A stretch of DNA of 64,000 nucleotides from Caulobacter sp. UNC358MFTsu5.1 (GTDB lineage: Bacteria; Pseudomonadota; Alphaproteobacteria; Caulobacterales; Caulobacteraceae). The DNA is taken from NCBI RefSeq assembly GCF_000712075.1, contig NZ_JONW01000008.1, positions 310,001 through 374,000 on the forward strand. Direction: 5' to 3'. Made by a program: the position numbers and the translations under genes. A model generated the notes under the pieces. It did not search any database and was not told where the DNA came from. It saw only the letters and a program-made list of their open reading frames with translations. Every line of letters begins with the position of its first letter. Positions within the stretch are counted from its first letter, which is position 1. Below, piece by piece: positions 1-64,000 of this stretch.

Positions 1-504
1 GCCAAGATCCCCACCCTGCGCCCGGCCTTCAGCCGCGACGGTGGGATCACCGCCGCCAACTCTTCCTCGATCAGCGATGGCGCGGCCGCCCTGGTCATGA
101 CGCGCGAGAGCGTGGCCAAGCGCCTGGGCCTGCCGATCGTCGCCCGGGTGGCCGCCCACGCCGCCCACGCCCACGAGCCGGGCCTGTTCACCACCGCCCC
201 GGTGCCGGCCATGAAGAAGGCGCTGAAGAAGGCCGGCTGGGACGTCGCCGACGTCGACCTGTTCGAGGTCAACGAGGCCTTCGCCGTGGTCGCCATGATC
301 GCCCAGCAGGAGCTGGGCATCCCCGACGACAAGCTGAACGTCAACGGCGGGGCCTGCGCCCTGGGCCACCCGATCGGCGCCTCGGGCGCGCGCATCCTGT
401 GCACCCTGATCTCGGCCCTCCAGGCGCGCGGCGGCAAGAAGGGCCTGGCCTCCCTGTGCATCGGCGGCGGCGAGGCCACCGCCATGGCGGTGGAGCTGGT
501 CTAG
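1..504 (+). CDS. Acetyl-CoA acetyltransferase (thiolase), C-terminal part, 5' truncated by window
   Basis: The frame is open from the first base and encodes about 167 residues of the C-terminal half of a thiolase, which condenses or cleaves acyl-CoA units in beta-oxidation or acetoacetyl-CoA synthesis in the cytoplasm. Visible family motifs are NSSSISDGAAALV near the start, NEAFA in the middle, GGACALGHPIGASGAR with the catalytic histidine, and SLCIGGGEA with the second catalytic cysteine near the C-terminus. The nucleophilic cysteine lies in the missing N-terminal half, so biosynthetic and degradative thiolases cannot be told apart. The gene ends at TAG 502-504, and a truncated palindromic repeat follows within 30 bases. 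Confidence 0.93.
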   Translation, partial: AKIPTLRPAFSRDGGITAANSSSISDGAAALVMTRESVAKRLGLPIVARVAAHAAHAHEPGLFTTAPVPAMKKALKKAGWDVADVDLFEVNEAFAVVAMIAQQELGIPDDKLNVNGGACALGHPIGASGARILCTLISALQARGGKKGLASLCIGGGEATAMAVELV

Positions 505-533
505 GGCGACCTACCCAAACGCACCCAATCGGT

Positions 534-587
534 GTCATCCCGGAAGCCTCGTAGAGGCTGTCCGGACCCAGGAGACTGGGCTGATGC
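534..587. repeat. Truncated copy of the GTCATCCCGG intergenic repeat
   Basis: The stretch begins GTCATCCCGGAAGCC, forms a small hairpin (AGCCTC/GAGGCT), continues CTGTCCGGACCCAGG and ends GACTGGGCTGATGC. It matches the first half of the reverse complement of the 112-nt inverted repeat at 25607-25718. It lies between the thiolase stop and the 3' end of the convergent DUF3617 gene. Confidence 0.75.
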
Positions 588-602
588 GGTGCGCGGCCGC
601 CC

Positions 603-1226
603 CTAGCCGCCCGAGACCGCCTTGGTCAGCAGGTTGATCCGCCGGCCGCCGGGCATCTCGACGTCGCCGCCGGTCCAACCGGCGGGACAGGCCCCCGACC
701 ATTCGGCGGTCATGCCCATCTTGTGCTCGCCGTTCATCGCCGGGGAGGACGCGCCCGAGGTGACGCTGGTGACGTCCATGACGTAGCGGGTGTTGAAGTC
801 GCCGACGACGTGGATGGTGCTCTCGGTCTTGCCGCCCGGCCCCATGTCGCAGGTCGAGACCACCGTCCAGCCGCCGTCCGCGCCGCGGGTCATCGACTTG
901 CGCTGGCAGCGCTTGTCCTCGGCCTGGGTGTCCAGCCCCATCTTCTCGTCGCTGGTCTCGTCGACGCAGAAGCGGAAGCTGCGGGTGAAGCCCTGGGCCT
1001 TGAGGGTCATGGTCTGGGTCCACAGGCCCGGCTTGCGCTTGGGCCATTGGGTCGGGGCCGGGGCGGTCGCCGCCGGAGCCGGCGCGGCGGCTCCTGGCGC
1101 GGCCGGCGCGGCGGTCGTCGCCGTTCCCGCCTTGGGCGCCTCCGCCGTCTTGGTCTCGGATTTCTGACCGCAGGCGGCCAGGGCCGCCAAGGTTCCGCAC
1201 GCCACGAACACCGCTAGAGACCGCAT
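603..1226 (-). CDS. DUF3617-type lipoprotein
   Basis: 207 residues. The start at 1226 is chosen because it is preceded by AGAGGTGG and opens a lipoprotein signal peptide ending in the lipobox LAAC at about residue 17-20; a longer frame upstream lacks any signal. After the cysteine comes a roughly 50-residue Ala/Pro-rich linker, then a domain starting KPGLWTQTMTL with FCVDET and a paired cysteine pattern (RCQRK, STCDMGP). This resembles the DUF3617 family of small periplasmic proteins, whose function is unknown. It is predicted to be anchored in the envelope. It converges with the thiolase and diverges from the small acetyltransferase at 1296. The family assignment is by motif memory only. Confidence 0.7.
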   Translation of the reverse strand: MRSLAVFVACGTLAALAACGQKSETKTAEAPKAGTATTAAPAAPGAAAPAPAATAPAPTQWPKRKPGLWTQTMTLKAQGFTRSFRFCVDETSDEKMGLDTQAEDKRCQRKSMTRGADGGWTVVSTCDMGPGGKTESTIHVVGDFNTRYVMDVTSVTSGASSPAMNGEHKMGMTAEWSGACPAGWTGGDVEMPGGRRINLLTKAVSGG

Positions 1227-1295
1227 CGCCCACCTCTTTCGCGCGTTAGCCCCCAGACCCATAACAACCTTGGCGCCCCGCGCCGTCCAGCCCAT

Positions 1296-1574
1296 ATGCG
1301 AGTCATGACCGAGGCCTTCAGCCACAACCCCGCCAAGAGCCGCTACGAACTGGAGGTCGACGGCCTGATCGCCTTCGCCGACTACCAGCGCAGCGGGCAC
1401 CGCCTGGTGATCCCCCATGTCGAGGCCGACCCCGCCCTGCGCGGCACCGGCGCCGCCGGCCGCCTGATGCAGCAGGTCGCCCAGACCGCGCGCGGCGAAG
1501 GGATGAAGATCGTGCCGCTGTGCAGCTACGCCGCCGCGTGGCTGAAGCGGAACGATCCGGAGATGATCGCCTAG
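1296..1574 (+). CDS. Small GNAT-fold N-acetyltransferase (YjdJ/CG14615 type)
   Basis: 92 residues, the usual length for the short GNAT subfamily (Pfam Acetyltransf_CG). Visible are the substrate-side strand YELEVDGLIAFADYQ, the acetyl-CoA binding loop with RGTGAAGRLM (the Q/RxxGxG/A-type motif), and the terminal CSYAAAWLKRNDP segment typical of this family. It probably acetylates a small amine or protein in the cytoplasm; the substrate is unknown. A second in-frame ATG at 1305 is an alternative start, and neither has a strong ribosome binding site. It diverges from the DUF3617 gene, and a GGGGACA-type repeat begins just after its stop. Confidence 0.85.
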   Translation: MRVMTEAFSHNPAKSRYELEVDGLIAFADYQRSGHRLVIPHVEADPALRGTGAAGRLMQQVAQTARGEGMKIVPLCSYAAAWLKRNDPEMIA

Positions 1575-1582
1575 CCCCGCGC

Positions 1583-1657
1583 GGGGGCATGCGCTTGTGC
1601 GTGTCCCCCAAATCTCGCACCGCGTCTGTTGGGGACACGCCGCAAGGGCATGTCCCC
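1583..1657. repeat. GGGGACA-type double-hairpin intergenic repeat (copy 1)
   Basis: There are two adjacent hairpins in mirror arrangement: GGGGGCATGCGC...GCGTGTCCCCC and GGGGACACGCC...GGGCATGTCCCC, separated by about 20 bases. The same layout recurs at 29346-29424 and 63747-63833. It lies between two convergent gene ends (GNAT and ampR), so it could also act as a bidirectional terminator. Confidence 0.85.
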
Positions 1658-1661
1658 GATC

Positions 1662-2528
1662 CTAGGCGGCCTGCTCCGTCAGCCAATCCCGGAACGCCGC
1701 CAGGGCCGGCGTCACCGCCCGCGACTTCAGCCAGGTCAGCCAGTACATCCCCGCCCCCACCTCCAGGGCGAACGGCCGCACCAGCCGGCCTTGCTCCAGG
1801 TCGCGGGCGAACATCATCGACGGCGCCAGGGCCACGCCCGCGCCCTGCATGGCCGCCTCGACCATCACCCACGAGCTGTCGAACACCGGGCCGCGGATCG
1901 GCGGCGGGGCCAGGCCGGCGGCGGCGAACCAGTCGGGCCAGTCGTCGGCGCGGTAGCTGCGCAGCAGCATCTCCGACTTCAGCGCTTCGGGCGTCCTCAG
2001 CCGCTCGGCCACGACCGGGGCGCACAGCGGCGTCATCGGGGCGGCGAACAGCGGCGTGGCCTGGGTGCCGTGCCAGGCCCCGTCGCCGAACCGCACGGCG
2101 CAGTCCAGCCCCTCGCCGGCGATGTCGATGCGGTTGTTGTTGGTGAACAGGCGCAGGTCGACGAACGGATGCGCCTCCCGGAACGCCGGCAGGCGCGGCA
2201 AAAGCCAGCCCACCGCGAAAGTGCCCACCACCCCGACGCTGAGCACCTCCATCACACGACCGGCCGAGAACCGCTCCAGCACGTCGCCCATGCGGTCGAA
2301 GCTGTCGCGCACCACCGGCAGCAGGGCCAGGCCCTCGTCGGTCAGGGCCAGGCCGCGCGGCAGACGGCGGAAGAGGCTCGCCCCCAGCCGCTGCTCCAGC
2401 CCCTTGACCTGGTGGCTGACGGCGGCCTGGGTCACGCACAGCTCTATGGCGGCGCGGGTGAAGCTCAGATGGCGGGCCGAGGCCTCGAAGGCCCGCAGGG
2501 CGTTGAGGGGAAGCTGCGCGCGGCTCAT
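1662..2528 (-). CDS. ampR: AmpR-type LysR-family regulator of the adjacent beta-lactamase
   Basis: 288 residues from the ATG at 2528, which gives the family N-terminus MSRAQLPLNALRAFEAS. The winged helix-turn-helix occupies roughly residues 5-65 (RHLSFTRAAIELCVTQAAVSHQVK), nearly the textbook AmpR/GcvA sequence, followed by a LysR substrate-binding domain to the end. AmpR senses cell-wall muropeptides and activates a divergent beta-lactamase gene. The divergent class A beta-lactamase starts only 109 bases away, which is the classical arrangement. A start at 2555 is possible but lies in an unconserved extension. Without the neighbour it would be called GcvA-like; the adjacency makes AmpR the better call. 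Confidence 0.88.
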   Translation of the reverse strand: MSRAQLPLNALRAFEASARHLSFTRAAIELCVTQAAVSHQVKGLEQRLGASLFRRLPRGLALTDEGLALLPVVRDSFDRMGDVLERFSAGRVMEVLSVGVVGTFAVGWLLPRLPAFREAHPFVDLRLFTNNNRIDIAGEGLDCAVRFGDGAWHGTQATPLFAAPMTPLCAPVVAERLRTPEALKSEMLLRSYRADDWPDWFAAAGLAPPPIRGPVFDSSWVMVEAAMQGAGVALAPSMMFARDLEQGRLVRPFALEVGAGMYWLTWLKSRAVTPALAAFRDWLTEQAA

Positions 2529-2637
2529 CCAAACCCCTCCATCCCGTTGACCCAAAATTTTCTAGGGTTTCGCGCGAAGTATCATCGTTTGATCGCGGGG
2601 TCACCCATCGACCATCTTGCGCGCCATGGAGGACCCG
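2529..2637. promoter_or_regulatory. Divergent ampR/bla control region
   Basis: 109 bases separate the two starts. An AT-rich imperfect palindrome at 2550-2568 reads ACCC-AAAATTTTCTA-GGGT, in contrast with the GC-rich surroundings, and is the likeliest regulator-binding site. A GGAGG ribosome binding site for bla is at 2628-2632. The operator role is inferred from position and symmetry. Confidence 0.55.
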
Positions 2638-3552
2638 ATGATCGACCGACGCCAAGTGTTAACGGCCCTTTCCGCCCTGCCCGCCCTCTCCTTCGCCGCG
2701 CCCGCCGCCTCGGCCGCGACGGCGCGCCTGACCAGCGGCATTAGCCGAGGTATCGCTGCCCTGGAGGCCCGCAGCCACGGCCGGCTGGGCGTCTCGGTGC
2801 TGGACAGCGCCTCCGGCAAGACCTTCGCCTATCGGGGCGACGAGCGTTTCGCCATGTGCAGCACCTTCAAGGCGCTGGTCGCGGGCCTGATCCTCAAGCG
2901 GGTGGACCAGGGCCAGGAGCGGCTCGACCGCCGCATCCCCTACGGCCGCGAAGTGCTGCTGGCCCACTCCCCGGCCACCGAGAAGCATGTCGGCCAGGGC
3001 ATGACCGTCGGCGCCCTGTGCGAGGCGACGGTCACGCTCAGCGACAACGCCGCCGCCAACCTGCTGCTGATGTCCTTCGGCGGCCCGCCCGCCCTGACGA
3101 CCTTCGTGCGGGGCCTGGGCGACAAGGTCACCCGGCTGGACGAATACGAGCCCACGCTGAATGTCGTCAGACCCGGCGAAATCCACGACACCACCTCGCC
3201 CAACGCCATGCTGGCCACCCTGCGCGCCCTGACCCTGGGTCCCGTCCTGTCGCCGGCCTCGCGCCGGCAGTTGGTCGACTGGCTGGTCGCCAACCAGACC
3301 GGCGACGCGCGCCTGCGGGCCGGCCTGCCCGCTGATTGGAAGAAGAAGGGCTGGAAGGTGGGCGACAAGACCGGCAGCTGGGGCGACGACAAGGTCGGGA
3401 CCACCAACGACATCGCAGTGGTCTGGCCGCCCGGGAAACCGCCGCTGCTGATCACCGCCTATCTCAGCCGCTCCACCCTGGACAACGACGGCCGCAACGC
3501 GGTGATCGCCGAAGTCGCGCGCCTGGTCACGACCGAGGGTTTCGGGTCGTAA
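2638..3552 (+). CDS. bla: Class A beta-lactamase
   Basis: 304 residues. All four class A landmarks are present: STFK at 75-78 (serine nucleophile and lysine), SDN at 135-137, ExxLN (EPTLN, the Glu166 equivalent at 171) and KTG at 244-246. It hydrolyses beta-lactam rings in the periplasm. The N-terminus MIDRRQVLTALSALPALSF carries a twin arginine followed by a hydrophobic stretch and an AASA cleavage site, suggesting Tat export. The start at 2638 is chosen because GGAGG sits 5-9 bases upstream; ATG 2626 and TTG 2617 are in frame but fall within or before that site. It is predicted to be inducible through the divergent AmpR. The substrate spectrum cannot be read from the sequence. Confidence 0.95.
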   Translation: MIDRRQVLTALSALPALSFAAPAASAATARLTSGISRGIAALEARSHGRLGVSVLDSASGKTFAYRGDERFAMCSTFKALVAGLILKRVDQGQERLDRRIPYGREVLLAHSPATEKHVGQGMTVGALCEATVTLSDNAAANLLLMSFGGPPALTTFVRGLGDKVTRLDEYEPTLNVVRPGEIHDTTSPNAMLATLRALTLGPVLSPASRRQLVDWLVANQTGDARLRAGLPADWKKKGWKVGDKTGSWGDDKVGTTNDIAVVWPPGKPPLLITAYLSRSTLDNDGRNAVIAEVARLVTTEGFGS

Positions 3553-3573
3553 AAGGTCGAATACAACCTCAGG

Positions 3574-3594
3574 GGCGCGGCGATGAGCCGCGCC
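3574..3594 (+). terminator. Hairpin after bla
   Basis: Perfect 8-bp stem GGCGCGGC/GCCGCGCC with loop GATGA, 22 bases after the bla stop. There is no U-run immediately after it, so it is a weak terminator candidate. Confidence 0.45.
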
Positions 3595-3687
3595 GCAAGC
3601 CACTGTTCTTTAAGGCCTTCGATCTATTCATGCCCTGCCGATCGTCTTAGCTTGAGCTATTGCTGGACGACCCGCGAAAGCAGGGTG

Positions 3688-6195
3688 ATGACAGAGACCT
3701 CTTCGACCGCCGCAAGACCAGATTTCGATTGGCCGAAGTCCAGGTGGACCGGGGGTGACATCCTGAAGACCGCGGCCCTGGCCGTCATCGCGGCCGTCGG
3801 TTACGCCCTGCTGGCCTATCTCTGCGTCGAATTCCCCCGCAACTACGGCCAGGTGGCGCCGATCTGGCTGTCCAACGGTTTCGGCGTGGCCTGCCTGCTG
3901 TCCTGCCGCAGCCGCCACTGGCCGGCGATCCTGCTGGGATGCCTCATGGGCGGCCTGGCCGCCGGCGCCCACGTCCAGGACCTGCTGCCGATCAACATCA
4001 CCCTGGTCAGCTGCAACATCGTCCAGATCTTCCTCTGCGCCTGGGGTATGCGCCGGATCTGCGGCCAGGAGGTCGACCTGGGCCGGGCGCGCGACATGAT
4101 CGCCTTCGCCCTGATCTGCGGCCTGGCCGTGCCGATCGCCACGGGCATGGTCGCCGCCACGATCCACACGGCCATGCGCGGCGGCGTGCTGGCGGCCAAT
4201 ATCGGCGTCTGGTCGCTGGGCGACATCCTGGGCCTGATGACCATCACGCCCTGCCTGCTGGCCCTGGTGCGCGTGCGCCACTACCTGCGCGAACGTCCCC
4301 TCTCGATCTCCGGCGTCGTCTGCCTGCTGCTGCTGCTGGTGGTGACCGTCGGCGTCTTCACCCAGCCCCGCCCCGTGCTGTTCATCGTGCCGCCCATGAT
4401 GCTGCTGGTCGCCTGGCGCCTGGAGGTGTTGGGCGCGGCGCTGAGCGCCACCCTGGTGGCCGTCGTCGCGGTGATCTTCACCATGGCCGGCCACGGCCCG
4501 ATCACCCTGCTGGCCAGCGGCTCGCCCGATCAGGCGATCGTGCTGCAGCTGTTCCTAGCCGTGGCGATCTTCATCAGCCTGCCCGTGGCCTCGATCCAGC
4601 GCCACCGCCGCCAGATCCTGCAGGACATGACCGAGGCCAACGCCGCGGCGGCCCGCAGCGAGGCGCGCTTCCGCCAACTGGCCGAGAACGCCCAGGACAT
4701 GATCGTCCACAGCAACCTGCGCGGCGTGATCCAGTACGTCTCGCCCGCCTGCGTCACCATGCTGGGCTACGCCCCCGAGGAGCTGGTCGGCCGCGAGGGC
4801 ATGATGACCGTCCACGACGACGACCGCGAGCACATCCGCGCCATCGTCGTCGAGCAGATCGCCCACATGACGGCCCACCACGACAACGGCCCGACCCGCG
4901 TCGAGTACCGGGCCATCCGCAAGGACGGCCAGGTCATCTGGCTGGAGTCCCGCCCCGGCCTGCAGCGCGATCCGCTGACCGGCGCCATCACCGGCATCAC
5001 CGACGTGGTCCGCGACGTCACCGAGCAGAAGGCCATGGAGCGCCAGCTGCGCGAGGCCCGCAACGAGGCCGAGGCCGCCGCCGCGGTGAAGGGCGAGTTC
5101 CTGGCCAATATGAGCCACGAGCTGCGCACGCCCCTGACCTCGGTGCTGGGCTTCGCCCGCCTGGTCGACGACGAGCCTGAGCTGTCGACCGACGCCCGCC
5201 GCTTCATCGGCCGGGTGCTGAGCGGCGGCAAGGCGCTGCTGACCACCATCAACGACATCCTGGACTTCTCGAAGCTGGAGGCCGGCCAGCTGGAGCTGAA
5301 GCGCGAGCCCGTCGCCCCCGCCCCGCTGATCGAGGAGGCGCTGGACCTGTTCTCCCTGGAGGCCGGGGTCCGGGGCGTGGCCCTGCGCACCGAGGGCCTG
5401 GAGACCCTGCCCGCCGACCTGCTGATCGACGGCGGCCGGCTGCGCCAGGTGCTGCTGAACCTGATCGGCAACGCCGCCAAGTTCACCGAGGCCGGATCGA
5501 TCACCGTCACGGCCGCCTACGACGTCGCCGAGGAGCGGCTGAGCGTCTCGGTCGCCGACACCGGCCCGGGCATCGCCCCCGAAGACGTGGACCTGCTGTT
5601 CCGCCGCTTCTCGCAGGTCGACGCCGGCCTGACGCGCAAGCACGGCGGCACGGGCCTGGGCCTGGCCATCTGCAAGGGCCTGGTCGAGGCGATGGGCGGC
5701 CAGATCGGCGTCGTCAGCGTTCCGGGCCGCGGCGCCTGCTTCAGCTTCGACGTGCTGGCCCCGTCGACGTCCCACGCCGAGGCCCCGTCCGCCCTGGAGG
5801 CCGCCGCCGCCCTGCTGCCCCCCGCCTGCCGGGTGCTGGTGGTGGACGACAATCCGGCCAACCGCGAGCTGGTCAACGCCATCCTCTCCGCCATGGGGGC
5901 CGAGGTGACCGAGGCCGTGGACGGCGAGGAAGGCGTGGCCGCCGCCGCGGCCGAACGCTTCGACGCCATCCTGATGGACCTGCGCATGCCCCGCCTGGAC
6001 GGCGCCCAGGCCGCCGTGCGCATCCGCGGCGAAGGCGGCCCCAGCGCCGGCGCCCCGATCATCGCCTTCTCGGCCGACGCCCGCCCGGGCGGCCCCGGCG
6101 GGGTGTTCGACGGGGCGGTGTCCAAGCCGATGACCGCCGCCGGCCTGGTCGACGCGCTGAACACGGCCATGGCAAAGTCCGCCGAGGCGGCCTGA
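3688..6195 (+). CDS. MASE1-PAS hybrid sensor histidine kinase with C-terminal receiver
   Basis: 835 residues from ATG 3688; an in-frame upstream extension has no domain features. Residues about 20-300 form a MASE1-like integral membrane sensor with about eight hydrophobic segments. A PAS domain follows (about 328-445, starting RFRQLAENAQDMIV), then the HisKA box FLANMSHELRTPL with phospho-acceptor His about 477. The HATPase domain shows NLIGNAAKF, DTGPGIAP and GGTGLGLAI. A C-terminal receiver domain begins VLVVDDNPANREL with phospho-acceptor Asp 764 in MDLRMP. The chain is a full internal phosphorelay at the inner membrane that would need an external Hpt protein or act by itself. No response regulator or output gene is adjacent, so signal and target are unknown. 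Confidence 0.93.
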   Translation: MTETSSTAARPDFDWPKSRWTGGDILKTAALAVIAAVGYALLAYLCVEFPRNYGQVAPIWLSNGFGVACLLSCRSRHWPAILLGCLMGGLAAGAHVQDLLPINITLVSCNIVQIFLCAWGMRRICGQEVDLGRARDMIAFALICGLAVPIATGMVAATIHTAMRGGVLAANIGVWSLGDILGLMTITPCLLALVRVRHYLRERPLSISGVVCLLLLLVVTVGVFTQPRPVLFIVPPMMLLVAWRLEVLGAALSATLVAVVAVIFTMAGHGPITLLASGSPDQAIVLQLFLAVAIFISLPVASIQRHRRQILQDMTEANAAAARSEARFRQLAENAQDMIVHSNLRGVIQYVSPACVTMLGYAPEELVGREGMMTVHDDDREHIRAIVVEQIAHMTAHHDNGPTRVEYRAIRKDGQVIWLESRPGLQRDPLTGAITGITDVVRDVTEQKAMERQLREARNEAEAAAAVKGEFLANMSHELRTPLTSVLGFARLVDDEPELSTDARRFIGRVLSGGKALLTTINDILDFSKLEAGQLELKREPVAPAPLIEEALDLFSLEAGVRGVALRTEGLETLPADLLIDGGRLRQVLLNLIGNAAKFTEAGSITVTAAYDVAEERLSVSVADTGPGIAPEDVDLLFRRFSQVDAGLTRKHGGTGLGLAICKGLVEAMGGQIGVVSVPGRGACFSFDVLAPSTSHAEAPSALEAAAALLPPACRVLVVDDNPANRELVNAILSAMGAEVTEAVDGEEGVAAAAAERFDAILMDLRMPRLDGAQAAVRIRGEGGPSAGAPIIAFSADARPGGPGGVFDGAVSKPMTAAGLVDALNTAMAKSAEAA

Positions 6196-6282
6196 CGCAA
6201 CTCGAATAACATCGATCGTCGAGATTGCGCGTCGGACGGGGCAGGCTAGGATCGCGCCGCCTTTCCCCCAGGAGCGCCTCCC

Positions 6283-6924
6283 ATGAGCGACGAACTCGTC
6301 TTCTACACCAACCCGATGTCGCGCGGCCGGATCATCCGCTGGATGCTGGAAGAGGTCGGCGCGCCCTATCGCACGGTGGTGCTCGACTACGCCTCGTCGA
6401 TGAAGGCGCCCGAGTACCTGGCGGTCAATCCGATGGGCAAGGTGCCGGCCATCACCCATCGCGGCGTGACGGTCACCGAGGGCGCGGCCATCTGCGCCTA
6501 TCTGGCCGACGCCTTCCCCGAGGCCGGCCTGGCCCCGCCCGTCGGCTCGCCCGAGCGAGGGACCTATTATCGCTGGCTGATGTTCGGCTGCGGGCCGGTC
6601 GAGGCGGCGGTGACCAACAAGTCGTTGGGCTTCGTGGTCCCGGAGGACCGCAAACCGATGGCTGGCTACGGCTGCCTGGAAGACACGCTCAACGCGTTGG
6701 AAACGGCGGTCGGCGGCAAGCAGTACATCGTCGGCGACACGTTCTCGGCGGCCGACGTCTATGTGGGCGCCCAGATCGGCTGGGGCATGATGTTCGGCAC
6801 GATCGAGAAGCGCCCGGCGTTCGAGGCCTACTGGGCCGGCATCAGCCAGCGCCCGGCGGCCAAGCGGGCGTCGGAGATCGACGACGCCCTGATCGCGGCG
6901 GCGAAGGAGGCGGCGCCGGCCTAG
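6283..6924 (+). CDS. Glutathione S-transferase family protein
   Basis: 213 residues. The thioredoxin-like N-terminal domain (about 1-80) reads ELVFYTNPMSRGRIIRWMLEEVGAPY and contains the cis-Pro segment GKVPAI and the glutathione gamma-glutamyl contact TEGAAI. An all-helical C-terminal domain follows. Ser13 in the NPMSRG segment is a candidate catalytic residue. It probably conjugates glutathione to electrophiles in the cytoplasm; the substrate is unknown. An AGGAG ribosome binding site precedes ATG 6283. Its stop overlaps by four bases, tail to tail, with the LysR gene on the other strand. Confidence 0.92.
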   Translation: MSDELVFYTNPMSRGRIIRWMLEEVGAPYRTVVLDYASSMKAPEYLAVNPMGKVPAITHRGVTVTEGAAICAYLADAFPEAGLAPPVGSPERGTYYRWLMFGCGPVEAAVTNKSLGFVVPEDRKPMAGYGCLEDTLNALETAVGGKQYIVGDTFSAADVYVGAQIGWGMMFGTIEKRPAFEAYWAGISQRPAAKRASEIDDALIAAAKEAAPA

Positions 6925-7817
6925 ACGGCCCGCCGCGAAAACTCCCCCGTCAGCCACTCCATGAACACCCGCACGCGCGGCGGGATGTGGCGGGCCTGGG
7001 GGTAGAGCAGCGACACCGGCGTGGGGCTGGGCGGGAAGTCGGGCAGGATCTCGACCAGCCGCCCGGCCTCCAGGTCGGCCTGGGCGTGGTAGCGCGGGAT
7101 CTGGATGATCCCCAGGCCCTGGCGCGCGGCGACGATGTTGGTCTCGGCCCCGGTCACCGACAGCACGGTCGGCAGGGTCACGAACCTCAGGGCGCCGCCG
7201 ACCATGAACTCCAGCGGGAAGTGCTCGCCCGTCGCCGACGAAACGAAGCCGATCATCACGTGGCCGCCGCCCTGCTCGGTTTTGGCCGTCAGGTCGTCGG
7301 GCGTGGTCGGGACGCCGCGCCGTTCCAGATAGCTCGGCGCGGCGCATGTCACCTCGTCCAGCAGGCCCACCCGGCGGGCGATCATGGCGCTGTCCTTCAG
7401 GTCGCCGACCCGCAGCACGCAGTCGACGCCCTCGCGCACCAGGTCGACCAGCCGGTCGCCCTCGCCCAGGTGCAGGCGGATGTCGGGATAGCGCTCCAGG
7501 AAGGCCGGCAGGCCGGGCAGCAGGAAGTGGCGGGCCAGGGTGCCGTGCACGTCCACCCGCAGCAGGCCGCGCGGCTTGGCGTCGCTGAACTCGGCCTCGG
7601 CGTCCTCCAGCTCGCCCAGGATGGTCAGGCAGCGGCGATAGAAGGCCTCGCCGTCCAGGGTGGGGCTGACATGGCGCGTGGTCCGCTGCAGCAGGCGCAC
7701 GCCCAGCCGCGCCTCCAGCTGCTTGACCCCCTCGGTGGCCGTCGAGGCCGGCAGGTTCAGGTCCAGGGCCGCCTGGCTGAAGCTGCGCCGCTCCACGATG
7801 CGGACGAACAGGCGCAT
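6921..7817 (-). CDS. LysR-family transcriptional regulator divergent from two SDR genes
   Basis: At least 298 residues. The N-terminal winged helix-turn-helix reads FVRIVERRSFSQAALDLNLPASTATEGVKQLE, followed by a LysR effector-binding domain. ATG 7817 starts very close to the first helix. Reading upstream in frame adds LDRFDA, which matches the common family N-terminus M-D-R-F/L-D-A, and the CTG at 7835 is preceded by GGAG at good spacing, so translation may begin there. It diverges from the SDR gene at 7956 with a symmetric site in between, which suggests it controls that operon. The effector is unknown. Confidence 0.92.
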   Translation of the reverse strand: MRLFVRIVERRSFSQAALDLNLPASTATEGVKQLEARLGVRLLQRTTRHVSPTLDGEAFYRRCLTILGELEDAEAEFSDAKPRGLLRVDVHGTLARHFLLPGLPAFLERYPDIRLHLGEGDRLVDLVREGVDCVLRVGDLKDSAMIARRVGLLDEVTCAAPSYLERRGVPTTPDDLTAKTEQGGGHVMIGFVSSATGEHFPLEFMVGGALRFVTLPTVLSVTGAETNIVAARQGLGIIQIPRYHAQADLEAGRLVEILPDFPPSPTPVSLLYPQARHIPPRVRVFMEWLTGEFSRRAV

Positions 7818-7847
7818 GGCGTCGAAGCGGTCCAGGACGGCGTCTCC

Positions 7848-7869
7848 ATTATTCGCATTTCTGAATAAT
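7848..7869. promoter_or_regulatory. Candidate LysR operator
   Basis: Perfect inverted repeat ATTATTC/GAATAAT with an 8-base spacer, containing the T-N11-A core typical of LysR sites (T7853 to A7865). It sits immediately upstream of the LysR gene and about 90 bases before the divergent SDR gene, in an AT-rich island. Confidence 0.75.
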
Positions 7870-7955
7870 GTTGTCGAATATCGGCTGATTATCTCCGTCC
7901 GTCAAAGGCTCATCTTCTCCTCACAGCCGACGCAGTGTCGGCCTGGAGAGACGAA

Positions 7956-8696
7956 ATGACCAACCAAAGCAACAAGGTAGCGATCGTCACCGGCGCCTCG
8001 GGCGGCATCGGCGCCGCGGTCTCGGAACGCCTGGCCCGCGACGGCTTCACCGTCGTCGTCAACTACGCCGGCAAGGCCCAGCCGGCCGAGGACCTGGTCC
8101 GCACGATCGAGGCGGCCGGCGGCAAGGCCGTCGCCCACCAGGCCGACATCGCCGACCCCGAGGCGGTCCGCAAGATGTTCGAGGCCGCCCGCACGGCCTT
8201 CGGCGGCGTCGACGTGCTGGTCAACAACGCCGGGATCATGAAGCTGGCGACCATCGCCGACAGCGACGACGCCCTGTTCGACAGCCAGATCGCCGTCAAC
8301 CTGAAGGGCACGTTCAACACCCTGCGCGAGGCGGCCCGGCAACTGCGCGACGGCGGGCGGATCGTCAACGTCTCATCCAGCGTGGTGGGCCTGCTGCAGC
8401 CGACCTACGGCGTCTACGCGGCGACCAAGGCGGCGGTCGAGGCCATGACCAGCATCCTGACCAAGGAGCTGCGCGGCCGGAACATCACCGTCAACGCCAT
8501 CGCCCCCGGCCCTACCGCGACGAAGCTGTTCCTCGACGGCAAGCCGCAGGCGGTGATCGACCACCTGGCCAAGCTGGCCCCGCTGGAACGCCTGGGCCAG
8601 CCCGAGGACATCGCCGCCGCCATCGCCTTCCTGGTCGGCCCCGACGGCTCGTGGATCAACGGCCAGACCCTGCGCGCCAACGGCGGGATCATCTGA
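7956..8696 (+). CDS. Short-chain dehydrogenase/reductase (SDR)
   Basis: 246 residues from ATG 7956, which has GGAGAG just upstream; an in-frame start at 7935 is less likely. It is a classical SDR with the cofactor motif TGASGGIG at the N-terminus, NNAG after strand 4, catalytic Ser in VSSSV and the YxxxK pair in YAATK. The C-terminus ends with the glycine-rich NGQTLRANGGII seen in FabG-like enzymes. It is an NAD(P)-dependent oxidoreductase of unknown substrate in the cytoplasm. It is followed 55 bases later by a second SDR on the same strand and is divergent from the LysR gene that probably regulates it. Confidence 0.93.
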   Translation: MTNQSNKVAIVTGASGGIGAAVSERLARDGFTVVVNYAGKAQPAEDLVRTIEAAGGKAVAHQADIADPEAVRKMFEAARTAFGGVDVLVNNAGIMKLATIADSDDALFDSQIAVNLKGTFNTLREAARQLRDGGRIVNVSSSVVGLLQPTYGVYAATKAAVEAMTSILTKELRGRNITVNAIAPGPTATKLFLDGKPQAVIDHLAKLAPLERLGQPEDIAAAIAFLVGPDGSWINGQTLRANGGII

Positions 8697-8751
8697 TCCC
8701 CCACCCCGCCTTCACGCCCCTCCCCGACACACCCCTTCAAGGACAAGTCCA

Positions 8752-9660
8752 ATGACCACCCAGAACCAAGTCATCGTCGTCACCGGCGCCTCCAGCGGCT
8801 TCGGTCTGCTCAGCGCCCAGGCCCTGGCCCGCCAAGGCCACACCGTCTACGCCTCGATGCGCGAGACGGAAGGCCGCAACGCGCCGCGGGTCGCCGAGAT
8901 CGCCGCCTACGCCAGAGACAACGGCGTCGACCTGCGCACGGTCGAGCTGGACGTCGCCAGCGACGCCTCGGTCGAGGCCGGGATCGCCAGGATCATCGCC
9001 GACAACGGCCGCCTGGACGTGATCGTCCACAACGCCGGCCACATGAGCTTCGGCCCGGCCGAGGCCTTCACGCCCGAGCAGTTCGCCCAGCTCTACGACG
9101 TCAACGTGCTGTCGACCCAGCGGGTCAACCGCGCCGCCCTTCCGCAGCTGCGCAAGCAGGGCAAGGGGCTGGTGGTCTGGGTCTCGTCCAGCTCGACGCG
9201 CGGCGGCACGCCGCCCTACCTGTCGCCCTACTTCGCGGCCAAGGCGGCGATGGACAGCCTGGCGGTGTCGTACTCCACCGAACTGGCGCGCTGGGGGATC
9301 GAGACCTCGATCATCGTGCCCGGCGCCTTCACCCAGGGCACCAACCACTTCGCCCACTCCGGCAAGCCCGCCGACGCCGCGCGGGCCGCCGAGTACGAGG
9401 ACGGCCCCTATGCCGGGGTCGCCAAGATGGCGCTGGACGGCCTGGCCGCCCTGGAGCCGGCCGACGCCGACGCGGGCGAGGTGGCGCGGGCCATCGCCAA
9501 GGTGGTCGACACCGAGTTCGGCAAGCGTCCGTTCCGCGTCCACATCGACCCGTCGCAGGACGGCGCCGAGGTCGTCAACGGCGTGGCCGACAGGGTGCGG
9601 GCCGAGATGTATCGCCGGATCGGCCTGGAGGACCTGCTGAAGCCCGCCACGATCGGCTGA
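8752..9660 (+). CDS. Short-chain dehydrogenase/reductase, extended-length paralogue
   Basis: 302 residues, longer than the usual 250. It shows the cofactor motif TGASSGFG, NAGHMSFGP, Ser in WVSSSS and YxxxK as YFAAK, giving a complete Ser-Tyr-Lys triad. The C-terminal extra 50 residues (FRVHIDPSQDGAEVVN...) resemble the group of SDRs that act on larger or lipophilic substrates. The ribosome binding site is AAGGA before ATG 8752. It probably forms an operon with the preceding SDR under the divergent LysR regulator. The substrate is unknown. Confidence 0.92.
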   Translation: MTTQNQVIVVTGASSGFGLLSAQALARQGHTVYASMRETEGRNAPRVAEIAAYARDNGVDLRTVELDVASDASVEAGIARIIADNGRLDVIVHNAGHMSFGPAEAFTPEQFAQLYDVNVLSTQRVNRAALPQLRKQGKGLVVWVSSSSTRGGTPPYLSPYFAAKAAMDSLAVSYSTELARWGIETSIIVPGAFTQGTNHFAHSGKPADAARAAEYEDGPYAGVAKMALDGLAALEPADADAGEVARAIAKVVDTEFGKRPFRVHIDPSQDGAEVVNGVADRVRAEMYRRIGLEDLLKPATIG

Positions 9661-9690
9661 CGCCCATAAAAATCCGCCCGCCCCGGCGAA

Positions 9691-9760
9691 GGTCGGGACC
9701 CAGGCCGCCCATCCCGACCCGCCTCCACGACAGGTCCGGAAAACCGGCTTGGGTCCCGAT
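9691..9760. repeat. Inverted repeat with GGGACCCA arms
   Basis: Left arm GGTCGGGACCCAGGCCG and right arm CGGCTTGGGTCCCGAT are imperfect reverse complements about 35 bases apart. It follows the second SDR gene and precedes the convergent OmpA-like gene. The shared GGGACCCAGG core links it to the 25607-25718 element. Confidence 0.6.
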
Positions 9761-9833
9761 GTTCGTCAGGACGAGCGGAGAGAAGGGATCATCGCCCAGC
9801 CGGACGCAGGGCGATGATCGCGTTCAGGACCTG

Positions 9834-10403
9834 CTAGGCCAGGACCTGGATCACCACGCGGCGGTTCTGGGCGCGGCCGTCGGGGGTGTCGTTGGGGGCC
9901 ACCGGATCGTCCTCGCCGTACGAGATGGTGGCCATGCGGTTCAGGGGCACGCCCTGCTTGCTGAGGAACTTGCGCACCGTCTCGGCGCGCTCGCCGCCCA
10001 GGCCTTCGTTGTACTTCGGGTCGCCGGTGTTGTCGGTGAAGCCCTGGATCTCGAGATAGACGTTCTTGTTGTCGCCCTTCAGCTTGCTGGCGAAGTCGGC
10101 CAGGCGCTGTTCGGCTTCCGGCGACAGCTCATGCTGGTTGGTGGGGAACTTCACCGAGTCGTCGCTCAGCACCACCGAGTACAGGAACTTGCCTTCCGCC
10201 AGCTTGCCGGCGTCGGTCGCACGCTTCAGCGCTTCCTGACTGGTGCGGTCCACCTCGGCCAGTTTGCTGTCGGTGCTGTCGACCCGCGTGTTCACCGCGC
10301 CGACCTGATCGTTGACGTAGCCCTTGGTCGCGCAGCCGCTGACCGCCAGGCCGCCAGCCACCAGAGCGCTCACCATCATCATCCTATAATTCACGCTAAT
10401 CAT
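9834..10403 (-). CDS. OmpA-family peptidoglycan-associated lipoprotein
   Basis: 189 residues from ATG 10403, preceded by GGAAGGGTG. A lipoprotein signal ends in the lipobox VSGC. A short coiled-coil-prone stretch follows (VDSTDSKLAEVDRTSQEALK), and then the OmpA C-terminal domain with IQGFTDNTGDPKYNEGLGGERAETVRKFL and the RAQNRRV signature of peptidoglycan binding. It is predicted to tether the outer membrane to the wall. Monocistronic by position. It differs from Pal in carrying the coiled-coil linker, and no tol-pal genes are nearby. Confidence 0.9.
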   Translation of the reverse strand: MISVNYRMMMVSALVAGGLAVSGCATKGYVNDQVGAVNTRVDSTDSKLAEVDRTSQEALKRATDAGKLAEGKFLYSVVLSDDSVKFPTNQHELSPEAEQRLADFASKLKGDNKNVYLEIQGFTDNTGDPKYNEGLGGERAETVRKFLSKQGVPLNRMATISYGEDDPVAPNDTPDGRAQNRRVVIQVLA

Positions 10404-10732
10404 GGGACACCCTTCCACCTTTGTTTCAACTCCGAGCACCAAGCTGAACCGTTCGACAGTTCAGCAGCGGCGCTTCGTCAGTTGAAAACCGACATTCGAA
10501 AGAGGCGAATTCTGGGCCTGTTCTAGACAGACTTAGCCATTCTCACGAACATCTCTACGCCGCTTCTTAGTAACGCGCGCGTACGCGCAAACCGGCCAAA
10601 GGTTCCCGATAAATATTTGCGATATGTGAGGGCTGAGAGGTCATCCTGGACCTCTTTTCCGCTCTTCGCCAGACAGAAAAAACGGGCGCGCCCATCGGAC
10701 GCGCCCGTTCCAGATTCGGCGGTGACGCAGCG
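10404..10732. other. 329-bp non-coding stretch between the OmpA-like gene and clpB
   Basis: It holds the upstream region of the OmpA-like gene, a GC palindrome (GCGCGTACGCGC), an AT-rich block around 10610-10625, a plus-strand hairpin at 10636-10655 (AGAGGTC/GACCTCT) followed by TTT, and the clpB terminator at 10677-10708. The plus-strand hairpin has no plus-strand gene upstream, so a small RNA cannot be excluded, but nothing else supports one. Confidence 0.5.
10677..10708 (-). terminator. Rho-independent terminator of clpB
   Basis: 9-bp perfect stem ACGGGCGCG/CGCGCCCGT with a 9-base loop. On the minus strand it is followed by a run of six U, beginning 24 bases after the clpB stop. Confidence 0.9.
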
Positions 10733-13324
<2,592 letters not shown>

Positions 13325-13392
13325 ACGGTATCCCCTCCAAAGGCGGATTTGGGCCGTTCGCCTCCATCGAGCACGAACGACCTCGGACAGGG

Positions 13393-13422
13393 ATTTAGGT
13401 GTGGCCGATCAGCCACACAAGG
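13393..13422 (-). promoter_or_regulatory. Hairpin and possible heat-shock promoter upstream of clpB
   Basis: A 7-bp perfect stem GTGTGGC/GCCACAC (13399-13418) lies just past the M48 peptidase stop and could end that transcript. On the minus strand the same stretch reads CTTGTGT then, 15 bases later, CCTAAAT, a loose match to sigma-32 elements (CTTGAAA, CCCCAT). Both readings are tentative. Confidence 0.3.
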
Positions 13423-13423
13423 T

Positions 13424-14161
13424 TCACCAGCCGCGTTGGACGATATAGTTTTGCAGGGCCGCGATCCGGGTGGCGTCCGACGGGTGGGTCGAGGCGAACT
13501 GCGGCGTGCCGGACCCGCCCTGGGCCTGCATGTGCTCCCACAGGGTCACCGCCTCGCGCGGGCGATAGCCGGCCCGCTGCATGTAGTCGACGCCCAGGCG
13601 GTCGGCCTCCAGTTCCTGCTTGCGCGAGAACGGCAGCAGGATGCCGTACTTGGCCGCGTCGCCGCCGTAGGTCGAGATCGCCCGCCCCGTGTCGCCGCCC
13701 GCATAGGCGCCCAGGACGCCCAGCAGCAGGCTGGAGGTCATGTTCTGCGACTGGCGCTCGGCGGCGTGGTGGGCCACGACGTGGCCGGTCTCGTGGCCGA
13801 TCACGGCGGCCAACTGGTCGTCGTTGTCGACGATCTTCAACAGGCCCGTGGTGACCCCCACATGGCCGCCGGGCAGCACGAAGGCGTTGGGCGAGGCGTC
13901 CTCGAACACCGCGTAGTCCCAGGGCCGGTCGCCCAGGCCTGCGGCGTTGACCACCCGCTGGCCCACGGCGCGGACACGGGCGTTGGCCGCCTTGTCGGGA
14001 CTGACCTTGCTCTTGGTCAGGGCCTGGTTCCAGGCCTGCTCGCCGGCCTTGGTCAGGCTGGAGTCGTCGACGATCGTCATCTGCTGACGACCCAGCTCGG
14101 GATTGTACGCGCAGGCCGACAGCGCCAGGGCGGCGAGGCCGAGGGAAAAGATGCGACGCAT
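13424..14161 (-). CDS. M48-family periplasmic metalloprotease lipoprotein
   Basis: 245 residues. The N-terminus MRRIFSLGLAALALSAC is a lipoprotein signal with its cysteine at 17. The zinc motif HExxH appears as HETGH in AAVIGHETGHVVAHHAAE, and the third ligand is in the downstream ELEADRLGVDYM (ExxxD) segment; ASTHPSD near the end is also typical of Loi/BepA-like M48 peptidases. It probably degrades or helps fold outer-membrane proteins in the periplasm. The gene lies between clpB and the M20 peptidase on the same strand, consistent with an envelope and proteostasis neighbourhood. Confidence 0.93.
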   Translation of the reverse strand: MRRIFSLGLAALALSACAYNPELGRQQMTIVDDSSLTKAGEQAWNQALTKSKVSPDKAANARVRAVGQRVVNAAGLGDRPWDYAVFEDASPNAFVLPGGHVGVTTGLLKIVDNDDQLAAVIGHETGHVVAHHAAERQSQNMTSSLLLGVLGAYAGGDTGRAISTYGGDAAKYGILLPFSRKQELEADRLGVDYMQRAGYRPREAVTLWEHMQAQGGSGTPQFASTHPSDATRIAALQNYIVQRGW

Positions 14162-14265
14162 GATGTCTCTCCAGCACGAGCCAGAACCGCTACCGATTGT
14201 ATCGGCGCGGCCCGGGCCCGAACAGATCAGGGTTCACCCGATATCGGGAAAGCGCGCGGGGCGGG

Positions 14266-15696
14266 TCACTTCCCGTCCGCGTACAGCTTGACCACCTCGT
14301 ACAGGAACTGGCGGCCGTTCATCAGGGCCTTGACCTGGATGCGCTCGTTCAGGCCGTGGATGTGGTCGCCGTCCACGCCCGCCATCAGGCCCGACAGGCC
14401 GTAGGTCGGGACGCCCGCCGCGTTGGTGAAGCGGCCGTCGGTGGCGCCGGTCAGCATGGCCGGGATGAACGGGACGCCCGGCCAGATCTTGGCGGCGACC
14501 TTGGTGGCCGGGGCCATGATCCGGGGCGTCAGCGGCGGCGGCGGGCTGACCGGATCGGGGTCCTGGGCCAGGGTGATCTTGATGGCCGGATCAGCGACGA
14601 TCTCCTGGAGTTGGTCGCGGATGACCTTGGGGTCGTTGCCCGGCAGGATGCGGCAGTTGACGTTGGCCTTGGCGCGCTGCGGCAGGGCGTTGGGCGCGTG
14701 GCCGGCCTCGACCATGGTGGCCACGCACGTGGTGCGCATCATGCTGTTGCGGCCCGGGTCGCGGGCCAGGATGGCGGCGGCCGCCGCGTCGCCCGGATTG
14801 GCGACCATGGCGCGCATGGCGCCGGCCACCTCGGGATCGGGCTCGATCTTGGCGTTCTGCTCGTAATAGCCCTTGGTGGCGTCGTTCAGGGCGATCGGGA
14901 AGTCGTAGGCGCCCAGCCGCGCCAGGCCGTTGGCCAGGTGGTAGATCGCGTTGTCCTTGATCGGGCGCGACGAGTGGCCGCCGGCGTTCGTCACTTCCAG
15001 CGTGTAGTCCATATAGACCTTCTCGCCGACCTGGATGCCCAGCAGGCGGGGCTGGCCCTTCTCGTCCAGCTGGCTGTCGTCGCCCTCGTTCAGGGCGAAG
15101 TCGGCCTTCATGGCCTGCGGATACTTCTCCAGCAGCCAGGGCACGCTGTTGAACTGGCCGCCCTCCTCGCCGCAGGTGAGGGCCAGCTTGATGTCGCGCT
15201 TGGGCTTGAAGCCCTCCTGCTTGTAGCGGACCAGGCTGTCGGTGAAGATCGCCGCCATGGCTTTGTCGTCGCTGGCGCCGCGGGCGTAGAAGTAGCCGTT
15301 CTCCTCGACCAGCTTGAACGGATCGCGCTCCCAGTCCTCGCGCTTGGCCTCGACCACGTCGATGTGGGCCATCAGCAGGATCGCCCCGGCCTTGGGGTCC
15401 TTGCCATGCAGGGTGGCCAGCAGGGCGCCGGCCTTGGGGTGCTCGTCGGGGAAGACCACCTGCACGTCGCTGTCGGCGAAGCCCGCCGCCTTCAGCCGCG
15501 CGCCCATGGCCTGGGCCGCCGCCGTGCAGCTGCCGACCGAGGCGGTGGTGTTGATCTCGACCAGCTCCTTGTAGAGCCCGCGGAAGGCGGCTTCATCCGC
15601 CGACTGAGCTTTGGCGGAGGTCGCGGCCAGGGCCGGCGCGACAAGCGCCGACAAGGCGGCCGCCGTCAGGAGAAAGGTCTTGGTCTTGCCGCGCAC
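14266..15696 (-). CDS. Exported M20/M25/M40-family metallopeptidase
   Basis: 476 residues. A Sec signal peptide (MRGKTKTFLLTAAALSALVAPALA) is followed by a dizinc peptidase domain: HxD as MAHIDVVEA, catalytic Glu pair in LTCGEEGGQ, and HSSRP at the start of the dimerisation insert. It resembles the carboxypeptidase/dipeptidase-like M20 enzymes exported by Caulobacterales, likely acting on peptides in the periplasm. 104 bases separate it from the M48 gene downstream. The exact substrate is unknown. Confidence 0.92.
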   Translation of the reverse strand: MRGKTKTFLLTAAALSALVAPALAATSAKAQSADEAAFRGLYKELVEINTTASVGSCTAAAQAMGARLKAAGFADSDVQVVFPDEHPKAGALLATLHGKDPKAGAILLMAHIDVVEAKREDWERDPFKLVEENGYFYARGASDDKAMAAIFTDSLVRYKQEGFKPKRDIKLALTCGEEGGQFNSVPWLLEKYPQAMKADFALNEGDDSQLDEKGQPRLLGIQVGEKVYMDYTLEVTNAGGHSSRPIKDNAIYHLANGLARLGAYDFPIALNDATKGYYEQNAKIEPDPEVAGAMRAMVANPGDAAAAAILARDPGRNSMMRTTCVATMVEAGHAPNALPQRAKANVNCRILPGNDPKVIRDQLQEIVADPAIKITLAQDPDPVSPPPPLTPRIMAPATKVAAKIWPGVPFIPAMLTGATDGRFTNAAGVPTYGLSGLMAGVDGDHIHGLNERIQVKALMNGRQFLYEVVKLYADGK

Positions 15697-15773
15697 GGTC
15701 GCCCCCTAATGTTGTTGGGCGCGAGGCTAGGCGGGGTTTGGCGTCGAACGCAATGGGGGACGCCCAAAACGAC

Positions 15774-15802
15774 GTCATCCCCCGGCGAGGCCGAGGGATG
15801 AC
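15774..15802. repeat. GTCATCCC/GGGATGAC palindrome
   Basis: 8-bp perfect arms with a 13-base centre, downstream of the DUF4167 gene and just upstream of the M20 gene. It belongs to the same GTCATCCC-arm style as the elements at 534 and 25607. Confidence 0.65.
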
Positions 15803-15829
15803 TGAAGATCAGGCGATCGGTGGAGAGGT

Positions 15830-16951
15830 TCAGACCTCTTCCGACTCCGGCGCGGCGCTGCCTTCGAAGCTGCGCGGGGCGCGGCGGCGCTTGGGCTTGG
15901 CCGGAGCCTCGCCTTCGTCCGAGGTCGGCGCCGTCGGCGCGGCGTCGGCGGGAGCCTCGGCGCGGGGCGACTTGCGGCCCAGGAAGGCCGGGGCGTGGCT
16001 GACGTCGCCGTCCTGGCCGCGCAGCAGCGGCGAGGCCGGGGCCTCGGCGGTCAGCGGCGTGGCCTGCGGCTCGATCACGGCCATCGGATCGCGGTCGCGC
16101 GGGGCGCGGTCGCGGCGCGGACGTTCGCGGCGGCCCTCGCCGCCCTCGCGGGCCTGGCCTTCGCCCTCGGCGGCGGGTCGATCCTCACGGGGGCGGTCCT
16201 CGCGGGGACGGTCGTCGCGGAAGCGGTCTTCCCGCGGACGATCGTCGCGGGGACGGTCGTCACGGGGCCGATCCTCGCGAGGCCGGTCGTCGCGCGGGCG
16301 GTCGTCACGGGGACGATCATCGCGCGGACGATCGTCACGCTGGCCGTCGCGGGGGCGGTCGTCGCGGTCGCGCCAGCGGTCGCGGCGGCCCTGGCCGTCG
16401 CGGTCACGGTCGCGGTTCTGGTTGTTGTCGCGCTGGCCGTCGCGGGGACGGTCGTCGCGTTGCCCGTCACGCGGACGATCATCACGGGGGCGATCCTCGC
16501 GCGGACGGTTCTCGAACCGGTCGCGGCGGCCTTCGCCCTGGCCTTCGCCGCCCTCGCCCTCGGCCGGAGCCTCGGTCTGGGTCGCCTCGGGGGTTTCGGG
16601 CTGTTCTTCGGGCTCGGCCTCGAAGTCGATCTCGTACGCCGAATAGGCGTCCTTGCCGATGATGTCGCTGACCGGACGATTCGGCTGGATGGCGCGCAGG
16701 ACCCGGAAATAGTGCTCGGCGTGCTGCAGGTAGTTCTCGGCCAGGACCCGGTCGCCGGACGACGTCGCGTCGCGGGCCAGCTGCTGGTACTTCTCGTAGA
16801 CGCTCTGGGCCGCCCCGCGCACCTTCACGCCTTCGGGGCCGTTCGAATCGAAGGCCCGGTTGGCGTTGTGCTGCTGAGGCTTACCGCCGCTACCCGCCCC
16901 GCCGCGATTGTTGCGGCCGCGCTGGCGCTTCATGCCCTTGAAATCTCTCAT
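15830..16951 (-). CDS. DUF4167 domain protein with long Arg/Asp repeat tract
   Basis: 373 residues. The N-terminus MRDFKGMKRQRGRNNRG is basic and disordered. DUF4167 spans about residues 25-105 (RAFDSNGPEGVKVRGAAQSVYEKYQQLARDA, ENYLQHAEHYFRVL). From about residue 150 to 280 there are around 25 near-tandem RPRDD/RPRDGQRDD units. The tail is Ala/Pro/Glu-rich. DUF4167 proteins are widespread in alphaproteobacteria next to prmC; an RNA-associated role is suggested by the charged tail but is not established. The repeat tract is in frame and codon-level, so it is not a CRISPR or a mini-satellite outside coding sequence. 285 bases of non-coding DNA lie between it and prmC. Confidence 0.9.
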   Translation of the reverse strand: MRDFKGMKRQRGRNNRGGAGSGGKPQQHNANRAFDSNGPEGVKVRGAAQSVYEKYQQLARDATSSGDRVLAENYLQHAEHYFRVLRAIQPNRPVSDIIGKDAYSAYEIDFEAEPEEQPETPEATQTEAPAEGEGGEGQGEGRRDRFENRPREDRPRDDRPRDGQRDDRPRDGQRDNNQNRDRDRDGQGRRDRWRDRDDRPRDGQRDDRPRDDRPRDDRPRDDRPREDRPRDDRPRDDRPREDRFRDDRPREDRPREDRPAAEGEGQAREGGEGRRERPRRDRAPRDRDPMAVIEPQATPLTAEAPASPLLRGQDGDVSHAPAFLGRKSPRAEAPADAAPTAPTSDEGEAPAKPKRRRAPRSFEGSAAPESEEV

Positions 16952-17236
16952 CTTCTCTTCTGAACCTGTCCGGCGGCGATCGACGCGTCCGGTGTTTGGC
17001 CTCTGGAGCGGAGTGGAACCGTGTTGGGTCCTGCCTTCGATGTTCTAGAGACGCTGGTTTCCGTAGAGCCTCCGCCCGGTTCGGGCGCGGCGATCAGCCG
17101 GGTCGGCCGGTCGCGCCTGCCAGGGGAGTATCGCGATCATCGAGACGATCGCTGTTCCCGTCACCCGGCGTTTTGGAAGGAGACGTTATTCGTCTACCGC
17201 CTCACGACAGGGTTTCCAAGGAATTTTTCAAAACGG

Positions 17237-18085
17237 CTATTTCGTACCGGTGACAACGCGGTCGTTGACCGACAGATCCTTGATGGTCCGCACGTTCTTC
17301 GCGCCGGCCGCCTTGAACAGGGCCTCGACGGCCTCCGCCTGGTCGTAGCCGATCTCGACGGCGAACATCGCGCCGGGCTTGAGCACCCGCAGGATCTCGC
17401 CGGCCAGGAAGCGATAGGCGTCCAGGCCGTCCGGGCCGCCGTCCAGGGCCAGGCGCGGCTCGTGGTCGCGCACCTCGGGCTCCAGGGTCTCAATCACGTC
17501 GGTGGCGATGTAGGGCGGGTTGGACACCACCAGGTCGAAGCTCTCGTCGCCCAGGCCGTTGGTCCAGTCGCCGCGCAGCAGGGCCACGCGGCCGGACAGG
17601 TCCAGGTTGGCGGCGTTCTCGCGGGCCACGGCCAGGGCCTCCTCCGAGACGTCGATGCCCAGGCCCTTGGCGGCCGGGCGCTCGGCCAGCACCGCCAGCA
17701 GGATCGTGCCCGAGCCGACGCCCAGGTCCAGCATGTTGAAGCTCATGGCCTCGGGGAAGGCCTTCAGCACCTCGTCGACGATGACCTCGGTCTCGGGGCG
17801 CGGGGTCAGGACGTCCTTGTTGACCTGCAGCAGGATCTTCCAGAACCCCTTGCGGCCGATGATGTGGCTGACCGGCTCGCGCGCGACGCGGCGGTTCAGG
17901 AAGTCCTCGAGGGTCGCCATCTGGGCGTCGGTCAGCACGCGGTAGGGATCGCTGATGATGTCGGTACGGGTGACGTCGGCGGCCACCTCCAGCAGCAGGC
18001 GGGCGTCGATGGCCGGCTGGTCGATCTGAACGGACTTCAGACGATCCTTGGCGGCGTTCCAGGCTTTGACGAGGGTCAGGGTCAT
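17237..18085 (-). CDS. prmC: Release factor glutamine N5-methyltransferase PrmC (HemK)
   Basis: 282 residues. It has an N-terminal helical domain, then a SAM-binding fold with DLGVGSGTILLAVLAE and the catalytic NPPY in VVSNPPYIATD at about residue 188. It methylates the Gln of the GGQ loop in release factors 1 and 2, raising termination efficiency. It is normally adjacent to prfA, but here prfA is about 5.7 kb upstream on the same strand, with a block of four unrelated genes in between. The start MTLTLVKAWNAAKDRL is the first of the open frame with homologous sequence. Confidence 0.96.
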   Translation of the reverse strand: MTLTLVKAWNAAKDRLKSVQIDQPAIDARLLLEVAADVTRTDIISDPYRVLTDAQMATLEDFLNRRVAREPVSHIIGRKGFWKILLQVNKDVLTPRPETEVIVDEVLKAFPEAMSFNMLDLGVGSGTILLAVLAERPAAKGLGIDVSEEALAVARENAANLDLSGRVALLRGDWTNGLGDESFDLVVSNPPYIATDVIETLEPEVRDHEPRLALDGGPDGLDAYRFLAGEILRVLKPGAMFAVEIGYDQAEAVEALFKAAGAKNVRTIKDLSVNDRVVTGTK

Positions 18086-18143
18086 GAGGCGGGGTCTTAC
18101 TCCGCCTCGCGCGCGGAGGCGACCTCTCGGTGTTCAAATTTCG

Positions 18144-18905
18144 TCAGGCGAGGCTGACCTCGTCCCCCTCGCGCACAGCCCCGCCCTCGTCCACGCGCAG
18201 GTAGACGCCGCACAGCATGTGGCCGTAGTGGTCGAACAGGGCCTTCACGATCTCGATGTCGCGCTCGGCGGTGACCGGGTCGACGTGGGTGGCGGCGCAG
18301 CGGACGATGGGCTTCAGCACCTCCGCCCTCGCCTCGCCCACCCTCATCGCCCGGCCGGTCCGGTCGTTCTCGGCCCAGGCCGGCCAGCCCTCGACATAGA
18401 GGTTGGCGCGGAAGCGCAGGGGATCGACCGGCCGGCCCAGCCGGGCCTCCAGGTCGCGCACGCTGGCCAGGTTGACGATCGAGACATAGCCGCTGCGGCT
18501 GTCCATGAACCGGTGGTCGCCCGGCCCCTCGACCACGCGCAGCGGGCCCTGGGCCTCGTCGCCCAACAGGCCGGCCAGCCAGGCCTCGAAGCCGCGCCGT
18601 CCGTCGGCCCCGCGCAGGTCGCCGGCGAAGTCCGGCCGGCCCTCGGCGCGGGCGCTGAACACCCCGCTCGCCTCGTCATAGGCGGTGCGGGCCTTGGCCA
18701 CGGCCGGGATCTTGGCCAGCACCGTGAACCGCATCTTCGAGATGTGGCCCGGGGCTTCGGGATCGAAGCCGCTGGGGCCGTCCTCGACGGCGTACAGCCG
18801 GTCGCACGGGAAGCATCGGCCCGCGACCAGCTCGGCCCCCGCCAGGCGCTCGGGCGTGAACCCCTTGACGGGGTGGCGGTAGAGGCTGGCGATCCGGGCG
18901 TGCAT
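18144..18905 (-). CDS. MOSC domain-containing protein
   Basis: 253 residues from ATG 18905. The longer frame starting at 19055 would overlap the divergent YihY region and adds low-complexity sequence. The N-terminus MHARIASLYRHPVKGFTPERL is the MOSC N-terminal beta-barrel. The C-terminal MOSC domain contains LRFRANLYVEGWPAWAE and a conserved cysteine in IVRCAATHVDP. MOSC proteins bind molybdenum or sulfur carriers and act in metal-sulfur transfer or N-hydroxylated base reduction. It ends 58 bases from the prmC start, so the two may be co-transcribed, but this pairing is not typical. The partner enzyme is unknown. Confidence 0.9.
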   Translation of the reverse strand: MHARIASLYRHPVKGFTPERLAGAELVAGRCFPCDRLYAVEDGPSGFDPEAPGHISKMRFTVLAKIPAVAKARTAYDEASGVFSARAEGRPDFAGDLRGADGRRGFEAWLAGLLGDEAQGPLRVVEGPGDHRFMDSRSGYVSIVNLASVRDLEARLGRPVDPLRFRANLYVEGWPAWAENDRTGRAMRVGEARAEVLKPIVRCAATHVDPVTAERDIEIVKALFDHYGHMLCGVYLRVDEGGAVREGDEVSLA

Positions 18906-19026
18906 GGCGCGCAAGGTCGGCGACGACTCGGGGCTTGGCAAGACGCGGGCTCGGCGAGGTCGCGATCCGTGCGTTCGGGCGGAACGGAGCGGCGCCGCGC
19001 GTGTTCCTCCAGCGGAGGGCCAGACC

Positions 19027-20298
19027 ATGACCGACACCGTTCCGCGACGCCCCATCCGGTCGTGGATCGCCTCGCGGCCCTATCATCTGGCGCCCTGGAT
19101 CGCCCTGCTGGCCCTGGTCCCCTTCGTCCTGCCGCGGCGCGGACCGGCCCTGGCGCCCAACGAGACCCAGCTGGACCATCCGCCGGGCCTCTCCGAGGAC
19201 CGGGCCATGCCGCCGCAGGAGTTCGACAAGGCCGAGCCGATGCGCGGCCGCGCCGCCCGGCATCCGCACCGCATCCCCGTCCTGGGCTGGCGCGACATCC
19301 TGTGGCGCACCTTCCGCGAGATCAGCGTCGACCGCCTGCCCGCCGTGGCCGGCGGCGTGACCTTCTACACCCTGCTGGCCATCTTCCCGGCCATCGGCGC
19401 CTTCGTGTCGCTGTACGGCCTGTTCGCCGACGTCGCGGCGGTCGAGAAGCAGCTGCAGGACATGTCGACCGTCTTCCCGGCCAGCGTCGTCAACATCGTC
19501 GGCGAGCAGATGCTGCGCCTGGCCAGCCAGGAACAGGCCAAGCTGGGCGTGGCCTTCGTGGTCAGCCTGCTGCTGTCGATCTGGAGCGCCAACGCCAGCA
19601 TGAAGGCGCTCTTCGACGGGCTGAACATCGCCTATGACGAGGACGAGAAGCGCAACTACGTCACCAAGACGCTCTGGACCTACGCCTTCACCCTCTGCGC
19701 CCTGATCTACGCGGTCGTCCTGGCCGGCGTGCTGATCGCCGCGCCCGTGGTGTTCGACCGGATCGGCCTCTCCGCCGCGGCGGTGTTCTGGATCCCGCTG
19801 CGCTGGCTGATCGTGCTGGGCGTGACGGCGTTCGCCTTCGCCATGCTCTACCGCTTCGCCCCCTGCCGCGCCCGGCCGCGCTGGCGCTGGGTGATCTGGG
19901 GCTCGGTGTTCGGGGCGGCGGCCTGGCTGGGCGGGTCGCTGGGCTTCTCGGTCTATGTGAACCGCGTGGCCCACTACGACGCCACCTACGGCCCGCTGGG
20001 GACGGTGATCGCCTTCATGGTCTGGATGTGGTTCTCGATCATGACCGTGCTGGTCGGGGCCGAGCTGAACGCCGAGATCGAGCACCAGACGGCCATCGAC
20101 TCCACCACCGGCCCCGAAAAGCCGATGGGCCAGCGCGGCGCGGCCATGGCCGACACCGTGGGCCTGGCCTTCCACCCCTGGGAGTTCATCCAGCGCGAGG
20201 CGGGCACGGTGAAACGGGTGTCGGGCCGTTACTGGGGCCACGCCATCGGCTGGAGCAAGCCCAAGGGTCCTGCTCCGCCCACGCCGCCGCCCAGCTGA
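19027..20298 (+). CDS. YihY/virulence factor BrkB family membrane protein
   Basis: 423 residues from ATG 19027, which has GGAGG 10-14 bases upstream; the longer frame from 18904 overlaps the MOSC start. A short hydrophobic N-terminal segment and a basic stretch precede the YihY domain, which begins WRDILWRTFREISVDRLPAVAGGVTFYTLLAIFPA and has about six transmembrane helices, ending in AFMVWMWFSIMTVLVGAELNAEIEHQT. Inner-membrane protein, function not established. It is followed 39 bases later by a GNAT gene on the same strand, a likely operon. Confidence 0.92.
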   Translation: MTDTVPRRPIRSWIASRPYHLAPWIALLALVPFVLPRRGPALAPNETQLDHPPGLSEDRAMPPQEFDKAEPMRGRAARHPHRIPVLGWRDILWRTFREISVDRLPAVAGGVTFYTLLAIFPAIGAFVSLYGLFADVAAVEKQLQDMSTVFPASVVNIVGEQMLRLASQEQAKLGVAFVVSLLLSIWSANASMKALFDGLNIAYDEDEKRNYVTKTLWTYAFTLCALIYAVVLAGVLIAAPVVFDRIGLSAAAVFWIPLRWLIVLGVTAFAFAMLYRFAPCRARPRWRWVIWGSVFGAAAWLGGSLGFSVYVNRVAHYDATYGPLGTVIAFMVWMWFSIMTVLVGAELNAEIEHQTAIDSTTGPEKPMGQRGAAMADTVGLAFHPWEFIQREAGTVKRVSGRYWGHAIGWSKPKGPAPPTPPPS

Positions 20299-20337
20299 GC
20301 CTTGGCGAACGCGGGTCGCGCCCCTAAGTGTGCGGCC

Positions 20338-20883
20338 ATGATCTTCGCCCCCGCCCTCGACTCCGAATTCCCCGCCATCGTGGCCCTGGTCAACTCCGCC
20401 TACCGAGGCCAGGGCGCCCAGGCCGGCTGGACCACCGAGGCCGGCTATATCGACGGCCAGCGCATCGACCTGGAGAGCCTGAAGCAGGACCTGGCCGACG
20501 CGCCGGACGCGGTGCTGCTGACCCTGCGCGACGAGGCCGACGGCCCGCTGCTGGGCTGCGTCTGGATCGAGCCGGACGGCGACGTCGCTGAAGGTGACGC
20601 CCAAGGGGGACCGGCATGGTACCTGGGCATGCTGACCATCCGGCCCGACCTGCAGGACCGCCAGCTGGGCCGCGCCCTGCTGGCCCATGGCGAGACCTAC
20701 GCGGCCGGTCTCGGCGCCAAGCGCGTGCGCATGACCGTCGTCCACCTGCGCGACACCCTGATCGCCTGGTACCAGCGCCGCGGCTACGCCCTGACCGGCG
20801 AGACCAAGCCCTTCCCCGTGGGCGAGCGCTTCGGCAAGCCGCAGCGCGAGCTGTCGTTCGTGGTGCTGGAAAAGACCCTCTAG
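20338..20883 (+). CDS. GNAT-family N-acetyltransferase
   Basis: 181 residues from ATG 20338. The GNAT fold shows PEDLQD-like motif A as TIRPDLQDRQLGRALLAHGETYA and the C-terminal IAWYQRRGYALTGETKPFP typical of RimI/PhnO-like enzymes. The substrate is unknown; cytoplasmic. It follows the YihY gene by 39 bases. A long near-palindrome begins 23 bases after its stop. Confidence 0.9.
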   Translation: MIFAPALDSEFPAIVALVNSAYRGQGAQAGWTTEAGYIDGQRIDLESLKQDLADAPDAVLLTLRDEADGPLLGCVWIEPDGDVAEGDAQGGPAWYLGMLTIRPDLQDRQLGRALLAHGETYAAGLGAKRVRMTVVHLRDTLIAWYQRRGYALTGETKPFPVGERFGKPQRELSFVVLEKTL

Positions 20884-20905
20884 GTCCGCCGCAAGCCGAT
20901 TGACC

Positions 20906-20947
20906 AACTCAACCCAGACAAGCATAATGCTTATCTGGGGTTGAATT
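20906..20947. repeat. 42-bp near-perfect palindrome between GNAT and GH38 genes
   Basis: The left arm is AACTCAACCCAGACAAGCAT. The right arm reads as its reverse complement with two mismatches and one inserted base, around a centre A. The near-absence of a loop and the lack of a U-run argue for a protein-binding site more than a terminator. It lies 131 bases upstream of the GH38 start. Confidence 0.7.
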
Positions 20948-21077
20948 TCCCACCGAGCCCGAAGACGGCCGCGTCGTGACCACGACGGCGCCCCGTCGCG
21001 CGCGCCGGCCCGCTCGAACACCCCTGGAAGGCCATCACAGCGAACGATCCGTCCCTGGACCCTCGAGGAGCAGACCC

Positions 21078-23819
21078 ATGACGAAGTTGGGCGTGACGAT
21101 CAGCAAGGTCATTCTCTGCACCACGCCCCACCTGGATTGGGACTGGATCCTTCCCTTCACCGCCCTCTGTTCGAACAACCCGCCCTACGACATCAACGGC
21201 TTCACCTATTTCAGCGCCACCGGCGGCGACGCCTTCACGATCTTCAGCCAGGCGTCCGGCTTCCTGGTTCCGAACGGCGCGCCCAACCCGGCCTATTTCT
21301 ACTCGATCTGCGAGATGGGCTTCCTGAAGGCCTTCACCGAGGCCAATCCGCAGCTGGCCGGGGTGCTGAAGCAGGCGGGGACCAACGTCGAGATCCTGGG
21401 CGGCGGCGTCACCTCGCCCGACAGCCTGCTGCCGCACGGCGAGGCCTTCCTGCGCAACTACCTGACCGGCACGAACTGGGTGCAGCAGGCCTACGGCCTG
21501 TTCCCCAAGCACGCCTACGTGCCCGACGACTTCGGCCACGACTCGCAGCTGCCGGTCATGCTGACGGCCATGGGCTTCCAGGGCGTGACCTTCGAGCGGG
21601 TGGCCGGCGGGGCGCCCACCAACATCCCGCCGCTGAAGGGCCAGGGCCCGTCGCCCGCCCAATGGATGACGGACAACGGCACCGAGTTCATCTGGGGCGC
21701 GCGCGACGGCTCCACGGCGGTGGCCCACTGGATGCAGAACGGCTACGGCCAGGGCTCGAACCTGACGACGGAGAACGCCGTCAGCGCGATCCAGAGCTAC
21801 ATCACCGCCAACGCGCCCTCGTCGGTGACCCCGTTCCTCTACGTGCCGGTGGGCACCGACTTCGCCCTGCCCGTCGACACCGCCGCCTGCGCCCAGATCT
21901 GGAACGAGAGCGGCTCGGCGGTGGTGGCCGTGGCGGGCACCTTCGACGACTACATCCAGGCCATCGTCGACAGCGGCCTGCTGGGCGCGCCCCAGGCCTT
22001 CCGGCCCCAGCCATACTATTCGGGCTGCTACCAGACCCGGCCGCGCATCAAGCGCCTGCACAACGACGCCACCCGCGCCCTGCTGGGCGCCGAGATCTTC
22101 GGGGTCATCGCCGGCGCCCGCAACGCCAAAAGCTGCGGCGGCGCCTGGACGGTGGAGCTGCAGGCCCGCACCTCGGCCCTGCGCGAGGCGTGGCTCGGCC
22201 TGGCGCCCAGCACCCACCACGACTTCATCACCGGCACGGCGGCCGACTACGTCTACCGCGGCGAGCAGCTGCCGCGACTGGCCGCCGCCCGCACCGGCGC
22301 CGAGGGGCTGCGTCTCGACGCCATGAGCGAGATCGCCGCCCAGGTCGACGCCGCGCCGCAGTCCGACGAACTGCCGATCGTGGTGTTCAACCAGCTGGGC
22401 TTCCAGAGGAGCGGCCTGGTCGAGCTGACGGTCCCGTCGGCCCTGGACCCGTCGTTCTTCTCCAGCGTGCGCACCCCATCCGGCAACGTGCCCCTGCAGC
22501 CCAGCGCCGAGGGCGGCCTGCTGTTCGCCGCCACCGGCGAGAGCCTGGGCTACACCACCTGCTACCTGTCGCCCGAGACCGCGTCCGCGACGTCCGAGGC
22601 GACCATCACCACCTCGAACGGCGGGGACTCCTACGTCCTGGCCAACAGCCTGATCTCGGTCGAGGTCAGCGCGGCCTCGGCCTGGGCCATCGACACGATC
22701 CTGGACCTGCAGTCGGGCGATCCCCAGGCCAACATCCTGGGCGGGACGTCCAACCAGATCGGGTTCTACAACGACGCCGACGGCAACAACTACCGCTACG
22801 CCCCCGAGCAGGGACAGGGCTATCCGGCCCTGACGCTGGACACCAACGTCACCACGACGGTGACCGGGCTCCAGGTGCTGGAGACCGGCCCGCTGCGCGT
22901 GCGCCTGCAGGCCGAGTTGACCTGCAGGGTGGCCGACGCCGACTACCCCTATGTGGTGGAATATCTACTGGTCGCCGACGAGCCGTTCGTGCGCATGCGC
23001 ACCACGGGCGCCTGTCCGCTGAACTATTCGGCCATGACGATGTTCCAGCTGGGGGCGGAGGTGGACGCGATCGTCCAGGGCACGCCCTACCACTGGGACG
23101 ACGCCGTCCAGGTCCGCTACTGGGACGGGCCGTCGATGCAGGCCACGCACGACTTCCTGATCCCGGAGACCACCACGGGCGCGCCGCTGGCCGCGATCTA
23201 TCACGGCGCCATGCCGGCCTGGGGCCAGGGCGCCCAGAACAGCGCGCTGCTGGTGGGCGGCCTGGCCCGCAATCCCGGCCAGAACTATTTCGGCTGGTGC
23301 CAGCTGCCCCTGCCGCCCGGCGGCATCGACCCCGACGTCCACACGATGGAATACGCCTTCCGCGTGCCCACCGGCATCAATGTGGACAGCAACGGCAAGG
23401 CCGACCCCGGCAACGGCGCCCAGCTGATCGAGGCCCTGGGCTACACCACCCCGCTGACCGCCCTGGTGGCGCCGGGCAATTCGACCAACCAGCTGCCGGC
23501 CGCGGTCTCGCTGGCCTCGGTGAGCGCGGCCTCGGGAAGCGCCGCCCCGATCCTGACCGCCGTCAAGCCGTCGGAAGCCAATCCGGGGAACCTGATCCTT
23601 CGCGTCTACCAGCCCTCGAACGCCGCCATGGACGTGACGGTGTCGCTGGCCGGACTGCGGGCCCTGGGCGGGACGATCCAGAACGCCAGTCTGGTCACGG
23701 CGCTGGAACAGCCGATCACCAACGCCCAGACCCCGACGGTGTCCGGCGCCGACGTCAGCTTCACGGCCGGCCTGGCCCTGGCGACGCTGAACGTCGGATG
23801 GTCGGTGTCGAACTTCTAG
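21078..23819 (+). CDS. Glycoside hydrolase family 38-like protein (alpha-mannosidase type)
   Basis: 914 residues from ATG 21078. The N-terminal strand KVILCTTPHLDWDW carries the metal-binding H-x-D of GH38. The nucleophile region is VPDDFGHDSQLP (Asp150 by analogy to PDxFG), and HHDFITGTAADYVYR matches the mid-domain HHD-x-I/T-G-T motif. A long beta-rich C-terminal half follows. GH38 enzymes cleave alpha-mannosides, using zinc. No signal peptide is visible, so it may be cytoplasmic, unusual for a lone polysaccharide enzyme. No sugar transporter or other glycosidase is adjacent. An in-frame GTG at 20976 adds an arginine-rich extension and is less likely. Confidence 0.78.
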   Translation: MTKLGVTISKVILCTTPHLDWDWILPFTALCSNNPPYDINGFTYFSATGGDAFTIFSQASGFLVPNGAPNPAYFYSICEMGFLKAFTEANPQLAGVLKQAGTNVEILGGGVTSPDSLLPHGEAFLRNYLTGTNWVQQAYGLFPKHAYVPDDFGHDSQLPVMLTAMGFQGVTFERVAGGAPTNIPPLKGQGPSPAQWMTDNGTEFIWGARDGSTAVAHWMQNGYGQGSNLTTENAVSAIQSYITANAPSSVTPFLYVPVGTDFALPVDTAACAQIWNESGSAVVAVAGTFDDYIQAIVDSGLLGAPQAFRPQPYYSGCYQTRPRIKRLHNDATRALLGAEIFGVIAGARNAKSCGGAWTVELQARTSALREAWLGLAPSTHHDFITGTAADYVYRGEQLPRLAAARTGAEGLRLDAMSEIAAQVDAAPQSDELPIVVFNQLGFQRSGLVELTVPSALDPSFFSSVRTPSGNVPLQPSAEGGLLFAATGESLGYTTCYLSPETASATSEATITTSNGGDSYVLANSLISVEVSAASAWAIDTILDLQSGDPQANILGGTSNQIGFYNDADGNNYRYAPEQGQGYPALTLDTNVTTTVTGLQVLETGPLRVRLQAELTCRVADADYPYVVEYLLVADEPFVRMRTTGACPLNYSAMTMFQLGAEVDAIVQGTPYHWDDAVQVRYWDGPSMQATHDFLIPETTTGAPLAAIYHGAMPAWGQGAQNSALLVGGLARNPGQNYFGWCQLPLPPGGIDPDVHTMEYAFRVPTGINVDSNGKADPGNGAQLIEALGYTTPLTALVAPGNSTNQLPAAVSLASVSAASGSAAPILTAVKPSEANPGNLILRVYQPSNAAMDVTVSLAGLRALGGTIQNASLVTALEQPITNAQTPTVSGADVSFTAGLALATLNVGWSVSNF

Positions 23820-23828
23820 GGCTGGGCC

Positions 23829-24899
23829 CTAGAACCCGCCCTCTTCCAGGCTGGCCAGGCGCGCGGCTTGGTCCTCGGCGATCAGCGGCTTGATCACGTC
23901 GTCCAGGGCGTCGCCCTCCATCACCTTGGCCAGGTTGTAGAGCGTCAGGTTGATGCGGTGGTCTGTGACCCGGCCCTGGGGGAAGTTGTAGGTGCGGATG
24001 CGCTCGGAGCGGTCGCCGCTGCCGACCTGGCTCTTGCGGGCGTCCGAGCGGGCGGTGTCCAAGGCCTCGCGCTGCATGTCGTACAGGCGCGCCTTCAGGT
24101 TCTTCATGGCCCGGGCGCGGTTCTGGTGCTGCGACTTTTCCGAGCTGGTCACCACCACACCCGTGGGCAAGTGGGTGATGCGCACGGCCGAGTCGGTCTT
24201 GTTGACGTGCTGGCCGCCGGCGCCGGACGAGCGGTAGGTGTCGATCCGCAGGTCGCTCTCGTTGATCTCGATCTCGACGTCCTCGGCCTCGGGCAGCACC
24301 GCGACGGTGGCGGCCGAGGTGTGGATGCGGCCCTGGGCCTCGGTGGCCGGCACGCGCTGGACGCGGTGCACGCCGCTCTCGAACTTCCAGCGGCCGAACA
24401 CGCCGTCGCCGGTGACCGAGGCGATGATTTCCTTGTAGCCGCCCATCTCGCCTTCCGAGACGCTGTCGATCTCGACCCGCCAGCCCTGCAGCTGGGCGTA
24501 GCGCTGGTACATGCGGAACAGGTCGCCGGCGAACAGGGCCGCCTCGTCGCCGCCCGTGCCGGCGCGGACTTCCAGGATGGCCGAGGCGTTCTCGTCCTTG
24601 TCGCGCGGGGCCAGCATCAGGGCCAGCTCGCGCTCCATGACCGGCAGCTTCTCGTCCAGGGCCGCCTTCTCGTCGGCGACCATGGCGGCCATCTCCGGAT
24701 CGCCGGCCATCTCCTCCAGCTCGGCGCGCTCGGCGCTCAGCTTGGCCAGGGCCTCGACGGCCTCGGCCACCGGGCGCAGCTCGGCGTGCTCCTTGGAGAG
24801 CTTGACGATCTCGGCCCCGTCGGTGGCCGCGCCCATGCGGGCTTCGACTTCACGGAAGCGGTCGAGAACTTGGTCGAGGCGGGCCTGGGGCAGTCGCAA
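23829..24899 (-). CDS. prfA: Peptide chain release factor 1
   Basis: 356 residues, the normal RF1 length. The GGQ loop ([20 protein letters not shown]) is near residue 230 and the PxT-type codon recognition region shows [22 protein letters not shown]. It recognises UAA and UAG stop codons and releases the peptide at the ribosome. It lies tail to tail with the GH38 gene (9 bases apart) and is separated from its usual partner prmC by about 5.7 kb. The start [22 protein letters not shown] is typical. Confidence 0.98.
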
Positions 24900-25073
24900 G
24901 GGGAGATGTCACGCTGAGGGAGAATGGGCGGTCTCTCTACCGCTCCGAACGCCCCGCGTCACCCCTTGGGTCGGAACGGCCTTCGCGACCCTGTAAAGCT
25001 CGACCTTGCGCCCCCATCTCCCGACCGCGGCCAAATCCATCCCCCAACGCCGCGCTTTCCTTCGGAGCTCTCC

Positions 25074-25586
25074 ATGCCCCTGTCGATGCATCGCGCCTCG
25101 GTTCCCGTCTTCGTGCGCGCCCTCAACGTCCTGTCCACCCTGCTCGAGAAGGGCGAGGCCCACGCCAAGGCCCAGGGCTGGAACCCGGACGACCTGGTCG
25201 CCGCCCGCCTTACCGACGACATGCTGCCGCTGTCCGGCCAGATCCAGCGCGCCTCGGACGCCTCCAAGGGCGCGGTGGCCCGGCTGACCGGCGTGGAGGC
25301 CCCGGCCATGCCCGACGAGGAAACGAGCTTCGCCCAGCTGCGCAAGCGCGTGGCCGACACCCTGGCCTACATCCAGAGCGTCGATCCCAAGGCCTTCGAC
25401 GGCAGCGAGGACCGCATCGTCGAGCTGAAGCTGCCCGGCGGGACCCTGACCTTCACCGGCGAGGACTATCTGCTGGGCTTCGCCCTGCCGAACTTCTTCT
25501 TCCACGTGGTCACCGCCTACGACGTGCTGCGCCACAAGGGCGTGCAGATCGGCAAGCTGGACTATCTGGGGCCGGTGCAGAGCTAG
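25074..25586 (+). CDS. DUF1993 domain-containing protein
   Basis: 170 residues from ATG 25074, with GGAG at good spacing; the longer frame from 24924 is non-conserved Pro/Arg-rich sequence. The protein has the DUF1993 layout: MHRASVPVFVRALNVLSTLLEKGEAHA, then LADDM-like TDDMLPLSGQIQRASDA, and a terminal NFFFHVVTAYDVLRHKGVQIGKLDYLG. It is probably a four-helix DinB-like soluble protein of unknown function. It diverges from prfA across about 175 bases. A 112-nt inverted repeat begins 21 bases after its stop. Confidence 0.9.
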   Translation: MPLSMHRASVPVFVRALNVLSTLLEKGEAHAKAQGWNPDDLVAARLTDDMLPLSGQIQRASDASKGAVARLTGVEAPAMPDEETSFAQLRKRVADTLAYIQSVDPKAFDGSEDRIVELKLPGGTLTFTGEDYLLGFALPNFFFHVVTAYDVLRHKGVQIGKLDYLGPVQS

Positions 25587-25606
25587 GGGTCAACTTCCCC
25601 CAAACG

Positions 25607-25718
25607 GTTGTCATCCCGGAAAGCGCGGAGCGCTTGTCCGGGACCCAGGGGAACCGCAAAGCATCAGCCCAGTCCCCTGGGTCCCGGACAGCCCCTGCGG
25701 GGCTTCCGGGATGACAAC
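25607..25718. repeat. 112-nt inverted repeat, full GTCATCCCGG element
   Basis: The outer arms are GTTGTCATCCCGGAA and TTCCGGGATGACAAC. Each side contains its own small GC hairpin (AAGCGC/GCGCTT on the left, GCCCC/GGGGC on the right), then TGTCCGGGACCCAGGGGA and its mirror flank a 22-base centre. It lies between two convergent genes. The shorter copy at 534-587 matches one half. Confidence 0.9.
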
Positions 25719-25737
25719 GATTTAGGGGCTCGCCGAT

Positions 25738-26211
25738 CTACGGAACCGCCTTCACCTCGACCGACACCACCTGCCGCACCGAGCGCCCCGGGCGCAGGTC
25801 GCCGTCGACGACCAGGCGGTAGGGCCCCTCCTTGGCGTCCAGCGGCTGGCCGTCCTTGCTGTCGGCGATGATCACCGGGTTGGTCCGGTAGATCGGGTCG
25901 GTCTCGCCCAGCGAATAGCTGGCGGTGAAGCCGTCCGCGCCCTTGGCGACCACCACCTGGTTCAGATAGCGCCCCATCAGCCGGTCGCCCGACACCACGC
26001 CCGCCTGCTTGAGAGCCGCGTTCAGCACCGCGCCCTCGTAGGTGATCTGCTTGCCGTGGGCGGTGAAAGTCGCCTTGGCGCGCGGCAGGGCCTTCAGGTC
26101 GGCCGGCGTCAGGGTCACGCTATCGCGCCCCTGGACGGTGACCTTGAGGTCCTGGGCCAGGGCGGGCGTCGCGATCGCGACGGCCAGGGCGGCGAGCAGA
26201 AACGGGCGCAT
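25738..26211 (-). CDS. Exported small molybdopterin-binding-fold protein
   Basis: 157 residues from ATG 26211, preceded by GAGGT. A signal peptide (MRPFLLAALAVAIATPALAQ) leads to a compact domain with LKALPRAKATFTAHGKQITYEGAVL, YSLGETDPIY and GPYRLVVDGDLRPGRSVRQV. This resembles the small stand-alone oxidoreductase molybdopterin-binding proteins of alphaproteobacteria. It lacks the cofactor cysteine of sulfite oxidases, so cofactor binding is doubtful. Periplasmic. The role and partner are unknown. Confidence 0.7.
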   Translation of the reverse strand: MRPFLLAALAVAIATPALAQDLKVTVQGRDSVTLTPADLKALPRAKATFTAHGKQITYEGAVLNAALKQAGVVSGDRLMGRYLNQVVVAKGADGFTASYSLGETDPIYRTNPVIIADSKDGQPLDAKEGPYRLVVDGDLRPGRSVRQVVSVEVKAVP

Positions 26212-26287
26212 GGGCGGGACCTCGTGTGGAGGTTCGATCTGGGGCTGATGCGCTCTCCCAGGCAAGCCCCCTCACCCATCCCCAAAT

Positions 26288-26319
26288 CCGCTCATCCCGG
26301 CGAATGCCTGGATGAGCGG
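26288..26319. repeat. CCGCTCATCCCGGC palindrome, degenerate copy
   Basis: Arms CCGCTCATCC and GGATGAGCGG around CGGCGAATGCCT; one inner base pair is changed compared with the perfect copies at 40192 and 51911. It lies between two minus-strand genes. Confidence 0.8.
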
Positions 26320-26329
26320 TTCAAATTGA

Positions 26330-27103
26330 TCAATAGAGCAAGGTTTTCCCGATCACCCCTGAACCGTCCGGCAGGGGCGAAAGCTGCTTGATCATCACCT
26401 GGCTGCCCTTGGCGAACCAGAAACGCGTCACCGGCGTCTCCGGGCGGTTGTAGTCGGCCGTGACCAGCCAGCAGTCGACCTTGCCGCCGCCCGGCAGGTC
26501 CAGCGTCTCCGAACCCGCCACCTTGAAGACATAGGCCGCCGGCGGCCCGCCGCCCGGGTGGGTGAAGACGATGCTGGCCTCGTAGCCCGCCGCCAGGGGC
26601 AGGGCCTGGATGAACTCCATGTCGGTCTCGAAGTTGAAGCTGGGCTGCGGCGAGGCGACGTCGAAGTCCTTGGCGGCGTTGTCGGCCAGATCCTTCATCC
26701 CGACGATCCGGTCGGGCTGGAAGACGAAACCCTCGACCTTGGAGACGCCGTCCTTCTGCGACCGGCGGATGTGGCTCAGGGGACGGAAGGTGCCGACCTC
26801 GAACCAGCTGTCCAGCTGGCGGTCCGACGGCGTGGCGCCCACCCCGTCCCAGTGCTGGACGATGTGCATCCGGCGCTTGCCGTCCTGGTCCTCGAAGCGG
26901 ATTTCGCGGGTCCAGACGTCGGCGACGCGGATGGTGTCGCCGGTCTGCTTGAAGCGCAGATAGCGGTGCACGCCGGGCTTGAGGTTGGCGAAGCGGGCCA
27001 GGGGCTGGCCGACCGGCACGGCGGTGACGGCGGCCTGGGCGGCGGCGCCGCTCCCGGCCAGCAGCGCGACGGCGAGAAAGGCGGAACGGACGGCGAGGGA
27101 CAT
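26330..27103 (-). CDS. Exported protein of unknown function
   Basis: 257 residues. The signal peptide MSLAVRSAFLAVALLAGSGAAAQA is clear. The mature part is beta-rich and repeatedly pairs Trp/Phe with Arg (WTREIRFEDQDGKR, IVQHWDG, WFEVGTFRPLSHIRR), recalling the barrel-like DUF3108 proteins that bind lipid or lipoprotein; similarity was not computed. CWLVTADY and KVDCW contain the single cysteine. It is followed by a palindromic repeat and lies downstream of the LysE gene (76 bases). No function is assigned. Confidence 0.75.
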   Translation of the reverse strand: MSLAVRSAFLAVALLAGSGAAAQAAVTAVPVGQPLARFANLKPGVHRYLRFKQTGDTIRVADVWTREIRFEDQDGKRRMHIVQHWDGVGATPSDRQLDSWFEVGTFRPLSHIRRSQKDGVSKVEGFVFQPDRIVGMKDLADNAAKDFDVASPQPSFNFETDMEFIQALPLAAGYEASIVFTHPGGGPPAAYVFKVAGSETLDLPGGGKVDCWLVTADYNRPETPVTRFWFAKGSQVMIKQLSPLPDGSGVIGKTLLY

Positions 27104-27179
27104 GGACGGCTCCGGATTTTCGTGGCCGCACCAGAGCTCAGCCGTCCGCCGGCGTCGACTTAAGTTTCTGCAATCTGCC

Positions 27180-27863
27180 TCAGCCCCGCGACGACCAGCG
27201 CGGCGTCGGCGGCAGGTCGGCCAGCAGGCGCGGCGCTTCCTTCGTGACGCCGGCCGGACGGGTCTCGACGACCAGCGGATAGAGCGACACCACCAGCAGC
27301 GCCGCCATGGTCAGGTTGAAGGCGCGCAGCACCTTGGGCCGGTCCAGGAACGGCCGCAGGCCCCGGCCGAAGCCCGCCCAGGCCGCGCTGCACGGCGCGC
27401 CCACCAGCATGAAGGTCCCGGCCACCAGGAACACCGCGCTCGTCGAACCGTCGGCCATGTAGGTGGTGGCCGCGGTCAGGGCCATGGCCCAGGCCTTGGG
27501 ATTGACCCACTGGAAGGCGGCGGCCTGCAGGAAGGTCATCGGCTGGGAGCCGGCCTGTTTGTCGGTCACGCCCTTGGCCGTGGCGATCTTCCAGGCCAGC
27601 CACAGCATGTAGGCCCCGCCCACCCACTTCAGCGCGTCGTGCAGCACCGGGAAGGCCTTGAACACCCCGCCCAGGCCCAGACCCATGGCCGCCACCATCA
27701 CGCCCAGGCCGGCGCTGATGCCCAGGATGTGCAGCACCGTGCGGCGGAAGCCGAAATTCGCGCCCGAGGCCAGCAGCATCATGTTGTTGGGGCCGGGCGT
27801 GCCGGCGGTGGCGAAGGCGAACAGGACGAAGGCGAGCAGCAATTGAGCGGTCATGGCGGACAC
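27180..27863 (-). CDS. LysE/RhtB-family amino-acid exporter
   Basis: 227 residues with about six hydrophobic helices. The family start QLLLAFVLFAFATAGTPGPNNMMLLASGANFG carries the GTPGPNN signature, followed by WVGGAYMLWLAWK and FQWVNPKAWAMAL. It exports amino acids or analogues across the inner membrane. The C-terminus runs about 25 residues beyond the usual 200-206 with a Pro/Arg-rich tail, possibly a divergent extension. It is divergent from the MocR regulator, with a perfect palindrome between them. Confidence 0.93.
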   Translation of the reverse strand: MSAMTAQLLLAFVLFAFATAGTPGPNNMMLLASGANFGFRRTVLHILGISAGLGVMVAAMGLGLGGVFKAFPVLHDALKWVGGAYMLWLAWKIATAKGVTDKQAGSQPMTFLQAAAFQWVNPKAWAMALTAATTYMADGSTSAVFLVAGTFMLVGAPCSAAWAGFGRGLRPFLDRPKVLRAFNLTMAALLVVSLYPLVVETRPAGVTKEAPRLLADLPPTPRWSSRG

Positions 27864-27932
27864 TCCCCTAAGACCATTGGGAGAAGGAATGTCACGGTCA
27901 TCTTGCCAATTGCATCATGAGTCAAAACCTAT

Positions 27933-27949
27933 ATTGTCACCATGACAAT
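27933..27949. promoter_or_regulatory. Candidate MocR operator
   Basis: Perfect inverted repeat ATTGTCA/TGACAAT with spacer CCA, midway between the LysE and MocR starts. It overlaps an in-frame ATG at 27942, which argues for the downstream start at 27963 for the MocR gene. Confidence 0.75.
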
Positions 27950-27962
27950 TATGGAGACACGC

Positions 27963-29342
27963 ATGGCGGGCTGGACCCCGACCCTGCCGCCGGGCGACGC
28001 GCCGCTGTACGAGCGCCTGCTGGACGCCCTGCGGGCCGACATCGCCTCGGGCGCCCTGGCCGACGGCGCGCGCCTGCCGCCGCAGCGCGACCTGGCCCAC
28101 CGCCTGGGCCTGGGCCTGGGCACGGTGACCCGGGCCTATGTCGAGGCCGAGAAAGCCGGGCTGATCCAGGGCCATGTGGGACGCGGCAGCTTCGTGCGCG
28201 GGCCCGGCGGCGCGCGGCCCGAACCGGCGGCGAACGGTCCGATCGACCTGGCCCGCAACATCGCCCCCCTCGCGCCCGCCCAGGCGCGGCTGTCGGAGAC
28301 CCTGGGCCGCCTGCGCCGGCGCGCCGACCTGCTGGACCACCTGGCCTATGCGCCTCCCGCCGGCCTCGAGACCCAGCGCCGGGCGGCGGCCGCCTGGCTG
28401 TCGCGCAGCGCGGGCCTGGCCGGCGCCGACTGGACGCGGCTGGTGGTCTGCTCCGGCGCCCAGCAGGCCCTCAACCTGGCCTTCGGGGCCGTGGCCCGGC
28501 CCGGCGACACGGTGCTGTGCGAGTCCTCCACCTTCTACGGCGTCAAGGCGCTGGCCGAGCACGCCGGCTATCGCCTGGAGGGCCTGCCGATGGACGCCGA
28601 CGGCGTGCTGCCCGACGCCCTCGACGCGGCCGCCGCGCGCGGGACCGCCCGGGTGGTCGCCCTGCAGCCCACCCTGCAGAACCCCACGGGCCGGATCATG
28701 AGCGCCGCGCGGCGGGCCGAAATCGTGGCCGTGGCCCGGGCCCGCGACCTGTGGCTGGTCGAGGACGACATCTACGCCGTCTACGCCCCCGGCGCGCCGC
28801 CGCCCCTGGCGGTGCTGGCCCCGGAGCGGACCTTCTATGTCTCGGGCGCGTCCAAGTCGCTGGCCCCGGGCCTGCGCACCGGCTTCCTGGTCACGCCCCC
28901 GGGCGAGGCCCTGGACCGGGTGCTGCGCGCGGTCCGCGCCCTGGCCTACGCCCCGCCCAACTTCGGCGGTCTGATCGCCACCCAGTGGATCGAGGAGGGC
29001 GTCGCCGACCAGATCGCCGCCGAGTCGGTCGCCGAGATGGCCGCCCGCATGGTCCTGGCGCGCCAGGTCCTGGGCGCGGCGATCGAGGCGCCGGCCTCGC
29101 CCAGCGCCCCGCACGTCTGGCTGCCGATGCCCGAGCTGGACGCCGAGCGCGTCGCCGGCCGGGCCCTGCGCGGCGGCGTCGAACTGACCCCGCCCGGCGC
29201 CCCGATCGTCGCCCCGGGCCTGGAGACCGGCGTCCGCATCTGCCTGGGCGCCACCGCCGAGCGGGGCGAGCTTGAGCGCGGCCTGCGGGTCGTGGCCGAC
29301 GCCCTGATCGGCGCGGACGAGCGCTCGCGGGCGACGATCTGA
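27963..29342 (+). CDS. MocR-family regulator (GntR HTH fused to PLP aminotransferase)
   Basis: 459 residues from ATG 27963, which has GGAG upstream; earlier ATGs at 27942 and 27951 lie in or next to the operator. The N-terminal GntR winged helix reads YERLLDALRADIASGALADGARLPPQRDLAHRLGLGLGTVTRAYVEAEKAGLI. An aminotransferase-I domain follows with the PLP lysine in SGASKSLAPGLRTGF. MocR proteins sense PLP or amino compounds and control adjacent genes. Divergence from the LysE exporter suggests it controls amino-acid export. The effector is unknown. Confidence 0.93.
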   Translation: MAGWTPTLPPGDAPLYERLLDALRADIASGALADGARLPPQRDLAHRLGLGLGTVTRAYVEAEKAGLIQGHVGRGSFVRGPGGARPEPAANGPIDLARNIAPLAPAQARLSETLGRLRRRADLLDHLAYAPPAGLETQRRAAAAWLSRSAGLAGADWTRLVVCSGAQQALNLAFGAVARPGDTVLCESSTFYGVKALAEHAGYRLEGLPMDADGVLPDALDAAAARGTARVVALQPTLQNPTGRIMSAARRAEIVAVARARDLWLVEDDIYAVYAPGAPPPLAVLAPERTFYVSGASKSLAPGLRTGFLVTPPGEALDRVLRAVRALAYAPPNFGGLIATQWIEEGVADQIAAESVAEMAARMVLARQVLGAAIEAPASPSAPHVWLPMPELDAERVAGRALRGGVELTPPGAPIVAPGLETGVRICLGATAERGELERGLRVVADALIGADERSRATI

Positions 29343-29345
29343 GAC

Positions 29346-29424
29346 CGGGGACATGCGCTTGCGCGTGTCCCCAACCGCCTGGCTCCGCGCGAAATCTGGG
29401 GACACGCCCGAGGGCATGTCCCCG
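29346..29424. repeat. GGGGACA-type double-hairpin intergenic repeat (copy 2)
   Basis: It begins four bases after the MocR stop: GGGGACATGCGC/GCGCGTGTCCCC hairpin, about 22 bases, then GGGGACACGCC/GGGCATGTCCCC. Same layout as 1583-1657. Confidence 0.88.
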
Positions 29425-29476
29425 CCCTCGTGCCGACTCGCGGCAGGATGCGGCTCCCGTTTCGCAAGGAGCCGCC

Positions 29477-29863
29477 ATGGCCGCCGCCACCGCCCGCATC
29501 GGCGACGTTCGCTACGTCACCCAGATCACCACCGGCCGCCACGAACTGACCGCCGACGAACCGCCGCGCAACGGCGGGGCCGACGTCGGTCCGGCCCCGT
29601 TCGACCTGCTGCTGGCCAGCCTGGGCGCCTGCACGGCCATGACCCTGAAGATGTACGCCGAGCACAAGGCATGGCCGCTGGAGAGCCTGGAGGTCCGGCT
29701 GCACTACCACGGCGGCGAGACCCCGCCCCGGATCGAGCGCGTCGTGGTCCCCGCCGGTCCGCTGGACGACGCCCAGCGCGCCCGCCTGGCCGACATCGCC
29801 GAGCGCACCCCTGTGACCCTGGCGATCAAGGGCGGCGTGCCGATCCAGACCTCGCTGGGCTGA
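29477..29863 (+). CDS. OsmC-family peroxiredoxin-like protein
   Basis: 128 residues. AAGGAG lies just before ATG 29477. The OsmC fold shows HELTADEPPRNGGADVGPAPFDLLLASLGACTAMTLKMYAE, with the first redox Cys in LGACTAMT. The second Cys of classical OsmC is not seen near the C-terminus (TPVTLAIKGGVPIQTSLG), so this is closer to the OsmC-like group with one cysteine. It probably handles organic hydroperoxides or thiols in the cytoplasm. It is likely transcribed independently of the MocR gene, from which the double-hairpin repeat separates it. Confidence 0.9.
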   Translation: MAAATARIGDVRYVTQITTGRHELTADEPPRNGGADVGPAPFDLLLASLGACTAMTLKMYAEHKAWPLESLEVRLHYHGGETPPRIERVVVPAGPLDDAQRARLADIAERTPVTLAIKGGVPIQTSLG

Positions 29864-29934
29864 GCCGCGAGCATGATGCCGTCACGCGGGCCTGCTAGGG
29901 TGCGCCCAGTTCGCCCGCGTAGGATTCGAAAGCG

Positions 29935-30741
29935 ATGAACGTCACGTCGACCTCCCTGGCCGCGTCCCTGGCCAAGACCCCGACGCCCATCGGCGATCCC
30001 GCCGGCGCCGACGCCTCCAAGCCGACCTCGGGCGCCGCGTCGGCCAAGGACGCGGCCTCGACCTTCGGGTCGTCGAAGGAGACCCGCGCGCCCGGTCAGG
30101 ACGTGGCCGAGAAGCTGAAGGACATGAGCAAGGCGCTGATCGCCCTGACCCTGATCCGCGACCCGGTCGAACGGGCCAAGGCCGCCGCCCACCTCTACAA
30201 GCAGTATTCGCAGGTGGCCAAGGACTACGCGGCCGCCACCGCCGACGGTCGCGACGCCGCCGCCCAGGCGAACGCCCAGAACCCGGCCCAGGCGACGGAC
30301 CAGTCCGCCGATCCGCAGGCCGCCGCCGCGGCCCAAGGCGCGCAGGTCGCGCCCGACGGAACGCCCGTCGACGCCGCGCCGGCCACGGACCCGCAGGCTC
30401 AAGCCGTCACGCCGGAGGCGGCCGCCGCCGAGACCGCGACGCCGATGATCCTGACCGGCGCCAAGCCGCGCTTCGTGGCCGATCTCTACATGGAGGAGAT
30501 CAAGACCTTCGCCGGCGCCGCCAAGCAGATGTACGACACGGCCGTGCAGGAAGCGAAACTGAAGAAGCTGCTCGACAAGTCCAGGCACGACGGCGCGGCC
30601 GACGAGGTCGAGGACGCCCGGAAGGACCTGACCGAAGCCGCCAAGGCCGTCGAGGGTCCGGACGCCACCGCCGACGTCCAGACGCCGTCCGGCGCGTCGG
30701 GATCGACGCCGTCGGCCTCGGTGCTGAACATCAAGGCCTAG
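29935..30741 (+). CDS. Ala-rich hypothetical protein
   Basis: 268 residues, no signal peptide. Residues about 55-95 look helical (DVAEKLKDMSKALIALTLIRDPVERAKAAAHLYKQ), followed by a low-complexity Ala/Gln/Asp/Pro stretch (about 100-165). A second helical part around 180-235 includes YMEEIKTFAGAAKQMYDTAVQEAKLKKLL. It ends with a short Ser/Thr-rich tail. I do not recognise it. It overlaps the convergent VOC-like gene by four bases. Codon use is like its neighbours, so transfer is not obvious. Confidence 0.75.
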   Translation: MNVTSTSLAASLAKTPTPIGDPAGADASKPTSGAASAKDAASTFGSSKETRAPGQDVAEKLKDMSKALIALTLIRDPVERAKAAAHLYKQYSQVAKDYAAATADGRDAAAQANAQNPAQATDQSADPQAAAAAQGAQVAPDGTPVDAAPATDPQAQAVTPEAAAAETATPMILTGAKPRFVADLYMEEIKTFAGAAKQMYDTAVQEAKLKKLLDKSRHDGAADEVEDARKDLTEAAKAVEGPDATADVQTPSGASGSTPSASVLNIKA

Positions 30742-31214
30742 GCGCGGGCGCCCATGGCCGCGCTCATGGCGCGCCACGCCTCGAAGTTCATGCAGGCCAG
30801 GTACTCGGCCTGCATCTCGGGCGTCAGGATCTCCATCATCTGGCGGCCTTCGATCCAGATCTCGACGACGCCGAACAGGCCGCCCCGCTTGCGGTACTTG
30901 GCCGGCCAGCCCTCGCGGGCGGCGATGGCCATCACCGCTTCCAGGTCGAGGTCGGTGGCGACGGCGGCATGGGTGGCCGTGAAGGCCGGCTGGCCGGTGT
31001 GCTCGCCGTGGGCGTCGGCGTCGCCTTCCGTTTCGCGCAGCACCACGTCGATCGGATAGACCTCCAGCGCCGTCCCGCGCGCGTCGCCGGCCAGGGCGAT
31101 CCAGCCGTTGTCGGAGATCGGCGGAAAGCGGAACGCCTCGCCGCCCCAGAGCTCGGCCAGTACCTGGGCCACGTGTTGCGGATCGTGCGCCGCGATCGAC
31201 ATGTGAAATAGCAT
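30738..31214 (-). CDS. VOC-superfamily-like protein of unknown function
   Basis: 158 residues from ATG 31214. It begins MLFHMSIAAHDPQHVAQVLAELWGG, the beta-alpha-beta start typical of vicinal-oxygen-chelate folds, and contains THAAVATDLDLEAVMAIAAREGW and VVEIWIEGRQMMEILTPEM. Metal ligands of glyoxalases are not clearly matched. It is divergent from the TetR regulator with a composite palindrome in between, so it is the probable regulated target. The longer start at 31265 is discarded because it runs through that palindrome. Confidence 0.65.
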   Translation of the reverse strand: MLFHMSIAAHDPQHVAQVLAELWGGEAFRFPPISDNGWIALAGDARGTALEVYPIDVVLRETEGDADAHGEHTGQPAFTATHAAVATDLDLEAVMAIAAREGWPAKYRKRGGLFGVVEIWIEGRQMMEILTPEMQAEYLACMNFEAWRAMSAAMGARA

Positions 31215-31247
31215 CGGTATCCCTTTCGTTGGGCGCTCAATGCAATG

Positions 31248-31290
31248 TGGCACAGATTGTGTCAATACGGATTTGACACTTTTTGTGCCA
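31248..31290. promoter_or_regulatory. Composite palindromic operator between VOC-like and TetR genes
   Basis: The outer arms TGGCACA (31248-31254) and TGTGCCA (31284-31290) enclose inner arms TGTCAA and TTGACA, all symmetric about one centre. The AT-rich spacing and location 18 bases before the TetR start suggest TetR autoregulation and control of the divergent gene. Confidence 0.75.
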
Positions 31291-31307
31291 GACTCTATCT
31301 GGACCCT

Positions 31308-31916
31308 ATGGATGGTTCAGCCCACAAGCCCGGCGCCCGCGAACAGAAGAAGGAGGAGGTGCGCACGCGCATCGCCGACGCCCTCATCGAGCTGCTGGCG
31401 GAGGGACGGATGGACATCAACCACGACCTGATCGCCGAGCGGACGGGCCTGGGGCGGCGCACCGTCTATCGCTACTTCCCCGACCGCGAGACCTTGCTGG
31501 CGGGGGCCACCAGCCGCGTGCGCGAGCTGGCCGGGCCGCGCGTCGCCTTCCCCCAGACCGAGGCCGACCTCACCGACGCGCTGCATGACATCTATACGGG
31601 CCTGGACCGCATCGCGCCGATCACCACCCTGGTGCGCTCCACGCCGCAGGGGCGGGCCATGCGGCTGGCCGACAGCGGGCGTCGCGTCGACGCCTACACC
31701 CAGGTCGCCGCCGATCTGGTCAAGGACCTGCCGCCCGAGGACCAGAGGCTGGCGACGGCGGTGCTGCAGGTGCTGCACACCACGCCCTGGCTGGAAATGC
31801 GCGACCACTGGGGCCTGGACGGCGAACAGATCGCCAAGGCCACGGGCTGGGCCATGCGGACGCTGATCGCGGACCTGCGGGCGCGCGAAGGGCGTCCGCT
31901 GGATCAGGACGCCTGA
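31308..31916 (+). CDS. TetR/AcrR-family transcriptional regulator
   Basis: 202 residues from ATG 31308, giving MDGSAHKPGAREQKKEEVR; the longer frame from 31245 would be transcribed across the operator. Helix-turn-helix: RTRIADALIELLAEGRMDINHDLIAERTGLGRRTVYRYFPDRETLLAG. The C-terminal ligand domain is all helical. It is likely a repressor of itself and the divergent VOC-like gene. It lies tail to tail with ispG, 7 bases apart. The ligand is unknown. Confidence 0.92.
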   Translation: MDGSAHKPGAREQKKEEVRTRIADALIELLAEGRMDINHDLIAERTGLGRRTVYRYFPDRETLLAGATSRVRELAGPRVAFPQTEADLTDALHDIYTGLDRIAPITTLVRSTPQGRAMRLADSGRRVDAYTQVAADLVKDLPPEDQRLATAVLQVLHTTPWLEMRDHWGLDGEQIAKATGWAMRTLIADLRAREGRPLDQDA

Positions 31917-31923
31917 GCGCCCC

Positions 31924-33063
31924 CTACTCGGCCGCGATGGCCTTGGCTTCGGCCTCGGCCTTCAGCTGGGCGGCGCGCTGTTCGACCAGCTCGACGATGT
32001 GGTCGATCATGCCGTCGTTGGACTGCTTATGGTCGGGCTTGCCGGCCATGTAGACCATGCCCGAGCCGGCGCCGCCGCCGGTGAAGCCCAGGTCGGTCAT
32101 CAGGGCCTCGCCGGGGCCGTTGACCACGCACCCGATGATCGACAGCGACATCGGCTGGCTGATGTGGGCCAGGCGCTGCTCAAGCGCTTCGACCGTCTTG
32201 ATGACGTTGAAGCCCTGACGGGCGCAGGACGGGCAGGCGATGATGTTGACGCCGCGGTGGCGCAGGCCCAGCGACTTGAGGATGTCGAAGCCGACCTTGA
32301 TCTCTTCGACAGGGTCCGCGGCAAGGGAAACGCGAATTGTGTCGCCGATGCCGGCCCACAGCATCGAGCCGATGCCGATCGACGACTTCACCGTGCCGGT
32401 GCGCTGGGCCCCGGCCTCGGTGACGCCCAGATGCAACGGGCAGTCGATGGCCTCGGCCAGCTGGTAGTAGGCCGCCACCGTCATGAACGGGTCGCTGGCC
32501 TTCACCGAGATCTTGAACTCGTGGAAGTCGTGGTCCTGCAGGATGCGGGCGTGGTTCAGCGCGCTCTCGACCATGGCGTCGGGGCACGGCTCGCCGTACT
32601 TCTCCAGCAGTTCGCGCTCCAGCGAGCCGGCGTTGACGCCGATCCGCATCGAGCAGCCGTGGTCGCGGGCCGCCTGGATCACGTCGCGCACGCGGTCGGG
32701 GCTGCCGATGTTGCCCGGATTGATCCGCAGGCAGGCCGCGCCAGCCTGGGCCGCCTCGATGCCGCGCTTGTAGTGGAAGTGGATGTCGGCCACGAGCGGC
32801 ACCTTGGCCTCGCGGGCGATGGTCTTGAAGGCGGCCGTGGAGTCGGTGTCGGGGCAGCTGACGCGGACGATGTCGGCGCCGGCGTCCTCCAGCTGACGGA
32901 TCTGCTCCAGCGTCGCCTTGGCGTCGCTGGTCAGGGTGTTGGTCATCGACTGGACGGTGATCGGGGCGTCGCCGCCGACCTCGACGTTGCCGACGCGGAT
33001 CTTCCGCGATTGGCGACGCGTGATCTGGCGCCAGGGACGAACGTGCGTGTGGTCTGCGGACAT
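31924..33063 (-). CDS. ispG: 4-hydroxy-3-methylbut-2-enyl diphosphate synthase
   Basis: 379 residues. The N-terminal TIM barrel begins [28 protein letters not shown]. The 4Fe-4S ligands are in IACPSCARQ and [11 protein letters not shown] near the C-terminus. It is the penultimate enzyme of the MEP isoprenoid pathway, converting MEcPP to HMBPP in the cytoplasm. It is downstream of rodZ on the same strand, matching the common rodZ-ispG order, but a TonB-like gene on the opposite strand lies between them. Confidence 0.98.
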
Positions 33064-33200
33064 GCGGCCAATCTAAGGGGTTTGGCGACGGAACCCAAGA
33101 GCGGGCGCGTGCAGGGCGCGAGGAGAAATGTCGCGGGCGCCACGATCCTGACGCGGGCCGGTGGTCTCTGGAGCTTCCCAAAGGCGGTTCTGGAGTTTCG

Positions 33201-34004
33201 ATGAGCGGGCGACCGCAGCCGTACGATCCCCTGGTCCCGACGCCGGTCCGCCGCCGGCGCGCCCGCGTGGACGGCCTGGTCGCCGGGGCGGTCAGCCTGG
33301 CGGCTCATGCCGGCCTGCTGCTGGCGATCCTGGCCGTGCGCATCCAGCCGCCGATGATGGACGAGCCCGACCCGATCGCCGTGGCCCTGTACCAGCCGCC
33401 CCCTCCCCCGCCCGAGCCGCCGAAGCTGGCGCCCGAACCGGCCGGCGATCCGGCCCCGGCCAAGCGCTCGCCGCCCAAGCTGCCCGTCCGCCCGCCCAAG
33501 CTGGTCCCGCCGCGCGAGGTCGAGCCCCTGCCCGCCAAGCCCGCCCCGACGCCCCAGGTGGTGGCCGAGCTGGGCGAGGCCGACCTGATCGGCGCGGCCA
33601 CGGCCGGCAGCGGCTCCGGGGCCGGCGGGGCGGGCAGCGGCCCGGGCGGCGGCGGGTGCGACATGGTCCGGCTGCTGCAGGACGCCCTGCGCAAGAACCC
33701 CCGCGTCCGCGCCGCGATGATGCAGGTCCATCCCGAGGCGGCCGCCAAGGGCAAGGCGGTGCTGGTCTGGAACGGCGACTGGGTGCAGAGCCCGGGCCAG
33801 GAGGGCAAGGGCCTGGCCGGCGTGCGCGAGCTGATCATGCTGGAGGTGGCCTTCGCCCCCAAGGCCTGCCGCGACGACCCGATGCGTGGCCTGGTGCTGA
33901 TCTCCCTGGCCGACGGCCCCGGCGCGCCGCGCCTGGCCCTGGGGTCGAGCCGGTGGAACTGGTCGGACCTGCTGTTCGCGAAGTCGGGACGGGGGCGGGG
34001 TTAG
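33201..34004 (+). CDS. TonB-like membrane protein with unrelated C-terminal domain
   Basis: 267 residues. The start ATG 33201 has GGAG upstream. A basic N-terminus is followed by one transmembrane helix (about 25-45, GLVAGAVSLAAHAGLLLAIL). A long proline-rich spacer follows (about 60-120, PPPPPPEPPKLAPEP), the layout of TonB or TolA. The C-terminal part (about 150-267, CDMVRLLQDALRKNPRVRAAM...) lacks the canonical TonB C-terminal signature and has two cysteines in GCD and ACRDD. It is probably a periplasm-spanning protein at the inner membrane. No ExbB/ExbD is near. The role is unknown. Confidence 0.7.
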   Translation: MSGRPQPYDPLVPTPVRRRRARVDGLVAGAVSLAAHAGLLLAILAVRIQPPMMDEPDPIAVALYQPPPPPPEPPKLAPEPAGDPAPAKRSPPKLPVRPPKLVPPREVEPLPAKPAPTPQVVAELGEADLIGAATAGSGSGAGGAGSGPGGGGCDMVRLLQDALRKNPRVRAAMMQVHPEAAAKGKAVLVWNGDWVQSPGQEGKGLAGVRELIMLEVAFAPKACRDDPMRGLVLISLADGPGAPRLALGSSRWNWSDLLFAKSGRGRG

Positions 34005-34020
34005 AGGTCGAGCCAGAAAC

Positions 34021-34088
34021 GGGGGACACACACTCGCCCCCACCACCTCGCCAGGATCACACAACGCCCAGGGCGAGTGTGTGTCCCC
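34021..34088. repeat. 18-bp perfect inverted repeat with GGGGACA ends
   Basis: Left arm GGGGACACACACTCGCCC and right arm GGGCGAGTGTGTGTCCCC are 31 bases apart. It lies between convergent genes and shares the GGGGACA ends of the 1583/29346/63747 family, but the arms differ internally. Confidence 0.88.
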
Positions 34089-34091
34089 TTC

Positions 34092-35216
34092 TCAGCCCTG
34101 CGGCTTGGCCGGTGAAGCCACGGCGGGCTTGGGCTGCGGAGCTGCCGCCACGGGCGCCGGAGCGGGCGCCGCAGGAGCCACCACCAGCTTGCCCAGGGCG
34201 GAGACCGGGGCGCCCATGCGGCTGGTCAGGGCGCCGCCGTTATAGACCTCGAAGGCCTGCGGGTCGGAGACCTCGGCGATCAGGCCGCCGTTGCGCGGGG
34301 CGCGGAACGCCTCGCCGGCCGCCATCCAGCGGGCGAAATAGATCTGGCCGTTGGCGTCGTGCACGTTCAGCGAGGCCGGCTTGCGGGCCTGCAGGATCAG
34401 GCCCGAGGCCTCGGCCGGGGCCGCGCCGTAGACCGCGCCCTTGGCCCGGAACGGCGTTCCGACCTTGACCGCCTGGTTCGGATCGACGCCGGCCTTGGCC
34501 GCCTCGGCGGCGCGCACCTTGGAGGCGGCGGTCACCGCGTCGGCCGAGCCGCCGTTGGCGGCGGCGTCGTCGAGGCCGGGGGTCTTGTAGGGCTCGGGCG
34601 TGGTCGATTCGACCGGGGCCGGCAGCGGCGCGCCCAGCGGGACCGAGCCCGGCGCGGCGTTCGGATCGACCGGAACGGGGGGCGGCGCATTGGCCACGGC
34701 GACGGCGTGTTCCTGGGCCACCTGGGCCGGCGGGGCGTCCTTGGCGATGGCGCGCTGGGCCACGTTCCACAGCACGATGGCGGCCACGATCAGCACGCCC
34801 AGGGCCAGGATCAGGCCCAGGCGCGGGTCGCGCTCGTGGCGCACGCCGACCGGGGCGCGCAGCGGCTCGCTGTCGTCGGGCACGTCGACCTTGAAGCGGG
34901 CCACGGCCGCGTCGCCGTCCAGGCCCAGCACCTTGGCGTAGGACTTCACGTAGCCGATCGTGAACGGGCGCGAGGGCAGCTCGTCCAGGCGCAGGTCTTC
35001 CAGCGCCTCGATATAGCTGAGACGGATGCGGGTGGCGTCGGCGACGTCCTGCAGGGTCAGGCCGCGGAACTCGCGGGCCGCGCGCAGGGCCGAACCGATG
35101 TCGACGCCGTGATCGATCGAAGGCTGGTGCTCGGCCAGCGGCGCGTCTTCGCGCTCGCCGTCGGCGACCAGATGCAAGTGCGAGACCCTGCCCGTATCCA
35201 GCGGCATGGCTGCCAT
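34092..35216 (-). CDS. rodZ: RodZ-like cytoskeletal HTH membrane protein
   Basis: 374 residues. It has a cytoplasmic HTH-25-type N-terminus (GSALRAAREFRGLTLQDVADATRIRLSYIEALEDLRLDELP). One transmembrane helix follows (about 133-152, LGLILALGVLIVAAIVLW). A proline/alanine-rich periplasmic linker then leads to a C-terminal DUF4115-type beta domain (PASLNVHDANGQIYFARWMAAGEAFRAPR). RodZ links MreB to the wall-synthesis machinery. It is upstream of ispG as in many bacteria, with the divergent TonB-like gene between. The length is similar to the E. coli protein; the Caulobacter homologue also has a long linker. Confidence 0.93.
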   Translation of the reverse strand: MAAMPLDTGRVSHLHLVADGEREDAPLAEHQPSIDHGVDIGSALRAAREFRGLTLQDVADATRIRLSYIEALEDLRLDELPSRPFTIGYVKSYAKVLGLDGDAAVARFKVDVPDDSEPLRAPVGVRHERDPRLGLILALGVLIVAAIVLWNVAQRAIAKDAPPAQVAQEHAVAVANAPPPVPVDPNAAPGSVPLGAPLPAPVESTTPEPYKTPGLDDAAANGGSADAVTAASKVRAAEAAKAGVDPNQAVKVGTPFRAKGAVYGAAPAEASGLILQARKPASLNVHDANGQIYFARWMAAGEAFRAPRNGGLIAEVSDPQAFEVYNGGALTSRMGAPVSALGKLVVAPAAPAPAPVAAAPQPKPAVASPAKPQG

Positions 35217-35383
35217 GAGACCCCAAATTCGCGTCGCCGGAGAATTCAGTCTCCTCAGAGACGAAGCCGACGACTTACCCCACCCGTCCTAGCCGGGATT
35301 TGTTAATACTTTATGGTCGATATCAAAGTAAGTCGCCGGATTCAATACACTATACGGCGGCGCTTGGTTAACCCAGGCCATGT

Positions 35384-37648
35384 CTAAACGGCGACGTAAA
35401 GCTTGCGCGCCAGGGTTTCGATCTCGCCACGGAGCGACCCGGCCGAGGTCTTCAGCAGCGCCTCGACATTGCGCCGGGCGGCCTCGCGATCGCACGACAG
35501 CACCATCTGCTTGACCGGTCCGATACCGGCCGGCGGCATCGACAAGCGGTCGAAACCCAAGGCCAGCAAGGCGAAAGCCTCCAGCGGCCTGCCCGCCATC
35601 TCGCCGCAGACCGAGACCGGCGTGCCGGTGTCGGCGCACGCCTGCTGGATGGTCTTCAGCGCGCGCAGGGCCGCCGGGGACAGCGGATCGTAGCGGTCCG
35701 AAACCCTTGGATTGCCCCGATCGGCGGCGAACAAATACTGCATCAGGTCGTTGGTGCCGACCGAAACGAAGTCGGTCATCGGCAAAAGCGCGTCGAGATG
35801 CCACAGCAGCGAAGGGGCTTCGATCATCGCCCCGACGTCCAGGCGCTGGGGCGCGGGCCGGCCGCGCTTCAGCGCCCAGGCGACCTCTTGGTCGACGAAG
35901 GCGCGGGCGGCGCGGAACTCGTCCACATTGGCCACCAGCGGGAACATGATCCGCAGCTCGCGGCCGCGCGCGGCCTTGATCAGGGCCCGGATCTGCATGC
36001 GAAGCAAGGCCGGCCGGTCCAGGCCCATGCGCACGGCGCGCCAGCCCAGGGCCGGATTGTCCTCGCGCTCCAGCTCCATGTACGGCAGCAGCTTGTCGCC
36101 GCCCAGGTCCAGGGTCCGGAAGGTGACCGGCATGCCGTTCGCGGCTTCCAGGACCTTCTCGTAGAGGCTGGTCTGGGCCTCGAGGCGCGGCATCTCCTCG
36201 GCGACCATGAACTGGAATTCGGTGCGGAACAGGCCGATGCCCTCGGCCCCGGTCTCGCCCAGGATGTCCAGGTCGACGGCCAAGCCGGCGTTCATCAAGA
36301 GGGTGACCTTGCCGCCGTCCTTGGTGACCGCCGGCGTCTCCCGGATGCGGGCGAACTCGGCCTTGCGCTGGGCGCGGACCTCCATCCGGGCCTGCAGGGC
36401 CTTGATCACGTCGGCGCGCGGCCGCAGCCAGGCCTCGGCGGTCTCGGCGTCGACCACCACGGGATCGCCCTCGCTGACCCGGTCGCGCAGGCCGGCCAGG
36501 CGGCCCACGCACGGGATATCCAGGGCCCGGGCCACGATGCCGGCGTGGCTGGCGGCCGAGCCCTCCTCCAGCAGGATGCCCTTCAGCTTGGTGCGGTCGT
36601 ATTCCAGCAGATCGGCCGGACCCAGGTTCCGGGCGATCAGGATCGCGTCTTCGGGCAGCACGCGCACGGCGTGGACGTCGCCCGACAGGTGGCGCAGCAG
36701 CCGGTCGTTCAGGTCTTCCAGGTCGTGCAGGCGCTCGCGCAGATAGGGGTCGCGGGCCTGGCCCAGGCGGGCGCGGTGCTCGGAGCGCACGCGCTCAACC
36801 GCGGCTTCAGCGGTCAGGCCCGAACGCACGGCTTCCTGCAGGGAGCGGTTCCAGCCGCGGTCGTGGGCGAACAGGCGGTAGGTCTCGAGCACCTCGTACG
36901 ACGCGCCGACCAGGCCGTGCTGGCCCTCCAGCATCTCGTCGATCTGGGTCTGCAGGGCCTCGACCGCCCATTTCAGCCGGGCCTCCTCGGCCAGGGCGTC
37001 GTCGGACAGCAGCTGTTCGGGGGCCACGGGCTGCTCGTGCAGCACGGCCACGCCGTAGGCCAGGCCCTCGGCGAAGCGCGCGCCCTTCAGCCGCTCGGGC
37101 TTGTGCGGCGCGATCTCGACGTCCTTGAGCTCGCCCTGGCCCAGCAGCTCGCTGGAGCTGACCATCTCGGCCAGCACCATGGCGATGATCTGCAGGTCCT
37201 CGACCTCTTCCTCGTCATAGATCCGCTCGGTGCGGTTCTGGACGACCAGCACGCCGATCGCGCGGCCGCCGCGCAGCAGCGGCACGGCCAGGAAGGCGTG
37301 GTAGGGGTCTTCGCCGGTTTCCGGGCGGTACGAGAACGACGGGTGGCTGGCGGCGTCCGACAGGTTCAGCGGCCGGCCCAGGCGCATGGTCTCGCCGACC
37401 AGGCCCTCGCCCGGCTTCAGCCGGGTGACGTGGACGGCGTCGCGCGACAGACCCTCGGTGGCGAACAGCTCCAGGTCGCCCGAGGCGCGGCGCAGATAGA
37501 TCGAGCAGACCTCGGCGACCATCGAGATGGCGATGGTGCGCACCACCATGTCGAGCTTGCCCTGGGCGGGACCCGCCCCGGCCATGGCCTCGCGAATCTG
37601 CCGAAGCAGGCTGCGTGGTCCCCGAACAGCGATCCCGGACGCCGCCAT
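35384..37648 (-). CDS. ptsP: Phosphoenolpyruvate-protein phosphotransferase of the nitrogen PTS (EI-Ntr)
   Basis: 754 residues. The N-terminal GAF domain is about residues 15-160 (LKPGEGLVGETMRLGRPLNLSDAASHP). The EI domains follow: phospho-histidine in EGSAASHAGIVARALDIPCVG and the PEP-binding barrel with EGIGLFRTEFQFM, DFVSVGTNDLMQYLF and a late CGEMAGRP. It phosphorylates NPr with PEP, feeding EIIA-Ntr control of potassium, nitrogen and, in Caulobacter, (p)ppGpp signalling. No ptsO/ptsN is adjacent. It is in the same strand block as lysC, rodZ and ispG. Confidence 0.97.
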   Translation of the reverse strand: MAASGIAVRGPRSLLRQIREAMAGAGPAQGKLDMVVRTIAISMVAEVCSIYLRRASGDLELFATEGLSRDAVHVTRLKPGEGLVGETMRLGRPLNLSDAASHPSFSYRPETGEDPYHAFLAVPLLRGGRAIGVLVVQNRTERIYDEEEVEDLQIIAMVLAEMVSSSELLGQGELKDVEIAPHKPERLKGARFAEGLAYGVAVLHEQPVAPEQLLSDDALAEEARLKWAVEALQTQIDEMLEGQHGLVGASYEVLETYRLFAHDRGWNRSLQEAVRSGLTAEAAVERVRSEHRARLGQARDPYLRERLHDLEDLNDRLLRHLSGDVHAVRVLPEDAILIARNLGPADLLEYDRTKLKGILLEEGSAASHAGIVARALDIPCVGRLAGLRDRVSEGDPVVVDAETAEAWLRPRADVIKALQARMEVRAQRKAEFARIRETPAVTKDGGKVTLLMNAGLAVDLDILGETGAEGIGLFRTEFQFMVAEEMPRLEAQTSLYEKVLEAANGMPVTFRTLDLGGDKLLPYMELEREDNPALGWRAVRMGLDRPALLRMQIRALIKAARGRELRIMFPLVANVDEFRAARAFVDQEVAWALKRGRPAPQRLDVGAMIEAPSLLWHLDALLPMTDFVSVGTNDLMQYLFAADRGNPRVSDRYDPLSPAALRALKTIQQACADTGTPVSVCGEMAGRPLEAFALLALGFDRLSMPPAGIGPVKQMVLSCDREAARRNVEALLKTSAGSLRGEIETLARKLYVAV

Positions 37649-37796
37649 GTCTGCGCGCGCACTCCCCTTTGGTCGGTACGGCTTAGCCTGACAGAACGCG
37701 TCAGGGGTTAAGAAGCCGCATCGCCCTCAGCCGGGCTATAGCAGATTTCGCGCCCCGCACAGCGTTCGCTCGCGGTCAAATCGTGGTTCGCGCACG

Positions 37797-37827
37797 AAAA
37801 AGGCGCCGCCCCCGAAGGGACGGCGCC
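37797..37827 (-). terminator. Terminator of the Gly/Tyr-rich zipper gene
   Basis: 7-bp stem GGCGCCG/CGGCGCC with a 12-base loop; on the minus strand it ends in five U. It lies 22 bases after the stop of the gene at 37850. Confidence 0.88.
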
Positions 37828-37849
37828 GGTGGTTTCGCCTGGAAGGCCG

Positions 37850-38290
37850 TTAGCGGCGCTGGCCGTAATAGCCGTTCCCGTACTGGCCGCCGCTGTAGCG
37901 GTAGCCGGTGTTGTAGCGGTCGTCGCGATGGTCGCGCCCATAGCCGCTGTTGTAGCCCGACTGGCCGTAGCCGTTGTTGTAGCCGTAGCCGCTGTTGTAG
38001 CCCGACCCGTAGCCGTAGCGCGGGTCGCGATAGCCGCTGGAATAGCGGTGATCGCGGTCGTTGCTGCCGGTCGAGGCGCCCAGGGCGGCCCCGGCGACGG
38101 CGCCGATGGCGATGCCGCCCTTGTCGCCGTCCGACAGCGCCGCGCCGGCGATGCCGCCGATCAGGGCGCCGATGATGGCGCGTTCGGTCTTGTTGCTCTT
38201 GTCGCCGGCGAAGGCGGCCGAGGCGGGCAGGACCAGGGCGCCGGTGACGGCCGCGGCGACGGCGATCTTCGTGAACTTGGTGGTCTTCAT
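37850..38290 (-). CDS. Exported glycine-zipper protein with Tyr/Gly repeat tail
   Basis: 146 residues from ATG 38290 (MKTTKFTKIAVAAAVTGAL). A signal peptide precedes a glycine-zipper segment AIIGALIGGIAGAALSDGDKGGIAIGAVAGAALGA, and the last 70 residues repeat GSGYNSGYGYNNGYG-type units. Glycine-zipper proteins are often outer-membrane or envelope associated; the Tyr/Gly tail is likely disordered. It resembles two other zipper proteins in this window (43963 and 45138). Function unknown. The longer start at 38317 is discarded. Confidence 0.85.
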   Translation of the reverse strand: MKTTKFTKIAVAAAVTGALVLPASAAFAGDKSNKTERAIIGALIGGIAGAALSDGDKGGIAIGAVAGAALGASTGSNDRDHRYSSGYRDPRYGYGSGYNSGYGYNNGYGQSGYNSGYGRDHRDDRYNTGYRYSGGQYGNGYYGQRR

Positions 38291-38424
38291 GGCACTTGCT
38301 CCATTCGGAAGCGTCATGTCCGGGGAAGTCCGGTTCGGCGCTGTTGGAGCCTTTGTCGCAAAGTCGCCTTGAACCCGATCTGAACGGTGATGTTCAGCTT
38401 ACAGTCATGTTTGCGGCGAGCCCC

Positions 38425-39369
38425 CTACTCCGCCGGATGGGCTTCCGCCGAAGGTCGATGCAGGTGCACCGACCACAGCACGCCGGCCAGCATCAGGACG
38501 ATCGCCGCGGCCTCCAGCGGCAGCGGCCAGCGGGCGTCGTGCAGGAAACCGTAGACCAGGGCGAACAGGGTCTCGAACACGATCAGTTGGCCCGACAAGG
38601 ACAACGGCAGCAGGCGGCTGGCGGCGTTCCACAGGCCGTTGCCGATCACCGAGGCGCCCAGGGCCACGGCCAGGCTGACGCCCCAGAACAGCATCCAGTC
38701 GGCCGGGACATGCGGGGTCGCGCCCAGGAAGGCCGGGATCACCAGCAGCAGCGAGAGCAGACCCGTGACCACGCCGGTCAGCAGCGACCACTCGTGGCTG
38801 TTGAAGCGGGGCGTGGCGGCCAGGCGGCGGGCGTTCCACACGGCGTAGACGGTCCACGTGGCCAGGGCGCCGACCGCCGCCAGCAGGCCCAGGACCAGGC
38901 GGCCCACACCGATCCCGGCGGTGGTCTGGAACGCGGCGACGTTGATGCAGACCACGCCGGCGGCGACCAGCAGCAGCGGCGCGGCCAGCTTCCGGAGCGC
39001 CACGCCTTCGCCGGGTTTCGCGCCGACCAGGGTGATGGTGACTGGTAGCAGGCCGATGATCAGCGAGGCCGGGGCGACGCCGGCGATCTGCACCGCGACC
39101 GCCAGGCCCACATAGTAGACGATGTTGCCCAGCAGGCTCAGGCCCGCCAGGTCGCGCCAGTCGGCCAGGGTCAGACGCGCCAGCACCGAGCGGGCGCTGG
39201 GGACCAGCAGGGCCGCCGAGGCCAGGCCGTAGCAGAGATAGCGCCCGGCGGTCATCTGCAGCGGGGTGAAGGCGTGCAGCAGCTTGGGGGCCAGGAACAC
39301 CCCGCCCCAGAACGCCCCGGCGACGAGGCCGCAGAGGAGTCCGATCACGAGGCGCTGGCGCGGGGTCAT
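38425..39369 (-). CDS. EamA/DMT-family transporter
   Basis: 314 residues from ATG 39369; the longer frame from 39528 adds an arginine-rich non-membrane extension. About ten hydrophobic segments and the family start LVIGLLCGLVAGAFWGGVFLAPKLLHAFTPLQMTAGRYLCYGLASAALL show a drug/metabolite exporter of the RhaT/EamA type, possibly for amino acids or metabolites. The substrate is unknown. It follows the GST gene on the same strand by 67 bases and shares a 21-bp tandem duplication in the gap. Confidence 0.92.
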   Translation of the reverse strand: MTPRQRLVIGLLCGLVAGAFWGGVFLAPKLLHAFTPLQMTAGRYLCYGLASAALLVPSARSVLARLTLADWRDLAGLSLLGNIVYYVGLAVAVQIAGVAPASLIIGLLPVTITLVGAKPGEGVALRKLAAPLLLVAAGVVCINVAAFQTTAGIGVGRLVLGLLAAVGALATWTVYAVWNARRLAATPRFNSHEWSLLTGVVTGLLSLLLVIPAFLGATPHVPADWMLFWGVSLAVALGASVIGNGLWNAASRLLPLSLSGQLIVFETLFALVYGFLHDARWPLPLEAAAIVLMLAGVLWSVHLHRPSAEAHPAE

Positions 39370-39401
39370 GCCCGCGACGTAGCAGAGCCGGCTCCGGGAA
39401 G

Positions 39402-39437
39402 CTTGGCGAAACCTCCCGGAGCCTTGGCGAAACCTCC
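39402..39437. repeat. Tandem direct repeat, 15 bases with 21-base period
   Basis: CTTGGCGAAACCTCC occurs at 39402-39416 and again at 39423-39437, the second copy ending at the first base of the GST stop codon. On the minus strand each copy begins with GGAGG, resembling a ribosome-binding site. Confidence 0.8.
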
Positions 39438-40096
39438 TACTCGGCCGGCTCCAGCGCCGCCTCGAACGGCGCCGTCTGGGCCGCCAGGGCGCGCTGGAAG
39501 GCCGGACGGGCCTCGCAGCGGCGGACATAGGCGTCCAGCACGGGATTGCCGGTGACCAGATCGGTCTCGCGCGCCAGACGCAGCACGGTGGTCATCATCA
39601 GGTCGGCGGCGGTGAAGCGTTCGTCGGCCAGGTATTCGCGGCCCTTCAGCCAGGCGGCCAGGCCTTCCAGCCGCCGGATCGCGAAGGCCTCAGCCCCCGG
39701 CCGGCGCGCCTTGGCCCAGGCTTCCTCGGTGAAGAGGATGTCGATCAGGAACAGGTTCTGCAGGGCCGGCTCGACCGAGTTCAGGGCGGCGATCAGCCAG
39801 GTGTGCATCCGCAGCCGCGCCTCCGGATCGGAGGGCGACAGGACGGGCGACTTCTCGGCGATGTGCAGCACGATGGCGCCGCTCTCGAACATCACGAAAT
39901 CGCCGTCCTGGATGTAGGGCACCTGGCCGAACGGCTGGATCGCCCGGTAGGCGGGGCTGTCCTGTTCGCCCTGGTCCAGCAGGCGGGCTTCGTAGGGAAT
40001 TCCCGCCTCTTCCAGCGCCCAACGGACGCGAAGGTCGCGGACCAGTCCCTTGGCGAAGGGCGGGACCGAGCGGAAAGCACTCACCGTGATCATCAT
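39437..40096 (-). CDS. Glutathione S-transferase family protein
   Basis: 219 residues. The thioredoxin-like domain reads ITVSAFRSVPPFAKGLVRDLRVRWALEEAGIPYEARL, with cis-Pro in GQVPYIQDGDF and the ES pair in MFESGAIVLHIAEKSP. A helical C-terminal domain follows. Catalytic residue candidates are Ser6 or Ser10. It is probably a detoxification enzyme in the cytoplasm. An alternative start is ATG 40093. It is unrelated in detail to the GST at 6283. Confidence 0.9.
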   Translation of the reverse strand: MMITVSAFRSVPPFAKGLVRDLRVRWALEEAGIPYEARLLDQGEQDSPAYRAIQPFGQVPYIQDGDFVMFESGAIVLHIAEKSPVLSPSDPEARLRMHTWLIAALNSVEPALQNLFLIDILFTEEAWAKARRPGAEAFAIRRLEGLAAWLKGREYLADERFTAADLMMTTVLRLARETDLVTGNPVLDAYVRRCEARPAFQRALAAQTAPFEAALEPAE

Positions 40097-40191
40097 GCGG
40101 CTCCTCGTTGCGAGGCCCCGGCGGGGCCTTCGAAGAGAAGTCGCGCCGGGGGGCGCGATTTCGACATCGAGGGTTCAAAATTTCCCTGGAT

Positions 40192-40225
40192 TCCGCTCAT
40201 CCCGGCGAATGCCGGGATGAGCGGA
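40192..40225. repeat. CCGCTCATCCCGGC palindrome, perfect copy
   Basis: 15-bp perfect arms TCCGCTCATCCCGGC/GCCGGGATGAGCGGA with loop GAAT, between the AraC stop and the GST start. A GATTC (CcrM-type GANTC) overlaps its left edge. Confidence 0.92.
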
Positions 40226-40226
40226 T

Positions 40227-40967
40227 TTAGGAGGCGCCGCGCCGCCAGGCCGCCGGGGTCACGCCCAGCCGCGCCTTCATCGCCCGGGTCAGGGCGCTCT
40301 GGTCGGCATGGCCGGTACGCACGGCGATCTCGGCGATCGACAGCCGGGTCCCGGTCAGCAGGCGCTGGGCGGCGCGCAGCCGGGTGTCGGCCAGCTGGCC
40401 GTGCGGCGAGCGGCCGAACGCCGCCGCGAAGCCGGCGAAGAACCGGCTCTGGCTCATCCCCGCCTCGGCCGCCATCTCGGCGACGGCCAGGGGCCGGGCG
40501 AAGTCGCGCTCGATCAGGGCGGCGGCGCGAGCCAGGCGCGGGTCGGGTCCGGGCCCGCCGGCCGCCAGGGCCCGCAACAGCAACGGCGCCCACAGGGCGG
40601 CCACCTCGTCCTCGACCTGCCGCGCCGCGTCGCCGCAGACGAAGTCCAGCAGCCCGCGCACCGGGGCGTTGACCGGCAGGAAGGTGCGTTCGCGCAGGGC
40701 TTCGAACGGGGCGATCAGGGCCGCGCCGATGTCGGCCACCACGAACAGGTTGTCGCCGTCGGCGGCGAAGGCGTGGCGGGTTCCGCACGGGACCAGCACC
40801 GCCTGGCCGGCCTGGACCCGGCCGCCGCGGCCATCGACCTCCATCTCCAGCACGCCCCGGCGCGGCAGGACGATCTGGTCGAAGTCGTCGTGGGCGTGAG
40901 CGTCGCCGTCGGCGCCGTAGCGGCGGAGGGAGAGCTGGGCGGGGCGGCCGTTCAGTCCATCGTGCAT
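40227..40967 (-). CDS. AraC-family transcriptional regulator with cupin sensor
   Basis: 246 residues. The N-terminal cupin region shows AHAHDDFDQIVLPRRGVLEMEVDGRGGRVQAGQAVLVPCGTRHAFAADGDN. The C-terminal double helix-turn-helix is LARAAALIERDFARPLAVAEMAAEAGMSQSRFFAGFAAAFGRSPHGQ...IAEIAVRTGHADQSALTRAMKARLGVTPAAWR. It is likely an activator of a catabolic or detoxification operon; the nearest candidate targets are the GST/EamA genes downstream on the same strand. The ligand is unknown. Confidence 0.93.
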   Translation of the reverse strand: MHDGLNGRPAQLSLRRYGADGDAHAHDDFDQIVLPRRGVLEMEVDGRGGRVQAGQAVLVPCGTRHAFAADGDNLFVVADIGAALIAPFEALRERTFLPVNAPVRGLLDFVCGDAARQVEDEVAALWAPLLLRALAAGGPGPDPRLARAAALIERDFARPLAVAEMAAEAGMSQSRFFAGFAAAFGRSPHGQLADTRLRAAQRLLTGTRLSIAEIAVRTGHADQSALTRAMKARLGVTPAAWRRGAS

Positions 40968-40989
40968 CGCCGCCGCCTTCCCTGTTCCG

Positions 40990-41451
40990 TCAGCCGTGCC
41001 CCGGCAGGGCCAGCGGCTCGCTGATGGCCTCGACCAATTGCTTGGCCTGCTCGACCGCGCCTTCGATGTCGCGCTCGATGAACGCCACCTCGGCGTCCGT
41101 CAGGGGATGTGGGGCGGCGATGACCTCGCGCAAATAGGCGCGCTTCTCGGGCTCGGTCATGGTCCACCAGCCGACGGTGTGGCCTTCCTCGATGACCGCG
41201 TCGCCCATGGCCAGCAGGTCGTCCTCGTCGAAGATCGGCCGGCCCGGCTGTTCGGGGAACCACTGGCCGTCGTCGGGCAGGACGCGGTCCAGCTTGCGCA
41301 GCAGCGCCGCCAGCCACGGACTGACCAGCAGGGGCTTCTCGTAGCCGTCGCCGAACTTGGCCCGCAGCAGCAGGTCGTAAAGCAGCTCCAGCCCGGCCTC
41401 GCCCTCGAAGGTGACGGACTTCTTCTCGGGATCGAAATGGAAGACCGACAT
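40990..41451 (-). CDS. Hypothetical protein
   Basis: 153 residues from ATG 41451, preceded by GGAG. No signal peptide or membrane segment. The sequence has mixed helical character with a C-terminal acidic/helical part (DAEVAFIERDIEGAVEQAKQLVEAISEPL). I do not recognise the family. It lies between the AraC gene (22 bases) and a long repeat upstream. It is probably co-transcribed with the AraC gene. Confidence 0.75.
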   Translation of the reverse strand: MSVFHFDPEKKSVTFEGEAGLELLYDLLLRAKFGDGYEKPLLVSPWLAALLRKLDRVLPDDGQWFPEQPGRPIFDEDDLLAMGDAVIEEGHTVGWWTMTEPEKRAYLREVIAAPHPLTDAEVAFIERDIEGAVEQAKQLVEAISEPLALPGHG

Positions 41452-41520
41452 GGAGGCTCCTGGAGGATGACGTTTTGACGTCATAACGTCAGAAGGCGAC
41501 ATTTCGCTAACGCCGAGGGA

Positions 41521-41625
41521 CGCCCCCTCCGGCCCTTCGGGCCACCTCCCCCAGAGGGGGAGGATCTACGCCGAACAGATGCTCCCCCTCTGGGGGAGCT
41601 GTCGCGCAGCGACTGAGGGGGGTCT
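41521..41625. repeat. CTCCCCCTCTGGGGGAG mosaic intergenic repeat
   Basis: The left hairpin CTCCCCCAGAGGGGGAG follows GGCCCTTCGGGCC. The right hairpin CTCCCCCTCTGGGGGAG is followed by GTCGCGCAGCGAC and GAGGGGGG. The two halves mirror each other across about 25 bases. It lies between the hypothetical gene and the lysC stop. Confidence 0.9.
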
Positions 41626-42873
41626 CTAGAGCTGGTCCAGCCCATACGCCGCGTGCAGCGCGCGCACGGCCAACTCGGTGTAGGCCGCGTCGATCAGGAC
41701 CGAGATCTTGATCTCCGAGGTCGAGATGACCTGGATGTTGATGTTCTTCTCGGCCAGGGCCTGGAACATCGACTGGGCGACGCCGGCGTGCGAGCGCATG
41801 CCCACGCCGATCACCGACACCTTGGCCACGTCCTCGTTCACGGCCACGTCCTCGAAGCCGATCTCCTTCTGGGCGGCGCGGACGATCTCGACGGCGCGGA
41901 CGGCGTCGCGCTTGCCGACGGTGAACTCCATGTTGGCGGTGTCGGCGCTGCGGGCGCGCGACTGCACGATCATATCGACGTTCACGTTGGCGTCGGCCAG
42001 GCGGCCGAAGATCTGCGACGACACGCCCGGATGGTCGGGCAGGCCCAGCAGGGTGATCTTGGCTTCGTCGCGGCTATAGGCGACGCCCGAGACGATGCGC
42101 TTTTCCATGATTTCTTCCTCGTCGCAGACGATCGTACCTTGGCCCGGGGCTTCGCCCGGCTCGACGAAACTCGACAGCACCCGCACCGGGACGCGATGGG
42201 CCATGGCCATCTCGACCGAACGGGTCTGCAGCACCTTGGCCCCCAGAGAGGCCATTTCCAGCATTTCCTCGTAGGAGATCTTGGCCAGGCGCTTGGCCTT
42301 GCTCTCGATCCGAGGGTCGGTCGTGTAGACGCCGTCGACGTCCGTATAGATGTCGCAGTCACCCTTCAGGGCCGCGGCGATGGCCACGGCGCTGGTGTCC
42401 GAGCCGCCCCGGCCCAGGGTGGTGATGCGCTGGTCGGGGGTCACGCCCTGGAAGCCGGCGATCACGGCGATCTGGCCGGCCGCGAAACAGGCCTCCAGAT
42501 TGGCCGGCGGGATGTCCTCGATGCGGGCGCGGCCGTGGGCGTCGTCGGTCAAGATCGGCACCTGCCAGCCCAGGAACGAGCGGGCGTTCAGGCCCATGTT
42601 GCGCAGGGTCATGGCCAGCAGGCCGGCCGTGACCTGCTCGCCCGAGGCGACGACGGCGTCGTACTCATCGTCCGACTCCGGCAGCCCCTGGGCCGCGCGG
42701 CCCGAGCCGTCCGTCCAGGCGACCAGTTCGTTGGTCTTGCCCGACATGGCCGAGACCACCACCGCCACCTGCTTGCCCGTGGCCACTTCGGCCGCGACCA
42801 GGCGCGCCACCCGGCGGATGCGCTCCAGGTCGGCCACCGAGGTGCCGCCGAACTTCATCACCAGACGTGACAC
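41626..42873 (-). CDS. lysC: Aspartate kinase
   Basis: 415 residues, starting with GTG 42873 and [21 protein letters not shown]. The amino-acid kinase domain contains [27 protein letters not shown]. Two ACT domains close the protein ([62 protein letters not shown]), giving feedback control by lysine/threonine. It phosphorylates aspartate, the first step to lysine, threonine, methionine and DAP. Monofunctional, not fused to homoserine dehydrogenase. It is divergent from ubiG. Confidence 0.97.
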
Positions 42874-43055
42874 GCCCTACCCCTGAAAAACCTAAGGTCA
42901 ATTCTTGCGCCGGGGGCGGACGAACCGCGCCGCTCGCGCAAGCCGCGGTCTTCTAGCGGCGCAGCGGCGCAACGGCAATGTCGCGGACGTGTCTTTTTCG
43001 TCGGGTGCGACGTCTCGCCCTGTGCCGCTCGCCGTGTCGTTGCTAAATGAGGACC

Positions 43056-43832
43056 ATGAGCCAGTCCGCCGACGCGCCCCCCTCCGCCGGAAACGCCCCC
43101 TCCTGGAGCATCGACCCCGCCGACGTGGCGCGGTTCTCGGCCATCGCGGCGGAGTGGTGGGACCCGCGCGGCAAGTTCGCGCCGCTGCATGTGTTCAACC
43201 CCTGCCGGCTGGGCTTCATCCGCGAGCAGGCGCTGGCACGGTTCGACCGCGACGGCAACGCCCGCACGCCGTTCGAGGGCCTGACCCTGCTGGACATCGG
43301 GTGCGGCGGCGGCCTGCTCAGCGAGCCGATGGCGCGGCTGGGCTTCACGGTCACGGCCGTCGACGCCTCGGAGAACAACATCAAGACCGCCGCCGCCCAC
43401 GCCGCCGAGCAGGGGCTGGCGATCGGCTACCGTCCCGCCACCGCCGAGCAGCTGCTGGCCGAGGGCGCGGGGCCGTTCGACGTGGTGCTGACCATGGAGG
43501 TCATCGAGCACGTGGCCGATCCGGGCGAATTCCTGCGCACCTGCTCGCGGCTGCTCAAGCCCGGCGGCCTGATGATCGTCGCCACCCTGAACCGCACGCT
43601 GAAGGCCCTGGCCCTGGCCAAGATCGGCGCCGAGTACGTGCTGCGCTGGGTGCCGCCCGGCACCCACGACTGGAAGCAGTTCCTGAAACCCGACGAACTG
43701 CGCGCCTTCCTGGCCGGCGAGCCGGTGGACGTCAAAGGCCCGTTCGGCGTGGCCTACAACCCGCTGACCGGCCGCTGGAGCCGCTCGGCCGACGTCGACA
43801 TCAACTACATGATGACGGTGACCAAGGACTGA
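43056..43832 (+). CDS. ubiG: Ubiquinone biosynthesis O-methyltransferase
   Basis: 258 residues from ATG 43056 (alternative ATG 43047). UbiG signature: [35 protein letters not shown], then the SAM motif [19 protein letters not shown] and [24 protein letters not shown]. It carries out both O-methylations of ubiquinone synthesis at the membrane. It diverges from lysC across about 180 bases, the same pairing as in other alphaproteobacteria. Confidence 0.97.
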
Positions 43833-43962
43833 GGCCCGCTCCGGCGCCTGACGGAACCTGTACCGCCGCCGCGCCTTCTATTGGCCAGGGACATCCCAAC
43901 AAGGATTGGCGGCCGTAATCGGGGGCCGAGCGTCGATCCGTTCGTCGGAACGGAGAGCAACC

Positions 43963-45000
43963 ATGACTTCCAAGACCACTGTGTGGCTGATGGCCTCGGC
44001 CGTCGCCCTGAGCGCGGCCGCGCCTGTACTGGCCCAGTCGGCCGACGCGGCCTATCGCCAACGCCTGGAGACTTACGGCGACCAGCGCGCCGTCTACGAC
44101 GCCCAGAGCGCCGACTATCGGGAGCAGCAGCGCGACTACGACCGCGACCGCTCCAAGTACCTTAGCGACAAGGCCGACTACGACCGCCGCTACGGCGCCG
44201 GCGCCTACGACCGTCGTTATCCGGAATACGCCACGCGCTTCGACAGCCCCAGCTACAACAGCAGCTCGGACTATTATCGCGAGCAGACCGCGTTCGAGCA
44301 CGATCGCCAGGTCTATGAGGACACCCGCCGCGACTACGACCGTCGCAACGGCTACGGCGCCTATGACCGGCGCTATCCCGACCAGGCCCGGCGCTTCAGC
44401 GTCAGCGGCCAGGCCTACACCACCAGCAACAGCGACTATCTGAGCCAGCGCGCCCAGTACGACCGCGACCGGGCCGACTACGAGCGGGCCCGCGCCGACT
44501 ACGACCGCCGCTACGGCTCGGGCGCCTATGACCGCCGCTATCCCGACTACGCCACGCGCTACGGCGCGCCGTACGCGGGAAGCTATGGCGACGACGTGTC
44601 CTACAACGCCCCCTGCCGGAGCGACGCCAAGAAGAACGCCACCGCCGGCGGCGTGATCGGGGCCCTGGTCGGCGCCGTGGCCGGCTCGAACCTGGCCGCC
44701 CGCAACGCCAAACCGGAAGGCACGGTGCTGGGCGCCCTGGTCGGGGCCGGCGTCGGCGCCAGCATCGGCAACGCCTCCAGCAAGGGCCGCTGCGACGCCA
44801 ACGGCCAGTACTGGACCTATGACGACACCGTCGCCTATCGCGAAAGCAGCCGCTATCGCGCCAGCTCCAGCAGCGTCTACAGCGACTACAGCCGCCGCTG
44901 CCGCCTGGCCCCGGCCGACACCGACTACAACGGCCGTGTCGAGACCCGCTATGTCCGCGTCTGCCCCGACAGCGCCGGCCGCTATCGCGTCCAGGGCTAA
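43963..45000 (+). CDS. Exported protein with three YDRRY...YDRRYP repeats and a glycine zipper
   Basis: 345 residues from ATG 43963 (GGAGAG upstream). The signal peptide ends AAPVLAQS. Three copies of a motif YDRRYGxGAYDRRYPxYATR start near residues 73, 125 and 180 (periods 52 and 55 residues), rich in Tyr, Arg and Asp and separated by YREQ/YLSQ segments. A glycine-zipper stretch follows about 225-275 (GGVIGALVGAVAGSNLAARN...GTVLGALVGAGVGASIG). It resembles the zipper-containing envelope proteins at 37850 and 45138. It is likely surface- or envelope-associated with a possible structural role; function unknown. Confidence 0.85.
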   Translation: MTSKTTVWLMASAVALSAAAPVLAQSADAAYRQRLETYGDQRAVYDAQSADYREQQRDYDRDRSKYLSDKADYDRRYGAGAYDRRYPEYATRFDSPSYNSSSDYYREQTAFEHDRQVYEDTRRDYDRRNGYGAYDRRYPDQARRFSVSGQAYTTSNSDYLSQRAQYDRDRADYERARADYDRRYGSGAYDRRYPDYATRYGAPYAGSYGDDVSYNAPCRSDAKKNATAGGVIGALVGAVAGSNLAARNAKPEGTVLGALVGAGVGASIGNASSKGRCDANGQYWTYDDTVAYRESSRYRASSSSVYSDYSRRCRLAPADTDYNGRVETRYVRVCPDSAGRYRVQG

Positions 45001-45137
45001 AGTCTGAACGGGGATGAACGGAGGCGTCGGAGCCGCTTCATCCCCGGTTCAGGTCGGAAAGCCGACACTGATCGAACCCAATACGAGCTTGGGCGTTCAT
45101 TGCGCTCAAGGATCACAAACCAAGAACGGAGCTCGCC

Positions 45138-45449
45138 ATGCGCGCCCAACTCAAGACCCTCGCCGTCGTCGTCGCCCTCGGCTTCACGGCGTCCACCGTC
45201 GCGGTCACCGCGGCCGAAGCCCAGACCCGCCACAAGGTCTGGGTCTGCAAGAGCACCAAGAGCGCCCGTAACAAGGGCACGGTGATCGGCGCCCTGTCGG
45301 GCGGCACGCTCGGCGCGGTCGTCGCGGGCCACGGCAACAAGACCGAAGGCGCCCTGCTGGGCGGCGCGGTCGGCGCGGTCGCCGGCAACCAGATCGCCAA
45401 GAAGAACTCGAAGAACAAGAACTGCCACTACGAGTACCGCTACTACTAG
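45138..45449 (+). CDS. Glycine-zipper 2TM domain protein
   Basis: 103 residues, GGAG before ATG 45138. Signal peptide (MRAQLKTLAVVVALGFTASTVAVTA), a short segment with WVCKSTKSARNKG, then a glycine zipper GTVIGALSGGTLGAVVAGHGNKTEGALLGGAVGAVAGNQIAKK and a C-terminal Cys-Tyr-rich tail. It follows the YDRRY protein by 137 bases on the same strand and shares the zipper layout. Envelope protein of unknown role. The conserved cysteine pair (VCK, NCHY) could be disulfide-bonded in the periplasm. Confidence 0.9.
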   Translation: MRAQLKTLAVVVALGFTASTVAVTAAEAQTRHKVWVCKSTKSARNKGTVIGALSGGTLGAVVAGHGNKTEGALLGGAVGAVAGNQIAKKNSKNKNCHYEYRYY

Positions 45450-45498
45450 AGCTTGGCAGCCGAAAGTGGATGCCGGTTTCGGCGTCCGCCATGCTCTA
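45447..45498. repeat. Alphaproteobacterial TAGAGC...GCTCTA palindrome
   Basis: It starts in the stop codon of the zipper gene: TAGAGCTTGGC, then GCCGAAA...TTTCGGC, then GCCATGCTCTA. It resembles the widespread imperfect palindrome AGAGCATG...CGAAAA...TTTTCGG...CATGCTCT of alphaproteobacteria, as I recall it. Confidence 0.65.
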
Positions 45499-45508
45499 AG
45501 CTGTTAAT

Positions 45509-45533
45509 GGAGCCCGGCTTTTAGCCAGGCTCC
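45509..45533. repeat. GGAGCC/GGCTCC hairpin
   Basis: Stem GGAGCC-GGC paired with GCC-GGCTCC with one internal mismatch and loop TTTTA. It precedes the terminator by about 30 bases, making two hairpins in tandem after the zipper gene. Confidence 0.55.
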
Positions 45534-45561
45534 GGGCGGCCCCGCAAAGGCAGGTCGGGCG

Positions 45562-45587
45562 AAGGGGACGGGAAACCGTCCCCTTTT
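45562..45587 (+). terminator. Terminator of the zipper genes
   Basis: 8-bp stem GGGGACGG/CCGTCCCC with a GAAA loop followed by TTTT; flanking AA/TT extends the pairing. It lies in the convergent space before the LytTR gene. Confidence 0.85.
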
Positions 45588-45605
45588 GCCTGTCCCGCGC
45601 GTCGG

Positions 45606-47039
45606 TCAGCCCGTCGCACGCAGCAGGACCGCCTCGTCGAGGGCCTCGCGCAGGGCCTGCAGGCGGGATCGGCTGACGGGCAGCGGCGGGCCCTCGCGCA
45701 TGTGAAGGCGGCCGCCGCCGTTCTGCCGTTCGAGCCGCTGGACCTGGGCCAGATTGGCGATCACCGACCGATGAACCCGTAGGAAGCTCGGCGGCAGCTG
45801 GACCTCCAGCTGGTCGAGACGCGCGGCGTGCAGCAGGTCGCGTCCGCCGACCAGTCGCAGCTCGGCGTAGTCGTCGGCCCCCACCACCGCCAGGATCTCG
45901 GCGACCGGCACCAGCTCGACCCCGCGCGCGGAGGCCACGGTCAGCCGGTCGGGACGGCTGGCGGCTCGGGTCAGGGCGGCCTCGCGCCCACGATCGTCGC
46001 GGCCCAGCCGAACGACCTCGGCCATCAGCAACGGCACGACCAGTCCGGCGGCGAGCAGGAAGTAGGACAGGTCCACCAGCCACTCGGGAAACCCGACGGC
46101 CAGGACCAGGAACAGCGCCAGATAGGCCAGGGCCGGCCGCGCCCCGGGCAGGCGCTTGCGGACCCCGACCGCGGCGGCGACCCCGGCCAAGATCACGCCG
46201 ATCAGCAAAGCCAGTCCGGTCTTGAGGTCGAAGCCGGGCGCCAGGGCGGTGAGGCCGACGGCGACCGCGCCCAGGACGGTCATCCGCCGACGCGCCCCAG
46301 GCAGAAAGCGGCCTGCGGCGTAGGCCACCAGCATGATCGAGAAGGCGCCTGACAGCGCCCAGATCGCGCTCATCCGCCAGGCGTGCAGGGGATAGGCGTA
46401 GGAGACCAGCGCCCGAAGGCTCTCCACGACGGCTTGCAGGGCCGCGACCGCCGCCATCGCGGCCAGGACCAGACTCGACCCCGTGCGACGCAGGGCATGG
46501 ATCACGCCGAAGCCGAACGCCGCGGCCACCAGCGCGCCGGCCGCGGCGAAGGTCACCGCCAGCAGCGGAATGTGGGCCGAATAGGGATAGGGCCCGACCG
46601 TCGCCGACATGATCGGGCGATCGAAACGCAGGCCGCCGCGGAAGGACGACATGTGCATCACGACCACGTTCGCCCCCGGCCGCCAGGCGGTCTCGGCGAT
46701 CGGCATGGCGATCTGGTAGCGCCCCGGGACCTCGGCGCGGGCGTCGGCGGCGGGACGGCCGTTGGCGCCGAGCCTTCGGCCGTTCAGCCAGACCTCGGAC
46801 GAGGCGACGCCCGCGATGTAGAACGCCTGGGGACGCGTATCCGTCGGCGCGGGCAGGGCTGCGCGGAGCCAGATCTCGCGACCTTGGGGATCGATCGCGC
46901 CGTCCAGCGGACGGCAGTCGGTCAGGACCGGACCGTCAGCGCCCGGAGCGCCACGACAGGCCTGCCACGGCAGATCGTTGGCCCTGGCCAGGGTCGCGAA
47001 ACCGGCCAGGAGGCCGGCGAGGAGAAGGGTTCGCCACAT
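45606..47039 (-). CDS. Membrane-embedded LytTR-type transcriptional regulator
   Basis: 477 residues. A signal sequence leads to a periplasmic beta domain (about 20-160) reminiscent of the galactose-binding-like extracellular part of 7TMR receptors. About seven transmembrane helices follow (about 165-355). The C-terminal LytTR DNA-binding domain is about 370-470 (VAEILAVVGADDYAELRLVGGRDLLHA, LPPSFLRVHRSVIANLAQVQRLERQNGG). So one protein could sense an extracytoplasmic cue and bind DNA directly from the membrane. It is divergent from an exported alpha/beta hydrolase gene with LytTR-type direct repeats between. The signal is unknown. Confidence 0.88.
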   Translation of the reverse strand: MWRTLLLAGLLAGFATLARANDLPWQACRGAPGADGPVLTDCRPLDGAIDPQGREIWLRAALPAPTDTRPQAFYIAGVASSEVWLNGRRLGANGRPAADARAEVPGRYQIAMPIAETAWRPGANVVVMHMSSFRGGLRFDRPIMSATVGPYPYSAHIPLLAVTFAAAGALVAAAFGFGVIHALRRTGSSLVLAAMAAVAALQAVVESLRALVSYAYPLHAWRMSAIWALSGAFSIMLVAYAAGRFLPGARRRMTVLGAVAVGLTALAPGFDLKTGLALLIGVILAGVAAAVGVRKRLPGARPALAYLALFLVLAVGFPEWLVDLSYFLLAAGLVVPLLMAEVVRLGRDDRGREAALTRAASRPDRLTVASARGVELVPVAEILAVVGADDYAELRLVGGRDLLHAARLDQLEVQLPPSFLRVHRSVIANLAQVQRLERQNGGGRLHMREGPPLPVSRSRLQALREALDEAVLLRATG

Positions 47040-47079
47040 GGCGTCAGTCTAGGGCGCCGCTCGCCGAGATGCGTGGCCA

Positions 47080-47112
47080 TTCACCGACCGGGACGCGCCG
47101 TTGACCGAACCG
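47080..47112. promoter_or_regulatory. Candidate LytTR-binding direct repeats
   Basis: TTCACCGACCG (from 47080) and TTGACCGAACCG (from 47101) are direct repeats with a centre spacing of exactly 21 bases, the two-turn spacing usual for LytTR sites. They lie 40-72 bases upstream of the hydrolase start and in the divergent gap. Confidence 0.65.
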
Positions 47113-47151
47113 CCCCGGACAAATCGGCGCCGTCCCGGCTCTGTCGGCGGC

Positions 47152-48621
47152 ATGAACAGCACATCCCTTCACCGCCGCGCCCTGCTCGCCTCGGGCTTCG
47201 CCACAGGTCTGGCCGCCGGCCTCGCCCTTCCGACGCTCGCCTCGGCCCAGCCCGCTTCCAGCCAGGCCCAGCCGGGACCGCTCCGCTTCAAGAGCCGCGG
47301 CGGCCAGGAGCTCGATGCCGAGCGGGGCTTCTTCGAGGTCCCGGAGGACCGTCGCGATCCCCGCTCGCGCCGCATCCGCCTGAGCTATGTCCGCTTCCGG
47401 TCGACGGCGGCCAGGCCCGGCCCGCCGATCGTCTATCTGGCCGGCGGCCCCGGCGGCACGGCGACCGGCGCGGCGGCCGGACCGCGCTTTCCGATCTTCA
47501 TGGCCCTGCGCGAGGTGGCCGACGTGATCGCCTTCGACCAACGGGGCACGGGGCTGTCGAACGCCATCCCGGCGCGGCCGGCCTCGACGCGGCCGCCGCC
47601 GGTGTTCACGGAGGCCGGGCTGACCGCCTGGTTCCGCGCCGAGTTCCAGGAGGCCTGGCTAGACTGGACCAAGGCCGGCGTGGCCATGACCGGCTACAAC
47701 ACCGCCCAGAACGCCGACGACATCGACGACCTGCGCCATCACCTGGGCGTGGAGAAGGTCGATCTCTGGGGCATCAGCTACGGCTCGCACCTGGCCCTCA
47801 GCGCGCTCAAGCGGCACGGCGACCGGATCAACCGCGTGGCCCTGGCCAGCCTGGAGGGCCAGGACCAGACGGTGAAGCGGCCAGCGGCGATCGACCGCTT
47901 CCTGCGCCAGGTGGACGCCCTGCTGGACGCCGACCCGGCGGTCCGCGCCGCGGTCCCCGACCTGCCCGCGCTGATGCGCCGCGTCCACGCGAGGCTGGAG
48001 GCCCAGCCGGCCGTGACGAAGGTCACGCTGAAGGGCGCGCCGGGCGAGATCGCGATGGGCGGCTTCGGCGTCCAGATGCTGGCGGGCGGACTGATCGCCA
48101 ATCCCAACACCCTGGCCCTCCTACCGAGCCTGTACCTGGCCCTCGACGCCGGACGGACCGATGTGCTGGCGCCGTTCCTGGGCGACGTGGCCGACCTGCT
48201 GAGCGTGACCGGCATGCCCGAGGCCACGGACCTGGCGTCGGGGATTTCGCCGGGCCGGCTGGCCCTGGTCCGGCGCGAGGCGAAGGCCGCCGTGCTGGGC
48301 GAGGCGCTGAACTTCCCGATGCCGCAGCTGCTGGGCGCGGTTCCGGGAGCCGATCTGGGCGAAGGCTTCCGGGCGTCGCTGCGCATCGACCACCCCGCCC
48401 TGCTGGTCGCCGGCTCGCTGGACGGCCGCACGCCGCTGGCCGAACAGGACGTGGTGGCGGCCCAGTTCACGCATAAGTCCCGGGTGATCGTCGAGAACGC
48501 CGGCCACAACGTCTTCGAGGCCCATCCCGACGTGCAGGGCCTGCTGGTGCGGTTCTTCCGCGGCGAGGCCGTGGCCGACACCCGGCTGAGCCTGCCGCCA
48601 CCGAAGTTCCGCCTGGCGTAG
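47152..48621 (+). CDS. Exported alpha/beta-fold hydrolase (TAP/proline iminopeptidase-like)
   Basis: 489 residues from ATG 47152. The N-terminus MNSTSLHRRALLASGFATGLAAGLALPTLASAQ has a twin arginine and fits a Tat or Sec signal with ASA cleavage. The alpha/beta hydrolase shows PPIVYLAGGPGGTATG (oxyanion region) and the nucleophile elbow GISYGSH; the C-terminal TAP-like segment contains HPALLVAGSLDGRTPL and NAGHNVFEAHP with the terminal His. It is predicted to cleave N-terminal or short peptide or ester substrates in the periplasm. It is probably the target of the divergent LytTR regulator. Confidence 0.92.
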   Translation: MNSTSLHRRALLASGFATGLAAGLALPTLASAQPASSQAQPGPLRFKSRGGQELDAERGFFEVPEDRRDPRSRRIRLSYVRFRSTAARPGPPIVYLAGGPGGTATGAAAGPRFPIFMALREVADVIAFDQRGTGLSNAIPARPASTRPPPVFTEAGLTAWFRAEFQEAWLDWTKAGVAMTGYNTAQNADDIDDLRHHLGVEKVDLWGISYGSHLALSALKRHGDRINRVALASLEGQDQTVKRPAAIDRFLRQVDALLDADPAVRAAVPDLPALMRRVHARLEAQPAVTKVTLKGAPGEIAMGGFGVQMLAGGLIANPNTLALLPSLYLALDAGRTDVLAPFLGDVADLLSVTGMPEATDLASGISPGRLALVRREAKAAVLGEALNFPMPQLLGAVPGADLGEGFRASLRIDHPALLVAGSLDGRTPLAEQDVVAAQFTHKSRVIVENAGHNVFEAHPDVQGLLVRFFRGEAVADTRLSLPPPKFRLA

Positions 48622-48627
48622 CGGGTC

Positions 48628-49062
48628 CTAGTTGACCTCGGTCTTCTTCGGCGCGGCCGGCGGCAGGGGCGCGATCTTGACGCCGTCCTCGACCAGGGCC
48701 TTGACCTCCTTGGCCGAGGCCTCGCCGTAGATGCCGCGCTCCTCGGACTTGCCCTCGTGGATGTCGCGCGCCTCCTTGGCGAAGCGGTCGCCCACATAGT
48801 CGAAGTTCTCCTCGACCTGGCGGCGGACCTCGCCCATGGCGGTCATCATCATCTCGCGCATCTTCGGATCGACGGCGGGCGCGGACTTCTGGGCCTTCGT
48901 CCCCGCCACGGCGGGGGCCATGATCTGCTTGCGCACGCCCTTGGAGCCGCACAGCGGGCATTCCAGCAGTCCGCGCGCGGCCTGGTCGTCATAGTCGGAC
49001 GACGAGCCGAACCAGCCTTCGAAGGCGTGGTCGTGATCGCAGCTGAGCGCGTACCTGATCAT
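48628..49062 (-). CDS. DUF1178 family protein
   Basis: 144 residues. MIRYALSCDHDHAFEGWFGSSSDYDDQAARGLLECPLCGSKGVRKQIMAP is the DUF1178 N-terminus: a zinc-ribbon-like pair (CDH, CPLCGS) similar to regulatory FmdB-type proteins. The C-terminal half is acidic/helical. Function unknown; it is conserved next to the nitrilase/grxC/comF group. 16 bases downstream of the nitrilase gene, so it is probably the last gene of that operon. Confidence 0.92.
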   Translation of the reverse strand: MIRYALSCDHDHAFEGWFGSSSDYDDQAARGLLECPLCGSKGVRKQIMAPAVAGTKAQKSAPAVDPKMREMMMTAMGEVRRQVEENFDYVGDRFAKEARDIHEGKSEERGIYGEASAKEVKALVEDGVKIAPLPPAAPKKTEVN

Positions 49063-49078
49063 GGGAGAGATATAGGGA

Positions 49079-49903
49079 CTACGGGCCCGTGAAGGTACGG
49101 GCGTTCTTGAGGGCCGGGATCGCCGCGCGGGCCTCGTCGACGGCCGCGAGATCGAGGTCGGCGATCAACACGCCCGGCTCGTCGTGGTCAAGTTTCCCGA
49201 TCACCTCGCCCCAGGGGCCGACCGCGATCGAGCGGCCCCAGGTGCCCCGGCCGTCCTCGTGGAAGCCGCCTTGCGCCGCCGCGATAACGAACGAGCCGGT
49301 CTCGATGGCCCGGGCCCGCAGCAGGATGTCCCAGTGGGCCTCGCCCGTGGGCCGGGTGAAGGCGGCGGGCGCGGTCAGGACCTGGGCCCCGCCCAGCGCC
49401 AGGGCCCGGTGCAGGGCCGGGAAGCGCATGTCGTAGCAGATGGTCAGGCCGAAATTCGCCAGCGGCGTCTCGACCACCGCGGCCCGGTCGCCGGGCTCGT
49501 AGGTCGCCGACTCCCGCGCCGTCTCGCCGGTCGGCAGGTCGACGTCGAACATGTGCAGCTTGTCGTAGGTGGCCACGATCGCGCCGGTCGGGTCGATCAC
49601 CGCCTGGCGGTTCGCCGCCTTGCCGTCCTCGCGCAGCACCAGGGCCGAACCGACGTCGATCCAGACGCCGAGCTCGCGGGCCAGGTCGCGCAGGCCGCGC
49701 ACCACCAGGTCGTCCTCCAGCGAGACCAGGGTCGGCAGGAGCTTGGTGCGGTCCTTCTGCAGGACGTTGGTGCATTCCGGCGTCAGGATGAACCGGGCGT
49801 CCTGCGCCGCCGCCTCCCGCACCAGGGGCGCGACATGGGCCAGCGCCGCCGCGTGGGTGGCGGGCGTGCGGGTCTGGATCAGGCCGACTCGAAGCTGGGT
49901 CAT
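49079..49903 (-). CDS. Carbon-nitrogen hydrolase (Nit2/omega-amidase type)
   Basis: 274 residues. The Glu-Lys-Cys catalytic triad is visible: LTPECTNVL (Glu), YDKLHMFDVD (Lys) and LTICYDMRFPAL (Cys). It probably deaminates alpha-ketoglutaramate or similar amides in the cytoplasm, as in Nit2/deaminated-glutathione amidase. Its ATG overlaps the grxC stop by four bases (ATGA), so translation is likely coupled. It is part of the comF-grxC-nit-DUF1178 operon. Confidence 0.93.
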   Translation of the reverse strand: MTQLRVGLIQTRTPATHAAALAHVAPLVREAAAQDARFILTPECTNVLQKDRTKLLPTLVSLEDDLVVRGLRDLARELGVWIDVGSALVLREDGKAANRQAVIDPTGAIVATYDKLHMFDVDLPTGETARESATYEPGDRAAVVETPLANFGLTICYDMRFPALHRALALGGAQVLTAPAAFTRPTGEAHWDILLRARAIETGSFVIAAAQGGFHEDGRGTWGRSIAVGPWGEVIGKLDHDEPGVLIADLDLAAVDEARAAIPALKNARTFTGP

Positions 49904-50154
49904 GCGGCCAGAAGCGCGTCCAGCTTGCCCTCGCGCTCGAGGGCCATCATGTCGTCGCAGCCGCCGATGTGCTGCTCGCCCACGAAGATCTGCGGGAAGG
50001 TGGTGCGGCCCGAGCGGTCCATCATCTCCTTGCGCAGCGCCGGATCCATGCCCGCTTCGATCTCTGTGAAGTCGGCGCCCTTGTCGTTGAGCAGCTTCAC
50101 GGCCCGCGAGCAGTAGCCGCAGAACGGACGGGTGTAGATGGTGACCTTGGCCAT
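49900..50154 (-). CDS. grxC: Glutaredoxin 3
   Basis: 84 residues, normal Grx3 length. The active site reads FCGYC rather than the classical CPYC. The TFPQIFVGEQHIGGCDD segment carries the cis-Pro and glutathione contacts. It reduces disulfides and mixed disulfides with glutathione in the cytoplasm. Coupled to the nitrilase gene and 31 bases downstream of comF. Confidence 0.95.
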   Translation of the reverse strand: MAKVTIYTRPFCGYCSRAVKLLNDKGADFTEIEAGMDPALRKEMMDRSGRTTFPQIFVGEQHIGGCDDMMALEREGKLDALLAA

Positions 50155-50185
50155 GGGGAATCCGTAACAGAAGTCGTTTCCGTCC

Positions 50186-50893
50186 TCATATAGGACGCGC
50201 TTGCATTTCTGTAACGCGCGCGACGACGGCGAGTGACACTTGTGTGGCGCCGGCCGCCAGCAGGGCCCGGGCGCAGCCCTCGGCCGTGGCGCCGGTGGTC
50301 AGGACGTCGTCGACCAGCAGCACCCGGCGGCCGATCACCCGGTGGCGGCGCCGTTCGGGCACGGCGAAGGCGGCGGCGACATTGCGGCGGCGGCCGTCGG
50401 CCGACTTGCCGCCCTGGCTGTCGGTATCGCGCCGGCGCACCAGGGCGTCGGGCAGATAGGTCCGGCCGGTCATGGCGCACAGCGGCCGGGCGATCTCGGC
50501 GGCCTGGTTGTAGCGGCGTTTCAGCAGGCGCGAGGGGTGCATGGGCACGGGGACCACCGCCTGCGCCTCGTCCAGAAGGTCGGCGGCGCTGCGCGACAGC
50601 CAGCGGGCGAACAGGCCCGACAGGTCGGTGCGATCGGCGTGCTTGAGCTTGAGGATCAGGTCGCGCGAGTGCTCGTCGTAGAGGCAGGCGGCCCGCGCCC
50701 GGGCGAAGGCGCGGGGTCTCGTCTGGCACAGGACGCAGCGGACCTCGCCGGCGTCGAAGGCGAAGGCCGCGCCGCAGCCGTCGCAGACCGGACCGTCCAG
50801 GAAGGTGATGCGGCTCCACGCCTGCGCCGACAGCCCCGAGGTCAGGGCCGCCCCGCCGTCGAAGGCGCGCGGCGGCAGGATCAGGTCCAGCAT
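50186..50893 (-). CDS. comF: ComF-family phosphoribosyltransferase-fold protein
   Basis: 235 residues from ATG 50893; upstream frame extensions are an artefact. N-terminal zinc-binding pairs CDGC and CVLC, central VVPVPMHPSRLLKRRYNQAAEIARPL, and the PRPP motif VLLVDDVLTTGATAEG. ComF-type proteins act in DNA uptake or are cytoplasmic PRTases of unknown substrate. First gene of the comF-grxC-nit-DUF1178 operon; divergent from the methyltransferase gene. Confidence 0.95.
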   Translation of the reverse strand: MLDLILPPRAFDGGAALTSGLSAQAWSRITFLDGPVCDGCGAAFAFDAGEVRCVLCQTRPRAFARARAACLYDEHSRDLILKLKHADRTDLSGLFARWLSRSAADLLDEAQAVVPVPMHPSRLLKRRYNQAAEIARPLCAMTGRTYLPDALVRRRDTDSQGGKSADGRRRNVAAAFAVPERRRHRVIGRRVLLVDDVLTTGATAEGCARALLAAGATQVSLAVVARVTEMQARPI

Positions 50894-50963
50894 CCCCCGA
50901 GCGAACGCCGTAACGCCAGCAGGCGGTTTCCAAGAAGCGCGAGAAGCCCCATCTTGCGCCGAC

Positions 50964-51878
50964 ATGACCGCCGCCCCCCTGCTCTTCGACCGCGCCCTGC
51001 TGCGCGCCCGTCTCGACCGCGCCGCCCCCGGCTTCCAGGCCGCCGACTTCCTGAAGGCCCGCGCCGCCGAGGACGCCGTGCTGCGCCTGGAAGCGATCCT
51101 GCGGGAGTTTCCGGTGGCGGTCGACCTGGGAAGCCGAAACGGCGCTTTCTCGCGCGCCCTGGCCGAAAGCGACGCCCGCGCCAAGGTCGGCCTGCTGATC
51201 GAGACCGACCTGTCGGAGCGGATGCTGGCGGGCCGCGGCGGCGCGCAGGTCGTCGCCGACGAGGAACGCCTGCCGTTCGGCGACGAGACCCTGGACCTGG
51301 CCGTCTCGACCCTGGCCCTGCACTGGACCAACGACCTGGTCGGCGCCCTGATCCAGGTCCGCCGCGCGCTCAAGCCCGACGGCCTGTTCGTCGGCGCCCT
51401 GTTCGGCGGGGCCACCCTGACCGAGCTGCGCCAGGCCCTGCTGGCCGCCGAGGACGAGATCACCGGCGGAGCCTTCCCGCGCGTCTCGCCGTTCGCCGAC
51501 ACGGTCGACGCCGCGGGCCTGCTGCAGCGCGCCGGCTTCGCCCTGCCGGTGGCCGACAAGGACCGGGTCAAGGTGCGCTACGCCCACCCGCTGGCCCTGC
51601 TCAAGGACCTGCGGGCCATGGGCGAGACCAGCGTGCTGATCGACCGCTCGCGCAAGCCCCTGAGCCGCAAGGTGCTGTTCCGGGCGATGGAGATCTATCA
51701 GGCGCGCTTCGCCGAGCCCGACGGCCGGGTGCCGGCCACGTTCGAGATCATCACCGTCACCGGCTGGGCCCCGCACGAGCGCCAGCAGAAGCCCCTGCGC
51801 CCCGGCTCGGCCAAGATGCGCCTGGCGGATGCGCTGGGCACGGTGGAGCAGCCGGCGGGCGACAAGGCCGGGAGCTAG
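50964..51878 (+). CDS. SAM-dependent methyltransferase-fold protein (BioC/NDUFAF5 type)
   Basis: 304 residues from ATG 50964. The N-terminal LLFDRALLRARLDRAAP is the NDUFAF5/BioC-like start. The SAM fold has VAVDLGSRNGAFSRAL, where motif I is degenerate (DLGSRNG for the usual E/DxGxGxG). DEERLPFGDETLDLAVSTLALHWTNDL and YPLKDLRAMGE-like AHPLALLKDLRAMGETS follow. It may act in complex-I assembly by arginine hydroxylation or in biotin synthesis; adjacency to comF is conserved. Substrate unknown. Confidence 0.88.
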   Translation: MTAAPLLFDRALLRARLDRAAPGFQAADFLKARAAEDAVLRLEAILREFPVAVDLGSRNGAFSRALAESDARAKVGLLIETDLSERMLAGRGGAQVVADEERLPFGDETLDLAVSTLALHWTNDLVGALIQVRRALKPDGLFVGALFGGATLTELRQALLAAEDEITGGAFPRVSPFADTVDAAGLLQRAGFALPVADKDRVKVRYAHPLALLKDLRAMGETSVLIDRSRKPLSRKVLFRAMEIYQARFAEPDGRVPATFEIITVTGWAPHERQQKPLRPGSAKMRLADALGTVEQPAGDKAGS

Positions 51879-51910
51879 GGCGGTTTCTCAGCTTTGGATC
51901 GCCTTCTTGA

Positions 51911-51946
51911 TCCGCTCATCCCGGCATTCGCCGGGATGAGCGGATA
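51911..51946. repeat. CCGCTCATCCCGGC palindrome, inverted copy
   Basis: 16-bp perfect arms ATCCGCTCATCCCGGC/GCCGGGATGAGCGGAT with loop ATTC, the reverse complement of the GAAT loop at 40192, so the element lies in opposite orientation. It is between convergent gene ends. Confidence 0.92.
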
Positions 51947-51966
51947 AGAGGGATAAGGCGGACGCT

Positions 51967-52377
51967 TCACAGCAGGTCGCGCAGCCAGGCGATCAGCGGC
52001 AGGTCGGCCGGCGGCATCGGATAGTCGGCCAGCTGGTCGGGCTTCACCCATTTCAGCGCCTCGTGCTCCTTGGCCGTGACCACGCCGTCCCAGCGCCGCA
52101 GCAGGTACAGCGGCATCAGCAGGTGGAAGGTCTCGTAGGTGTGCGAGGCGAAGACGAACGGCGCCAGGCAGGCCTGGGCGACCTTGATGTCCAGCTCCTC
52201 GTGCAGCTCGCGGATGAGGCACTGCTCGGGCGTCTCGCCCGGCTCGACCTTGCCGCCGGGAAACTCCCACAACCCCGCCAGCGACTTGCCCTGCGGGCGC
52301 CGGCAGATCAGCACGCGGCCGTCGACATCGATCAGGGCGGCGGCGGCGACGAGGACGGTGGGCTTGGGCGCGGTCAT
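51967..52377 (-). CDS. mutT: MutT-type nucleoside triphosphate pyrophosphohydrolase
   Basis: 136 residues. The Nudix box is GGKVEPGETPEQCLIRELHEELDI, matching Gx5Ex7REUxEExGU, in a short single-domain protein ending LIAWLRDLL. It hydrolyses 8-oxo-dGTP or related oxidised nucleotides, keeping mutations low. It is part of the mutT-methyltransferase-comF cluster of alphaproteobacteria. Confidence 0.93.
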   Translation of the reverse strand: MTAPKPTVLVAAAALIDVDGRVLICRRPQGKSLAGLWEFPGGKVEPGETPEQCLIRELHEELDIKVAQACLAPFVFASHTYETFHLLMPLYLLRRWDGVVTAKEHEALKWVKPDQLADYPMPPADLPLIAWLRDLL

Positions 52378-52417
52378 GGGGCGTTAGTTGAACGTCCAGA
52401 GCGGATTGGCAACCTTG

Positions 52418-52444
52418 AATCCCTCTCTCTATGAGAGAGGGATT
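52418..52444. repeat. Perfect 12-bp hairpin over the end of the GH43 gene
   Basis: AATCCCTCTCTC and GAGAGAGGGATT around TAT; the GH43 stop codon lies inside it. It could be a terminator but no U-run follows on the minus strand. Confidence 0.65.
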
Positions 52445-54069
52445 TTCGCCTCGTACCCCCGCTCCACATAGCCGAACCCGTCGAAGTCGGCCGGCAGGGC
52501 CGTGCCCGAGGTGTCCTGGCAAGCCACGCCCACGAAGGCGCCGGTGAAGTTGGGGGCGCCCGGCGCGGTGGCCTCGTCCGACAGGATCGAGGCGTCGAAC
52601 ACCTGGGGCAGCCAGGTCCAGGCTTCGCCGTCCAGGCTCCACGCGAAGCGCAGGCGCTCGAAGTCGACCTCGACCCGCAGGTGGACCAGCCCCGCGTCGG
52701 GCAGCGGGATCGGGGTCGTGAAGGCGTCAGCCTGGGGGCTGTCGGGCAGGGCCGACATCACCTGCAGATGCCGCCCGTTCTCCTCGTCGCGCGACACGAA
52801 CAGGTAGTGGAACTTGTTGGCTCCGTAATAGCAGACCAGCCCGGCCGCCTGCTGGTAGTGCGCGGGCGCGAAGTCCAGCACCGTGCGGGCGCTGTAGCAG
52901 AACGCTTGCTGGCGGCGGGCGACCAGGGCCTGGCGGAACGTGCTGCCGATGCTCTCGCGGCCGAACAGGCGCAGCCAGCCGGGCCGGGCCGTCAGGCTGA
53001 ACAGCTGGTCGGGATAGGGCGAACGCAGCCACTGGAAGTCCAGGGGCAGGTCGGGACCGTCGAAGTCCTCCCAGGCCGGCGCGGTGGGCCACGGCGCGGG
53101 CGGCAGGCCGGGCGACGGCGGGTCCAGCTCGGGATCGCCCGAGCCGTCGCGGGTGCGCAGCCAGCCGTCCTCGCCCCAGGTCATCGGCTGGATCGCCGTC
53201 TCGCGGCCCAGCACGCAGCGGCCCCGATTGGGCAGCGGACGGCCGCACAGATAGGCCATCCAGGTCGTCCCGTCGGGCGTCTCGACGAGGTCGGCGTGGC
53301 CGGCCCGCTGCAGGGTCGCGTGCGGCCGGTCGCGGGCGGTCAGCACCGGACCGTCGGGGTGGAGCGCGTAGGGACCTTCCAGCGTCCGCGAGCGGGCCAT
53401 GGTCACCGCGTGGCCGAAGCCCGTGCCGCCCTCGGCGGTGATCAGGTGGTACCAGCCGTCGCGCTTGTAGAGATGCGGCGCCTCGGTCAGGCCCAGCGGC
53501 GTGCCGGGGAAGATGTTGATGCGTTCGCCCACCAGCTTGGCGGCGAAGGCGTCGTATTCCTGGGCGACGATGCCGGCGAAGCGGTTGCGGCCCGGCCGGT
53601 GGTCCCACAGCATGTTCAGCAGCCACTTCCTGCCGTCGTCGTCGTGGAACAGCGAGGGATCGAAGCCGCTGCTGTTGAGGAACACCGGGTCGGACCACGG
53701 CCCCTCGATGTCGTCGGCGGTGACCAGGTAGTTGTGGAAGTCGCGCAGGGACGCGCCCGAGGCGCCGCCGGTCGTGGTGCGGCCGTAGCGCTTCACATCG
53801 GTGTAGATCAGCCAGAACTTGCCGTCGGCGTGGGTCAGGCACGGGGCCCAGACGCCGCAGCCGTCGGGCGCGCCCAGCATGTCCAGCTGGCTGGGCCGGA
53901 TCAGGGGCCGGCTCAGCAGCCGCCAGTTCACCAGGTCGCGCGAGTGGTGGATCTGGACGCCCGGGAACCATTCGAAGGTCGAGGTGGCGACATAGTAGTC
54001 CTCGCCGACGCGGATGATCGACGGGTCGGGATTGAAGCCCCTCAGGATCGGGTTGGAGATCACGGACAT
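52429..54069 (-). CDS. Glycoside hydrolase family 43 (beta-xylosidase/arabinofuranosidase)
   Basis: 546 residues from ATG 54069; the frame continues far upstream only as a shadow of the MFS gene. The five-bladed propeller starts with NPILRGFNPDPSIIRVGEDYYVATSTFEWFPGVQIHHSRDLVNW (catalytic base Asp in NPDPS). SGFDPSLFHDDDG carries a second Asp, and LGLTEAPHLYKRDGWYHLITAEGG carries the catalytic Glu. A C-terminal DUF1349-type beta-sandwich (about 340-546) follows. It probably releases xylose from xylo-oligosaccharides in the cytoplasm, as no signal peptide is seen. It is co-transcribed with the MFS transporter 8 bases upstream. Confidence 0.93.
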   Translation of the reverse strand: MSVISNPILRGFNPDPSIIRVGEDYYVATSTFEWFPGVQIHHSRDLVNWRLLSRPLIRPSQLDMLGAPDGCGVWAPCLTHADGKFWLIYTDVKRYGRTTTGGASGASLRDFHNYLVTADDIEGPWSDPVFLNSSGFDPSLFHDDDGRKWLLNMLWDHRPGRNRFAGIVAQEYDAFAAKLVGERINIFPGTPLGLTEAPHLYKRDGWYHLITAEGGTGFGHAVTMARSRTLEGPYALHPDGPVLTARDRPHATLQRAGHADLVETPDGTTWMAYLCGRPLPNRGRCVLGRETAIQPMTWGEDGWLRTRDGSGDPELDPPSPGLPPAPWPTAPAWEDFDGPDLPLDFQWLRSPYPDQLFSLTARPGWLRLFGRESIGSTFRQALVARRQQAFCYSARTVLDFAPAHYQQAAGLVCYYGANKFHYLFVSRDEENGRHLQVMSALPDSPQADAFTTPIPLPDAGLVHLRVEVDFERLRFAWSLDGEAWTWLPQVFDASILSDEATAPGAPNFTGAFVGVACQDTSGTALPADFDGFGYVERGYEAKIPLS

Positions 54070-54077
54070 CGGCGGCT

Positions 54078-55361
54078 CTAGAGGGCGGGAACGGTGACGG
54101 GCCGGGCGGCCGGAGGAGGGGCGGACTCGCGGACCAGGGCCCACAGCAGGGCGGCGCCGGCCAGGTCCAGCACGCCCAGGGCGACGAAGAACGGATCGTA
54201 GCCGATCCGGGCCACCAGGCCGCCGATCAGCAGCGAAAAGATCAGCAGGCCGAAATTGCCGCAGAACCCGGCCATGCCGGCCACGGTCGCCACCTCGCTC
54301 TTGCGGAACAGGTCGGACGACATGGTGATCACCGTCACCGACAGGGTCTGGTGGGCGAAGCCGCCCAGGCACAGCAGGGCGATGGCCACATAGGGGCTCT
54401 CGACCCGGCCGACGAACATCATGCCGGTCATCAGCAGGGCGCCCAGGGTGAAGGCCCAGCGGCGGGCGTTGATCAGGCTCACCCCGCGCTTCTGCAGGAA
54501 CAGCACCACCGCGGGGCCGAACAGGCAGCCCAGGTCGGCCGCCACGAACGGCAGCCAGGCGAACAGGGCGATCTGCTTGAGGTCGAAATGGCGGACGGTG
54601 GTCAGGTACAGCGGGATCCAGAACGACAGCGTGCCCCAGGTGGGGTCGGCCAGGAACCTGGGCAGGGCGATGCCCCAGAAGTTGCGGCGAGTCATCAGGG
54701 TCAGGATCGACGGCTTGGCCCCGGCGTCGTCCAGGTGGGTCTCCTGGCCCGAAGCGATCAGATCGCGCTCGGCGTCGGAGAGGGCCTTGTGCTTGTCGGG
54801 CGACTGGTAGGCCGCCAGCCACAGCACCACCCAGACCAGGCCCAGGGCGCCGGCCACGAAGAAGGCCGCCCGCCAGTTCCAGACCAGGATCGACCAGGCC
54901 ACCAGCGGCGGGGCCAGCACCGCGCCCATCGAGGCGCCGATGTTGAACATCCCGCCGGCGAAGCCGCGCTCCTTGGCCGGGAACCAGATCGACACCGCCT
55001 TCATCCCGGCCGGCTGGGCGCAGCCCTCGGCCACGCCCAACGCGCCGCGCAGACCCAGCAAGGCCTGCCAACTTCCCGCGAAGCCATGGGCCATGGTCAG
55101 CAGCGACCAGGCGGTGGCGAACAGGGCGAAGCCCAGCTTCAGGCCGATGGAGTCCAGCACGTAGCCGCACAGGGGCTGCAGCATGACCCCCAGCTGGAAG
55201 GCGCCGGTGATCCAGGAATATTCCTTAGGGCCGATATGCAGGTCGGCCAGCACGGTCGGGGCCGCGACGCCCAGGGTGCTGCGCGTCAGGTAGTTCAGCA
55301 CCGCGCCCAGCATCACCAGGCCGATCATCCACCAGCGCAGGGCCCGGATCTTGCCGTTCAT
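54078..55361 (-). CDS. MFS sugar transporter of the ACS/ExuT type
   Basis: 427 residues from ATG 55361, with GGGAGAGAGG upstream; a longer frame from 55688 runs over the control region. Twelve transmembrane helices; LVMLGAVLNYLTRSTLGVAAPTVLADLHIGPKEYSWITGAFQLG is the signature of the anion/hexuronate (ExuT) group. It would import a sugar or sugar acid. Its 8-base distance to the GH43 gene implies an operon for uptake and cleavage of plant xylan oligosaccharides. The substrate is inferred from the neighbour. Three operator candidates lie upstream. Confidence 0.92.
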   Translation of the reverse strand: MNGKIRALRWWMIGLVMLGAVLNYLTRSTLGVAAPTVLADLHIGPKEYSWITGAFQLGVMLQPLCGYVLDSIGLKLGFALFATAWSLLTMAHGFAGSWQALLGLRGALGVAEGCAQPAGMKAVSIWFPAKERGFAGGMFNIGASMGAVLAPPLVAWSILVWNWRAAFFVAGALGLVWVVLWLAAYQSPDKHKALSDAERDLIASGQETHLDDAGAKPSILTLMTRRNFWGIALPRFLADPTWGTLSFWIPLYLTTVRHFDLKQIALFAWLPFVAADLGCLFGPAVVLFLQKRGVSLINARRWAFTLGALLMTGMMFVGRVESPYVAIALLCLGGFAHQTLSVTVITMSSDLFRKSEVATVAGMAGFCGNFGLLIFSLLIGGLVARIGYDPFFVALGVLDLAGAALLWALVRESAPPPAARPVTVPAL

Positions 55362-55405
55362 GCCTCTCTCCCCGACCCCGCCTGCCTTGGCGATGTCGCC
55401 GCGAC

Positions 55406-55418
55406 GGTAGCGGTAACA
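55406..55418. promoter_or_regulatory. XylR-like LacI-family operator
   Basis: On the minus strand it reads TGTTACCGCTACC, one base different from the first 13 bases of the Caulobacter xylose operator as I recall it (TGTTAGCGCTACCA). It is 45 bases upstream of the MFS start, consistent with LacI-type repression. Confidence 0.6.
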
Positions 55419-55455
55419 GCCATAGACCGCCCCACCATCATCCGCAACGCCAGCT

Positions 55456-55485
55456 GGCCTGACCATACCGACCAAGGTCTGACCA
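55456..55485. promoter_or_regulatory. Direct-repeat motif GGYCTGACCA
   Basis: GGCCTGACCA at 55456-55465 and GGTCTGACCA at 55476-55485 are repeated exactly 20 bases apart (two helical turns). They could be the sites of a second activator or a GntR-type regulator. Confidence 0.55.
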
Positions 55486-55510
55486 ATGGATCGATCTTGG
55501 CCGTAGCCGC

Positions 55511-55529
55511 GTTTGTTCGCGGAACAAAC
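55511..55529. promoter_or_regulatory. GTTTGTTC/GAACAAAC palindrome
   Basis: Perfect 8-bp arms with a GCG centre, between the MFS operon and the divergent PRC-barrel gene (40 bases before its start). It is not the alphaproteobacterial LexA site (direct GTTC repeats). Confidence 0.7.
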
Positions 55530-55569
55530 CTCAAATCCTGCCCATAAGACCCTGCCAAGGAGCCCCTCG

Positions 55570-55911
55570 ATGAGCCTCGACGATCGCCTGGTGAAGAGCG
55601 CCGCCCTGATCGGCGTCAAGGTCAACGACGCGGGCGGCCACAAGCTGGGCGCGATCCGCGAGGTGTTCATCGACCGCGACGCCGGCATCGCCCGCTACGT
55701 GGCCATCGAACCGGCGGGCCTGTTCGCGGCCGGCGGCAAGTACCGCCCCCTGCCCTGGCGCCTGCTGACCTGGGACGACAAGGACGAGGCCTATGTCGCC
55801 GACGTGACCAAGGACCGCTTCAAGGAGGTCCCCGCCTACGACCGCGACCAGCTCAACAGCGCCACCTACGGCTGGGCCGAGCAGGTGGAGCGCTTCTTCG
55901 AGGAACCCTAG
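55570..55911 (+). CDS. PRC-barrel domain protein
   Basis: 113 residues from ATG 55570, with AAGGAG upstream; the in-frame start at 55513 would lie in the palindrome. The PRC-barrel is VKSAALIGVKVNDAGGHKLGAIREVFIDRDAGIARYVAIEPAG, followed by YRPLPWRLLTWDD and a short helix. PRC-barrels act in RNA or photosystem assembly; the role here is unknown. It may be stress-regulated through the palindrome. Confidence 0.9.
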   Translation: MSLDDRLVKSAALIGVKVNDAGGHKLGAIREVFIDRDAGIARYVAIEPAGLFAAGGKYRPLPWRLLTWDDKDEAYVADVTKDRFKEVPAYDRDQLNSATYGWAEQVERFFEEP

Positions 55912-56004
55912 CCTTCCGCTAGAGCGCCAAAAACCTTAACTGGACGTTGTACTAAGGCGAAGCTAGAGACCTCCTCCAAGTAGCGTTTTGGGGGGAAGTT
56001 TCCA

Positions 56005-59000
56005 GTGGTCGAGTCGAGTGTGTTCGTGCGCGCGAAGCGCAGGCGTTTGTTGGGTTGCAGCGTCCTGGCGCTGACGATGGGGATGGGCGGCGCGGCGTTC
56101 GCGGACTGCCTTCCGGCGTCTCCGACTCCGACCACCCCGGTCACCTGTTCCGGGACGACGGTGGCCCAGCTCGTCATTTCGACGAGCGGCGCCATGGACG
56201 TGCCGGTCGGCGCGGTCCTCGAACGCCCCGATATCGTGGGCCAGTACAACGCCCTCATCATCACCTCGGCGGCCGGCGCGACGCCCGGTACGACGGTGAG
56301 CCTGAACGTCGACGGCACGATCACCGGCGGCGTCACCACCGGTATCCAGGTCACCTCCACCGGCGCCAACAACAGCTTCCCGGCCACCAAGCTCGACCTG
56401 ACGGTGGGCCAGACCGGCCGGGTCGAGGGCGGCAACGCCATCTGGCTCAATGGCCAGAACTACGCGGGATGGGCTCCCGTCATCGCCACGATCGACAACA
56501 GCGGCGTGATCTCGGCGACCGCCATGGGCCTGGTGGCGTCCGATCCGCAGATGTCCGGATTCCAATCGATCACGAACCGGGCGGGCGGCGTGATCCGCAG
56601 CGACGACACCGCCATCTACGGCTCGGTGGGCGTCCTCACCAACGCCGGCCTGATCGACGGCGGAGCCGGATCGGCCTATTGGCTCAACGTCGCCAACACC
56701 AGCTTCGCGGTGATCCCCCAGTCGATCACCAACACCGGAACGATCCGGTCCGGCAGCAGCCTGCCCACCATCAGGCTGGACATGGGCTACATGACGATCA
56801 CCAACAGCGGCGTGATGCGGAACGACGCTTCCGGGTCGGTGATCGACACCGCCAACCTCGTCACGCTGACGAACAAGGCCGGGGGCCTCATCCAGAGCGC
56901 CGGCGGGACCGCGATCAGGGCCGACGGCGGGACGATCATCAACGCCGGAACCATCAACGGCAGCATCTTCACCTCCGGCGCACGAGGATCGTCCACGGTG
57001 CTGGACAACAGCGTGGGGACCATCAACGGCGCCGTGCAGCTGGGCGCGCAGGACGACATATTGCTCGCGCGCTGGGACGCCGCGGCCGGCCGGATCGCCG
57101 GGATTTCGGGCGCCATCGATGGCGGCGGCGGCACGAACACGCTGCGGTTCGACTTCACGCAGGACGTCACGCTCGACTCGCTCATGCAGAACGTCGTGCT
57201 GCCCACCCGCTTCCTGAAGCTGGGGATGATGATCGGCCCGAACGCCACCGCCACGCTCAACAGCGACGCGGTCGACGGGCTTTTCATCGGCGGCTCGGGA
57301 CGGTTCGTGACCACGGGCAAGGTGACCAGCACCGGCGCGGCCTTCGTCACGACGATCGGTCCGCCCTGGGACTACAGCGCGACGCTCGGCTTCAGGAACA
57401 CGGGCGACATCACCGCGACCTTCTCGCCGGCCGGCGGCGGCGTGGACCCGTACGGCTTCGCCGTCGAGCTGCAGAACCTCAACGACTTCGTCAACACCGG
57501 CACGATCACCTCGACGGCCGCCGGCGGCGTGTCCGCCAACTTCCTCTGGGACGTGGCCGGCGGCTTCTCCAACAGCGGCACGATCATCGCCAGCGGCACG
57601 GGAGCCTATGTAAACGCAGCCAAATTCAGCAACAGCGGAACGATTCGCTCGACCTCCGGCACGGGCCTCAATCTGGGCTACTTCGCCCGGGTCGGAGAGA
57701 ACAGCGGCACGATCGAGGGCGCACTCATAGGCGCATCCTTGTCCGGCGCCCTATCCAACAGCGGGACCATCAAGGCGACGAACGGCGTGGGCGTGCTGCT
57801 CAACAGCGCCAGCCTCGATAACCTGGCCGGCGGCGTGATCACCGGCTCCAAGGCGTCCGTCGCCAACGGCTACACCGCCCGCGTGACCAACGCCGGAACG
57901 CTGAACGGCGACGTCGATTTCACCGCCGGCTACTATTCGAACGACGTCTTCATCAGCAAGGGCGGCACGTTGAATGGCGGCCTATTGATGGGCGGCGGCG
58001 AGGATGTCTTCGTCACCACCGTCGACGACTTCGCCAACGGCAAGTTCAAGAGCGTCACCGGGGCGATGGACGGCGGCGACGGAGTCGACCGTCTGATCCT
58101 GCGGGTGGCCGCCAACACGACCACCAAGATCGCGTCCGCGACGTCCTTCGAGCGCGTCGGCTACGAGTTGGGCGACGGCGTCAGCCTGACCCTGACGGCG
58201 GACAAGACCTTCACCAGCATGCTGATGCTGGCGGGCAAGGGCAAGGTCGACCTGAGCGCCGACATGACCGTCAACGACGGCTACGCCATCATGGTCACCA
58301 CCCCGTTCGACGGCGCGTACAGCGATGTCGGCGAGGTCTCGATCGTCAGCCACGGCGCGCTGTCGTTCACCAGCACCAACTATTCCGGCGTCGGCGTGGC
58401 GCTGAACGACAAGTCGACGTTCGAGAACCTCGGCAGCATGATCGTCACGGGTCGCGCGTTCACTTCGCCGCCGACGGCCGCGATCACGGGCGGCAAGCTG
58501 GTGACCAACTCGGGCACGATCGTCCTGGACGGCGCCGCCGGGATCACCGGCGCGCTCAAGGTCGTCAATACGGGAAGCATCGTCCAGTCGGAGACGGGCG
58601 AGCGGTCGCTCGGGCTGTACAACGCCCAGATCGTCGAGAACAGCGGCGTCATCAGCACCGCCGGCGATGCGATCATGCTGTACTACTACAACTACTCCAC
58701 GCCCACGACGACGACCCCCAGCGTCACCAACAGCGGCGTGATCCACTCCACCACCGGCAACGCGATCATCCAGTACAGCTCGGGCGCGGCGACGATCACC
58801 AACACCGCCACCGGCCAGATCGTCAGCGACACGGCGCTGGCGATCAGCACGGGCAGCTATGGCGACACGGTGCGCAACGACGGCGAGATCGTGGGCGGGA
58901 TCAACCTGAACTACGGCGACGACCGGCTCGAGAACTACGGCTCCATCACCGGCGCCGTGAACCTGGGCGACGGCAACGACACCTTCGTCCAGTGGGTCGG

Positions 59001-61995
59001 CGGCGCGATGAACGGCACGGTGGACGGCGGCTACGGCCTCGACACCCTGATCATCGACTCGACCGGCGGCGGCAGCGTTTCAGGCTCCCAGTTCACCAAT
59101 TTCGAGCGCTTCAAGCAGATCGGCGGCGGCAGCCTCGTCTACGAAGGGGTGTTCAACTCGGCGATCGTCCTGGACGGCGGCGGCGCCGAGGTGCTGGCCG
59201 GGAAGACGGTCATGACGCCCGCCTTCCTCGGCGGCTCGGACAGCGAGCACATCAAGAACGGCGGCCTGATCCAGGGCAGCATCAACCTCGGCGCCGGCGC
59301 CGACAGCGTCGAGAACAACGGCTTCATCGACGGCTCGGTGCTGCTCGGGGACGGAGACGACGTCTACACCGCAGGCCTCGGCTCAGGCGCACAGTACGCC
59401 ATCGACGGCGGCGCCGGGACGGACACCTATGTCGTCGAACTGGACGGCCTGTGGGGCAACATCCTGCACGGCGCCAATTTCGAGCGCCTGGGCCTGATCG
59501 GCACGGGCAGCCTGAACCTGACCCTGGACCAGAACTGGGAAACGGTCAGCCTGGCCGGCGTGGGCCTGACCCTGCAACAGGGCGCCTTCTCGGTCGGCGG
59601 CGTGTTCGGCGGCGATCAGGCCGAGGTCGTGTCCCTGGACCGGGACATCGCCAAGGTTCAGCTCGGCGGCGGAGCCGACGCCCTGACCCTGGCCGGCGAC
59701 ACCTTCGCCGGCGCCTATGACGGCGGCGCGGGGACCGACGCCCTGACGTTCTCGACCGGCAACAAGGTCGTCGTGAGCGGCGCGGTCTCGGGCTTCGAGA
59801 CCGTGGCGCTGAGCGGCGGCCAGATGGACGTGTCCGGCGTCCTGGGGGCCAGCGGCGACAAGCTGACCTTCTCGGGCGGACCGCAGCGACTGACCCTCCT
59901 GTCCGGCGGCAAGCTGGACGGAACCGTCGACCTGGGCGCGGGCGCCGACCTGTTCCAGATGGCCGCCGGCGGCCAGTTGGTCGGCACGGTGCTGGGCGGC
60001 GCGGGCGACGACAAGGTCGCCATCGACCTGACGTCCGACCTGTCGCTGCGCGGCGACCAGCTGCAGCAGTTCGAGACCCTGGAGGTCACGGGCACGGGCG
60101 CGCTGAACTTCACGGGCGGCGCGGCGCACTTCGACCACCTGGTCAGCAACAGCAAGGACCTCACCCTGGCCGCGGGCGCCAGCCTTGACGCCGGCGACCT
60201 GACGCTGGGCGGCGACGCCAACACCGTGACCCTGGCCGGCAGCTTCTCGGGCGCGCTGGACCTGGGGGCCGGCGACGACGTCCTGCGCCTGACCACCGGC
60301 GGAACCGTCGCGGGCGTCGCGCACGGCGGCGCGGGCCAGGACAGCCTGGTGCTGGCCCTGGGCGGCACGGACGCCGCGCCGATCGCCCTGGGCGCCACGC
60401 CGTTCGACGGCTTCGAGACCCTGAGCGTCCAGTCGGGCGTGATCAGCGTTTCGGGCGGCTACGGCTTCGACAGCATCCAGGTCCAGAGCGGACGCCTGAT
60501 CGGCCTGGCCGGTTCGCAGCTGACGGCCTCGAACATCACCGTGGGCCAGGGCGCGACCTTCGGGTCGGCCGGCGCCGTCAACGGCGACATCGCCGTGGCG
60601 GGCACGCTCAGCCCCGGCGCCTCGCCGGGCACCATGACCGTGACGGGCGACGTCGCTCTGGTCGCGGGCTCCACCGCCCTGTTCGAGTTCACGCCGACGG
60701 TCAGCGACAAGCTGGTGGTGTCGGGCACGGTGACGATCGCCCAGGGCTCGACCCTGAAGCTGGTCGGCGCCGCCGCCCTGACGCCCGGTCGCCGTCTCGA
60801 CCTGATCACCGCCGGCGGCGGGATCATCGGGTCGTTCTCGACCATCGACGGCGCGCAGGGGCTGAACCTGCACATCGAGCAGTCGGCCACGCGACTGCAG
60901 GCCCTGGGCCTGTTCACGACCGACACGGCCTTCTCCTCGCAGGTGTCGGGCCTGATCGACCAGTTCAACACCGCCCTGATCGACGACAAGGTCAGCGCCT
61001 CGCTGATCGCCGCGCTGCCGCTGCTGGTCGATCCGGCCACCAGCAAGAGTGATCCGCGCGCCCTGGCCCGGGTCACGCCCCAGGCCTACGCCTCGGCCTC
61101 GCAGCTGGCGGTCGAGGACGGCCTGACGGTGGTCGAGGCCTCGCGCGCCCAGGCCCGCTTCGCGCCGCAGACGCCGGGCCTGTTCGGCTTCGGCCAGGCG
61201 ATCGCCAGCCAGCGCAAGCTGGACGGCGACGCCGCCGCCGGGATCGCCAAGGGCAAGATCGACACCACCGGCGGCCTGGCCGGCGTGGGCTACGGCGTCG
61301 ACTCCGCCTGGGCGGGGGCCTTCGTCGGCTACCTGAACGGGCGCCAGCGCATCAACGAACTGGACGTCCGCACCGGGACCGACAGCTTCGTGATCGGCGC
61401 CCAGGGCCAGGTCCGGGTCGGCGGCTTCCAGCTGGGCGCCATGGCGGCCCACGACGGCGCCGACGTCGACACCCGGCGCACCGCGCCCGGCGGGACGGCG
61501 GCCAGCGGCGACTACAAGCTCAAGAGCTGGATCGCCGACGTCAACCTGACCTACCGCGCCAAGCTGAACGCCGACTGGGTGGTGCAGCCGCGCCTGGGCG
61601 CCAGCTACGTCCAGACCACGCGCGACGGCCTGACCGAACGCGGCGGCGGGGCCTTCGGCCTGGCCGTGCAGGGCGACAAGGCCTCGGCCTGGTTCGTCGA
61701 CGGCCAGGTGGAGGTGCTGGGCGGCCAGACGGCCGGCGCCCGCCTGCATCCGTTCGCCTCGCTGGGCCTTCGGACGACGGCCAGCGGCGGCGGCACGGCC
61801 GCCTCGGCCACGCTGACCGGCCTGCCGACGCCGATCGTCGTCGACGGCCTGGCCCGCGACGGGACCCTGGCCACGGCCGGAGCCGGCGCCGCCTACGACC
61901 TCAGCCAGGGCCTGACGGTCTCGGCCGCCTATGCCGGCGAGTTCGGCGACGGCGGGCGCCAAGGGGTGTTCGTCGGCCTGAACTGGAAGTTCTAA
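56005..61995 (+). CDS. Large autotransporter with beta-helix passenger
   Basis: 1996 residues, starting with GTG 56005 preceded by GGGGGGAAG. A basic signal peptide (VRAKRRRLLGCSVLALTMGMGGAAFA) is followed by a passenger of about 1,650 residues made of short beta-helix repeats such as ITNSGT and NSGTI, with LGDGNDTF and GGAGTDTYVV-type Asp/Gly-rich segments. An autochaperone-like linker runs about 1640-1720. The C-terminal autotransporter barrel (about 1725-1996) ends in WKF, the terminal aromatic signature. It is a surface adhesin or enzyme of unknown target. The next gene, rhlE, is about 300 bases away. Two cysteines near the start (DCLPAS, TCSG) could form a disulfide. Confidence 0.93.
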   Translation: MVESSVFVRAKRRRLLGCSVLALTMGMGGAAFADCLPASPTPTTPVTCSGTTVAQLVISTSGAMDVPVGAVLERPDIVGQYNALIITSAAGATPGTTVSLNVDGTITGGVTTGIQVTSTGANNSFPATKLDLTVGQTGRVEGGNAIWLNGQNYAGWAPVIATIDNSGVISATAMGLVASDPQMSGFQSITNRAGGVIRSDDTAIYGSVGVLTNAGLIDGGAGSAYWLNVANTSFAVIPQSITNTGTIRSGSSLPTIRLDMGYMTITNSGVMRNDASGSVIDTANLVTLTNKAGGLIQSAGGTAIRADGGTIINAGTINGSIFTSGARGSSTVLDNSVGTINGAVQLGAQDDILLARWDAAAGRIAGISGAIDGGGGTNTLRFDFTQDVTLDSLMQNVVLPTRFLKLGMMIGPNATATLNSDAVDGLFIGGSGRFVTTGKVTSTGAAFVTTIGPPWDYSATLGFRNTGDITATFSPAGGGVDPYGFAVELQNLNDFVNTGTITSTAAGGVSANFLWDVAGGFSNSGTIIASGTGAYVNAAKFSNSGTIRSTSGTGLNLGYFARVGENSGTIEGALIGASLSGALSNSGTIKATNGVGVLLNSASLDNLAGGVITGSKASVANGYTARVTNAGTLNGDVDFTAGYYSNDVFISKGGTLNGGLLMGGGEDVFVTTVDDFANGKFKSVTGAMDGGDGVDRLILRVAANTTTKIASATSFERVGYELGDGVSLTLTADKTFTSMLMLAGKGKVDLSADMTVNDGYAIMVTTPFDGAYSDVGEVSIVSHGALSFTSTNYSGVGVALNDKSTFENLGSMIVTGRAFTSPPTAAITGGKLVTNSGTIVLDGAAGITGALKVVNTGSIVQSETGERSLGLYNAQIVENSGVISTAGDAIMLYYYNYSTPTTTTPSVTNSGVIHSTTGNAIIQYSSGAATITNTATGQIVSDTALAISTGSYGDTVRNDGEIVGGINLNYGDDRLENYGSITGAVNLGDGNDTFVQWVGGAMNGTVDGGYGLDTLIIDSTGGGSVSGSQFTNFERFKQIGGGSLVYEGVFNSAIVLDGGGAEVLAGKTVMTPAFLGGSDSEHIKNGGLIQGSINLGAGADSVENNGFIDGSVLLGDGDDVYTAGLGSGAQYAIDGGAGTDTYVVELDGLWGNILHGANFERLGLIGTGSLNLTLDQNWETVSLAGVGLTLQQGAFSVGGVFGGDQAEVVSLDRDIAKVQLGGGADALTLAGDTFAGAYDGGAGTDALTFSTGNKVVVSGAVSGFETVALSGGQMDVSGVLGASGDKLTFSGGPQRLTLLSGGKLDGTVDLGAGADLFQMAAGGQLVGTVLGGAGDDKVAIDLTSDLSLRGDQLQQFETLEVTGTGALNFTGGAAHFDHLVSNSKDLTLAAGASLDAGDLTLGGDANTVTLAGSFSGALDLGAGDDVLRLTTGGTVAGVAHGGAGQDSLVLALGGTDAAPIALGATPFDGFETLSVQSGVISVSGGYGFDSIQVQSGRLIGLAGSQLTASNITVGQGATFGSAGAVNGDIAVAGTLSPGASPGTMTVTGDVALVAGSTALFEFTPTVSDKLVVSGTVTIAQGSTLKLVGAAALTPGRRLDLITAGGGIIGSFSTIDGAQGLNLHIEQSATRLQALGLFTTDTAFSSQVSGLIDQFNTALIDDKVSASLIAALPLLVDPATSKSDPRALARVTPQAYASASQLAVEDGLTVVEASRAQARFAPQTPGLFGFGQAIASQRKLDGDAAAGIAKGKIDTTGGLAGVGYGVDSAWAGAFVGYLNGRQRINELDVRTGTDSFVIGAQGQVRVGGFQLGAMAAHDGADVDTRRTAPGGTAASGDYKLKSWIADVNLTYRAKLNADWVVQPRLGASYVQTTRDGLTERGGGAFGLAVQGDKASAWFVDGQVEVLGGQTAGARLHPFASLGLRTTASGGGTAASATLTGLPTPIVVDGLARDGTLATAGAGAAYDLSQGLTVSAAYAGEFGDGGRQGVFVGLNWKF

Positions 61996-62005
61996 CCCTC
62001 GGAAT

Positions 62006-62035
62006 CGGAGGCCCGTGCGTCAGCGCGGGCCTCCG
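62006..62035 (+). terminator. Hairpin after the autotransporter
   Basis: GGAGGCCCG paired with CGGGCCTCC, loop TGCGTCAGCG, 12 bases after the stop. The following bases are not U-rich, so it is a weak candidate. The remaining 255 bases up to 62291 hold no gene that I can support. Confidence 0.6.
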
Positions 62036-62291
62036 GAACCCTTGCGACAAAAGGCCTTCTTCGGCCTCGCCCTTGACTTCGCACCTGCAATAAACGACAT
62101 ACGCCGTACGCCATCCGGCGTTATCGGCCGCTCCAGCCGCGTGAGGGACCCCTTCGGTCCAGCCTGTCGAGCGCCCTGAAAGCTTCTCATCAGACCGCCC
62201 GTGTCACGCGGGGCGCTCCCCACCGACCCGCCGCCAGGCGAGCCGTGCGAGGATCGCATGCGCCGCCGCGCGGCTGCACGAAAGACACTGA

Positions 62292-63743
62292 GTGACTCAA
62301 TTCTCCGATCTCGGCCTCGCCAAGCCCCTGCTGAAGGCGCTGGCCGACAAGGGCTACACCCAGCCCACCCCGATCCAGGAACAGGCCATCCCGACCGTGA
62401 TGTCGGGCCGTGACCTGCTGGGCATCGCCCAGACCGGCACCGGCAAGACCGCCGCCTTCGCCCTGCCGATCCTGCACCGCCTGGCCGAGGACCGCCGTCC
62501 GGCCCCGCGCCGCGGCTTCCGCTGCCTGGTCCTCTCGCCCACCCGCGAGCTGGCCACCCAGATCGCCGACAACTTCAAGGCCTACGGCGCCCACCTGGGC
62601 CTGACCGTGGCCACCATCTTCGGCGGCGTGAAGTACGGCCCGCAGATGAAGGCCCTGGCGGCCGGCGTCGACGTAGTCGTGGCCACCCCCGGCCGCCTGA
62701 TGGACCACCTGGGCGAGAAGTCGGCCCACCTGAACGGCGTCGAGATTTTCGTCCTGGACGAAGCCGACCAGATGCTGGACCTGGGCTTCGTGGTGCCGAT
62801 CCGCAAGATCGCCAGCCAGCTGCCCAAGGACCGCCAGAACCTGTTCTTCTCGGCCACCATGCCGGGCGAGATCGGCAAGCTGGCCGGCGAGCTGCTGAAG
62901 AACCCGGCCCAGGTCTCGATCACCCCGCAGGCCACCACGGTCGAGCGCATCGAGCAGTCGCTGATCTTCATCGAGGCCCAGCGCAAGCGTCCGCTGCTGG
63001 CCGAGCTGCTGGCCGACCGCAGCGTCGAGCGCGCCATCGTCTTCACCCGCACCAAGCGCGGCGCCGACCGCGTGGCCAAGTACCTGACCGCCAGCGGCAT
63101 CGAGAGCGCCTCGATCCACGGCGACAAGACCCAGGGCCAGCGCGAGCGCGCCCTGGCGGCCTTCAAGGCCGGCGAGACCAAGGCCCTGGTGGCGACCGAC
63201 ATCGCCGCGCGCGGCATCGACGTCAACGACGTCAGCCACGTGTTCAACTACGAGCTGCCCAACGTGCCGGAGGCCTATGTCCACCGGATCGGCCGTACGG
63301 CCCGCAAGGGCAAGGACGGCGTGGCTATCAGCTTCTGCGCCGACGACGAGCGTCCGCTGCTGAAGGACATCCAGAAGGCCACCCGCCAGACGATCCCGTC
63401 CTTCGACCGCCGCAACGACAAGGGCCTGGCGGCCGCCGCGGCGGTGGCCGACAAGCTGGCTCCGCCGGAGAAGTACGTCGATCCGCGCCGCGCCGACCCG
63501 CGCAACAACGTGCCCTCGGAACTGCGCCGCCAGCGCAACCGTCCGAACAAGAACGGCGGCCAGAAGGCTCAGGGCCAGGGTCAAGGCCACGGCAAGCCGG
63601 GCGGCCAGAACCGCGGCCGCAACGGCGGCGGCCAGGGCCAGGGCCAGCAGGCCCAAGGTCAAGGCCGCTCGGGCGGCGGCGACTTCCGCGGCCCCAAGCG
63701 CGCGGCGGCCCCGTCGGAGCGCTGGAACCCCATCGACTCGTGA
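62292..63743 (+). CDS. rhlE: DEAD-box ATP-dependent RNA helicase, RhlE type
   Basis: 483 residues from GTG 62292. Helicase motifs: Q motif YTQPTPIQEQAIP, Walker A AQTGTGKTAAFALP, DEAD as VLDEADQML, SAT as FFSATMP, and motif VI HRIGRTARKGK. The C-terminal tail (about 400-483) is rich in Gln/Gly/Arg with repeated GQGQGQ and ends NPIDS, typical of RhlE. It unwinds RNA in ribosome assembly and mRNA turnover in the cytoplasm. A double-hairpin repeat follows the stop. Confidence 0.96.
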   Translation: MTQFSDLGLAKPLLKALADKGYTQPTPIQEQAIPTVMSGRDLLGIAQTGTGKTAAFALPILHRLAEDRRPAPRRGFRCLVLSPTRELATQIADNFKAYGAHLGLTVATIFGGVKYGPQMKALAAGVDVVVATPGRLMDHLGEKSAHLNGVEIFVLDEADQMLDLGFVVPIRKIASQLPKDRQNLFFSATMPGEIGKLAGELLKNPAQVSITPQATTVERIEQSLIFIEAQRKRPLLAELLADRSVERAIVFTRTKRGADRVAKYLTASGIESASIHGDKTQGQRERALAAFKAGETKALVATDIAARGIDVNDVSHVFNYELPNVPEAYVHRIGRTARKGKDGVAISFCADDERPLLKDIQKATRQTIPSFDRRNDKGLAAAAAVADKLAPPEKYVDPRRADPRNNVPSELRRQRNRPNKNGGQKAQGQGQGHGKPGGQNRGRNGGGQGQGQQAQGQGRSGGGDFRGPKRAAAPSERWNPIDS

Positions 63744-63746
63744 TCC

Positions 63747-63833
63747 TGACGGGGACATGCCCTTGCGGCGTGTCCCCAACAGCATCCACGGAGCCAAGAC
63801 TTGGGCACACGCCACGAGGGCGTGTCCCCGTCA
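63747..63833. repeat. GGGGACA-type double-hairpin intergenic repeat (copy 3)
   Basis: The outer arms TGACGGGGACA and TGTCCCCGTCA are perfect. It has an inner hairpin on each side as at 1583 and 29346. It starts 3 bases after the rhlE stop. Confidence 0.88.
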
Positions 63834-63856
63834 GCTTTGGTGGAACTGAAAAAGCA

Positions 63857-63890
63857 AAACGCCCGCCCCGGTCTCCCGGGGCGGGCGTTT
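63857..63890. terminator. Bidirectional terminator between rhlE and secA
   Basis: 15-bp perfect stem AAACGCCCGCCCCGG/CCGGGGCGGGCGTTT with a 4-base loop. It is followed by U-rich sequence on the plus strand and preceded by A-rich sequence that gives U-rich RNA on the minus strand. Confidence 0.95.
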
Positions 63891-63912
63891 TCTTTCGTCA
63901 GACGCTCGGGCT

Positions 63913-64000
63913 TTAGACCAGCGCGCCGTGGCAGTGCTTGAACTTCTTGCCCGAGCCGCAGGGGCAGGCGCCGTTGCGGGCGGTGTATTCCCAGCCTTCC
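63913..64000 (-). CDS. secA: SecA, C-terminal end only (5' part outside window)
   Basis: The 28 codons before TAA 63913-63915 encode EGWEYTARNGACPCGSGKKF followed by KHCHGALV. This is the SecA C-terminal zinc-binding tail with ligands CPCGSG and CH (CxCx8CH). SecA is the preprotein translocase ATPase at the inner membrane. The same zinc motif occurs in some SEC-C proteins, but the ending fits SecA. Confidence 0.85.
   Translation of the reverse strand, partial: EGWEYTARNGACPCGSGKKFKHCHGALV

Follow-up and report, generated by a model that had tools for sequence, protein, structure and literature searches.

A predicted transmembrane LytTR regulator and an apparently exported hydrolase, divergently encoded around three conserved direct repeats in Caulobacter

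We studied a locus of Caulobacter sp. UNC358MFTsu5.1 (genome of 5.4 Mb in 13 contigs) in which a gene for a LytTR protein with a predicted membrane part lies divergent from a gene for an alpha/beta hydrolase, with direct repeats in the gap between them. The locus raises the question of whether one membrane protein could control its neighbor directly through these repeats. The window, i.e., the whole stretch of DNA analyzed, was 64,000 nucleotides long, and the features discussed are listed in Table 1. The reading we prefer, at a probability of about 0.7, is a two-gene sensor-effector cassette in which the membrane regulator would directly control the hydrolase via three repeats, R1 to R3. The confidences given to the different explanations are not exclusive of each other and need not sum to one.

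Table 1 Features of the regulator-hydrolase locus, in window coordinates
Feature	Position	Strand	Remarks
Membrane LytTR regulator	45606..47039	-	477 aa; ORF, Pfam LytTR, AlphaFold model
LytTR DNA-binding domain	residues 374-467, 45639..45920	-	Pfam; AgrA-DNA structure 3bs1_A
Predicted seven-helix membrane bundle	residues 157-360, 45960..46571	-	AlphaFold helices, VIA-align matches, remote 7TMR-DISM profile match
Predicted periplasmic beta-sandwich	residues 26-150, 46590..46964	-	AlphaFold
-10-like TAGACT of regulator	47046..47051	-	6 bp before regulator ATG; putative leaderless start
Repeat R1 GCCGCTCGCCGA	47056..47067	+	20 bp ahead of R2
Repeat R2 GCCATTCACCGA	47076..47087	+	21 bp ahead of R3
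Repeat R3 GCCGTTGACCGA	47097..47108	+	third copy
Possible weak -10 of hydrolase, TCTGTC	47140..47145	+	putative; weakly conserved T-rich positions, 41 close loci
Alpha/beta hydrolase, apparently exported, TAP-like/Hip1-like fold	47152..48621	+	489 aa; triad Ser209/Asp424/His452

The two proteins

The regulator is encoded by one uninterrupted ORF, which by prediction places a transmembrane sensor and a DNA-binding domain in a single polypeptide, the arrangement of a transmembrane one-component regulator. Its closest relatives were found in Caulobacter records. LytTR (PF04397) was the sole Pfam family detected (E 3.3e-18, 66.1 bits against a cut-off of 22.6); the domain was present at E <= 1 in 53/53 relatives of the regulator and aligned with the AgrA-DNA structure 3bs1_A at Z 14.6 (rmsd 2.5, 101 aligned). 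The AlphaFold model, built on a 53-sequence alignment (mean pLDDT 88.7), presented in order a signal helix or peptide, a beta-sandwich, seven long helices (residues 157-184, 187-211, 217-245, 247-266, 270-294, 300-316 and 325-360) and, last, the LytTR fold; six of the seven helices were also picked up by a plain hydropathy scan. An earlier note, made from the sequence alone, had proposed that a periplasmic beta domain, about seven helices and LytTR are joined in one membrane protein, and the Pfam and AlphaFold predictions agree with it; the protein would be located in the inner membrane.

The periplasmic domain resembles galactose-binding-like beta-sandwiches. The Pfam galactose-binding domain of beta-galactosidase gave weak matches in 13/53 relatives (best E 0.00094) and none in the window regulator itself, and the Foldseek matches of the regulator include beta-glucuronidase and beta-galactosidase chains, presumably through the beta domain (aligned ranges not given). 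Two cysteines of the sandwich, Cys28 and Cys42, were invariant in 53/53 aligned relatives. Taken together, the beta domain and the seven helices matched 7TMR-DISM proteins (hhalign 96.5%, E 8.9e-10, 250 columns), and the helices alone did so with a probability of only 18.8% (0.4% for an HlyIII control). The Pfam family PF07695 (7TMR-DISM) was without a match in the window regulator, had matches at E <= 1 in 3/53 relatives (best 0.26) and none at E <= 0.001 across this genome. The regulator is thus likely a DISM-like receptor by profile comparison, with a match that stays below the Pfam 7TMR-DISM cut-off.

Two other identities of the membrane part were considered and set aside. Similarity to GPCRs and rhodopsins reached Z 15.6, a little above the value of about 13 that a helical-bundle arrangement can reach by itself; an MHYT sensor had no match at E <= 1 in the window regulator, and MHYT was absent among the 25 of 37 families listed for the 53 relatives. 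Foldseek also returned Wntless and TMEM87A, with TM-scores of at most 0.35.

The listed ORF of the hydrolase opens at a TTG (47101) inside the last repeat, and the ATG at 47152, in agreement with the starts of relatives, is most likely the true start. Pfam gave 71.4 bits for Abhydrolase_1 and 21.5 for the TAP-like C-terminal model (cut-off 21). The fold was nearest those of Hip1 and TnmK (Z 26.7-29.1, 411-421 aligned, rmsd 3.8-4.4, 16-19% identity), and Ser209, Asp424 and His452 were invariant in 39/39 hydrolases. The protein therefore has the alpha/beta fold and Ser-Asp-His triad of TAP-like/S33 enzymes, a class assignment within which peptidase activity is only putative. An RR pair was found within the first 45 residues in just 21/39 hydrolases, so Tat export is possible and not general. 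The 'peptide-sensing loop' of the earlier note found no support in the analysis: the beta domain resembles galactose-binding-like folds, the hydrolase's family covers peptidases, esterases and other hydrolases, and no result pointed to a peptide ligand.

Conservation of the gene pair and its repeats

Among 119 other genomes, a regulator homologue at 65-73% was found in 25/72 members of the genus, and 10/47 genomes from other families of the order had one that aligned along most of its length at 33-39%. Across the whole class the regulator family is sparsely distributed: a class-wide profile search recovered it in 2/337 genomes, own genome counted. Where the regulator occurred, the hydrolase nearly always lay opposite: divergent in 29/29 other loci from one search and in 75/80 loci from named genomes (the best 80 of 168 were examined; the two sets overlap). 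This conserved pairing favors the hydrolase as the target partner, as the earlier note had suggested. Among the exceptions, one locus (L050) had no hydrolase within 4 kb, another (L099) ran into a contig end, and three (L081, L082 and L084) formed one clade (100/100) in which a DUF3108 protein stands opposite the regulator instead; in L081 this gene is cut by the contig end and was judged by eye, and L082 and L084 share contigs with L079 and L080. Pairwise identities of regulator and hydrolase were correlated (r 0.963 in 73 loci, 0.869 in 40 close loci).

The pair changes surroundings. None of the six flank genes of the window was present in the 80 loci (0/80), though the gene pair was, and 50 loci (49 named ones at >=45% identity plus the window) fell into 34 flank contexts, as defined by ORFs of at least 110 aa, E 1e-15 and >40% identity; with flanks of at most 4 kb these contexts may be over-split. 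In contrast, the HigX-like gene discussed below has ctrA (recognized via a peptide match) within 1.5 kb in 28/30 loci. Six Sphingomonas sequences and the metagenome-assembled L050 formed a group of seven in the regulator tree (support 99/98), nested within a group of 24 that come mostly from Caulobacter (100/99); the unit was apparently transferred into Sphingomonas.

The earlier note had described two direct repeats 21 bp apart. Both are present (TTCACCGACC at 47080 and TTGACCGAAC at 47101); the full arrangement is, instead, of three copies of a longer unit, approximately GCC[AG]TT[CG][AG]CCGA, with spacings of 20 and 21 bp. As a check, the same note had named conservation in homologous loci, and here the repeats were conserved and the spacers were not. 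Over 26 genus loci, the window among them, column entropy averaged 0.31 bits for the repeats, 0.95 bits for the spacers and 1.14 bits for the 30 bp that follow, and one base reached >=90% in 27/36, 4/17 and 2/30 columns of repeats, spacers and downstream DNA, respectively. The 20/21-bp triple was clear in 25/26 of these loci, the first unit being degenerate in L033. With a position weight matrix trained on the 26 loci, the triple scored >=30 at 43 of 849,758 positions (both strands, 49 named loci), exactly the number of loci with an operator in that register, and two further positions scored 15-30; the scan is partly circular because many scored loci are training genomes.

Thirty-one distant loci (31-37% identity) did not enter the training. 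Their best pair of repeats beat all 40 shuffles in 28/31 cases (not in L093, L095 and L103) and, with 20, 21 or 22 bp allowed, was spaced by exactly 21 bp in 28/30 of those with a hydrolase. For the 80 loci together, the best triple (spacings 19-23) beat all 40 shuffles in 76, failing in L050, L080, L093 and L103; the operator scores of L093 and L103 fall within the shuffle range. The repeats are altered in three loci that retain both genes (L079, L080 and L087). In L050, R1 is kept, and hydrolase, R2 and R3 are absent. This locus was rejected as a natural experiment: sister loci resemble it only as far as R1, which may therefore have been retained passively. On these comparative data R1-R3 is a predicted operator, and analogy supports repeats of LytTR type and spacing.

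Would the operator belong to this regulator or to another LytTR protein? The genome encodes seven others, of which six have predicted TM segments, and two of their genes have related 20-bp-spaced repeats upstream. Binding by one of them is nevertheless very unlikely: across 73 genus genomes, a strict repeat pattern matched the operator in 23/26 of those with the regulator (the operators of G001, G039 and G068 miss it through base changes), whereas the 47 regulator-less genomes, 33 of which show other LytTR-domain matches, yielded 12 scattered matches in 10 genomes. Within the genome studied here, the strict pair pattern matched twice, both times at the operator (reversed control pattern, one match), and a looser pattern had three, two of them at the operator (control, seven matches); no broad regulon was found in these scans.

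Away from the operator, the strict pattern gave 17 matches in the 73 genomes against 10 for the reversed control. Three of the 17 (L201-L203) and one looser match in the own genome were looked at. The L203 match falls within a likely coding frame, and no good triple was seen in L204. In each of L201 and L202, a full triple (score 43.0) precedes the gene for a serine hydrolase of the beta-lactamase family PF00144, with an N-terminus that looks signal-like by eye. A search with the L201 protein returned 20 loci, of which the five close ones bear the triple (scores 31.8-43.0) and the other 15, at 40-46%, do not (L222 has just 178 bp of upstream DNA). The five comprise the discovery matches in G040 and G051, 64% alike, and copies in G001, G031 and G068 that are 95-98% like that of G040, and so represent two lineages, not five independent cases. 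The regulator is present in all five genomes. This second triple probably reflects promoter capture. Just after it, L201 and L202 have what is apparently a remnant of the opening codons of the usual hydrolase. The earlier note had overlooked the third repeat, this further copy of the operator and the fact that the gene pair is mobile.

Short repeats arise readily in G+C-rich intergenic DNA, and an ordinary divergent gene pair with repeats that are fortuitous or parts of promoters might look similar. This is scarcely credible here, being contradicted by the conservation of repeats over spacers, the fixed register, the distant loci and the copies in trans.

Promoter geometry and sign of control

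A TANNNT motif lay at most 16 bp from the regulator ATG in 30/43 close and 16/31 distant loci, compared with 0/43 and 0-2/31 in five control windows, a position that would put R1 inside the regulator promoter. For the hydrolase no convincing -10 was seen in the gap; in close loci no clear Shine-Dalgarno sequence precedes its ATG, which makes a leaderless start plausible. The end of R3 was 41-44 bp from this ATG in 39/41 close loci (about 42-43 in the window), so that R3 would fall just upstream of the -35 if the message is leaderless.

These positions suggest the following mechanism. The regulator would sit in the inner membrane with its carbohydrate-binding-like beta domain atop a seven-helix receptor bundle, the seventh helix extending towards the cytoplasmic LytTR domain. 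A signal from the periplasm or the membrane would alter the bundle, and the LytTR domains, probably oligomeric, would bind R1-R3, about two helical turns apart, and control the hydrolase directly, most likely by activating it, given that the repeats are oriented as listed for LytTR-activated promoters. The regulator gene should at the same time be repressed by this binding, because R1 falls between the -10 and the -35 expected for its promoter. Activation of the hydrolase with repression of the regulator is the favored combination, activation being argued from geometry only.

The main rival differs from this explanation in sign only. With the same proteins and operator, the regulator could be a repressor like CoxC that blocks one or both promoters until released by a ligand; it is the main rival because CoxC, a membrane LytTR protein, acts as a repressor on three repeats spaced in the same way, as described in PMC11347149. 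R1 lies within the presumed regulator promoter, as a repressor site might, and a -35-like hexamer, TTGACC, occurs within R3 of many loci; several loci have TTGGCC, TTCACC or TTCGCC there instead, however, and with a leaderless mRNA the distance from R3 to the ATG better suits a site upstream of the -35 than one overlapping it. We regard repression as possible but rather doubtful.

It is unlikely that the repeats serve mainly for autoregulation of the regulator, with the hydrolase only loosely controlled. In 15/30 distant loci, 36-38 bp separate the start of the best pair from the regulator ATG, and the distance from the pair to the hydrolase varies (start codons there were chosen by script, which makes these distances uncertain), so regulator control may matter as much as that of the hydrolase; LRS operons, according to excerpts of PMC6193735, are autoregulated via such repeats. 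Against this stand the constant distance to the hydrolase in close loci and the copies in trans, in which the triple with R1 precedes a second hydrolase with no regulator alongside in five genomes. R1 would therefore matter in the hydrolase direction, which weakens the case for it as a pure autoregulation site.

Returning to the preferred cassette, a broader version adds that the regulator represents a family of single-polypeptide receptor-transcription factors, GPCR-like or 7TMR-DISM-like with a carbohydrate-binding-like domain, that would bind promoters in one step, that regulator, hydrolase and three-site operator move together as a mobile cassette, and that capture of the operator-promoter by a second secreted serine hydrolase would have produced a small exported-hydrolase regulon; we put this at even odds.

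Comparison with known systems

7TMR-DISM receptors (PF07695) have an N-terminal extracytoplasmic domain, seven helices and a C-terminal output domain. The regulator shares this general layout and differs in that its output is a DNA-binding domain. For the general question of how transmembrane regulators perceive external signals and get to their promoters while held in the membrane, this family offers a periplasmic domain that is well delimited, a single dedicated partner enzyme and a compact conserved operator, together with natural variants: a copy in trans, loss of the hydrolase, altered repeats and another partner gene.

Membrane LytTR regulators were already known, including those of a survey (PMC10269533). 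A 2026 paper on HigX (PMC13384398, in excerpts) describes the alphaproteobacterial LytTR proteins of the original survey as without apparent periplasmic domains, to which the present family is an exception. A literature search limited to open-licence PMC papers found neither this cassette nor a LytTR regulator that combines a DISM-like bundle with a periplasmic domain.

In LRS such as HdrRM (PMC6193735, in excerpts), a LytTR regulator and a membrane protein that inhibits it are separate; their promoters have 9-bp ACC-like direct repeats mostly 12 bp apart, which in Streptococcus mutans lie 4-11 bp upstream of the -35. LytTR control coupled to a membrane protein and direct repeats are common to both systems, whereas here a single polypeptide replaces the separate genes.

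HigX of Caulobacter crescentus, as reported in PMC13384398, is a membrane LytTR protein whose gene adjoins that of a hydrolase, with five exceptions among 68 aligned genomes; it has four TM helices and no periplasmic domain, lies upstream of ctrA, and its ChIP motif is an inverted repeat. The present regulator is likewise a membrane-embedded LytTR protein beside a hydrolase gene, but with seven helices, a periplasmic domain and direct repeats. The HigX-like gene of this genome is a separate gene beside ctrA (recognized by eye from its N-terminus), and the hydrolase next to it had no BLASTP similarity to the window hydrolase.

CoxC of Afipia carboxidovorans is, in excerpts of PMC11347149, an MHYT-LytTR protein with seven TM segments that represses the cox cluster through three direct repeats, TTNNNGCN, 18-21 bp apart and all needed. 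The system studied here shares the one-component membrane LytTR design, the seven TM segments and, with predicted binding, three direct repeats two helical turns apart, whose spacings of 20 and 21 bp fall within the CoxC range; it differs in repeat sequence, in target and in sensor, MHYT serving CoxC for CO and copper. The nearest precedents are thus CoxC, as a membrane LytTR protein with three repeats, and HigX, as one beside a different hydrolase.

Variant loci among the relatives

At three of the relatives' regulator loci (L079, L080 and L087) the first half of the repeats is altered. The position of Arg457 is occupied by Gly in L079 and by Arg in 52 of the 53 alignment rows; of L079 and L080, only L079 is covered by the alignment that holds this column. 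The altered repeats together with the Arg457 to Gly change suggest a possible specificity switch. In L082 and L084, and also in L081, a DUF3108 protein rather than the hydrolase lies opposite a further regulator copy; related repeats are present at these copies, and the DUF3108 proteins of L082 and L084 are 69% identical. L050, a locus from a MAG of the Sphingomonas clade, lacks the hydrolase, R2 and R3, and its similarity to the sister loci ends immediately past R1. Two neighbouring glycine-zipper proteins are encoded in the window.

Coordinates of the features
Feature	Location
HigX-like locus with TTCGC repeats	L123:4957-5727 and upstream regions of L129-L158
Locus without hydrolase	L050:3880-4003
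Glycine-zipper proteins	window 43906-45449

Repeats at other LytTR genes

Elsewhere in the genome of the window, GAGCGGCGCC/GAACGGCGCC repeats 20 bp apart precede the LytTR gene of L124, for which four TM segments are predicted. The HigX-like gene lies next to ctrA, and in the gap that separates it from its divergent hydrolase a 7-of-8 test detected TTCGC units with a 20-bp period at 16 of 30 loci, and no other spacing in the 15-26 bp range; the core GAACCC[AG]TTCGCC occurs in this gap in 26 of the 30. The term "direct repeat" is absent from the main text of the HigX paper, where the motif reported from ChIP is an inverted repeat (PMC13384398).
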